From NCBI GenBank assembly GCA_913055785.1, contig CAJXLJ010000031.1, positions 1-33,864 on the forward strand: 33,864 nt of DNA. The letters run 5' to 3'. The notes under the pieces are model-generated. The model was given only the letters and a program-made list of their open reading frames with translations, was not told where the DNA came from and ran no database searches. This document shows positions 1 to 33,864 of the stretch, piece after piece. The DNA is from an uncultured Parvularculaceae bacterium. Lineage in GTDB: Bacteria; Pseudomonadota; Alphaproteobacteria; Caulobacterales; Parvularculaceae. Every line of letters starts with the position of its first letter. Positions within the stretch are counted from its first letter, which is position 1. Both the position numbers and the translations under genes were made by a program.

Positions 1-1071
1 GCCTTGAACCAGGCCGAGGCGGGCGCCGACATCTCGGCGGGGACGAAGACGGTCGATTTCGACTATGAACGGGCGATGGCGGGCGGGCTCGATGCGCCGT
101 TCATGTCGATCTATGTGGCGGCGGATTATGAAGAGAAGGGCGGCGCCAGGGCCCGCGCAGATATCCTGATCGGCCTCATGGAGGGCGTCGCCGCGCAATA
201 TCCGGACAAGTTCGAGATCGCCTACAGCCCGAAGGACGTGCGACGCATCCATGAGGAGGGCAAGATCGCCATGCCGATGGGCATGGAGAACGGTTCGCCT
301 GTTGAGGGCGACCTCGCCAATCTCAAACATTTCTACGATCGCGGCGTCCGCTACATCACGCTCGCTCATTCGAAGTCGAACCACATTTCGGATTCGTCCT
401 ATGACGACAACAAGCGCTGGGACGGCCTTTCGCCTTTCGGTTTCGAACTGGTCCGCGCCATGAACGATCTCGGGATCATGGTCGATGTCAGTCATCTGAG
501 CGACGCGGCGATTGAGGACGTGTTGGCGACGACGCGCGTTCCGGTGATCGCGTCGCATTCCTCGCTGCGTCACTTCACGCCGGGTTTTGAGCGCAACCTC
601 TCCGACGATCTTGTGAAACAGGTCGGCGAGAATGGCGGCGTCGTCATGATCAATTTCGGCTCGTCTTTTCTGACAGCGGCGGCGAACGGCTATTCAAAGC
701 CCCGTAATGAAGCGCGCGATGCGGAAATCAAACGGCTCGGCCGGGCGATGACCGATGAAGAGCGCGCCGCGTTCAATGCAGCCTGGATCAAGGACCATCC
801 CTATCCGTTCGCGACCCTGGAAGACGTGCTCGATCATATCGACCGGGCGGTCGATATCGCCGGGATCGATCATGTGGGGATCGGTTCGGACTATGACGGG
901 GTCGGGCCCAGCCTGCCGGTCGGGCTCAAGGACGTTTCGACTTTTCCGGTCCTGATCGACGGGCTGTTGGCGCGCGGCTATGACGAGGCGGCGATTGAGA
1001 AAATCCTCGGACTGAATGCGCTAAGGGTCTGGGAAGCGGTTGAAAAGGGCCGGCGCAAGCGGAAGTTTTAG
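1..1071 (+). CDS. M19 membrane dipeptidase (renal dipeptidase family), 5' truncated by window edge
   Basis: Zinc-dependent dipeptidase of the amidohydrolase superfamily, cleaving dipeptides. The reading frame is open from base 1, and the N-terminal HxD zinc-ligand motif expected near the start of this family is absent, so the true start lies upstream of the window. The remaining ligands are visible: the Glu of MGMENG, the His of VDVSHLSD, the His of ASHSS and the Asp of GIGSDYDG near the C-terminus. About 356 residues are present, compared with 350-420 for complete members. It ends 59 bases before the antitoxin gene; a separate promoter lies between them. Subcellular location cannot be judged without the N-terminus. 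Confidence 0.88.
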   Translation, partial: ALNQAEAGADISAGTKTVDFDYERAMAGGLDAPFMSIYVAADYEEKGGARARADILIGLMEGVAAQYPDKFEIAYSPKDVRRIHEEGKIAMPMGMENGSPVEGDLANLKHFYDRGVRYITLAHSKSNHISDSSYDDNKRWDGLSPFGFELVRAMNDLGIMVDVSHLSDAAIEDVLATTRVPVIASHSSLRHFTPGFERNLSDDLVKQVGENGGVVMINFGSSFLTAAANGYSKPRNEARDAEIKRLGRAMTDEERAAFNAAWIKDHPYPFATLEDVLDHIDRAVDIAGIDHVGIGSDYDGVGPSLPVGLKDVSTFPVLIDGLLARGYDEAAIEKILGLNALRVWEAVEKGRRKRKF

Positions 1072-1076
1072 CGGCC

Positions 1077-1105
1077 TTGACCCGTTATAACAGAAGTTAT
1101 ATATA
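1077..1105 (+). promoter_or_regulatory. Promoter of the AbrB/Doc module
   Basis: A sigma-70-like pair: TTGACC at 1077-1082 and TATATA at 1100-1105, separated by 17 bases. The -10 hexamer lies inside the central palindrome of the operator array, so a bound repressor would block it. This is a sequence inference; the start point has not been mapped. Confidence 0.55.
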
Positions 1106-1119
1106 ACTTTCGTTATAAC
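1084..1119. promoter_or_regulatory. Triple-palindrome operator upstream of the toxin-antitoxin genes
   Basis: Three self-complementary blocks: GTTATAAC at 1084-1091, GTTATATATAAC at 1096-1107 and GTTATAAC at 1112-1119. They are separated by the 4-base spacers AGAA and TTTC, so the centres are exactly 14 bases apart and the whole array is nearly symmetric about 1101.5. It covers the -10 region and ends two bases before the GGAGG ribosome binding site of the antitoxin. AbrB/MazE-type antitoxins bind palindromes as dimers, so autoregulation is the likely role. Confidence 0.7.
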
Positions 1120-1130
1120 TGGAGGCCGCC

Positions 1131-1358
1131 ATGTCAGACCGTTTGAAAGTTCGCCCGATCGGTAATTCCGCGTGCGTGGTTCTCAGTAAAGAAATGCTGA
1201 GCGAACTCGGCGTCGGGATTGGCGACGAATTGCAGGCTGTCCGCACAGCGAAGGGATATGAGCTTTCGGTTTTCGATGCCGAACTCGATGACGCGCTGAA
1301 GTGGATCGAAAAAGGCGCGAAGCGATACCGCAACACGCTGCGCGCGCTCGCCAAGTAA
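1131..1358 (+). CDS. AbrB/MazE-type antitoxin of a Doc toxin module
   Basis: A 75-residue DNA-binding antitoxin. The N-terminal half carries the swapped-hairpin AbrB/SpoVT signature (LKVRPIGNSACVVLSKEML, then LGVGIGDEL). The C-terminal tail ending RYRNTLRALAK is typical of antitoxins paired with Doc toxins and would bind and neutralise the toxin. GGAGG at 1121-1125 sits five bases before ATG, fixing the start. The toxin gene begins 13 bases after the stop. The palindromic array just upstream suggests autorepression. Confidence 0.85.
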   Translation: MSDRLKVRPIGNSACVVLSKEMLSELGVGIGDELQAVRTAKGYELSVFDAELDDALKWIEKGAKRYRNTLRALAK

Positions 1359-1371
1359 ATTTCGCCGTCTC

Positions 1372-1752
1372 GTGAAAATCCTGTGGCTGACCAGAGACAT
1401 CGCCCTTGCCGCTCATATTCGCAGCTTGCGAGACCATGGCGGCGCAGACGGCGTGCGTGACGAGGGTATGCTGGATAGCGCGCTGGCGCGGCCGCAAAAT
1501 CTCGCAGCCTATGGCAAACCTTCCATTTTCGAACTCGCTGCGAGCTATGGGTTCGGGCTCGTCAAAAATCATCCCTTTATAGATGGTAATAAGAGAACGG
1601 CGTTTCTCTCGACTTATGTGTTCCTGGGCCTGAATGGCCATGAACTTGACGCCGACGAAGCTGAAGCCGCGGCTATCATGCTGGACCTCGCCGCCGGCGG
1701 GGTCAGCGAAGCAGAATTTGCGCTTTGGCTGGAAGCAAGTTGCACGCGGTGA
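1372..1752 (+). CDS. doc: Doc-type Fic-fold toxin (death on curing)
   Basis: A 126-residue Fic/Doc protein. The active-site motif HPFIDGNKR (residues 67-75) matches the Doc form HxFx(D/N)xNKR rather than the HPFxxGNGR of AMP-transferring Fic proteins. Doc of phage P1 phosphorylates EF-Tu and stops translation; the same reaction is assumed here from family membership. The start is GTG with no clear Shine-Dalgarno, 13 bases after the antitoxin stop, suggesting translation coupled to, and weaker than, the antitoxin. A conserved membrane-protein gene follows five bases after the stop. Confidence 0.88.
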   Translation: MKILWLTRDIALAAHIRSLRDHGGADGVRDEGMLDSALARPQNLAAYGKPSIFELAASYGFGLVKNHPFIDGNKRTAFLSTYVFLGLNGHELDADEAEAAAIMLDLAAGGVSEAEFALWLEASCTR

Positions 1753-1757
1753 CGCAG

Positions 1758-2246
1758 ATGAAATGGCTGTTTCCGTTTGACCGGTTCGAGTTTGTCAGCG
1801 TCAAAACGGCGGCTGAAAGCGCGGCCACGCTTCAGCATCATACGTCGCCGATCCGGCTGTTCCGCTTGAAAGCCCCTGATAAACAGTTCGCCGGGGTTGT
1901 ATCGCATAATGGCTTCAAAATTTCTCCAGTGATTACTTATAGAAACAGTTTTTCACCGGTAATCATCGGTGCGTTTCTACCTCATCAGAATGGTGTGAGG
2001 ATCAGTGTGTTTCAGCGGCCGCCTGTTTTTACGCTGGCCTTCATGACAATTTGGTTGGGGTTGACGTGGTTTATTGGCGGCGCAAACGCCTTTGCGGATG
2101 AGGGCGGCCTCGCGGACAAATTATTCGTTCTGGCGATGACGGCCTTCGCCTTTGCCCTGACATCAGGCGGGTTTTGGTGGGAAGCGCGTCATACGAAGGA
2201 CGAACTGATAACGATTCTGGACGGTAGTGAGATAGGCCCGCTATAG
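1758..2246 (+). CDS. Conserved hypothetical protein with two transmembrane helices
   Basis: A 162-residue protein of unknown function. The start at MKWLFPFDRFEF is preferred over an upstream GTG because it matches the usual beginning of this conserved family as I recall it, and it has a GGTGA at 1749-1753 overlapping the toxin stop. The N-terminal half is soluble (a region around GFKISPVITYRNSF looks conserved). Hydrophobic helices follow at about residues 90-110 and 122-140, then a short charged tail. Its position five bases after doc gives probable co-transcription, but nothing links it to toxin function. Base composition is lower in GC than the genes to its right. Confidence 0.7.
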   Translation: MKWLFPFDRFEFVSVKTAAESAATLQHHTSPIRLFRLKAPDKQFAGVVSHNGFKISPVITYRNSFSPVIIGAFLPHQNGVRISVFQRPPVFTLAFMTIWLGLTWFIGGANAFADEGGLADKLFVLAMTAFAFALTSGGFWWEARHTKDELITILDGSEIGPL

Positions 2247-2281
2247 ACTGGGCGGAACGCAACGAAGCGGGATGAAATCAT

Positions 2282-3160
2282 ATGACAACCCTCAAAGGCA
2301 AAACCCTGTTCATCACCGGCGCAAGCCGCGGCATTGGTCTCGCGATCGGTCTCCGCGCCGCGCGCGACGGCGCGAATGTGGCGATCGCCGCGAAATCCGC
2401 CGAACCGCACAAGCACCTTCCGGGCACCATCTATACGGCGGCGGAAGAAATCGAGAAGGCGGGCGGCAGGGCGCTGCCGCTGATCGTCGACGTGCGCGAC
2501 GAACACGGCGTTGCTGAAGCGGTTGAAAAAACCGCGAGCGAATTCGGCGGCATCGATATCTGCGTCAACAACGCTTCGGCGATCTCGCTGACCGGCACCG
2601 AGGCGACGGAAATGAAGCGCTACGACCTCATGAATCAGATCAATGCGCGCGGAACCTATCTCACCTCGAAAATGTGCATCCCGCATCTCAAAAAGGCGGA
2701 GAACCCGCATGTGCTGATGCTTTCGCCGCCGCTCGACATGAGCGCCAAATGGTTCGCGCCCCATGTCGCCTATTCCATGGCGAAGTTCGGCATGTCGCTT
2801 TGCGTGCTCGGCATGGCGGAAGAGTTCAAAAATGACGGGATCGCCTTCAACGCCCTGTGGCCGAGGACGGCGATTGCCACGGCGGCGGTGAAGTTCGCGC
2901 TCGGCGGCGACGCGATGATGCAGGCCTCGCGCACCGTCGATATTCTCGCCGACGCCGCGCATATGATCTTCACCAAACCGTCGCGCGAATGCACCGGCAA
3001 TTTCCTGATCGACGACACGTTCCTTTACGAGAACGGCGTCACGGATTTCGAGAAATACCGCGTCGACCCGTCTAAGAAGATGGTCATCGATTTCTTCGTG
3101 CCGGACGACATTCCGCCGCCGCCGGGCGTTGCGGAAACGCTGGCGACGTCGCTCGTCTAG
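2282..3160 (+). CDS. SDR-family oxidoreductase, HSDL2-like
   Basis: A 292-residue short-chain dehydrogenase. The nucleotide-binding motif TGASRGIG is at residues 12-19, VNNAS at 95-99, and the catalytic set S148, Y164 and K168 (YSMAK) is present. The long insert KSAEPHKHLPGTIYTAAEEI and the LSPPLDM segment are typical of HSDL2-type SDRs, linked in other organisms to fatty-acid or sterol-type substrates; the actual substrate is unknown. It lacks the sterol-carrier domain of animal HSDL2. The stop codon overlaps the convergent M20 peptidase gene by four bases (3157-3160). Confidence 0.85.
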   Translation: MTTLKGKTLFITGASRGIGLAIGLRAARDGANVAIAAKSAEPHKHLPGTIYTAAEEIEKAGGRALPLIVDVRDEHGVAEAVEKTASEFGGIDICVNNASAISLTGTEATEMKRYDLMNQINARGTYLTSKMCIPHLKKAENPHVLMLSPPLDMSAKWFAPHVAYSMAKFGMSLCVLGMAEEFKNDGIAFNALWPRTAIATAAVKFALGGDAMMQASRTVDILADAAHMIFTKPSRECTGNFLIDDTFLYENGVTDFEKYRVDPSKKMVIDFFVPDDIPPPPGVAETLATSLV

Positions 3161-4620
3161 GGCGCGCCCGCCGTCTTGCGGATGAACGCCTCGTACCACG
3201 CTGCGGCGCGGGCGAGGTTTTCAAGGCTCACATGCTCGTCGGTGCCGTGAATGCGTTTCAAATCCGCATTCTCGTAGATGAACGGCGTGAACCGGTAATT
3301 GTCGTCGGCGAGATCCACATAATGTTTTGAATCCGTACCCTGCAGCGTCAGCGAGGGCGCGACCGGGACAGGTCCGAAAATCATCGCCGTCGTATCCGCT
3401 ATGGCCTTATAAGCGTCCGACTTGATCGAGGATTGCGGGCTCGGCTCCTGCGAACTCAGCACTTCAATCGCAATGTCGCCGCCCGCGAGGCGCTGGGCGC
3501 GATCGCGCACCGACTGGACGCTGTCGCGCGGATGGATGCGGTAATTGATAATCGCGTAGGCGTTTTGCGGCAGGATGTTCGACTTGGCGCCGCCTTCGAT
3601 CATCGTCGGCGCCGTCGTCGTGTGCAGCGAGGCGGCGGTGACGGGATCCTTCATCAGCCGCGTCTTGACCATGTGATCGGTGAGCCAGAGATTGGAGAGC
3701 AGCATGCGGTTGAAGAACGGCAGTTCGGGCGCGATGGCGTGCAGAAACGCGGTCACGTTGGCGTCGATTTTCGCCGGGAACGGGTGATCGCTCGCGGCGA
3801 CCACGGCGCGGGCGGCGAGGGAGACGGCGGTGTCGGGCTGCGGCGCGGATGAGTGTCCGCCTTCTGCTCGCGCGGTGAACCGCAGTGTGATCGATCCCTT
3901 TTCAGCGGTGGAGATCAGCGCTACGGGCTTGTCGACGCCGGGGACCAGCCCGTCGACAACGCCGGAGCCTTCATCGAGCGTGAACGCGAAATGAACGCCG
4001 CGCGCTTTCAATGTTTCGGCGATGGCGGCGGCGCCGTTCGGTCCGCCAAGTTCCTCGTCATGACCGATCAGCAGATAAATATCGCGCGACGGTGCAAAGC
4101 CCGAAGCGGCGAGCCGTTCGATCGCCTCGAAGATGGGCATGAGATGTCCCTTGTCGTCGAGCGAACCGCGGCCCCACAGGGCGCCGTCGTGAATGTCGCC
4201 GGAAAAAGGCGGGCGCGTCCACTGGTCTTCCGTGCCCTGTTCAACCGGCACGACGTCCATATGGGCGATGAACCCGACGGGCTTTTGCGCCGCGTCCGCG
4301 CCTTTCCAGCGGTAAATGAGGGAATAGCCGCCGGCGCGCTCGACCGTCATCGCTTCATGCGCCGCCGGATAGGCGCGCTCGAGGAATGCGGCGAAAGCGC
4401 CGAAGGCGTTCGCGTCCGGCGTGCGTCCGTCGCCCCAAGAGATCGTCCTTATACGCACCGCCTCTCCGAGCCGCTCGGCGATCGCCTCGCCGTCATAGAA
4501 CTCATACTGGATAGGCGTCACCGCAATGCTTGTATCCGCGCCAATCATCACGGTGCGGGTCACGAGAACGGCGATGAGGAGTATGATGGCGCCGGCGGCG
4601 ACGAACAGGATTTTCTTCAT
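3157..4620 (-). CDS. M20-family zinc peptidase, carboxypeptidase S-like, membrane-anchored
   Basis: A 487-residue metallopeptidase. The start at MKKILF (4620) is chosen because GGAG lies a few bases upstream and a signal-anchor helix follows at residues about 2-22; an earlier in-frame ATG at 4698 lacks these. Motifs of the co-catalytic zinc site are visible: HMDVVP (H120, D122), GRGSLDDKG (D155), GHDEELGG (E189, E190), and TDSKHY near the C-terminus. The layout resembles yeast carboxypeptidase S and PM20D1 relatives, which cleave or condense N-acyl amino acids and small peptides. The anchor predicts activity in the periplasm. It is divergent from the ankyrin gene with 126 bases between. Confidence 0.88.
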   Translation of the reverse strand: MKKILFVAAGAIILLIAVLVTRTVMIGADTSIAVTPIQYEFYDGEAIAERLGEAVRIRTISWGDGRTPDANAFGAFAAFLERAYPAAHEAMTVERAGGYSLIYRWKGADAAQKPVGFIAHMDVVPVEQGTEDQWTRPPFSGDIHDGALWGRGSLDDKGHLMPIFEAIERLAASGFAPSRDIYLLIGHDEELGGPNGAAAIAETLKARGVHFAFTLDEGSGVVDGLVPGVDKPVALISTAEKGSITLRFTARAEGGHSSAPQPDTAVSLAARAVVAASDHPFPAKIDANVTAFLHAIAPELPFFNRMLLSNLWLTDHMVKTRLMKDPVTAASLHTTTAPTMIEGGAKSNILPQNAYAIINYRIHPRDSVQSVRDRAQRLAGGDIAIEVLSSQEPSPQSSIKSDAYKAIADTTAMIFGPVPVAPSLTLQGTDSKHYVDLADDNYRFTPFIYENADLKRIHGTDEHVSLENLARAAAWYEAFIRKTAGAP

Positions 4621-4700
4621 GAGCGGGCTCCGAAAGCGGTAGAAAATCAAGCTAGTATAATGTGCGTAGATACTCCCGGTCGAGAGGCTCGTCAGCACGA

Positions 4701-4713
4701 TAATAGTGTATTA
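4701..4713. promoter_or_regulatory. Small AT-rich palindrome between M20 peptidase and ankyrin gene
   Basis: TAATA-GTG-TATTA, a perfect 5-base inverted repeat with a 3-base centre, in the 126-base divergent region. It could be part of a promoter or an operator for the ankyrin gene 34 bases downstream. The repeat is short, so chance is possible. Confidence 0.25.
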
Positions 4714-4746
4714 CTCTCCTGGCGGTGCGGTTTCGGGGCGGCATGC

Positions 4747-6807
4747 ATGCGCGATATTACCATTCTTATCTCATGTCTGGCGGCGATGTCGCTGTCGATG
4801 GCCGCGATTGCTTTATTTAACAACGGCCAGTCTCACATAAGTCATGTTGTGGAGGGCGACTGGGTTTTCTCAAGGATGCCGACAGAAAGGGAATATGCGA
4901 TATCAGACGAGAGCGGAGACGATATTTATATCCGGGAAGCGCTTCTCTTCGAGCAAGCAATTGCAGAAGGCGAGCCCGCCGCCGTAGCTTCTCGCGCGAT
5001 TGAGTTCGGTAATTTTGGATTTATTGCGGTGTCATATTTTGGCGGAGCTGCAGTGCCAGGAATTTCTTGTGTAACTCCAGTTCAGGGAAAGGGCCCCTTG
5101 GTTAGGCGCTACTATGGGGTCAGCGATTACAGAACTGGCCCGCCACAAGACAGACGAGACGATGCAATTCATGATTATGCAGTCAACTACAATCAATTCA
5201 TCGTTCAACACCAAAAGACCGCTTTTCGAGACATATGCTGGGCGACTGGCAAGGGCGATGAAACGGTTCAACTCGACCTTCATCAAGGGTGGTTGCCTAC
5301 ATATAGTCTGGAACGCATTAAAAATGACAATGTCTTGGGCGCTATGCCTCATCCCTATGAGGGTGATTTGCCCGTCAATTCCCTAATTGACGCTGCACGC
5401 CACGGTGATGCGGTCACGGTAAAAAAACTGGTTTCCAAAAAGAACGTAAATAACGTTGATGGTTTCGCCATGACGGCGCTTGGGTGGGCTGTGTTGCGCG
5501 GGCATTCGGATGTCGCGAAAGTGCTGATTGACGGAGACGCCGACTTAAACAAAGCCTCCGGCATGGCGTCAAGAACACCGCTGATTTGGGCGGTTTACGC
5601 CGATAGAAAAGAGATATTCGACCTTCTGCTAAACGCCGGCGCCGATCCAAACGCTACGGGTCTTCCGCTGATGAGCGAAGATAGCGAGGTGCCGGATAAC
5701 TATGACAGGGAAGCCTTGATTGAAAGACCTGTCTATACGGCGGCGATCCGCGGCGCTGAATATTATGTGAGAAAATTGCGCGACGCGGGAGCCAGGCTGG
5801 AATTCGAACACGAATTTTCGCCTCTTTCCTGGGCGGTTGTCGGCGGCGATTTCGAAATTGTAAAATTGCTGCTGGATCTCGGCGCCGACCCAAATCATTC
5901 ACCTCAGCCAAGCAGCAAATATGATGATAATTTCTTGCCGCCGTTGGCGATTGCGGCAGGAAGCAACAATACCGATCTCATGACATTGCTGCTCTCCTTT
6001 GGCGCAGATATCGATAATGTTAGCAATAAGGGCGGCGGCAGCGCGCTGCAGACAGCGCTTGATAATAATAACCTTGAAGCAGTTCGTTTTTTATTTGAAT
6101 CAGACGCCGACCCGAATGTCGGCAGGCTAGAGCGCGCCTTGGGAGCTTCAACTAATGCAGAAAGCGCGCTTCATATTGCAGCGTTCTTTCTGATTAATAA
6201 GAAGTTCGAGTCCGATCCTTTGAGATTGCTAATCGAAGCTGGCGCCGATCTCGATGAAGTCAGCGGGTATCAACGTGATACAGCATTAGGGTACGCCGCA
6301 GACTGGTTGATAATAAAAGCGGTTGAAATGCTTATCGATGCCGGCGCCGATCTGAACAGACAGAATGAAGACGGCTTGTCTCCTTTGATGGGCGCCGTGC
6401 AAGGCGAGTACACGACATGCAAACCCGAAACAAAACGTGTCGTTAGAGCATTGTTGTCCGCTGGCGCAGACGCGACGGTGCAGGACTACGAAGGCCGCAC
6501 GGCGTTTTACTTTCGTTGCGCGCACCTTGTTGGAGAAGAGTTGATATCGGCGGGGTTGGATGTGAATTCTAAAGACCTGCTTGGGCGAACAGCGATTTTT
6601 TCGATGCTGTCATGCTTGAAAGCTAATCCGCCGTCAGACATCGATAATTTTGTGGCATTCAACACATGTAAATCGCTGTTGGCTTTCCTGATTAATAACG
6701 GGGCTGATTTAACTAGCCCCGACATTTGGGGCGTTACACCGCTACAGGCGGCGGAATATTACGGTCTCCTCGATATTGTTGAGAAGGCGCGGGCGGCCGC
6801 ACACTAG
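4747..6807 (+). CDS. Exported or membrane-anchored ankyrin-repeat protein
   Basis: A 686-residue protein. The start at 4747 (MRDITILIS) is supported by GGGGCGG at 4735-4741 and by the hydrophobic signal-like segment at residues 3-24 that it exposes; the open frame upstream is only the shadow of the opposite gene. Residues about 25-205 form a domain I do not recognise. From about 210 to the end there are roughly 13 ankyrin repeats with the usual (T/S)PLxxA...LLxxGADxN pattern, several degenerate, which should form a protein-binding solenoid. Codon use is AT-richer than in neighbours (bases 6601-6660 are 45% GC by hand count), suggesting acquisition. The stop overlaps that of the convergent glycosyltransferase. 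Confidence 0.85.
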   Translation: MRDITILISCLAAMSLSMAAIALFNNGQSHISHVVEGDWVFSRMPTEREYAISDESGDDIYIREALLFEQAIAEGEPAAVASRAIEFGNFGFIAVSYFGGAAVPGISCVTPVQGKGPLVRRYYGVSDYRTGPPQDRRDDAIHDYAVNYNQFIVQHQKTAFRDICWATGKGDETVQLDLHQGWLPTYSLERIKNDNVLGAMPHPYEGDLPVNSLIDAARHGDAVTVKKLVSKKNVNNVDGFAMTALGWAVLRGHSDVAKVLIDGDADLNKASGMASRTPLIWAVYADRKEIFDLLLNAGADPNATGLPLMSEDSEVPDNYDREALIERPVYTAAIRGAEYYVRKLRDAGARLEFEHEFSPLSWAVVGGDFEIVKLLLDLGADPNHSPQPSSKYDDNFLPPLAIAAGSNNTDLMTLLLSFGADIDNVSNKGGGSALQTALDNNNLEAVRFLFESDADPNVGRLERALGASTNAESALHIAAFFLINKKFESDPLRLLIEAGADLDEVSGYQRDTALGYAADWLIIKAVEMLIDAGADLNRQNEDGLSPLMGAVQGEYTTCKPETKRVVRALLSAGADATVQDYEGRTAFYFRCAHLVGEELISAGLDVNSKDLLGRTAIFSMLSCLKANPPSDIDNFVAFNTCKSLLAFLINNGADLTSPDIWGVTPLQAAEYYGLLDIVEKARAAAH

Positions 6808-7565
6808 CCGCCTCTGAGCCGCAGCCATGTCCGCGCGGCGTCGACCCGCTTGCCGATGGAGCGTTCGAGCTTCATGCGCCGCAGGCGCAGTTTTTTAAGC
6901 GCCGAGCCTTCGTGCATGTCGCCGCCTTTCGGTCGCGCGCCGATGGTCGAGACGATGTCGCGCTCGAAGACCAGCGGCGGCGACAGCGCGGCGGTGACGA
7001 GGCTGTTGCGGAAGGTTTCGCCGAGATGCGTGTCGGCGGCGAGGTGAAAACGCTCAAGGCTTTTCGCGGCTTTCGCGGCGCCTTGTTTCGTATAGATCGA
7101 TCCGAGCAGGCCGTGGGTCGCGTTGAAAGGAACGATCAGGTCGTAGCGGTCATTGAGTTTGCGCACTTTCAAGGGGCGTTTGTTCTTGCGCGCGAGATGA
7201 AAGCGGACGACGTCCCATTTCGCTTCGCGGCCCAAGAGATCGCGGATCGCAGTTTCGAAATCGCCCGCGAGCTTCACGTCGTCCTCAAGCACGACGCCGA
7301 ATGCGTTGCCGGAAGCGAGGAATGTTTCTAGCGCGCGCTTGTGAGAGAGGGCGCAGGCGATTTCGTTGGGGGCGAGATCGGCGCCGTAGCGAAGGCGCGC
7401 TTTCCGGTCGTATTCCTTCACCGACGCGATATCGAGCGCGCGTCCATCGACCGCCTCGATGAACTGCGCCGGAAATGAAATCTGCGCGAACTGCTCTTCC
7501 ATCAGCGCCCGGCGGGCGCCGGCGTCTTGGAGATTGATGCAGTAAAGAGCGACGGAAGCGGTCAT
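6804..7565 (-). CDS. Glycosyltransferase family 25 (lipooligosaccharide type)
   Basis: A 253-residue glycosyltransferase of the LPS/LOS-modifying family 25. Visible motifs are YCINLQDAGARR at the N-terminus (beta strand plus basic turn), ALSHKRALE at 72-80, and VVLEDDV with the acidic metal/nucleotide-sugar site at 94-96. A later HLGETF segment fits the family acceptor region. The start at MTASVALYCINL is chosen because the family begins directly with this strand and a GGGA lies upstream; the longer open frame adds only a basic, non-conserved leader. It likely adds a sugar to surface lipid or glycan. The last bases overlap the ankyrin gene stop (CTAG). Confidence 0.82.
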   Translation of the reverse strand: MTASVALYCINLQDAGARRALMEEQFAQISFPAQFIEAVDGRALDIASVKEYDRKARLRYGADLAPNEIACALSHKRALETFLASGNAFGVVLEDDVKLAGDFETAIRDLLGREAKWDVVRFHLARKNKRPLKVRKLNDRYDLIVPFNATHGLLGSIYTKQGAAKAAKSLERFHLAADTHLGETFRNSLVTAALSPPLVFERDIVSTIGARPKGGDMHEGSALKKLRLRRMKLERSIGKRVDAARTWLRLRGG

Positions 7566-7656
7566 CTTTCCCGGCGTATTTCTGACGCGGCAACGCCTAC
7601 GCTGTTTTCGCGCGCGCGCCAATGATGTAGGCTTTTTTGATGGAGACTGCCGCTCA

Positions 7657-8583
7657 ATGACCACGCTTCTTTACACCCACGCCTCGTTCGGCCGGCATGA
7701 AGTCCCGCCCGGCCATGTGGAGCATCCGGGCCGCTACGCTGCGGTTGAAAAGGCGCTTGCCGGCGAAGACTTCGCCGCTCTTGAACGCCGGGCGCCGCCG
7801 CGCGCGACAGCCGATCAGATCGAGCGCGTGCATCCTGAACGGTTCCGTCAAGTCGTCGAAGACAATGCGCCGGCGGAAGGCCTTGCGCAATTCGACGCCG
7901 ACACCTTCATGGGGCCCTCTTCGCTCGACGCGGCCCTGCGCGCCGCCGGCGGCGCCTGCGCGGGCGTCGATGCGATCTACGCGGGCGAGGCGGATAACGC
8001 TTTCATTGCGGCGCGCCCGCCCGGCCATCACGCGGAGCCGGAACGCGCCATGGGCTTTTGTTTTTTCAACTCTGCGGCGATCGCCGCCGTTCATGCGCGG
8101 ACGCATGGGGCGAAACGCGTCGCGGTTCTCGACTTCGACGTTCATCACGGCAACGGCACAGAAGCCGCGTTCTGGCACGATGAGAATGCGTTCTACGCAT
8201 CGTCCCATGAATGGCCGCAATATCCCGGCACCGGCCGGGCGTCGGATCGCGGCGCCTTCGACAATATCGCCAACGCGCCACTCGCGGCGGGCGAGGACGG
8301 CGACGCCTTCCGCCGCGCCTGGGGCGAGCGGCTGCTGCCGGCGCTCGCCGATTTCGGACCCGACTTCATCGTCATATCCGCCGGGTTCGACGCCCACGCC
8401 GCCGACCCGCTGGGGGGCTTGCGCCTCGCCGAGGACGACTTCGTCTGGGCGACACGGGAGATCATGGGGGTGGCGCGCGACAAGGCCGGGGGCCGCGTGA
8501 TTTCCCTGCTGGAAGGCGGTTACGACCTCGACGCCCTCGGGCGGAGCGCGGCCGCTCATGTCAAAGCCTTGATGGAAGGCTGA
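7657..8583 (+). CDS. Class II histone deacetylase-family amidohydrolase
   Basis: A 308-residue zinc deacetylase. The active-site landmarks are complete: the His pair in RPPGHHA (H124, H125), DFDVHHGNGT with zinc ligands D161 and H163, GFDAHAADPL with the third ligand D250, and EGGYDL with the catalytic Tyr (Y289). Bacterial members deacetylate acetylpolyamines, acetoin-pathway proteins or other N-acetyl substrates; which one applies here is unknown. GGAGA lies about 12 bases before ATG. In many alphaproteobacteria this gene sits directly before xseB and dxs; here it is about 9 kb away. It is divergent from the glycosyltransferase and followed after 49 bases by a phosphatase gene. Confidence 0.92.
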   Translation: MTTLLYTHASFGRHEVPPGHVEHPGRYAAVEKALAGEDFAALERRAPPRATADQIERVHPERFRQVVEDNAPAEGLAQFDADTFMGPSSLDAALRAAGGACAGVDAIYAGEADNAFIAARPPGHHAEPERAMGFCFFNSAAIAAVHARTHGAKRVAVLDFDVHHGNGTEAAFWHDENAFYASSHEWPQYPGTGRASDRGAFDNIANAPLAAGEDGDAFRRAWGERLLPALADFGPDFIVISAGFDAHAADPLGGLRLAEDDFVWATREIMGVARDKAGGRVISLLEGGYDLDALGRSAAAHVKALMEG

Positions 8584-8632
8584 AAACTGCGCCATAAGGC
8601 GGGCCAGAGGGAAGCGCCAGACACGGGAAGCC

Positions 8633-9247
8633 ATGACCGGCCGGATCATCACCTTGCGCCACGGACGGCCAGACCTGTCGCGCGATCTCAAGATCACCGC
8701 GGCCGAGTATGGCGACTGGTGGGCGCGCTATGACGCGTCCGGCCTTGCGCCGGACGAACGCCCGCCGGCGCGTCTCGTCAAGCTGGCGCAGGGCGCACGG
8801 ACGGTTCTCTCCTCGACTCTGCCGCGGGCGATCGAAACCGCGCGCCATGCGACCGGGGGCGCGCGGGAGGTGCCCGCCGATCCGATGTTCGTCGAGGCGC
8901 CGCTGCCGCCGCCGCCGGTGCCCGGCTTCATCAAGCTGCGCCCCGGCCAGTGGGGCGTTGTCTCGCGCACCTTCTGGATTCTCGGCTATGCGCCCGAAGG
9001 CGTCGAGAATCATGTGGAAAGCTGGGCGCGGGTTGAAAAGATCGCCGGACGCCTCGCCGATCTCGCAAGCGACGGCGACGTCCTGCTCTGCGCCCACGGC
9101 TATCTCAACTGGATGATCGACAAGAAGCTGAAAGACATCGGCTGGGAGCGCGTCGACCGCGACGGCGGCAATCATTACTGGTCGTGGCGGATTTACGAGC
9201 CGAAAGGCGAGGCCCGCGCGGTCGGCGTGGAGGCCGCCGCGGAGTAG
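8633..9247 (+). CDS. Histidine phosphatase family protein
   Basis: A 204-residue phosphatase of the phosphoglycerate-mutase-like fold. The catalytic phospho-accepting His is in LRHGRPD (H10), an Arg follows in STLPRAIETA, and the second catalytic His is in LLCAHGYLNW. Size and motifs fit small-molecule or protein phosphohistidine phosphatases of branch 1; the substrate cannot be read. GGGAAG lies just before the ATG. It is co-directional with the HDAC gene 49 bases upstream, and convergent with the kinase-like gene 103 bases downstream. Confidence 0.85.
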   Translation: MTGRIITLRHGRPDLSRDLKITAAEYGDWWARYDASGLAPDERPPARLVKLAQGARTVLSSTLPRAIETARHATGGAREVPADPMFVEAPLPPPPVPGFIKLRPGQWGVVSRTFWILGYAPEGVENHVESWARVEKIAGRLADLASDGDVLLCAHGYLNWMIDKKLKDIGWERVDRDGGNHYWSWRIYEPKGEARAVGVEAAAE

Positions 9248-9350
9248 GAGCAATTAAGCGCTTACGGGGCGTTTGTTCAAATCCGAATTTAACCCGGACG
9301 AGCTTACTTGTTGCCGAAATAACGGCTGCGTGGCTGTCTGTAGCGAGTCG

Positions 9351-10424
9351 TTACAGCTTGCGGGGCGGATCCGGACAATAGTCCATAGGCAGAGGCGAGT
9401 TGAAGAGATTCAAATTATGATCAAACCGGCTCACTATAATCGGCCGGACAGCAAGAAAGCTGGAAACATCCGCGGCTGGCGTAAAGGGGCCTAAGAGTGT
9501 GCGAATGTCTGCTTCTGACGCTGATCGATACTTGTCCATATATGATTTTAGTGTTGTCGCTGAGCATGTTGCGCTAGGGCTATTGCAAATTTTATCTAGC
9601 TGCCTTTGCCAGCAAGTGAAGTACTCCACTTTTTGATAAATTGGATTGACAGTATAGAATTGTTTTGCATGCCGGAAAGTCCGGCTGTTATCGATTGCAA
9701 CCTCGATCGTTTGGTATTTTCCGCTGATCATCCAGTTTTTTTCGTGGCGGTCCGTGCTGCCTAAAATAGCGTCAAGCAAGCGCAATTTCTGAGATTTATC
9801 GGAATCGTCGTAGCCAAGGTTTTGCGCCGTGTAGGCGCTCTCTATCCAGTATTGCAGGGAACCTTTTATATTTTTGCACTGACTATAGTCATTTCCTGAA
9901 GCGGAGTTGCGAATCTTAGGAAGGGCATATACGCAGCGGGGAACGGAGGATAGGTCCGCTGTATATTCAATTGTCAATGGAACAAGGTTTAAGCCTAACC
10001 ATTGGTCGATTTTATAAGCAGCCACTTCGCGCGCTGAAGTGCAGTCGTGGCAGAATCTGTCCGAGTCGTAGGTTTTAAAAAGCCCTATGGCGCCGTTTTT
10101 AAAGTGAAGTTTAAACGAATAAGCGGCGCCGCTATTGAATTTTTCGACCTTGACCGGTTTGCCGCGAAGAACTGATTCCATGTCGGCGAGGACTGCTCGG
10201 GCTTTGGCGGCATCTCCTCTTTCTGCAAACAACCAAGCGGCCTGTTGCGGCAGGCCAAAGCATAAATACTGTTCAGCTTCATCGGTTACGCCGCTGCATT
10301 TTGCATAGTTATTGGTTCGTCCGAGAAAGGCTTCAAACACTGGCGTCATGTTAGCAGTGTTGAAAATGGCTGCGCCAAAAAGTCCCGCAACAACGGCTAA
10401 AAAAAGAATCGCTATTGTCCGCAT
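9351..10424 (-). CDS. Exported, cysteine-rich FAM20-like atypical kinase candidate
   Basis: A 357-residue protein with a signal-like segment at residues 3-20. The start at 10424 is set by GGGAGG about ten bases upstream. The order of motifs matches FAM20/secretory kinases: a Lys strand (GLFK, K117), a helix Glu (AREVAAYKIDQWLGLNLVP, E133), GSL at 188-190, the catalytic loop LLDAILGSTDRHEKN (D225) and the metal site VAIDNSRTF (D245), followed by RHAK and PIYQK. In human FAM20C I recall the corresponding segments GNMDRHH and HLDNGRGFGK. Ten cysteines remain after the signal, consistent with periplasmic disulfides. The gene is AT-rich (bases 9541-9600 are 40% GC). Function and substrate are unknown; a PI3/4-kinase-like relative is the main alternative. 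Confidence 0.65.
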   Translation of the reverse strand: MRTIAILFLAVVAGLFGAAIFNTANMTPVFEAFLGRTNNYAKCSGVTDEAEQYLCFGLPQQAAWLFAERGDAAKARAVLADMESVLRGKPVKVEKFNSGAAYSFKLHFKNGAIGLFKTYDSDRFCHDCTSAREVAAYKIDQWLGLNLVPLTIEYTADLSSVPRCVYALPKIRNSASGNDYSQCKNIKGSLQYWIESAYTAQNLGYDDSDKSQKLRLLDAILGSTDRHEKNWMISGKYQTIEVAIDNSRTFRHAKQFYTVNPIYQKVEYFTCWQRQLDKICNSPSATCSATTLKSYMDKYRSASEADIRTLLGPFTPAADVSSFLAVRPIIVSRFDHNLNLFNSPLPMDYCPDPPRKL

Positions 10425-10515
10425 GATGCATGCCCCTCCCGAAAAACATTCTTGTTTTGTAGCGGCCAGGGTCGACCGCACGACTCTATGAAATACGGCA
10501 TCAAATACAGATGAA

Positions 10516-10545
10516 ATATTAGCTGGGAATTTACTCAAATTGCAA
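10516..10545 (-). promoter_or_regulatory. Promoter candidate for the FAM20-like gene
   Basis: On the minus strand, TTGCAA (10545-10540) and TAATAT (10521-10516) are separated by 18 bases and lie about 90 bases before the ATG. This would let the kinase-like gene be transcribed independently of the LytTR operon upstream. The region is AT-rich, so chance matches are easier. Confidence 0.4.
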
Positions 10546-10560
10546 GTCGCCAAATTAAGG

Positions 10561-10580
10561 CAAGCAATTCAAACTGCTTG
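10561..10580. terminator. Weak hairpin after the LytTR regulator gene
   Basis: CAAGCA and TGCTTG form a perfect 6-base inverted repeat around an 8-base loop, starting 10 bases after the regulator stop on the minus strand. No strong U-run follows, so it may be a weak terminator or chance. Confidence 0.25.
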
Positions 10581-10590
10581 ACGTGTGCGT

Positions 10591-11307
10591 CTACACTCCC
10601 AACCATTTTCTAACATCGTCTGCACGTGAACGGCCCACGGGTACATTTTCGCCTGTTGTGAGTGTTAGCTGATATCGGCTCCCAGAGAAGGCGAGGAATT
10701 TACCCACGTAAGCTTTGTTGACGATATGCGAACGGTGTATACGGAAGAAATCGGGACCGAGCGCGGTTTCCAGATCCTGCAGGGATTTGCGCGTCAGCAG
10801 GCGGCGGCCGCCAGCGAGTTCGATTTCCGTATAATCGTCGGCGCCGTGCAGGGCGGCGACCTCGCTTAAGGGGGCGAACTCAACGCCCGCATCGGCTTTG
10901 GCGCCCGCCCCGCCGATATATTCCACCGGCGGCGCCAGCGGGTCGCGCCCGGCCAGCGCGCGGCCGACCGCCTGCGCGATCCGCTCCTTGGTGAACGGCT
11001 TGGCGACGAAGTCGACAACCCCATGCGCGAACGCCTCGATGGCGCGCGACTGATCGGCGGAGACGACGATGGTGCGCGCCGGCGTCTGCGCATTGATTTT
11101 GAGGATTTCGAAACCGTCGGCCCCGAAGAGATTGAGATCGAGAAACAGGATGGACTTTTCCGTAAGCCGCGGCGCGACCTTGGCGGCTTCCTGCAGGCTG
11201 CGGGCGAAACCGCTGTCGCCGGCTTTCGGCCCCAGCGCTTCTCTCGCGAAACGTTCAAGCCGCTGCGCCGCCATCGGCTCGTCTTCAACGATCAGCAAGT
11301 CGATCAT
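10591..11307 (-). CDS. LytTR-family response regulator
   Basis: A 238-residue two-component regulator. The N-terminal receiver has the acidic pair E8/D9, the phospho-acceptor D57 (LFLDLNL), the switch Ser in VVSAD and the Lys of VAKPF. After a linker at about residues 118-140, a LytTR DNA-binding domain runs to the C-terminus (ALHGADDYTEIEL, then FFRIHRSHIVNKAYV). Its ATG overlaps the stop of the sensor kinase gene by four bases (ATGA, 11304-11307), so the pair is translationally coupled. Targets are unknown; repeats at 13061-13090 upstream of the kinase gene are candidates. Confidence 0.93.
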   Translation of the reverse strand: MIDLLIVEDEPMAAQRLERFAREALGPKAGDSGFARSLQEAAKVAPRLTEKSILFLDLNLFGADGFEILKINAQTPARTIVVSADQSRAIEAFAHGVVDFVAKPFTKERIAQAVGRALAGRDPLAPPVEYIGGAGAKADAGVEFAPLSEVAALHGADDYTEIELAGGRRLLTRKSLQDLETALGPDFFRIHRSHIVNKAYVGKFLAFSGSRYQLTLTTGENVPVGRSRADDVRKWLGV

Positions 11308-13004
11308 CGCGCCGTCCAGCTGATTGTCGTCGCCCAGAAACCGTTTTCAGGGCCGGCGTTCATTGACCAGTCTTCGTCGAAGGCTTCGGCCAGCCGCGCG
11401 CGGATATAGGCGAGCCCGGCGCCGGCGCCGTTTTGCGTGTTTTCCGCGCGGCGCATCGGCGTGCGGCAGACAATCGCGACGCGGCCGCCGGTTTCCGCCG
11501 CACGGATTTCGAAAACCGCGTCGTCGCGATATTCGTTATGAGTGAAGGCGTTTTCGATCAGCGTCAAAAGGATCGCCGGCGGGCATGGAAAATCCGCCGC
11601 CGGTTCGTTGACGCTCAGCGTGAATTCGGCGGCCGCCCTCAGGGACATGACTTCGAGATGACGCCGGCAGAGTTCGATCTCCTCTGAAAACGAGACACGC
11701 GACTTCTCGCTCATCTCGTATAGGAGGCGCATTTCGCCGCCGAGGGAATCGATCATCTTTACGCCCGTGCGCGGATCGGATTCGATCCATTCGGCGAGCG
11801 TCGTCAGCGTGTTCATGAGAAAATGCGGCTGGATCTGCCGGTTGAGGAGTTCATGGCGGAGCCGGATGGCGCGCAGATCCGCTTCCTGCCGCGCGCGCCT
11901 TTCCGTTTCGAGCAGCCTGATCTGAAGAATGAACAAGGCGACGATCAGCGCTGCGATGCCGAGATAATAAATCTGGTCGAGGAAACTCCACGGCGCGAAA
12001 AAGGCGGCGGCGAGCAGCGCGCCGAAACCGAGCGCCGCGTAAGCCGCGCCTGGCCGTTTCGCGACCAGTCCGGCGAGCGCCGCCGCGAGCGCGCCGAGCA
12101 GGAACGCCAGAAACGCGATTGCGGTCTTGTGGTCGTAACCGGGCGCGAGAACGACGCCGGCGAGGGACAAGAGAGCCGCCGCCGGAAGGATGAACTTTGC
12201 AAGCCTGGGCGCGAAGCGGAGACAGGAATACGCCGCCAGCGCGGCGCCGGTGAGGAACGCGAAGGCGAGAATCGCATAAAGCCGCGTCATGTGCAGCGGG
12301 TAGTCGTATCGGTCGAAGGCGCGCCAGGTTTCGGCGCCGAGCTGAGCCAGCGCGGCGAGCGCCACGAGGCCGAGCGCAAGGGAGGTGATGTTTTTTCTGT
12401 TCGCCGCAAACAGACCGAAAAAATAAATCGCCCCGAGAGCGATGGCGCCGCCGGCGGCGATGGCGGGAACATAGACGCGCAATCGCGCCGAGGCAGAGTC
12501 CCGGTAAGGCGCGATGTGAAAGGCGTGAACGGGATTGTGCACATGCGCGCCGAGATGATGGCTCGACATGCGCACGGCGAAAACATTGTCGCCGGGACGG
12601 ATGAGCCGGTCGGGAATATAGAACACCTGATCGAGCGCGCCGGGAATTTCTTCGGCCGGGGTTGCGCCGGGCGCGCCCGCGGCGCCGATGGAAACGCCGT
12701 TGAAATAGACCTCCCGCGAGGCCAGCGCATAGAGAAAAAAGCCAAGCGGCCGGCCCGCCTGCAACGCCGTCAGGCGTTCGCCGTCGATATGGGCGCGCAC
12801 CCAGATCAGCCGTCCCTGCGGTTCGATGTCGACAGGCGCGAACCGCTCCCAGCCGCGATCGTCAAATTCCGGACGCGCATAGTCCGGGTTGTCGCCGGCC
12901 ATGACCGCGACCTTGTCGAAAAGGTGGTATTGCGGCGGCGCGTCCTGCGCGGCGGCGGATGCACACAGTGCAAGTGCGATGAGGGTCAAGATCAGCCGAA
13001 CCAT
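11304..13004 (-). CDS. LytS/YehU-type sensor histidine kinase with seven-helix membrane region
   Basis: A 566-residue sensor. A signal peptide (MVRLILTLIALALCASAAA) leads into a periplasmic beta-sandwich at about residues 20-170, resembling a carbohydrate-binding-type sensor domain. About seven hydrophobic helices follow at 175-365. The cytoplasmic part has the His_kinase signature with RQIQPHFLMNTL, phospho-acceptor H394, and an ATPase domain with LIENAFTHN (N box) and GAGAGLAYIR. The start at 13004 is favoured over one five codons upstream because it begins the signal peptide. This layout is like 7TMR-DISM sensors, which read extracellular ligands. It forms an operon with the LytTR regulator. 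Confidence 0.9.
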   Translation of the reverse strand: MVRLILTLIALALCASAAAQDAPPQYHLFDKVAVMAGDNPDYARPEFDDRGWERFAPVDIEPQGRLIWVRAHIDGERLTALQAGRPLGFFLYALASREVYFNGVSIGAAGAPGATPAEEIPGALDQVFYIPDRLIRPGDNVFAVRMSSHHLGAHVHNPVHAFHIAPYRDSASARLRVYVPAIAAGGAIALGAIYFFGLFAANRKNITSLALGLVALAALAQLGAETWRAFDRYDYPLHMTRLYAILAFAFLTGAALAAYSCLRFAPRLAKFILPAAALLSLAGVVLAPGYDHKTAIAFLAFLLGALAAALAGLVAKRPGAAYAALGFGALLAAAFFAPWSFLDQIYYLGIAALIVALFILQIRLLETERRARQEADLRAIRLRHELLNRQIQPHFLMNTLTTLAEWIESDPRTGVKMIDSLGGEMRLLYEMSEKSRVSFSEEIELCRRHLEVMSLRAAAEFTLSVNEPAADFPCPPAILLTLIENAFTHNEYRDDAVFEIRAAETGGRVAIVCRTPMRRAENTQNGAGAGLAYIRARLAEAFDEDWSMNAGPENGFWATTISWTAR

Positions 13005-13060
13005 GCCGCACCCTAGCAAAGATCGGATAGGCCCGCGATGCGTCAGGCGCGGGCGGAAGA

Positions 13061-13090
13061 GCCGTTCGCCGGTCTCTTGAGCGGTTCGCC
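13061..13090 (+). promoter_or_regulatory. Candidate LytTR-binding direct repeats
   Basis: GCCGTTCGCC at 13061-13070 and GCGGTTCGCC at 13081-13090 are direct repeats with a 20-base period. They match the AlgR-type box ACCGTTCGTC at 8 and 7 of 10 positions. LytTR regulators usually bind two such boxes about two helical turns apart. The site lies in the 181-base divergent region between the sensor kinase and the S33 lipoprotein gene. Three copies of GACCGT (13091, 13118, 13136) follow. Assignment is inference. Confidence 0.35.
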
Positions 13091-13185
13091 GACCGTCCTC
13101 TGGCGCGGCCCGTCCGGGACCGTAAGTTGATGAGCGACCGTTACCGCCGCATGGGTTTCATGCCGCGATTTTGAAAGGACGTCTC

Positions 13186-14646
13186 ATGCGCTATTTCCTC
13201 TCGGGCGCGTTCGCCATGTTTTCCGCTGCGGGACTCGCCGCCTGCGCCGCGGCGCCGACCGCCACAGCCGCGCCGCAGGAAGAAGCCTATCTCTTCGAGC
13301 CGCAGGACGGCGAGCCGGTGGAAGCGCTGCGGGGATCGTTCGAGGTTCCCGAAAACCGCGCCGATCCGAATTCGAGGATGATTACGCTGCACTATCTCCG
13401 TTTTCCCTCGACCAATCCCGAACCCGGGTCGCCGATCGTCTATCTCGCCGGCGGGCCCGGCGGTTCGGGCGTCGGCACCGCGCGCGGCCGGCGCTTTCCG
13501 TTGTTCATGAAGTTGCGGGAAGTCGCCGACGTCATCGCTTTCGACCAGCGCGGAACCGGCTGGTCGAGCGATCTTGAGCGATGCAAAACCGCCATCGCCT
13601 TCCCGCTTGACGAGCCGGCCAGCCTCGAGCGCGCCTTGCCGCTTTACCGGCAGGCCGCCGCCGAATGCCTCGTTTTCTGGGAGGAGAAAGGCTATGACCT
13701 GAATGGCTACAACACGATGGAAAGCGCCCGCGACCTTGACGCGCTGCGCATTCATCTGGGCGCTGAGAAAATCAACCTGTGGTCGATCAGCTACGGCACG
13801 CATCTCGCGCTGGCCGCGGTCAAGATCATGGACGACCGCATCGACCGCATCGTCATGACCGGCGCCGAAGGACTTCACCAGACCGTCAAGCTGCCTGCGG
13901 AAACCGACAAGTTCTTCGGGCGCGTGCAGGCGGCGATCAATGAAGATCCCGCCGCCAGGGCCGTTTACCCAGACATCATGGCGCTCATGCGCCGGGTGCA
14001 GGCGAAGCTTGACGCCGAACCGGCGCGGGTTTCCGTCGAAGGGCCGGACGGGGCGCCGGTCGAGCTCGCCTTCGGAAAAACCGACATCCAGTTCATGACC
14101 GCCTTCGGCATCGCCGATCCGGGCAGCGCCTCCCGCACGCTCTCTATGTATCTTGCGCTCGACGCCGGTCTCTACGATGCGGTTGCGCCCGTGCTTTACC
14201 GTTATCTGCGCGAGGGAACGCTCGAACTCTCGCCGATGTCGACCGCGATGGATGTCGCTTCCGGCATTTCCGAGGCGCGCGAAGCGCTCGTCTACGAACA
14301 GGGCGCGACGGCGATCGCCGGTTCGTTCCTGAATTTCCCGATGCCGCATTTGAAAGACGCGTTCGGAGATCTCGACCTTGGCGACGACTTCCGGTCGTTA
14401 CCGCACTCCGATACGCCGACGCTGCTCCTCACCGGCACGCTCGACGGGCGCACCTATCCGGCGGAGCAGGCGGAAGCGGTATCGGAATTCTCGGATTTGA
14501 CGCGGGTGTTCGTGCGCTACGCCGGGCACAACCTCTTCATGTCCTCGCCGGAAGTCGGCGAGCGCATTGCGGCGTTCTTCAAGGGCGAGACGGTAAGCGC
14601 GGACGACATTGTCCTGCCCCTGCCGGACTTCAAACCGCAACGATAG
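13186..14646 (+). CDS. Lipoprotein alpha/beta hydrolase, S33 peptidase family
   Basis: A 486-residue predicted lipoprotein: signal sequence with lipobox LAAC, lipidated at C20. The hydrolase core shows the oxyanion segment GGPGGSG (89-95), AFDQRGTGWS, the nucleophile elbow WSISYGTH (S202, with Ser in place of the usual first Gly), an Asp in GTLDGRTYP and a His in YAGHNLF. This arrangement is that of tripeptidyl aminopeptidase/proline iminopeptidase relatives, which release N-terminal residues from short peptides. AAAGGA lies seven bases before the ATG. It is divergent from the sensor kinase and may be one of its targets. The end is convergent with DUF3297, with a 47-base gap. Confidence 0.88.
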   Translation: MRYFLSGAFAMFSAAGLAACAAAPTATAAPQEEAYLFEPQDGEPVEALRGSFEVPENRADPNSRMITLHYLRFPSTNPEPGSPIVYLAGGPGGSGVGTARGRRFPLFMKLREVADVIAFDQRGTGWSSDLERCKTAIAFPLDEPASLERALPLYRQAAAECLVFWEEKGYDLNGYNTMESARDLDALRIHLGAEKINLWSISYGTHLALAAVKIMDDRIDRIVMTGAEGLHQTVKLPAETDKFFGRVQAAINEDPAARAVYPDIMALMRRVQAKLDAEPARVSVEGPDGAPVELAFGKTDIQFMTAFGIADPGSASRTLSMYLALDAGLYDAVAPVLYRYLREGTLELSPMSTAMDVASGISEAREALVYEQGATAIAGSFLNFPMPHLKDAFGDLDLGDDFRSLPHSDTPTLLLTGTLDGRTYPAEQAEAVSEFSDLTRVFVRYAGHNLFMSSPEVGERIAAFFKGETVSADDIVLPLPDFKPQR

Positions 14647-14693
14647 AACATATGGAGCGTCCCGTTGCGCTGTTGTTGAGCGCGGCGGGCGGT

Positions 14694-14933
14694 TCACTCG
14701 TCCTTGAGCCAGACCTCGACCGGGCCCTTGAGGAGGATCGTCAACGGGTTTCCCTTGCGGTCGAGGGTCTTCCCGGCGGCGACGCGGATCCAGCCTTCGG
14801 AGACGCAGTATTCCTCGACATTGGTGCGCTCCTCGCCCTTAAAGCGCACGCCGACGCCGCGTTCGAGCAGCGCCGCGTCATAGTAAGGGCTCTTCGGATT
14901 GACGCTCAGTCGGTCGGGTAATGTGTCTGTCAT
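14694..14933 (-). CDS. DUF3297 family protein
   Basis: A 79-residue small soluble protein (MTDTLPDRLSVNPKSPYYD) recognised as DUF3297, a family common in proteobacteria with no known function. It has the full expected length, with the characteristic RGVGVRFKG and EEYCVSEGWIRV segments. It lies 44 bases after the flavoprotein gene on the same strand and may be co-transcribed. Confidence 0.85.
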   Translation of the reverse strand: MTDTLPDRLSVNPKSPYYDAALLERGVGVRFKGEERTNVEEYCVSEGWIRVAAGKTLDRKGNPLTILLKGPVEVWLKDE

Positions 14934-14977
14934 GGCCGCTTCCTAGCGCCGAAAGGCGGGGCTCGACAAGATGGGGG

Positions 14978-16156
14978 CTAGACCGCCTGTCCCGCCGCCC
15001 AGCCGGACGACCACGCCCATTGAAAATTATAGCCGCCGAGCCAGCCGGTCACGTCGACCGCTTCGCCGATGAAATAAAGACCGGGCGCTTGCGTTGCTTC
15101 CATGGTCTTTGAAGAAAGACCCGCCGTGTCGACGCCGCCGAGGGTGACTTCCGCGGTGCGCCAGCCCTCGGAGCCGACGGGCTTCAGGCGCCAGTCGGCG
15201 ACGGCGTTGCAGAGGGACGCGAGCCGCGCATCGGAATAGTCGGCGATGCGGCCTTCCGCGCCGGCGCGGTTCGCGATCGCTTCGGCGAGGCGCTTCGGCA
15301 GGATCGCCGACAGCACCGTATGCGGCGCCGACTTGCCGCTTTGGCGCCTGGCGTCCTTGAACAATGCGCTGAGATCGGCGCCCGGCGCGAGGTCGATGCT
15401 GATTTCGTCGCCCTCGCGCCAGTAAGAGGAGATTTGCAGGATCGACGGACCCGAGACGCCGCGATGGGTGAAGAGCAGCGCCTCGCGAAACGTCGCGCCG
15501 TTGCAGGAGACCGCCGCTTCGGTGCTGACGCCGGAGAGGACTTTCGTCTGTGCAAGGAGGTCTTCGGCGAAAGTGAGCGGCACAAGCGCCGGGCGCGGCT
15601 CGACGATGGCGAGGCCGAACTGCCGGGCGATGCGATAGGCGAAACCGGTGGCGCCCATTTTCGGGATCGACTTGCCGCCCGTGGCGATCACCAGCGCGGC
15701 GCAGTCGATCGGCCCCGCTTCGGTCGTCAGCCGGTAGCGGTCGTCGTCGCGCGCGACCTCCGTCACCGCCGTTGAGAGACGCATCTCCACATTCGCCTCG
15801 CGGCAATCGCCGGTAAGCATGTCGATGATCTGTTTTGACGACTGATCGCAGAAAAGCTGGCCCAGGGTCTTTTCATGCCAGGCGATCCCGCGGGCGTCGA
15901 CCCGGGCGATAAAGTCGGCGGGCGTGTAGCGTTTGAGCGCGGAGACGCAAAAATGCGGGTTCTTCGAAAGGAAGTTTTTGGGCCCCGCGCGGCTGTTGGT
16001 GAAATTGCAGCGGCCGCCGCCGGAAATGCGAATCTTTTCGCCGGGTGCTGAAGCGTGATCGATCAGCATGACGCGCCGCCCGCGCCGTCCCGCTTCAATT
16101 GCGCACATCATGCCGGCGGCGCCGGCGCCGACAATGCAGACATCGACCGTTTTCAT
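14978..16156 (-). CDS. HI0933/YhiN-type FAD-dependent oxidoreductase
   Basis: A 392-residue flavoprotein. The N-terminal Rossmann motif is VGAGAAGMMCAIEAGRRG (about residues 9-26). The family signature GEKIRISGGGRCNFTNS follows at about 39-55, then LVIATGG (second FAD contact), and the C-terminal YFIGEAVDVTGWLGGYNFQWAWSSG. Members are annotated as aminoacetone oxidase-like or simply as NAD(P)/FAD-dependent oxidoreductases; the physiological reaction is not established. It is complete. The minus-strand terminator of the upstream AhpD-like gene lies between the two, so this gene probably has its own promoter. Confidence 0.9.
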   Translation of the reverse strand: MKTVDVCIVGAGAAGMMCAIEAGRRGRRVMLIDHASAPGEKIRISGGGRCNFTNSRAGPKNFLSKNPHFCVSALKRYTPADFIARVDARGIAWHEKTLGQLFCDQSSKQIIDMLTGDCREANVEMRLSTAVTEVARDDDRYRLTTEAGPIDCAALVIATGGKSIPKMGATGFAYRIARQFGLAIVEPRPALVPLTFAEDLLAQTKVLSGVSTEAAVSCNGATFREALLFTHRGVSGPSILQISSYWREGDEISIDLAPGADLSALFKDARRQSGKSAPHTVLSAILPKRLAEAIANRAGAEGRIADYSDARLASLCNAVADWRLKPVGSEGWRTAEVTLGGVDTAGLSSKTMEATQAPGLYFIGEAVDVTGWLGGYNFQWAWSSGWAAGQAV

Positions 16157-16204
16157 GACGCCGGTCTATGGCATTCCGCCATAAGGTCAATGGCGCATGA
16201 AAAT

Positions 16205-16230
16205 GGCGGCGGCGCAGAAACGCCGCCGCC
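16205..16230 (-). terminator. Rho-independent terminator of the AhpD-like gene
   Basis: GGCGGCGGCG (16205-16214) pairs perfectly with CGCCGCCGCC (16221-16230) around a 6-base loop. On the minus strand the stem is followed by ATTTTCAT, a short U-rich tail. It starts 24 bases after the AhpD-like stop, so it most likely ends that transcript. Confidence 0.7.
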
Positions 16231-16253
16231 TCATGCCGTCCTTACCCGGAAGG

Positions 16254-16796
16254 TCAGGCCGCTTTCGCGCTCACCGCCGGAAAGTCGATTTCCGTTTGCG
16301 CGACGTGGTTGATGTAGTTCGTGAAGATGTTCTGAACCACATTGGCGACCGTCTCGACGATGTCGCTGTCGGTCAGCCCGGCATCGCGGGCGGTTTTCAG
16401 GTCTTCGTCGCTCACCAGTCCGCGCTTGTCGACGACCGCTTTCGAAAAGGCGAGGATCGCCTCGACGCGCGGGTCGGCGGATTTTCCGTGAAGGCGCGCC
16501 GCGATTTCAGCATCGTCGACCTTGAGACTCTTTGAAATCGCCGTGTGGGCGGAGGCGCAGTAGTCGCATTCATTGGCGCCCGCGACGGTGAGCGCAATCG
16601 CTTCGCGCGTCTTCGCATCAAAAGCGCCGTGTCCGAGGTCTTCGCCAAGGCCGAGCAGGCCTTTCAGCGCCGCCGGCTGGTTGGCGACCACGCGATAAAG
16701 GTTCGGAACAATGCCGAGCTTGGACTTGATGGCGCCGAGCAGGGCGGAAGCATCGGCGTTGCCGGCGTTGTCGTCGATAAGGGTCAGTCTGGTCAT
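16254..16796 (-). CDS. Carboxymuconolactone decarboxylase/AhpD-family protein
   Basis: A 180-residue all-helical protein. The AhpD core ECDYCASAH carries the redox pair C77 and C80, the His H84 and an upstream Glu (E66), the arrangement used for peroxidase or disulfide-reductase activity. The start at 16796 is set by AAGGAGAG about nine bases upstream; a longer frame starting inside the leader lacks a family match. It faces a TetR regulator across a two-site operator, a common arrangement in which the regulator controls the peroxidase-like gene. Its mRNA leader of more than 100 bases holds two strong hairpins. Confidence 0.88.
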   Translation of the reverse strand: MTRLTLIDDNAGNADASALLGAIKSKLGIVPNLYRVVANQPAALKGLLGLGEDLGHGAFDAKTREAIALTVAGANECDYCASAHTAISKSLKVDDAEIAARLHGKSADPRVEAILAFSKAVVDKRGLVSDEDLKTARDAGLTDSDIVETVANVVQNIFTNYINHVAQTEIDFPAVSAKAA

Positions 16797-16818
16797 GTGG
16801 GCTCTCCTTTGGAAAGTC

Positions 16819-16862
16819 GGCGGGCGCGCCTGTTGGGCAGGTGTGGGGGCGGCGCGCCCGCC
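16819..16862 (-). repeat. Long GC-rich hairpin in the leader of the AhpD-like gene
   Basis: GGCGGGCGCGCC (16819-16830) and GGCGCGCCCGCC (16851-16862) are a perfect 12-base inverted repeat with a 20-base loop. In the minus-strand mRNA it would lie 23 bases before the ATG, just upstream of the ribosome binding site. It could affect translation or early termination, or be a decayed repeat element. Confidence 0.5.
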
Positions 16863-16890
16863 TTGCGGGGGTTGATTTCGGGTCTTCAAG

Positions 16891-16914
16891 CGTCGCCGCT
16901 TGATCCCGGCGACG
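16891..16914. repeat. Intergenic hairpin repeat unit
   Basis: CGTCGCCG (16891-16898) and CGGCGACG (16907-16914) pair around CTTGATCC. The core (GCCGGGATCAAGC on the minus strand) resembles the repeat family at 32588-32724, so this is probably another dispersed copy. Confidence 0.45.
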
Positions 16915-16933
16915 ACGGACATATATTGTTACG

Positions 16934-16970
16934 GACCGTTCGGTCAATAATTAGTTCTGGACAGAACGGT
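16934..16970. promoter_or_regulatory. Two-site TetR operator between TetR and AhpD-like genes
   Basis: GACCGTTCGGTC at 16934-16945 is a palindrome with a TT centre. An inverted variant, GACAGAACGGT at 16960-16970 (ACCGTTCTGTC on the other strand), lies 26 bases away centre to centre, about 2.5 turns. The second site begins 24 bases before the TetR start codon. The symmetric ACCGTTCGGT core is a common TetR-family operator form. Confidence 0.6.
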
Positions 16971-16994
16971 AACAAATGTGTGAGAAGCGAAATT

Positions 16995-17567
16995 ATGGCG
17001 AGACCACGGGAATTCGAACCGGAAGAGGCGCTTCAGGCGATCAAGGACACGTTCTGGCGGCTCGGTTATGAAGGCGCGTCGATGCAGGAGATCGAAGCGG
17101 CGACAGGGCTTAAGAAGCAGAGCCTTTATCGCCTGTTTGGCGACAAGCGCGGCATGTATCTCGCCGCGGTCGAGCATTACGGCCGTCATGAAGTCACCGA
17201 AGCCGCCGCCATCCTGGCGCAGCCGGGCCCGGCCCGCGACCGGATCGCGCGCCTGTTCGGTGCAATGATCGACGCGGCGGTGAAAGGCGGCGACCGGCGC
17301 GGTTGTTTTCTTTGCAACGCCAGCATCGACCAGGCGCCGTCGGACGAGGCGACGAGGAAGCTGGTCGGCTACATGATGAACGAGGTGCGCGGAGCGATCG
17401 AGGCCGCGCTCGCCGTCTCCGCGCCTTACGACAAGGACCGCAAGGCGCGCGAAGCGAGGGCCGCGCACCTGATGGCCGCCTATTTCGGCCTGCGCGTCAT
17501 GATCCGCGCCGGGATGCCGCCGGCGCTGCTCAAGACCGCGGCGAAAGAAGCGGCGGCGAGCGTTTAG
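16995..17567 (+). CDS. TetR/AcrR-family transcriptional regulator
   Basis: A 190-residue repressor. The N-terminal helix-turn-helix is clear (FEPEEALQAIKDTFWRLGYEGASMQEIEAATGLKKQSLYRLFGDKRGMY in segments, about residues 6-55). The C-terminal ligand domain includes the GCFLCNA stretch typical of the subgroup that sits beside AhpD, oxidoreductase or isomerase genes. A longer open frame upstream runs through the operator and is not used. It is divergent from the AhpD-like gene and probably represses it and itself through the paired sites at 16934-16970. The stop lies 41 bases before the xseB start. Confidence 0.9.
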   Translation: MARPREFEPEEALQAIKDTFWRLGYEGASMQEIEAATGLKKQSLYRLFGDKRGMYLAAVEHYGRHEVTEAAAILAQPGPARDRIARLFGAMIDAAVKGGDRRGCFLCNASIDQAPSDEATRKLVGYMMNEVRGAIEAALAVSAPYDKDRKAREARAAHLMAAYFGLRVMIRAGMPPALLKTAAKEAAASV

Positions 17568-17608
17568 GTCCGCTTGCCTTTCCGGGCGATAGGACGCAAA
17601 TACCCGTC

Positions 17609-17854
17609 ATGGCCAAGAAACCGGATGACATCGCCGCCCTGTCTTTTGAAAAAGCGCTCGCCGAGCTTGAGGACATCGTCTCGAAGCTCGAAGGCGGCAA
17701 GGTGGAGCTTGAGGATTCGATTGCGCTTTACGAGCGCGGCGCCGCCTTGAAGGCCCATTGCGAGGCGAAGCTGAAATCCGCCCAGGAAAAGATCGAAAAG
17801 ATCGTCGTCGCCGGCGACGGGAAACCGAAAGCGGAACCGGCTAGCTTTGACTAG
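17609..17854 (+). CDS. xseB: Exodeoxyribonuclease VII small subunit
   Basis: An 81-residue subunit of exonuclease VII, which degrades single-stranded DNA with the large subunit XseA. The signature LSFEKALAELEDIVSKLEGG...LEDSIALYERGAALKAHCEAKL is complete and predicts the usual two-helix coiled coil. The start at MAKKPDD fits the family length. The last 14 bases overlap the convergent SDR gene. In alphaproteobacteria it often lies between an HDAC gene and dxs; here an inverted SDR gene separates it from dxs. Confidence 0.93.
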   Translation: MAKKPDDIAALSFEKALAELEDIVSKLEGGKVELEDSIALYERGAALKAHCEAKLKSAQEKIEKIVVAGDGKPKAEPASFD

Positions 17855-18674
17855 CCTTCGGCTTCGGCTGTGCGTAAGCGAGCAGGGCCGTGTAGCGGCG
17901 CGGGAACAGCCGCTGAACGAATGAAATCAGTTTCGCATCGCCGCCGACGAGAACGCGGCGTTTGCCTTTGGCGGCGGCGTTGAGGATGATCGTCGCGGCT
18001 TTCGCCGGATCCATGCGCAGCGCCTTGCCGAATTTCTTCTTGGCGTCGTCTGCGGAAGAAAAGCCCGCAGGCACGGCGTCGACCTCGGCGGTTTTCGCAA
18101 TATTGGTGTTGACCCCGCCGGGGTGAACCGACGTGACGCGCACGCCTTTGGCCTCCAGCTCCTGTCCGATGCTTTCTGAAAATCCGCGTACGGCGAATTT
18201 CGAGGCGCAATAATGGGTCTGGCCGGCGACGCCGATGAGGCCGAAGAGGCTCGAAATGTTGATGAGACTGCCCTTTGTCTCGATGAGCTGCGGCAGGAAG
18301 GCTTTCGACATTCTGACGACGCCCCAGAAATTGACGTCCATGACCTTTTCAAAGGAAGAAAGCGGCGTCGCCTCGAAATCGCCCATGCGCGAAAGGCCGG
18401 CGACGTTGAAAACATAATCGGCGGGTCCGAGGCTCGTCCGCACGGTTTCGGCATAGGCGGCGATGGCATCGCCGTCGGCGACGTCGAGCCGGTCGAAGCG
18501 CATGCGGTTCGACGGCGCGCCGATCAGCGCCTTCGTCTCCTCAAGGCCTTGCTCATTGATGTCGGAAAGCGCGAGGGCCGCGCCGCGCCCGGCGAGATCG
18601 AGCGCCAGCGCCCGGCCGATCCCGGACCCGGCGCCGGTGATCACGCAAAGCTTGTCTTGGAAGGGGTCGATCAT
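17841..18674 (-). CDS. SDR-family NAD(P)-dependent dehydrogenase
   Basis: A 277-residue short-chain dehydrogenase. The cofactor motif TGAGSGIG is at residues 13-20, NVAG at 90-93, and the catalytic residues are in ISS (140-142), Y155 and K159 (YCASK). The motif GSGIGRALA with D38 (SDINE) suggests NAD preference. The start at MIDPFQDK has AAAGGA about nine bases upstream. A basic C-terminal tail with VQRLFPRRY may associate with membrane, as in related lipid or retinol-type SDRs. It lies inverted between xseB and dxs, overlapping the xseB stop by 14 bases. Confidence 0.88.
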   Translation of the reverse strand: MIDPFQDKLCVITGAGSGIGRALALDLAGRGAALALSDINEQGLEETKALIGAPSNRMRFDRLDVADGDAIAAYAETVRTSLGPADYVFNVAGLSRMGDFEATPLSSFEKVMDVNFWGVVRMSKAFLPQLIETKGSLINISSLFGLIGVAGQTHYCASKFAVRGFSESIGQELEAKGVRVTSVHPGGVNTNIAKTAEVDAVPAGFSSADDAKKKFGKALRMDPAKAATIILNAAAKGKRRVLVGGDAKLISFVQRLFPRRYTALLAYAQPKPKASQS

Positions 18675-18956
18675 GGGCTGTGTCCTTTTCCGGCGGCGGA
18701 TGATGCTGGGCGTTGAATGCCGGTTCAAGAGCGCTTCTCAGTCCGGATGCGGCGGGGCCTCTCAATTTGTTGCAGAATCTTCGCGCCCATTAGGCAACAA
18801 TCGGCCTCAAAACGCCGTCTAGCCGCCCGGTTTTCACCGGAAAAGGGCTGGAGATATTCGTTGAAGACGCTAGAAATGGCGTTCGCCGCAACGCGGCGCC
18901 TTCTTCTTGGGGGCGCTGGAAAGCGGCCAAGCTCAAGTAGTTACGAGGGGACTCCC
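18675..18956. other. Divergent intergenic region upstream of dxs
   Basis: The largest gap in the window (282 bases). It should hold promoters for the SDR gene and dxs. It contains a small perfect inverted repeat, TTGTTGC at 18767-18773 and GCAACAA at 18794-18800, and CCGG-TTTTCA-CCGG near 18830. The dxs frame is open back through the region, but without ribosome-binding or family support. No RNA gene was recognised. Confidence 0.4.
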
Positions 18957-20870
18957 ATGGCAGTCGAAACGCCGCTCCTGGACACGGTCAACATGCCGGC
19001 GGATTTGCGCAAGCTCGAAAAGAGCCAGCTTCGCCAGCTCGCCGACGAACTTCGCGCCGAAATGATCGATGCGGTGTCGGTGACCGGCGGCCATCTGGGC
19101 TCCGGTCTCGGGGTCGTGGAGCTGACGACGGCGATCCACTATGTGTTCAACACGCCGGACGACAAGCTCGTCTGGGATGTCGGCCACCAGTGTTACCCCC
19201 ACAAGATTCTCACCGGCCGCCGCGACCGCATCCGCACCCTGCGTCAGGGCGGCGGCCTTTCCGGTTTCACCAAGCGTTCCGAAAGCGAATACGATCCGTT
19301 CGGCGCGGCCCACGCCGCGACGTCGATCTCGGCGGCGACGGGTTTCGCTGAAGCGGCCCGCCACCTGAAGAAAGACACGACCGCCATCGCCGTCATCGGC
19401 GACGGGTCGATGTCGGGCGGCATGGCCTATGAAGGCCTCAACAACGCCGGCCATCTCGGATCGAAACTGGTCGTCATCCTGAACGACAACGACATGTCGA
19501 TTGCGCCGCCGGTCGGCGCCATGAGCGCATACCTTGCGCGCGCGTCCTCATCCGGCGTCTATCAGGGCTTCCGCTCATTCGGCAAACAGCTCGCCAAGCG
19601 CCTGCCGAAAGCGGTCTACAAGCAGCTTGCAAAAGCCGAAGAATACGGCCGCGGCATGTTTACCGGCGGCACGCTGTTTGAGGAGCTCGGCTTTTATTAT
19701 GTGGGCCCGATCGACGGGCACAATCTCGACCAGCTCGTGCCGGTGCTCGAGAATGTCCGCGACATGGAAGAAGGCCCGGTCCTCGTTCACGTTGTGACGC
19801 GCAAGGGCGCAGGCTACGGCCCGGCGGAAGAAGCCGCCGACAAATATCACGGCGTCGCCAAGTTCGACGTGGTGTCCGGCAAGCAGAAAAAAGGCACGCC
19901 CAACGCGCCAGCCTATCAGAAGGTCTTTGCAAAAGCGCTGATCAAGGAAGCTGAAACCGACGACAAGATCATCGGCATTACGGCGGCGATGCCGTCGGGA
20001 ACGTCGCTCGACATGTTCGCGGACGTCTATCCGGACCGCTGCTACGATGTCGGCATCGCCGAACAGCATGCGGTGACATTCGCGGCCGGCATGGCGGCGG
20101 ACGGCATGAGGCCTTTCGCGGCGATCTACTCGACCTTCCTTCAGCGCGCCTATGACTCGGTTGTGCACGACGTTGCGATCCAGAATCTGCCGGTGCGTTT
20201 CCCGATGGACCGCGCCGGTCTCGTCGGCGCCGACGGACAGACCCACGCCGGGTCGTTCGACATCGCCTATCTCGGCTGTCTGCCGAACATGGTGATCATG
20301 GCCGCCGGAGATGAAGCCGAACTCGTCCACATGACGGCGACGGCGACGGCTTATGACGAAGGGCCGATTGCGTTCCGCTATCCGCGCGGCGAGGGCGTCG
20401 GGGTCGATCTGCCCGAGAAAGGCAAGATCCTTGAAATCGGCAAGGGCCGGATCGTGAAAGAAGGCTCCAAGGTCGCGCTGCTTGCGCTCGGCGGGCGTCT
20501 GCAGGAAGCCCTGAAAGCCGCGGACATTCTCGACAGCCAGGGCCTCTCAACGACGGTCGCCGATGCGCGTTTCGCCAAGCCTCTGGATCATGACCTCATC
20601 ATGCAGCTTGTCGCCAACCATGAAGTGCTGATCACCATCGAGGAAGGCTCGCGCGGTGGGTTCGGCGCGTTCGTCCTGCATTTCCTCGCCGACCAGGGCG
20701 TGCTCGATACAGGGCTCAAAATCCGCACCATGATCCTGCCGGACATCTTCCAGGATCAGGACAGCCCCTACAACATGTACGAAAAGGCCCGCCTCAACGC
20801 CTCGCATATTGTCGAGCGCGCGCGGCAGGCCCTCGGCATGTCGGCCGATGTGGTGAACCTGCGCGGGTAA
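18957..20870 (+). CDS. dxs: 1-deoxy-D-xylulose-5-phosphate synthase
   Basis: A 637-residue thiamine-diphosphate enzyme that condenses pyruvate and glyceraldehyde-3-phosphate, the first step of the MEP isoprenoid pathway. Key sites are visible: H46 in [11 protein letters not shown]77 in [10 protein letters not shown], the ThDP motif GDGSMSGG from 148, [15 protein letters not shown], and the catalytic Glu in [15 protein letters not shown]. Full length matches the family (about 620-640). The start at 18957 is set by GAGGGG six bases upstream. The AraC regulator gene starts 10 bases after its stop. Confidence 0.97.
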
Positions 20871-20880
20871 GCGGCGCGTT

Positions 20881-21588
20881 ATGGCGCAATTTCGGCACTT
20901 CGGACTGCGCGCGGAAATTTCCGAACATCATTGTCGCGACTGCGCGCCCGCTCATCGCCACCGAGACGCCTATGCGGCGATTGTACTCGAAGGCGCCTAT
21001 TGGGAGACCAGCGCCGACGGTCCGGTTCTGGTCGGCGCCGGCGATATCGTCGTACACCCGCCGTTTCATCAGCACAGGAACCGTTTTCGGGAAAACCGCA
21101 CGCGCGTGTTGAATATCGCCCTGCCGTTCTTGGGCGCGCTTGAGGCGGGCTATCGGGTCGCTGGCGACATCGATACGTCGCAGATCGCGGCGCTGCTCGA
21201 CGGCAAGCCCGATGAAGCGGCGGCGCAATTGCTTGATTGCGTCTCGTCGCGCGCCCGGCGCGACAACCGCGCCCTGACGCGGCTCGATTACGCTGCGCAG
21301 GCGCTGCGCGAGGACCCGTCGATCGCGATCGCCGCACTGGCCCGGCGCACCGGCTACACGCACGCCCACTTTACGCGCGCCTTCGCCGAGCGCTATGGCG
21401 CGCCGCCGGCGGCGTTTCGGGCCGAGCACCGGTTTCGCGCGGCGTTGAGACGGGTTTTAGATTCTGTTCCCCTGGCCGAGGCGGCGGACCGGTCCGGCTA
21501 TTCGGACCAGGCGCACATGACCCGCGATTTCCAGCGCCGCGCCGGCGTCAGCCCGGCGGCGCTTCGCCGCGAGACCGGCGCCGCATAA
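20881..21588 (+). CDS. AraC-family transcriptional regulator
   Basis: A 235-residue regulator. The N-terminal cupin-like half (APAHRHRDAYAAIVLEGAYWE, HPPFHQHRNRF) probably binds an effector. The C-terminal half has the two AraC helix-turn-helix motifs: SIAIAALARRTGYTHAHFTRAF with YGAPPAAFR, and VPLAEAADRSGYSDQAHMTRDF with GVSPAALRR. The start lies only 10 bases after the dxs stop and has a poor ribosome binding site, so read-through from dxs is plausible. Its target is not evident; the divergent-facing serine hydrolase next door is one candidate. Confidence 0.87.
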   Translation: MAQFRHFGLRAEISEHHCRDCAPAHRHRDAYAAIVLEGAYWETSADGPVLVGAGDIVVHPPFHQHRNRFRENRTRVLNIALPFLGALEAGYRVAGDIDTSQIAALLDGKPDEAAAQLLDCVSSRARRDNRALTRLDYAAQALREDPSIAIAALARRTGYTHAHFTRAFAERYGAPPAAFRAEHRFRAALRRVLDSVPLAEAADRSGYSDQAHMTRDFQRRAGVSPAALRRETGAA

Positions 21589-21602
21589 CGGAACCCCGCG
21601 TC

Positions 21603-22637
21603 TTACCTGCCTTCCAGCAGGCTTAAAAGAAACTCGACATCGGAATAAGGCCCGCCGCGAAAACGCTGGCCCCATTTGCGTTCGATCACCCGCGGATATT
21701 GCCGCACGGCGACAAGGTCCAATGACGGAATGATGTAGAGCCGCTGGCCGCCGGCGCCCGCCGCCATGAAGAGATCGCCGGGGAGTTCGCCCCGCCGCTT
21801 ATGGGTGAAAAGGTCCGACGCGACAGTCATCGTGCGCGAGGCTTCGAGCGTTGCGCGGCTCGGCTCGTTGTTGAGCCACCAGGTCAGCCCATAGCCGGCG
21901 TTGACCGCGGAACCGATAAAGTTCTGACGCAACGCTTCCGGGTCGACGAGTTGCGCGCCTTTCCAGTTGCCGCCCTGCAGGACGAACTGGCCGAACCGCG
22001 CCCATTCGCGCGCGGTGAGATCGGCGCCCGACGGCATGGTCGGATAGCCGCCGCGTTCGTTCCATTGCGCCGGGTGAATATCGAGCGGGTCCAAAATCCG
22101 CGCCTGCAGATATTCGACGGCGTTCTCGTATCGTCCGCCCTCGAAGCTTTCGAGCTTGCGGCGCATGATCTCGCCGAAAATCTGGAAATTGACGGGCCCG
22201 TATTCGAAATGGGTTCCCGGTTCGTGCGTCATCGGCTTGGCGATCGCGTCTGCGTAGCTTGGCGGGCGGAACAGGCCGCCGCCCTCAACGCCGCTGGTCA
22301 GCGACAGGAGCTGGCGCAGGGTGATCTGCGCCTTTTGCGGATCGGATTTCCACTCGGTCAGCGTGTCGGCGGCTTTTTCATCGAGCGTGAGGAGTCCGTC
22401 GAGAACCGCCGCCGCGGCGATGACGCCGGAAAAACTCTTCGTGCCGCTCGCCAGCTCCCAGGCTTTTTCAGGCCCGCCGCGATTCGGATAATCCTCATGG
22501 ATAATCCGTCCGTTCTTCATGACCAGAAACGACACGCCGCCCTTCTTGTCGTTATAGGCGGCGGCGTCTTTGACGTCGGCTTGCGCGGGAGCGGTGAAGG
22601 CGAAGCTCAGGAGAAGAACAGACAGAATGCGCAGCAT
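21603..22637 (-). CDS. Periplasmic class C beta-lactamase-like serine hydrolase
   Basis: A 344-residue penicillin-binding-fold hydrolase. A signal peptide ends at AQA (residue 20). The catalytic SxxK is SGTK (S64, K67), a Tyr follows in EYGPVNF (Y146), and the third box appears as GAGGQRLY rather than KTG. Such proteins are usually esterases or D-amino peptidases rather than true beta-lactamases. AAGGAGAG lies six bases before the ATG at 22637, which fixes the start; the open frame extending upstream is the tlyA antisense. It is divergent from tlyA over 69 bases and convergent with the AraC gene. Confidence 0.88.
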   Translation of the reverse strand: MLRILSVLLLSFAFTAPAQADVKDAAAYNDKKGGVSFLVMKNGRIIHEDYPNRGGPEKAWELASGTKSFSGVIAAAAVLDGLLTLDEKAADTLTEWKSDPQKAQITLRQLLSLTSGVEGGGLFRPPSYADAIAKPMTHEPGTHFEYGPVNFQIFGEIMRRKLESFEGGRYENAVEYLQARILDPLDIHPAQWNERGGYPTMPSGADLTAREWARFGQFVLQGGNWKGAQLVDPEALRQNFIGSAVNAGYGLTWWLNNEPSRATLEASRTMTVASDLFTHKRRGELPGDLFMAAGAGGQRLYIIPSLDLVAVRQYPRVIERKWGQRFRGGPYSDVEFLLSLLEGR

Positions 22638-22706
22638 TAAAGCTCTCCTTTGCGGTGCGGATCGTCCGCTATTATACGTTATTCGCCGTTCACTCCGTCG
22701 GAAAAA

Positions 22707-23426
22707 ATGCGTCTCGACCACTATCTCGTTCAGCACGGTCTCGCCGAAAGCCGCGCGAAAGCGCAGGCGGCGATCGCCGCGGGCCTCGTCAGCATTGACG
22801 GCGCGGCGGCCTTGAAGCCCGCGCAAAAGGTCGCGCCCGGCGCAAGGGTTGCGCTTGAAGGCGAGGTTCACCCTTACGTCTCGCGCGGCGGCGTGAAGCT
22901 CGAGGCGGCGCTCCGCGCCATGAAGGTCGATCCGGCGGGAAAGACCTGTCTCGATCTCGGCGCCTCGACCGGCGGCTTCACGGATGTGCTGCTCATGCGC
23001 GGGGCGGCGAAAGTCTACGCCGTCGATGTCGGGACCGGACAACTGCATGAGAAAATCGCCGGAGACAGCCGCGTCATCAGTCTCGAAAAGACCCACGCAA
23101 AAGATCTGACGCCCGCGCTCATTCCCGATCCGATCGAGGTGATTGTCTGCGACGTCAGTTTCATCTCCTTGAAAAAAGCCCTGCCGCCGGCGCTGGCGCT
23201 CGCCGCGCCCGGCGCGATGCTCATCGCGCTGATCAAGCCGCAATTCGAAGTCGGCCGTGAAGGACTGGGCAAGGGCGGCGTCGTCAAAGACGGGCTCGGC
23301 GAAAAAGCCGCCGCCGACATCAGGGCGTGGATCGAAGATCTCGGCTGGAACGTAATCGGATTGATCGACAGCCCCATCAAGGGCGGCGACGGCAACACCG
23401 AGTTTTTGCTGGGCGCGATGAAATGA
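22707..23426 (+). CDS. tlyA: TlyA-family rRNA 2'-O-methyltransferase
   Basis: A 239-residue RNA methyltransferase. An S4 RNA-binding domain occupies residues 1-60 (MRLDHYLVQHGLAESRAKA, RGGVKLEAAL), followed by an FtsJ-like SAM domain with DLGASTGGFTDVLL (83-96), AVDVGTGQL, CDVSFISL and LIKPQFEVGR. The start MRLDHYL agrees with the family; the upstream codons in frame do not. Homologues methylate 16S and 23S rRNA at ribosomal interface sites and affect capreomycin sensitivity; some are annotated as hemolysins. Being near dxs is usual in alphaproteobacteria. A methyltransferase gene follows after 69 bases. Confidence 0.93.
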   Translation: MRLDHYLVQHGLAESRAKAQAAIAAGLVSIDGAAALKPAQKVAPGARVALEGEVHPYVSRGGVKLEAALRAMKVDPAGKTCLDLGASTGGFTDVLLMRGAAKVYAVDVGTGQLHEKIAGDSRVISLEKTHAKDLTPALIPDPIEVIVCDVSFISLKKALPPALALAAPGAMLIALIKPQFEVGREGLGKGGVVKDGLGEKAAADIRAWIEDLGWNVIGLIDSPIKGGDGNTEFLLGAMK

Positions 23427-23495
23427 CCGTCCGGCGAAACTTGATTGGGTTGCTGGCCGGGTCCATTTTTGAAGTAGATTAACGAGAGAAAGGTC

Positions 23496-24557
23496 ATGCC
23501 GCCATTCACAAGCATCGCCCGGCGCGCCGTCTACACGGCGGGGCAGGCCGCGCGCATTCTCTGGTATACCGGCCATTACGCCTATGGCCGCCGCAAGATG
23601 GGCCCGCTCACCGAACCGGGCGAGGCGCCCTATGCGGAAGAGTTCGGCCCGCTCGACCGTCAACGCTTGAAAGACGCGTTTCGCGAGGCGTTCCGCAAGG
23701 ACTGGAAGAATATCGAAACAGGCGTTTACAAAATGCCCGCGGAGCTCACGCGCGCGCCCTCCGTCGGCAGGCTCTGGAAGGAAAGTCGCGATTATCTGCG
23801 CGATGCCGATAAGGTCGCGCGGCGCAAACATGCGCGCGCTCATTCGGAAGTCCTGAGCGATGCGGCGCGCGAGAAATACCCGCGCTACTATCTGCAGAAT
23901 TTTCACTACCAGACGGACGGCTGGCTCACCGCCGGATCGGCCGAGCGCTATGAGATGCAGGTTGAAACCCTGTTTACGGGCGCCGCCGGTCCGATGCGCC
24001 GCGCTGCGCTGCCGTTTATTCGCGACGCGCTGAAGAAGAACCGCGACGTTGGGCAGTCGGCGCTCATCGATCTCGGCTGCGGCGCCGGGCGGTTTTTGTC
24101 CGAGGTCAAACACAACTGGCCGGGTCTCGCGGTCACCGCGCTCGACCTTTCACCCGCCTATCTCGGCCGGGCGCGCGCGCTTTTGGGACGCTACAAGGAT
24201 GTGACCTATCTCGAGGCCGCGGCGGAAGAGACCGGGCTTGAGGCCGCTGCCTACGACATTGCGACGGCGGTCTATCTGTTCCATGAACTGCCGCCGGCCG
24301 TGCGCGCGGCGGTCGCCCGCGAGGCTGCGCGGCTGTTAAAACCCGGCGGCCGGTTCGTCCTTGTCGACACCATTCAGTATGGGGACGAGTCGGGGCTCGA
24401 CATGCTGCTTGAAAATTTCCCGCGCGGTTTCCACGAGCCCTATTACGACAGCTATTGCCGCACCGGCCTTGGGGCGCTGTTCGGGGAAGCGGGGCTTCAA
24501 AAAATCGGTGAGACGATCTCGTTTCTCACCAAGGCGACGGTTTTTGAAAAGAAGTAA
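23496..24557 (+). CDS. Class I SAM-dependent methyltransferase with long N-terminal domain
   Basis: A 353-residue protein. The C-terminal half is a Rossmann methyltransferase with motif I LIDLGCGAGRF (190-200), an acidic residue after strand 2 (ALDLSPAYLGRA), EAAAEETG, and motif post-I LLKPGGRFVLVDT. The N-terminal 180 residues (YTAGQAARILWYTGHYAYGRR, then KDWKNIETGVYKMP) form a conserved extension, with a pattern recalling methyltransferases acting on lipid-like substrates; the substrate is unknown. AGAAAGG lies upstream of the ATG. It is downstream of tlyA on the same strand and ends before a strong hairpin at 24573. Confidence 0.85.
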   Translation: MPPFTSIARRAVYTAGQAARILWYTGHYAYGRRKMGPLTEPGEAPYAEEFGPLDRQRLKDAFREAFRKDWKNIETGVYKMPAELTRAPSVGRLWKESRDYLRDADKVARRKHARAHSEVLSDAAREKYPRYYLQNFHYQTDGWLTAGSAERYEMQVETLFTGAAGPMRRAALPFIRDALKKNRDVGQSALIDLGCGAGRFLSEVKHNWPGLAVTALDLSPAYLGRARALLGRYKDVTYLEAAAEETGLEAAAYDIATAVYLFHELPPAVRAAVAREAARLLKPGGRFVLVDTIQYGDESGLDMLLENFPRGFHEPYYDSYCRTGLGALFGEAGLQKIGETISFLTKATVFEKK

Positions 24558-24572
24558 TACAGGCGCGCGAAA

Positions 24573-24606
24573 TCATGGCGCGGCGAGCATCCCCGCCGCG
24601 CCATGA
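24573..24606. terminator. Bidirectional hairpin terminator
   Basis: A 13-base perfect stem (TCATGGCGCGGCG, 24573-24585, with CGCCGCGCCATGA, 24594-24606) around an 8-base loop. It lies between convergent genes: 16 bases after the methyltransferase stop and 27 bases after the stop of the small membrane gene. No U-run follows on either strand. Confidence 0.6.
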
Positions 24607-24633
24607 CGGTAAACCATCAAGCCGAAGATGCGA

Positions 24634-24759
24634 TTATTCGGCGGCTTCCTGCTTCACAACGTCGATCATCGGGACTTCATACCAGTCCATGTAATCGACG
24701 ATAGACGCCACCCCCACTGCGGCGAGCAGCAGAACGATCAGCCAAATGAGTGCTTTCAT
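24634..24759 (-). CDS. Small 41-residue single-span membrane protein
   Basis: A complete short gene starting MKALIWLIVLLLAAVG and ending KQEAAE. Residues about 3-21 form one hydrophobic helix; the acidic and aromatic tail (VDYMDWYEVP) follows. A GGGGTA lies about ten bases before the ATG and a stop codon precedes the hairpin terminator at 24573-24606. The reading frame, helix and terminator together support a real gene, but no family is recognised. It lies alone between a methyltransferase gene and a GST operon. Confidence 0.6.
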   Translation of the reverse strand: MKALIWLIVLLLAAVGVASIVDYMDWYEVPMIDVVKQEAAE

Positions 24760-24845
24760 CTTGGATACCCCACGATAAATCCGGTCCCCCGCCCGCTAAT
24801 CTAGCCGAAAGCGGCGGATTTTTCCACTGTCAAAATGGCGCAAGA

Positions 24846-25445
24846 TCAGGCGTCGCCGGATTCAAGGGCGATCGAGCGCTGAAAGGCGGGCCGCGCCATG
24901 CAACGTTCCGCATAGGCTTCAAGCGGTTTCGAGGCCGGAAGCATGCCAAATTGTTTCATGAATGTTGCCGAAGAGCCGCACATGACATCGGCTGCGGAGA
25001 ATGTATCGCCGAGAATCCATTCCTTGTCGCCGATCCCTTTTTCGAAGGTCTCGATCATCAGATCGAAGTCGCCCCAGCCGCTGCGCATACGGTTGGGCTC
25101 TGCGCCCGAAAATTTTTCCGCCATCGCCGGTTCAACCACGCCGGGAGTGAACACCATCCACCACAAGTATGAGCCGCGTTTCGGATCGTCGATTGCGGGG
25201 GCGAGCCGGGTTTGCGGATAGCGGTCGGCGACATAGATCGCGATAGCCGCGGAGTCTGCGAGCATGACGGCGCCGTCGGCGAGCGCCGGCACTTTGCCCA
25301 TTGGGCTTGCTTTCGGAAAGTCCGGATCGCGCGGCTTCGACGCATCGCGAATGTCGATGAGCACGCGGTCGTATTCGAGACCGGTTTCCTCCATCAGCCA
25401 GACGGCGCGTTGCGAGCGTGTCTTCGGACACCAGAAGAGTTTCAT
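24846..25445 (-). CDS. Glutathione S-transferase family protein
   Basis: A 199-residue GST. The N-terminal thioredoxin-fold domain starts MKLFWCPKTRSQRAVWLMEE with a possible catalytic S11. The glutathione site MGKVPAL and LADSAAIAIYVADRY follows, then the helical C-terminal domain with the conserved FSAADVMC. It conjugates or otherwise uses glutathione; the substrate is unknown. Its ATG overlaps the stop of the alpha/beta hydrolase gene by four bases (25442-25445), indicating one operon in the order hydrolase, then GST. Confidence 0.9.
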   Translation of the reverse strand: MKLFWCPKTRSQRAVWLMEETGLEYDRVLIDIRDASKPRDPDFPKASPMGKVPALADGAVMLADSAAIAIYVADRYPQTRLAPAIDDPKRGSYLWWMVFTPGVVEPAMAEKFSGAEPNRMRSGWGDFDLMIETFEKGIGDKEWILGDTFSAADVMCGSSATFMKQFGMLPASKPLEAYAERCMARPAFQRSIALESGDA

Positions 25446-26413
25446 TGGAGCGCCTCCATGGATGCGAATACGCCGTTCAGAAATGAATCGATGTCGCGTG
25501 CGGTTCTGTCCGGCGCCTCTTCCATCGGAATATGGCCGACGCCCTCGTAGATCTTCACGCGCGAATGCGGCAGGCGCTCATGAAAGGTCTGCGCCGCGCT
25601 CGGGTAAATAAGCGCGTCTTCCGCGCCCCAGATGATCAGCGTCGGCGCGGTGATATCGCTGACGCGGTCCGCCATCTCGGGTTCGCGGTCGGCCATGGCG
25701 CGGAACGAAGTCGCTCGCCGGTTGCCGGGATAGCGAACAAGCTCCCAATAGCGGTCGACCATCTCCTCGCTTACGATCTCTGTCACTGAAACCGATTGCA
25801 GGAGGGATTTCTTCACCAGCGCCCGCGGCGTGAATTGCTGCAACAGCCAGCGCCCGGCGGCGCTCTCCTGCAGTTTGAATGCAAGGTTGAGTGGCGGTTC
25901 TTCCTCGCCTTCGCGCAGCGGCATGCCCGCCGCGTCAAGCAGGATCAGCGCATCGACTTTTTCCGGATGCAAAAGCGCATATCGCCAGGCGACCCAGCCG
26001 CCCATGGAATTGCCGCCGAGCACGAAACTGTCGAGCCCCAGTTCTTCCGTAACAAGATCGAGCGCTTCGGCCATGCCGGCGAATGAATAATCGTCGCGCG
26101 GTTGCGGGCCGGTAAGCCCGTGTCCCGGTTGCGAGTAGGTGATGATGCGGTATTTCCCGCCCAGCCGTTCGGTCAGCGGCGCCCAGGTGTGCAACGACGC
26201 GCTGTTGCCGTGAAGCAAAACGATAGCGGGCCCGTCGGGGTCGCCTTCGTCGCGATAATGAACTTTAAGCCCGGCGCCGTTATCGGCGAAATGCGACGCG
26301 CCGCTCGTATATTTCGCGGTCATCGCTGCCGCCCCTGTATCCGGCGTGCGCAGCAGCCAGGCGAGCGCCGCGAGCGCGACGAGCGGTATGGCGAACAGGA
26401 AAAGCTTTTTCAT
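25442..26413 (-). CDS. Membrane-anchored alpha/beta hydrolase
   Basis: A 323-residue hydrolase. The start MKKLFLFAIPLVALAALAWLL gives a signal-anchor helix at residues 2-21; a more distant start at 26497 cannot be ruled out, since no good ribosome binding site decides it. The oxyanion segment LLHGNSASLHTW, nucleophile elbow GGNSMGGW (S136), WGAEDALI for the acid and GVGHIPMEE for the His form a complete triad. The strand usually reading DLPGHG is YSQPGHG. It resembles epoxide hydrolase/haloalkane-type esterases; the substrate is unknown. Co-transcribed with the GST gene. Confidence 0.87.
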   Translation of the reverse strand: MKKLFLFAIPLVALAALAWLLRTPDTGAAAMTAKYTSGASHFADNGAGLKVHYRDEGDPDGPAIVLLHGNSASLHTWAPLTERLGGKYRIITYSQPGHGLTGPQPRDDYSFAGMAEALDLVTEELGLDSFVLGGNSMGGWVAWRYALLHPEKVDALILLDAAGMPLREGEEEPPLNLAFKLQESAAGRWLLQQFTPRALVKKSLLQSVSVTEIVSEEMVDRYWELVRYPGNRRATSFRAMADREPEMADRVSDITAPTLIIWGAEDALIYPSAAQTFHERLPHSRVKIYEGVGHIPMEEAPDRTARDIDSFLNGVFASMEALQ

Positions 26414-26539
26414 AACGCCGAGACTAGCGCGGAAATTCCGCCGCCCAAAGACGTTTTTCCATGTTTTGACCCATAGAGCGGCGACGGGTAATCTCACGCG
26501 CTTCAGCTATCGGCGCGGGGGCGCCGCGAGGAGAGAGAA

Positions 26540-27286
26540 ATGGGCTTCGTTGCACTGGCTTACAGCATAGTTGTGTATCTCGTTTTCTTTGCTTCGTTTT
26601 TGTACATGGTTGTGTTTCTCGGCGGCGATGCGCTCGGCTTTCTCGGCGCGCCGAAAACCGTTGACGCCGGCGCGTCCTATCTGCCCGCCGTTCCGGCGGC
26701 GCTGGTCAATGTCGGCCTCTTGTTGCTATTCGGCGTGCAGCATTCGGTGATGGCGCGTCAGAGTTTCAAGAAAGTCTGGACGAAAATCGTCCCGCCCGCG
26801 ATGGAGCGCAGCACCTATGTGCTGGCGTCTACCGCCGCGCTGGTGCTGCTGTTCGTCTTCTGGCAGCCGATGCCGGCGGTCGTTTGGTCGGTCGACAGTG
26901 CGTTATGGAGCGGGCTGCTGATCGCTGTCTATTTGCTCGGCTTCGGCGTCGTCCTGATCTCGACCTTCCTAATCAGTCATTTCGAATTGTTCGGCCTGCT
27001 GCAGGCGTGGCTGAAATTCAAATCACAGGAAGCAGCCGAGCCGACATTCGTGACGCCGCTGTTTTATCAGGTCGTACGCCACCCGCTTTATCTCGGTTTT
27101 CTGATTGCGTTCTGGGCGACGCCGCACATGACTGCGGGGCATCTGCTATTTGCCGCCATTTGGAGCGTCTATATCTTTGTCGCCATCGGCTATGAAGAGC
27201 GCGATCTGATCGCGATCTTCGGGCAGAAATATCACGACTATATGGAAAAAACCCCGTCGATCCTGCCCTTCGGCGGCCGGAAATAA
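26540..27286 (+). CDS. mddA: Methanethiol S-methyltransferase-like membrane protein
   Basis: A 248-residue integral membrane protein with about six hydrophobic helices. Segments PKTVDAG, FGVQHSVMAR (65-73), KIVPPAMERSTYVL and the cofactor region VVRHPLYLGF (178-187) with GYEERDL match MddA, which methylates methanethiol to dimethyl sulfide, within the NnrU/isoprenylcysteine methyltransferase fold. AGGAGAGAGAA immediately before the ATG fixes the start. It is divergent from the alpha/beta hydrolase and convergent with aroC. Other members of this fold act on other substrates, so the activity is an inference from similarity recalled, not tested. Confidence 0.7.
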   Translation: MGFVALAYSIVVYLVFFASFLYMVVFLGGDALGFLGAPKTVDAGASYLPAVPAALVNVGLLLLFGVQHSVMARQSFKKVWTKIVPPAMERSTYVLASTAALVLLFVFWQPMPAVVWSVDSALWSGLLIAVYLLGFGVVLISTFLISHFELFGLLQAWLKFKSQEAAEPTFVTPLFYQVVRHPLYLGFLIAFWATPHMTAGHLLFAAIWSVYIFVAIGYEERDLIAIFGQKYHDYMEKTPSILPFGGRK

Positions 27287-27297
27287 TTGAAGCGGCG

Positions 27298-27323
27298 CGC
27301 ATTCAGGCAACGGCATGAATGCG
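27298..27323. terminator. Hairpin between convergent mddA-like gene and aroC
   Basis: CGCATTCA (27298-27305) and TGAATGCG (27316-27323) form an 8-base stem with a 10-base loop, 12 bases past the mddA-like stop and 23 bases past the aroC stop. It could serve both transcripts; there is no clear U-run. Confidence 0.4.
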
Positions 27324-27345
27324 TCTGTCGTGTGGATTTATGCGG

Positions 27346-28443
27346 TCACCCGCACTGTGCGCGGTGCAAAAGCGCGTGATCGGCGAGGACGAGCGCCATC
27401 ATCGCCGCGCCGACAGGGACGGCGCGGATGCCGACGCAAGGATCGTGACGGCCCTTGGTGACGATTTCGGCTTCGTCGCCTTGCGCCGTAATTGTTTTGC
27501 GCGGGGAAAGGATCGACGAGGTCGGCTTCACCGCGAAACGCGCGACAATGTCTTGTCCCGAAGAGATCCCGCCGAGAATGCCGCCGGCCTTGTTCGAAAG
27601 AAAATGCGGGCGTCCGTCTTTCATGCGAATCTCGTCGGCGTTTTCTTCGCCCGAGAGAGACGCGGCTTCCATCCCGGCGCCGATTTCGACGGCTTTGGCC
27701 GCGTTGATCGACATCAACGCCGCTGCAAGGTCGGCATCGAGTTTGCCGTAAACCGGCGCGCCCAACCCTGCGGGAACGCCGGAGGCGACAACTTCAACAA
27801 GGGCGCCCATGGAAGAACCGCTTTTACGTGCGGCTTCGAGTTTTTCTTCCCAGCGTTTCGCCGCATCGGCGTCCGGACACCAGAACGGGTTTTTTTCCGT
27901 TTCGTTCCAGTCGAAGGCGGCGCGGTCGATTTTATCCTCGCCCACCTGCACGAGGCAGGCCCTGATCGAAACGCCGCCGATCACATGCGCCAAGACTTTT
28001 TCCGCAACGACGCCGGCGGCGACTCGCGCCGCGGTCTCCCGCGCCGACGACCGTCCGCCGCCGCGATAGTCTCTAACTCCGTATTTCCTGTCATAGGTGA
28101 AGTCGGCGTGGCCGGGGCGATATTTGTCGCGAATGTCCGAATAGTCTTTCGAGCGCTGGTCGATATTCTCGATCAGGAGGCTGATCGGGGCGCCGGTGGT
28201 GCGCGGTCCCTCGGTCCGGTCGTCTTCGAACACGCCGGAGAGGATTTTAACCGCGTCCGGCTCCTTCCGTTGCGTCACGAATTTCGACGTGCCGGGTTTG
28301 CGTTTGTCGAGCGCCGCCTGAATGTCCGCTTCGGTCAGTGCGATCCTCGGCGGGCAGCCGTCGATGACGACGCCGAGCGCGGGCCCGTGGCTCTCGCCCC
28401 ACGTCGTATATCGAAAAACCCGCCCGAACGTATTGAAAGACAT
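27346..28443 (-). CDS. aroC: Chorismate synthase
   Basis: A 365-residue enzyme converting EPSP to chorismate, the last step of the shikimate pathway, with reduced FMN. All three signatures are visible: [19 protein letters not shown] at the N-terminus, [19 protein letters not shown], and the C-terminal [14 protein letters not shown]. Length matches the family. The start [10 protein letters not shown] (28443) is the conserved one; the open frame extends to 28491 without support. It is divergent from pdxH over 113 bases. Confidence 0.96.
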
Positions 28444-28556
28444 TGCGTTTTCTGCTGCAGCGTAAATGCTAGCCGTGTTTGATCCTATCATGCCGCATGA
28501 AGCAAGACTAAGGGTTAACGCGCCGCCATTTTGCGTCCGTTCAGCAGGTGAAGATC

Positions 28557-29216
28557 ATGACCGACGACCTCATCCCCCGGAGCCCGAGCGAGGAGGCCTA
28601 CGCCGCCAGCGAGGATCAGGGCGACGTCTTTACCAAGGACGATCCCTTCGCGCTGTTCGCCGAATGGCTGACGCTGGCGAAGAAAACCGAGCCCAACGAC
28701 GCCAATGCGATGGCGCTCGCCACCTGTGGCGCCGATGGTTTGCCGGATGTGCGGATGGTGCTGTTGAAAGACATCGATGAGCGGGGGCTCGCCTTCTATA
28801 CGAATATGGAAAGCGCCAAGGGCCGGGAGCTCGCCGAAAATATGAAGGCGGCTGTGGTTTTTCACTGGAAAACGATCCGCCGTCAGGTTCGCTTTCGCGG
28901 GAATGTCGTTCCCGTAAGCGCCGAGGAGGCCGACGCCTATTTCAAAACCCGCGCGCGGCCCGCGCGTATCGGCGCATGGGTTTCGGCGCAGTCGCGGCCG
29001 ATGAAAGGCAAACTGACGCTGGCGAAGGAAATCGCGCTCAAGACCGCCGAGTTCGGCGTCGCGGAAGTTCAGCGTCCCCCGCACTGGTCCGGCTACAGAA
29101 TAATTCCGTCTGAAATCGAATTCTGGGTGAACCGGCCGTTCCGCCTGCATGACCGGCTGCAGTACAAACGCACGGGCGAGGCCGCGCCCTGGACGACATC
29201 GCGGCTTTATCCGTAG
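28557..29216 (+). CDS. pdxH: Pyridoxamine 5'-phosphate oxidase
   Basis: A 219-residue FMN enzyme that makes pyridoxal 5'-phosphate. Family segments are clear: [63 protein letters not shown], and the C-terminal [23 protein letters not shown] and the terminal SRLYP. The ATG at 28557 follows AGGTGAAG; a GTG three codons upstream is a possible alternative. It is divergent from aroC. Confidence 0.95.
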
Positions 29217-29312
29217 TCAAATACGGCGAACCGTTCTTTATGCGATTTAACCGGGTTTGAATGCCCGCAGCAAAATCCGTACTTTTTATACGCGTTTTGC
29301 GGGAGGGAAATC

Positions 29313-30692
29313 ATGCGCGCATTTAATAAGGCCGTCGCCGCCGGGTTGGGTGTCATCGTTTTGATATCCGGTTGTCAGGATTACAGCGCAGAAGGGGAGC
29401 GTCATCGTTTCTCACAAGCCGCGGATTCAGACCCTGAAGCCATGTGGCTGGCGGACTTCGCCGGCATGCAGCGTTTAAAAGAACTCGGCGACGCCGCCAT
29501 GGCGGCTGAAGATTTTGATGCAGCCGCAGCATATTACGCACGGGCCTCGGCGCTGAAGGACAACATTCCCGGACCGACCGGCGTTTATCTGGCGCTTTCC
29601 GCCGCCGCCGCTTATGCGCGGGCGGATAAGCCTGACATGGCTGTCGCCATGTATAAACGTTCTGTCGATCAGGGCTTCCGCCTTCCGGAAGTTGCGCAAC
29701 ACTATCCGGACTTCGCGTCCCTGAGAGAAAGGGATGATTTTCAGGCGCAACTGGAAAGGACCCGTCAAAACGCAACGGCCTATAGCAACGCGCATCGCGA
29801 TCCGGAAAAGGCCAGGCTGATTTTCGATGATGTGCCGCGATTTTGGGAGGCTTACGATCTCGCCGCAGAAGTTACTGGAACCGGCAGAAAGGCGGCGATC
29901 TTCCGCCGTCACTATCTTGCGCCGGGAACGCCCGGGCTGATCGATTATCATTGGATCAAGACTTCCAGCATGGAGGAACTGGTCGAGCGGATAGAAAAAT
30001 CGCCCGATTATTATAAGGGCATCCGTGAGCGCACGCTCGGCGCGGTGCAATATGAGCCGGTCATCCGCGAGGCGTTGCGGCGCATCGTTGCACTATATCC
30101 CGAAGCCGATGCGCCTGATGTAACATTCGTAATCGGGAGGCTGAATTCCGGCGGCACGGCGGGGCCGTCCGGCATGTTGATCGGGCTTGATGTCTGGTCA
30201 TGGCGGCAAGGGATTTCCCTTGAAGGGATCTCCGAGGGATTTCAGCGCGTGGTAACGAATCTCGATCTGGAAGCGTTGCCGTTCATTGTCGTGCATGAAC
30301 ACATCCATGCCTTGCAGCAATATAGTGGTGAGCCGTCCCTGCTGCGTGCGGCCATTCAGGAAGGCTCGGCCGATTTCATCGCAGGGCTGACTTTGCCGGA
30401 ACGGGAAAAGCCGCACTACTATCGTTGGGGCCTTGAGCGCGAGCAAATGGTGTGGCGCCGTTTTGTTGATGACATGAGCGGTAACGATCTCAGCGACTGG
30501 GTCGGCAATAACAGTACAATCGATGAAGAAGGCTGGTACGCCGATCTTGGTTATTTCATTGGCGCGCGAATATGCGAAGCCTACTATGAACAGGCCGAGG
30601 ACAAGCAACAGGCGATTCGCGACCTGCTGTTCGTCACTGACGCTGGAGCAATCCTTGAAGCCAGCGGTTATGCGCAACGCTTTGCCGAATAG
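29313..30692 (+). CDS. TPR-containing lipoprotein with zinc-protease (gluzincin) domain
   Basis: A 459-residue predicted lipoprotein: signal with lipobox LISGC, lipidated at C21. Residues about 55-150 contain one or two TPR-like repeats (AAEDFDAAAAYYARASALK, ADKPDMAVAMYKRSVDQG). The C-terminal domain has a HEHIH zinc motif (H328, E329, H332) in PFIVVHEHIHALQQY, with a likely third ligand E350 in EGSADFI. This resembles DUF2268/GldB-like predicted metallopeptidases. GGGAGGGA lies six bases before the ATG. A role in envelope protein turnover is possible but unproven; substrates are unknown. Confidence 0.75.
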   Translation: MRAFNKAVAAGLGVIVLISGCQDYSAEGERHRFSQAADSDPEAMWLADFAGMQRLKELGDAAMAAEDFDAAAAYYARASALKDNIPGPTGVYLALSAAAAYARADKPDMAVAMYKRSVDQGFRLPEVAQHYPDFASLRERDDFQAQLERTRQNATAYSNAHRDPEKARLIFDDVPRFWEAYDLAAEVTGTGRKAAIFRRHYLAPGTPGLIDYHWIKTSSMEELVERIEKSPDYYKGIRERTLGAVQYEPVIREALRRIVALYPEADAPDVTFVIGRLNSGGTAGPSGMLIGLDVWSWRQGISLEGISEGFQRVVTNLDLEALPFIVVHEHIHALQQYSGEPSLLRAAIQEGSADFIAGLTLPEREKPHYYRWGLEREQMVWRRFVDDMSGNDLSDWVGNNSTIDEEGWYADLGYFIGARICEAYYEQAEDKQQAIRDLLFVTDAGAILEASGYAQRFAE

Positions 30693-30801
30693 GCGCAATT
30701 TTCGCGCCTTCACGCGACGAGGCGTCACTCGCCGCCACATGACGGCTTTACTCCCGCGGCGGTCGGGATAAAGATGGCCTCGCAGACTTGGAGAGGTCGG
30801 C

Positions 30802-31317
30802 ATGCACATCATCATCGCCGTACTTGGCGCGCTGGCGGCGGCCTTCTGGGCGTTCACCCATTTTGTGGGCGCGGCCAATCAGGGGCGCGAGGCGCTCGGC
30901 GAGGTGAAGGGCGTAATCAGGCGCGGGAAATGGAGCCGTCGCGTCGACCAGCGGCTGATTGAGAACCTTTCCGATCCGCGTGAGGCGGCGGCGGTGCTGA
31001 TCTACCAGACCGCGGCGTATGACGGCGCGGTCACCGACCGCCAGCATGACCGGATCGTCGCGGCCATGCGCGCGGCGTTCGACGCCGATGAAGAAACCGG
31101 CGAGGCTCTTTACGCTTTTGCGCGCATGGCGGTCGGCGAAATCAACGACGCCGGCAACTCGGTCAAGAAAATCCTGCGGCCGGTGGTCGATGTGTGTACG
31201 GATGACGAGCGGGCCCAGCTCATTACGATGATGGAGCAGGCCGCCGAGATCGAAGGCCCGCCGACCGACATGCAGCGCCGGCTGATCGCGGAAGCGCGGC
31301 GGGTTCTCGCCGCATAA
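30802..31317 (+). CDS. TerB-like membrane-anchored protein
   Basis: A 171-residue protein. One helix at residues about 2-22 anchors it. The rest matches TerB: two acidic half-repeats (AVLIYQTAAYDGAVTDRQHDRI and AEIEGPPTDMQRRLIAEA), each ending in a D/E-rich turn, separated by helices. TerB proteins bind metal and occur in stress-response complexes, often as part of DnaJ-type membrane proteins; no J domain is present here. GGAGAGG lies just upstream of the ATG. No other ter genes are nearby, so tellurite resistance is not implied. Confidence 0.7.
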   Translation: MHIIIAVLGALAAAFWAFTHFVGAANQGREALGEVKGVIRRGKWSRRVDQRLIENLSDPREAAAVLIYQTAAYDGAVTDRQHDRIVAAMRAAFDADEETGEALYAFARMAVGEINDAGNSVKKILRPVVDVCTDDERAQLITMMEQAAEIEGPPTDMQRRLIAEARRVLAA

Positions 31318-31332
31318 TCGTAGGTTTCAAAA

Positions 31333-31503
31333 TTACTTCTGTCCCAGCAGCGCCAGCGGCAGCGCGACGATGGCGCCGGCGACAAGCGTCAGGACGAACC
31401 ATGAGGGCGCGCCGTTGAGATGCGCGCCGATGCTGCCGAACAGCAGGATGATGAAGACGGCGGCGGCCGCCTGTCGTACCGGGATCCAGTCGCTGGAAGC
31501 CAT
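31333..31503 (-). CDS. Small 56-residue two-span membrane protein
   Basis: A complete short gene starting MASSDWIPVRQ and ending LLGQK. An AAAGGAGA lies six bases before the ATG, an excellent ribosome binding site. Two hydrophobic helices (about residues 12-27 and 35-53) are joined by a loop GAHLNGAPSW. No family is recognised. It is convergent with the TerB-like gene (15 bases between stops) and lies 125 bases from the MBL-fold gene's end on the same strand. Confidence 0.72.
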   Translation of the reverse strand: MASSDWIPVRQAAAAVFIILLFGSIGAHLNGAPSWFVLTLVAGAIVALPLALLGQK

Positions 31504-31581
31504 GGAAAATCTCCTTTAAACGCTTCCGTCCGCTCTAAAGATGGCGCTTTGCGCCGCTTGTTTCAAGTTGTGAATGCGCCT

Positions 31582-31601
31582 GCCGCTTCGGCATGAGCGG
31601 C
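31582..31601 (-). terminator. Weak hairpin after the MBL-fold gene
   Basis: GCCGCT (31582-31587) and AGCGGC (31596-31601) pair around an 8-base loop, 27 bases past the MBL-fold stop on the minus strand. An alternative fold TGCCG-CTT-CGGCA overlaps it. No U-run follows, so the call is weak. Confidence 0.3.
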
Positions 31602-31628
31602 GGCGAGCGTGACGCGCAAGCCGCTCAC

Positions 31629-32534
31629 TCACGCCCCGGGCCGGTATTCGGCGTGCATGCCGGGTTCGCCATCGCAGGCCGCCCGGCCGATGCGAACGAG
31701 CCGGATCAAATGCGCCAGCACGTTGAGGGCCGCCGCGCCGTGCAGGCGCTTATCGACATCGGCGTACATCGCCGGGACGATTTCCTTGATCCGCGTACGC
31801 CCTTTCGAGAGTTGCTCGAGGATCTGCGCGTCGCGCATCAGCCGATGGGTCCTGACCGCGCGCACGAAACGTCTCGGGTTGCGGATCGGCGCGCCATGGG
31901 TTGGCAGGTAGATGTCGTCCTCCCGCGCCAGCAAGAGATCGAGGCTTTTAAGATAGGCGTCCATGTCGCCGTCGGGCGGCGCCACCACCGTCGTCGCCCA
32001 GCCCATGATGTGATCGCCGGTGAACAGCGCTTTGTGTTCATCGAGCGCGAAACATAAATGGTTTGAAAGATGCCCCGGCGTGTGCAGCGTTTCGAGGCGC
32101 CAGCCGGCGCCTTCGATAACGGCGCCGTCGCTGATGATTTCGTCCGGCGCATAGGCGTAGTCGGCGCCCTCGTCGAGCGCCGGCGCGTCGCTCTCCCGCT
32201 TGCGCACCGGATGGGCGCCGAAGCCGAAAACCGGCGCGCCCGTCGCATCGGCGAATTTGCGCGCAAGCCCGCAATGATCGTTGTGAGTATGCGTGACAAG
32301 GATGTGGGTGACGCGTTCGCCTTTCAGCGCGTCGAGCAACGCATCGAGATGCGCGTCGCGGTCGGGGCCGGGGTCGATCACCGCAACCTCGCCCTTGCCG
32401 ATGATGTAGGCGCCGCTGCCGGTATAGGTGAACGGGCCGGGATTGCCGGCGATCACCCGGCGCACGCCCGGCAGGACTTCGTCGGGAACGCCCGGTTTGA
32501 AGTCGATGTCTTTAACGAAGGGAATGGAGGCCAT
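31629..32534 (-). CDS. MBL-fold metallo-hydrolase, LACTB2-like
   Basis: A 301-residue metallo-beta-lactamase-fold protein. The metal motif is THTHNDHCG (H82, H84, D86, H87), with further ligands in LETLHTPGHLSNH, FTGDHIMGW and the late PTHGAP. The C-terminal 80 residues form the winged-helix-like extension seen in LACTB2-type enzymes, which in animals act on RNA; bacterial members are uncharacterised. The start at MASIPFVKD is chosen for family fit; no strong ribosome binding site is present. Hairpin repeats lie just upstream. Confidence 0.85.
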   Translation of the reverse strand: MASIPFVKDIDFKPGVPDEVLPGVRRVIAGNPGPFTYTGSGAYIIGKGEVAVIDPGPDRDAHLDALLDALKGERVTHILVTHTHNDHCGLARKFADATGAPVFGFGAHPVRKRESDAPALDEGADYAYAPDEIISDGAVIEGAGWRLETLHTPGHLSNHLCFALDEHKALFTGDHIMGWATTVVAPPDGDMDAYLKSLDLLLAREDDIYLPTHGAPIRNPRRFVRAVRTHRLMRDAQILEQLSKGRTRIKEIVPAMYADVDKRLHGAAALNVLAHLIRLVRIGRAACDGEPGMHAEYRPGA

Positions 32535-32587
32535 GGGTGTTGATGTGTCAGTTTGAACGCGCGGCTTCAACAGTAAAGTACGATGTC

Positions 32588-32610
32588 ATCGCCGGGCTTG
32601 TCCCGGCGAT
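32588..32610 (-). repeat. Intergenic hairpin repeat, unit 1 (inverted)
   Basis: ATCGCCGGG-CTTGT-CCCGGCGAT, a perfect 9-base stem with 5-base loop. On the minus strand it reads GGATCGCC...GGCGATGACA, matching the flanks of unit 2 in the other orientation. Such elements are common between genes in alphaproteobacteria. Confidence 0.75.
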
Positions 32611-32652
32611 CCGGGGCGTCAACAGACCACGCCTGCGATTTAATGAGTCTGG

Positions 32653-32675
32653 ATTGCCGGCCTAAAGCCGGCAAT
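32653..32675 (+). repeat. Intergenic hairpin repeat, unit 2
   Basis: ATTGCCGGC-CTAAA-GCCGGCAAT, a perfect 9-base stem with 5-base loop, flanked by CTGG and GACAC. Its flanks match unit 1 reversed, marking the same family. Confidence 0.75.
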
Positions 32676-32706
32676 GACACAAGGAGAGGAAAGCAGAATC
32701 AATGGA

Positions 32707-32724
32707 TTCCGGCTTTCGCCGGAA
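32707..32724 (+). repeat. Intergenic hairpin repeat, unit 3
   Basis: TTCCGGC-TTTC-GCCGGAA, a 7-base stem with 4-base loop, preceded by ATGGA. It lies nine bases past the stop of the ATP-grasp-like gene (minus strand) and may double as its transcription terminator. Confidence 0.7.
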
Positions 32725-32732
32725 AGAACGGA

Positions 32733-33665
32733 TCAGGAAGAAACCGTTTCGTCGACGAGGTCCGCGAAGGCGCCGGCGAGGCCGCGCATGGCTTTGAGCT
32801 TGTCCTGGCCGCGCATCGCCGACGGAGGGCCCATATCGGTTTTGTTGGCGTCGACGATATAGATCCGCCCGTCTTCCCGGCACCGCAAGACGTCGAGCCC
32901 GCCGAAATCGAGGCTCATGGCTTTCGCAAAACGGACGATGCCGTCCTGTTCCGAAGGCGACAGCATGGCGTCGGTGTCTACAAGATCGACGCGGTGGTTG
33001 TCGTTCGAAAAACGTAAGGCGCGGCTGCGGCGCTTCAGGTAAACGAACGGAATCTTGCCGCCGACCACCGGCGTTCTGATGTCGATATGTTCAACGCCGT
33101 TAAAGGTGTTCTCGATCAGCCGCTGGTAAACGAGGCCGGGCTCGGGCGCCTCGACCGGACATTGAACGATGCGGCCGTCATGTTTGCCGTTGCCTTCGGA
33201 CTTGGCGACCGCGGGGCCGCGGTGGGCGACCGGGTCGACCGCGAGTGAGTAACCGAAGGTTTCTTCAAAGACCCGTGCGACGACGCTTTTCCGGATGTCG
33301 AAACAGCCGACATTGAAGGACGGCCGGTTCGACGGCGCGCGGCGCGGCGCGGTCAGGAACTCGCGGTCCTCGAAATAGAAGTGGAGGTCGGCCTCTTCCG
33401 GGTCGTCGACGATCTTCACGTCGGCGAGCTGGCAGACCGGCCAGATCGCATAATAAGAGCGCGGTTTTTTCGGAAAGAAGGAAATGCGGGCGCGCGGTTC
33501 GCGGCCCTTGACGATGCGCGTCGCGCGCAGCGCGTTGACGAGCCAGATGAAGCTGCCGATCCGGAGGACGTCTTTCGCAAAATCGACGGTTAACGGAATT
33601 TGCGCGCCGGTCTCCTTCGCCACCAGCCGGTCGCCGTCGATTTTGAACTCGCCAAAGAAAGACAT
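32733..33665 (-). CDS. ATP-grasp-like protein of unknown function
   Basis: A 310-residue protein. The C-terminal part has the ATP-grasp metal-binding pattern: GGLDVLRCREDGRIYIVDANKTD, with D258, D272 and N274. Earlier, AVAKSEGNGKHDG (K156) resembles the ATP-binding Lys/Gly loop and VYQRLI the strand that contacts adenine. The N-terminal 120 residues (region around RISFFPKKPRSYYAIWPVCQ) are not recognised. ATP-grasp enzymes ligate a carboxylate to an amine or thiol; the substrate is unknown. The start MSFFGEF has GGGAG about seven bases upstream. A 7-base hairpin (33713-33731) lies in the leader. Confidence 0.68.
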   Translation of the reverse strand: MSFFGEFKIDGDRLVAKETGAQIPLTVDFAKDVLRIGSFIWLVNALRATRIVKGREPRARISFFPKKPRSYYAIWPVCQLADVKIVDDPEEADLHFYFEDREFLTAPRRAPSNRPSFNVGCFDIRKSVVARVFEETFGYSLAVDPVAHRGPAVAKSEGNGKHDGRIVQCPVEAPEPGLVYQRLIENTFNGVEHIDIRTPVVGGKIPFVYLKRRSRALRFSNDNHRVDLVDTDAMLSPSEQDGIVRFAKAMSLDFGGLDVLRCREDGRIYIVDANKTDMGPPSAMRGQDKLKAMRGLAGAFADLVDETVSS

Positions 33666-33712
33666 CGGAACTCCCGAAAACCCCAGCCCGCCAGCCAGAC
33701 TCGTCTTTTGAA

Positions 33713-33731
33713 CATGGCTTTTCGAGCCATG
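33713..33731. repeat. Hairpin in the leader of the ATP-grasp-like gene
   Basis: CATGGCT-TTTCG-AGCCATG, a perfect 7-base inverted repeat 48 bases before the start codon. It could be an operator or an mRNA hairpin. The rest of 33666-33864 shows no gene. Confidence 0.4.
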
Positions 33732-33864
33732 ACAAGGAAATAAACAGGTTGTGAGCCCTGAAAAAAGCCCCAAAGAGGCGAACGGCGCGGCTTTTGCGAC
33801 GGGGCGGCCATGTGTCCCGAACGTAAACAAATCCTTAAAGCAGCCGCCCCAATTTTAGCGGCCG

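Follow-up and report, generated by a model that had tools for sequence, protein, structure and literature searches.

A candidate exported kinase of the PI4K-II/FAM20 type on a single-gene island in an uncultured Parvularculaceae bacterium

Animals employ kinases of the FAM20 and PI4K kind on secreted proteins or on membrane lipids. Kinases of the FAM20 family are secretory, have Ser-x-Glu protein kinase or xylose kinase activity as a hallmark and have mostly been discussed as animal enzymes. Type II PI4 kinases are lipid kinases that work at the cytosolic face and carry a CCPCC palmitoylation motif, and HipA kinases are cytosolic. In the active sites of PI3/PI4 kinases and FAM20, a Lys/Glu pair positions the nucleotide, a loop Asp the acceptor, and an Asn together with an Asp the metal. 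Few bacterial kinases are known to act outside the cytoplasm. The spore-coat kinase CotH is a bacterial enzyme that acts beyond the usual cytosolic setting, as one report describes (PMC7821199). An exact-phrase literature search for bacterial FAM20 returned no paper, which does not in itself establish absence from print, and the word "bacteria" is absent from the main text of a paper on Fam20 structure and evolution (PMC5865150).

We describe a gene of an uncultured Parvularculaceae bacterium, located in the window (the whole stretch of DNA analysed here, 33,864 nucleotides of contig CAJXLJ010000031.1), and its product, P0001. The domain family to which the product belongs is already in databases as PI3/PI4-kinase-like, phage proteins so named included. 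What appears new in P0001 is a putative export leader and a richness in cysteine in a bacterial member of this known superfamily branch.

Kinase assignment from profiles and models

The reading frame begins with an ATG at 10424, ends with a stop at 9351-9353 and is free of internal stops across its 357 codons (Table 1). A ribosome-binding-like sequence, GGGAGGGG, lies upstream of the ATG. A preliminary description, made from the sequence alone, had proposed an exported FAM20-like kinase with motifs at K117, E133, G188-S189-L190, S223-T224-D225-R226-H227 and A243-I244-D245-N246...F250. The translation has every one of these in place, and with them the FAM20-type order of Lys/Glu pair, DRH loop and metal-binding Asp.

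Table 1. Features of the P0001 locus, in window coordinates
Feature	Position	Strand	Basis
P0001 gene, candidate exported PI4K-II/FAM20-type kinase, 357 aa	9351..10424	-	profiles, Foldseek, conservation
Leader, residues 1-20, MRT plus hydrophobic core; putative signal peptide or N-in anchor	10365..10424	-	hydropathy, AF2
N-terminal helical segment, residues 27-86, with C43 and C55, ahead of kinase N-lobe	10167..10346	-	helices, both AF2 models
N-lobe strand, residues 114-118, predicted catalytic Lys K117	10071..10085	-	K in 79/80 phage relatives (one R)
Helix, residues 131-145, AREVAAYKIDQWLGL, predicted ion-pair Glu E133	9990..10034	-	E in 76/80 phage relatives, D in 4/80
Residues 164-185, between C164 and C183, directly N-terminal to GSLQ strand	9870..9935	-	alignment
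GSLQY strand, residues 188-192	9849..9863	-	alignment
Predicted catalytic loop, residues 218-232, DAILGSTDRHEKNWM, contains D225 and N230	9729..9773	-	alignment, profile
Predicted metal-site motif AIDNSRTF, residues 243-250, D245	9675..9698	-	D in 80/80 phage relatives
Segment carrying the P0001 gene between two convergent genes, 1343 bp	9248..10590	.	congener comparison

Relatives were collected from viral contigs with a motif suggested by one viral relative of P0001. The corrected pattern found at least 120 loci, with an in-frame ORF at each of the 120 listed. A pattern one base short served as a rough yardstick of chance, one that is less strict at the Arg codon than the corrected pattern, and gave six loci and no in-frame motif (ORFs of at least 60 codons). 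The phage set comprised 123 ORFs, from which 115 domains passed the length filter and 87 were left after clustering. The alignment called A2 contains P0001 and 80 of the 87 domains (81 members), seven having been omitted by choice.

A profile built from the 87 phage domains, with P0001 excluded, scores P0001 at 93.8 bits. Masking 16 motif residues lowers this to 41.5 bits; the best among 1000 shuffles reaches 2.8. The score is significant independently of the search motif, and P0001 belongs with this phage/bacterial PI3/PI4-type kinase domain family. Searched alone against Pfam, P0001 matches PF00454 (PI3_PI4_kinase) with an E-value of 1.7e-5, although its score of 25.3 falls below the gathering cut-off of 27.1 bits, which counts against the kinase reading. 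In NCBIfam there is a weak match to the SCO1664 family (0.0019), and the best E-value of the protein by itself against PHROGs is 0.013. At E-values up to 10, P0001 matches neither PF06702 (Fam20C) nor the HipA_C, HipA_2 and HipA models of Pfam and NCBIfam. Members of A2 match PI3_PI4_kinase in 79 of 81 cases at E-values up to 0.01; Fam20C is matched by 9 (best 1.2e-5), ABC1 by 7, HipA_2 by 5 and MuF by 3.

Against the PDB, the A2 profile gives PI4K2A at 4.5e-18, worm Fam20 at 1.2e-13 and FAM20C at 3.3e-8, and the profile of a second alignment gives PI4K2A at 4.8e-18, worm Fam20 at 7.8e-13, zebrafish Fam20C at 4.5e-11 and FAM20C at 1.5e-10; in both rankings PI4KII comes ahead of FAM20. A phmmer search of the PDB with P0001 alone returned just two PI4K2B sequences (E-value 0.6). 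By these profile comparisons P0001 is nearest to the phage/bacterial PI3/PI4-kinase-type domain, followed by PI4K type II and then FAM20. An origin as a FAM20 orthologue or by recent gene transfer from an animal was rejected on the missing Fam20C match, the phmmer result and the phage/bacterial nearest sequences; the eukaryotic sequences searched were those of the PDB, and a eukaryotic donor beyond the PDB is possible.

Beyond the residues counted in Table 1, I244 is kept in 74 of the 80 phage relatives. Since K117, E133 and D245 were not part of the pattern that collected the relatives, their conservation goes beyond chance. D218, D225, R226, H227, N230 and W231 are invariant in the phage relatives because the pattern demanded them. 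The intact set of catalytic residues proposed at the outset is confirmed: all canonical ones are present in P0001 and conserved in the phage relatives, and K117, E133, D225 and D245 are kept, with the reservation that D225 belonged to the collecting pattern.

Structures of P0001 were predicted with AlphaFold2 from A2 (mean pLDDT 77.1, pTM 0.75) and from the second alignment of 24 sequences (pLDDT 70.9, pTM 0.71). Low-confidence stretches lie at about 253-270, 281-286 and 339-357. In Foldseek searches of the PDB, the top match of both models was PI4KII-alpha (E-values 2.0e-8 and 4.4e-7), followed by worm Golgi casein kinase (9.0e-7 and 1.5e-6) and then other FAM20 chains (FAM20A 2.3e-6). Normalized by query length, the TM-scores are modest: the PI4KII-alpha entries 4hnd and 4hne and the FAM20 chains span 0.38-0.50, the remaining PI4KII chains 0.29-0.38. 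FAM20 chains reach 0.39-0.50 and PI4KII-alpha has the better E-values; the fold does not separate FAM20 from PI4KII. At model level, the fold and active site of P0001 are of the PI4K-II/FAM20 type. The preliminary description was right in expecting a kinase fold, both models leading first to PI4KII-alpha and FAM20. Its term "FAM20-like" should be revised: the fold and the ordered Lys/Glu, DRH and metal Asp agree with FAM20, but Fam20C is unmatched, the nearest sequences are of the phage/bacterial PI3/PI4-kinase type, and membership of P0001 in FAM20 is not established.

Leader and cysteines

The best 17-residue hydropathy window of P0001 reaches 2.77, at residue 4, and the best beyond residue 40 reaches 1.26. 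A leader helix spans residues 2-20 or 2-16 in the AlphaFold2 models. For comparison, hydropathy within 45 residues of the first Met peaks at 1.36 across the 36 phage ORFs of at most 450 aa, a set with uncertain starts in which several members are near-copies or truncated at contig ends. The positive residue of the P0001 leader, R2, precedes the hydrophobic core. It is the single positive charge of the leader, and a strong cleavage site is absent, both of which count against export; a candidate site after A19, between GAA and I, was judged by eye from the -3/-1 rule.

P0001 has ten cysteines (positions 43, 55, 125, 128, 164, 183, 271, 280, 287 and 350), all past the leader. From residue 20 onward Cys amounts to 3.0%, about tenfold the 0.31% of the 80 phage domains, none of which has Cys at any of the ten aligned columns. 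The 36 short phage ORFs are richer in Cys than these domains (0.71% on average, 2.57% maximum), so the contrast is smaller there, at fourfold. Ten Cys in 338 residues correspond to a binomial p of about 4.5e-4 relative to the 27 other proteins of the window, a background with one protein ("abh2") entered out of frame and with start codons picked by eye. Export does not follow from Cys content by itself, since a flavoprotein encoded at 14978-16156 of the same window, for which export evidence was not sought, is similarly rich (9 Cys in 392 residues).

C164 and C183 sit in an insert at about residues 158-187, immediately before the GSLQ strand. At columns 164 and 183, 79 of the 80 phage relatives show a gap; at 171 and 176-179 many of them have an aligned residue. 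In the profile alignment, worm Fam20 has a Cys-rich insert at the same place, before its GS-Q strand. The Fam20 structure paper reports four disulfides in the hydra protein, among them Cys207-Cys222 and Cys212-Cys215 (PMC5865150). C164 and C183 lie on either side of the site of two Fam20 disulfides, and no confident P0001 counterparts could be assigned to the other pairs. The correspondence is one of position only and may be convergent.

Both the N-terminal signal-like segment and the ten later cysteines of the preliminary description were found. Its suggestion of export gains sequence-level support from the hydrophobic leader and the Cys enrichment, from which we infer that the catalytic domain of P0001 is probably outside the cytoplasm.

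Insertion of the gene and distribution of its relatives

The P0001 gene has a GC content of 0.475 (GC3 0.497), compared with 0.688/0.839 for the neighbour on one side and 0.623/0.724 for that on the other. These convergent neighbours, a histidine-phosphatase-family gene and a LytTR response regulator belonging to a LytTR/histidine-kinase pair, are common to the congeners. The distance between them is 28, 1 and 194 bp in three congeners and 1343 bp here. In a fourth, L187, the scripted gap of 968 bp is not comparable, as a stop interrupts the response-regulator frame. The four congener regions gave no significant kinase match (best E-value 0.093). An orthologue search of 100 genomes found P0001 in its own genome and in none of the other 99. 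Given the low GC, the wide spacing and this absence from the congener regions and the 99 genomes, the P0001 gene is a single-gene island acquired from some donor. Only short, imperfect repeats were seen around the gene, and no second inserted gene was seen beside it.

An ancestral operon with the upstream LytTR/histidine-kinase pair was rejected, as this pair and the convergent phosphatase-family gene are retained in three congeners at the close spacings given above. A defence system was likewise rejected: PADLOC gave only short, weak PDC-M03A matches over the catalytic loop (best E-value 0.0008, 20 residues).

The window contains a second lineage-specific block, at 3157-7565, which encodes an M20 peptidase, an ankyrin-repeat protein (4747-6807; hydrophobic leader, GC 0.509) and a glycosyltransferase 25. 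A search of the four congener regions found none of its genes; the two genes that flank the block have matches 66 bp from each other in L187.

Among 398 genomes of the phylum, the orthologue search returned two, the bacterium's own and G310, whose 93-residue match has four stops and was not counted. Plasmid and phage collections yielded no orthologue, a genome contig collection gave 18 pattern matches of which none was confirmed as an orthologue, and the viral collection gave one relative. No confirmed orthologue of P0001 came from these collections, which counts against the exported-kinase reading. PF00454 searches of the 100 genomes found the own genome alone and, at E-values up to 0.01, five of 385 genomes of the class, own included, the other four being weak. 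The A2 profile matched 16 of 299 phylum genomes, own included; the other 15 matches were HipA-like or leaderless by eye. None of 198 genomes around G834 and none of 16 searched with A1 matched, empty answers that carry little weight. The closest pairwise relative among the phage ORFs listed is L148 (34% over 184 aa), which as a query found no match in phages.

In 193 genomes of the phylum reached via a Pyxidicoccus contig there were 11 matches in 10 genomes. Two of the 11, the Myxococcota-group proteins L188 and L190, are leader-like at the N-terminus (by eye; hydropathy 2.26 and 2.15). L188 (G1153:C93, ORF 1135-2271, plus strand) is a stand-alone kinase-like protein with a leader ending in MAQA and the sequence ...SALVLVLLAIASMAQA; its PF00454 score of 27.6 exceeds the gathering value of 27.1, and it has the K, E, D, N and D residues with DRS in place of DRH. 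As a query it found no match in phages or plasmids. L190 (G1065:C222, ORF 337-2307, plus strand, 657 codons) combines a leader, a calcineurin-like metallophosphatase (E-value 8.1e-10) and a C-terminal kinase-like domain (PF00454 E-value 1.7e-4, below the cut-off). It could possibly be a secreted writer and eraser of phosphate, judging from its domains, although DRN for DRH and Arg in the K117 column make its kinase activity doubtful. The His of DRH is thus replaced in both leader-bearing relatives, by S in L188 and N in L190, and this counts against the exported-kinase reading. In a quick tree, P0001 joins L190 (SH-aLRT 89), possibly as a long-branch artefact, and L188 stands beside two phage proteins. 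With L188 apart from P0001, a single origin of the exported forms is not supported. In the order of G1153, 2 of 137 genomes matched, both previously found.

Further relatives were seen in other groups. Five of 139 genomes around a Planctomycetota contig encode stand-alone kinase-like proteins (L203-L207, 284-317 codons) with DRHLGN and IDN/VDN motifs, in which an evident leader is absent. A hypothetical protein of a Microbacterium plasmid (NZ_CP012699.1, 5701-6381) resembles the L190 kinase-like domain (26.6% identity, E-value 8e-10). The phage proteins L040-L159 form a large, diverse set with PI3/PI4-kinase-like domains (79 of 81 A2 members, P0001 included). PHROG 3162, which has no assigned function, matches 43 of the 81 members, and a few A2 segments also match head-morphogenesis, portal, minor-head or protease families.

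Proposed function and comparison with known systems

On balance we lean towards P0001 being a competent kinase of the PI4K-II/FAM20 branch, acquired with its island, exported through the inner membrane and possibly anchored there, its catalytic domain lying beyond the cytoplasm. The predicted reaction is phosphotransfer from a nucleotide onto a protein, glycan or lipid head group that is part of the envelope or secreted. In this scheme the nucleotide phosphates would be bound by K117 and E133, the acceptor would be placed by D225 of the DRH loop and the metal would be coordinated by N230 and D245; disulfides between the cysteines would stabilize the fold. To our knowledge, the Gram-negative periplasm is generally held to be free of ATP, so a periplasmic kinase would need an unusual nucleotide supply or would have to act elsewhere. 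Two rivals avoid this, the main difficulty of the reading. If P0001 were a phage-captured, membrane-anchored kinase with a reversed anchor, its domain would face the cytoplasm, where ATP is found. In favour of this, nearly all the relatives seen are leaderless phage and bacterial proteins (by eye or hydropathy). The positive residue ahead of the hydrophobic core argues against such an orientation, as does the Cys enrichment over both the phage domains and the short phage ORFs, and we consider it decidedly unlikely. A secreted effector, released to act inside a neighbouring cell where ATP is present, would also solve the ATP problem and would fit the leader, the cysteines, the single-gene island and the patchy distribution. 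With no second inserted gene, and with a histidine-phosphatase-family gene and a LytTR/histidine-kinase pair as neighbours that congeners also have, we hold this very unlikely.

The export of P0001 is common ground with a reading that differs in substrate, in which a lipid kinase resembling PI4K type II would phosphorylate a lipid or polyprenyl-linked head group on the outer face of the inner membrane. PI4KII is the nearest solved structure by profile and by fold, and the membrane leader suits such a role. P0001 has DRH as in FAM20, where PI4KII has DRG, it lacks the CCPCC motif, and the substrate pocket is unreadable from the models; we regard a lipid kinase as possible, if unlikely. It is more improbable still that P0001 is a pseudokinase, a HipA-type toxin, or an enzyme whose kinase fold serves another reaction such as AMPylation or glutamylation. 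The fold is known to have undergone changes of this sort (KINtaro paper, PMC10870513), and some relatives of P0001 match HipA models, but its own canonical catalytic residues are all present and conserved, and neither Pfam nor NCBIfam gives it a HipA match at E-values up to 10.

A wider proposal, which we advance as speculative and rather unlikely, is that bacteria possess an extracytoplasmic phosphorylation machinery based on PI4K-II/FAM20-type kinases, in which P0001, L188-like proteins and L190-type fusions would write and erase envelope phosphate, and that the phage/bacterial family would be an ancestor or co-descendant of eukaryotic FAM20 and PI4KII. An exported and catalytically complete bacterial relative, along with a phosphatase-kinase fusion that bears a leader, would open phosphorylation by kinase-fold enzymes in the periplasm or at the surface to direct testing, and would tie phage kinase-like domains to the PI4KII/FAM20 lineage.

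Compared with known systems, P0001 shares the domain and the catalytic residues of the phage PI3/PI4-kinase-like domains (PF00454-type; PHROG 3162; 93.8 bits). These differ from it in having no comparable leader in 36 short ORFs, 0.31% Cys and no C164/C183 stretch in 79 of 80, and the phage ORFs are often long (85 of 123 have at least 500 codons, versus 357 aa). HipA and HipA_2 kinases belong to the same superfamily and share DR..N and the metal Asp, and many bacterial matches of the phage profile are HipA-like by eye. CotH was absent from the Pfam matches of P0001, from the best 60 of 135 PDB profile matches and from the best 50 of 543 Foldseek matches. PI4K type II (PI4K2A/2B), the best PDB match by profile and Foldseek, shares the GS-Q strand and the DR...NW and IDNG-type motifs, with DRG and not DRH. 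The P0001 insert has only two Cys, and the eight-Cys pattern of FAM20 is not reproduced as a whole; with FAM20 (A/B/C and worm Golgi casein kinase) P0001 shares the Lys/Glu pair, DRH and the metal Asp, together with fold matches at E-values of about 1e-6.
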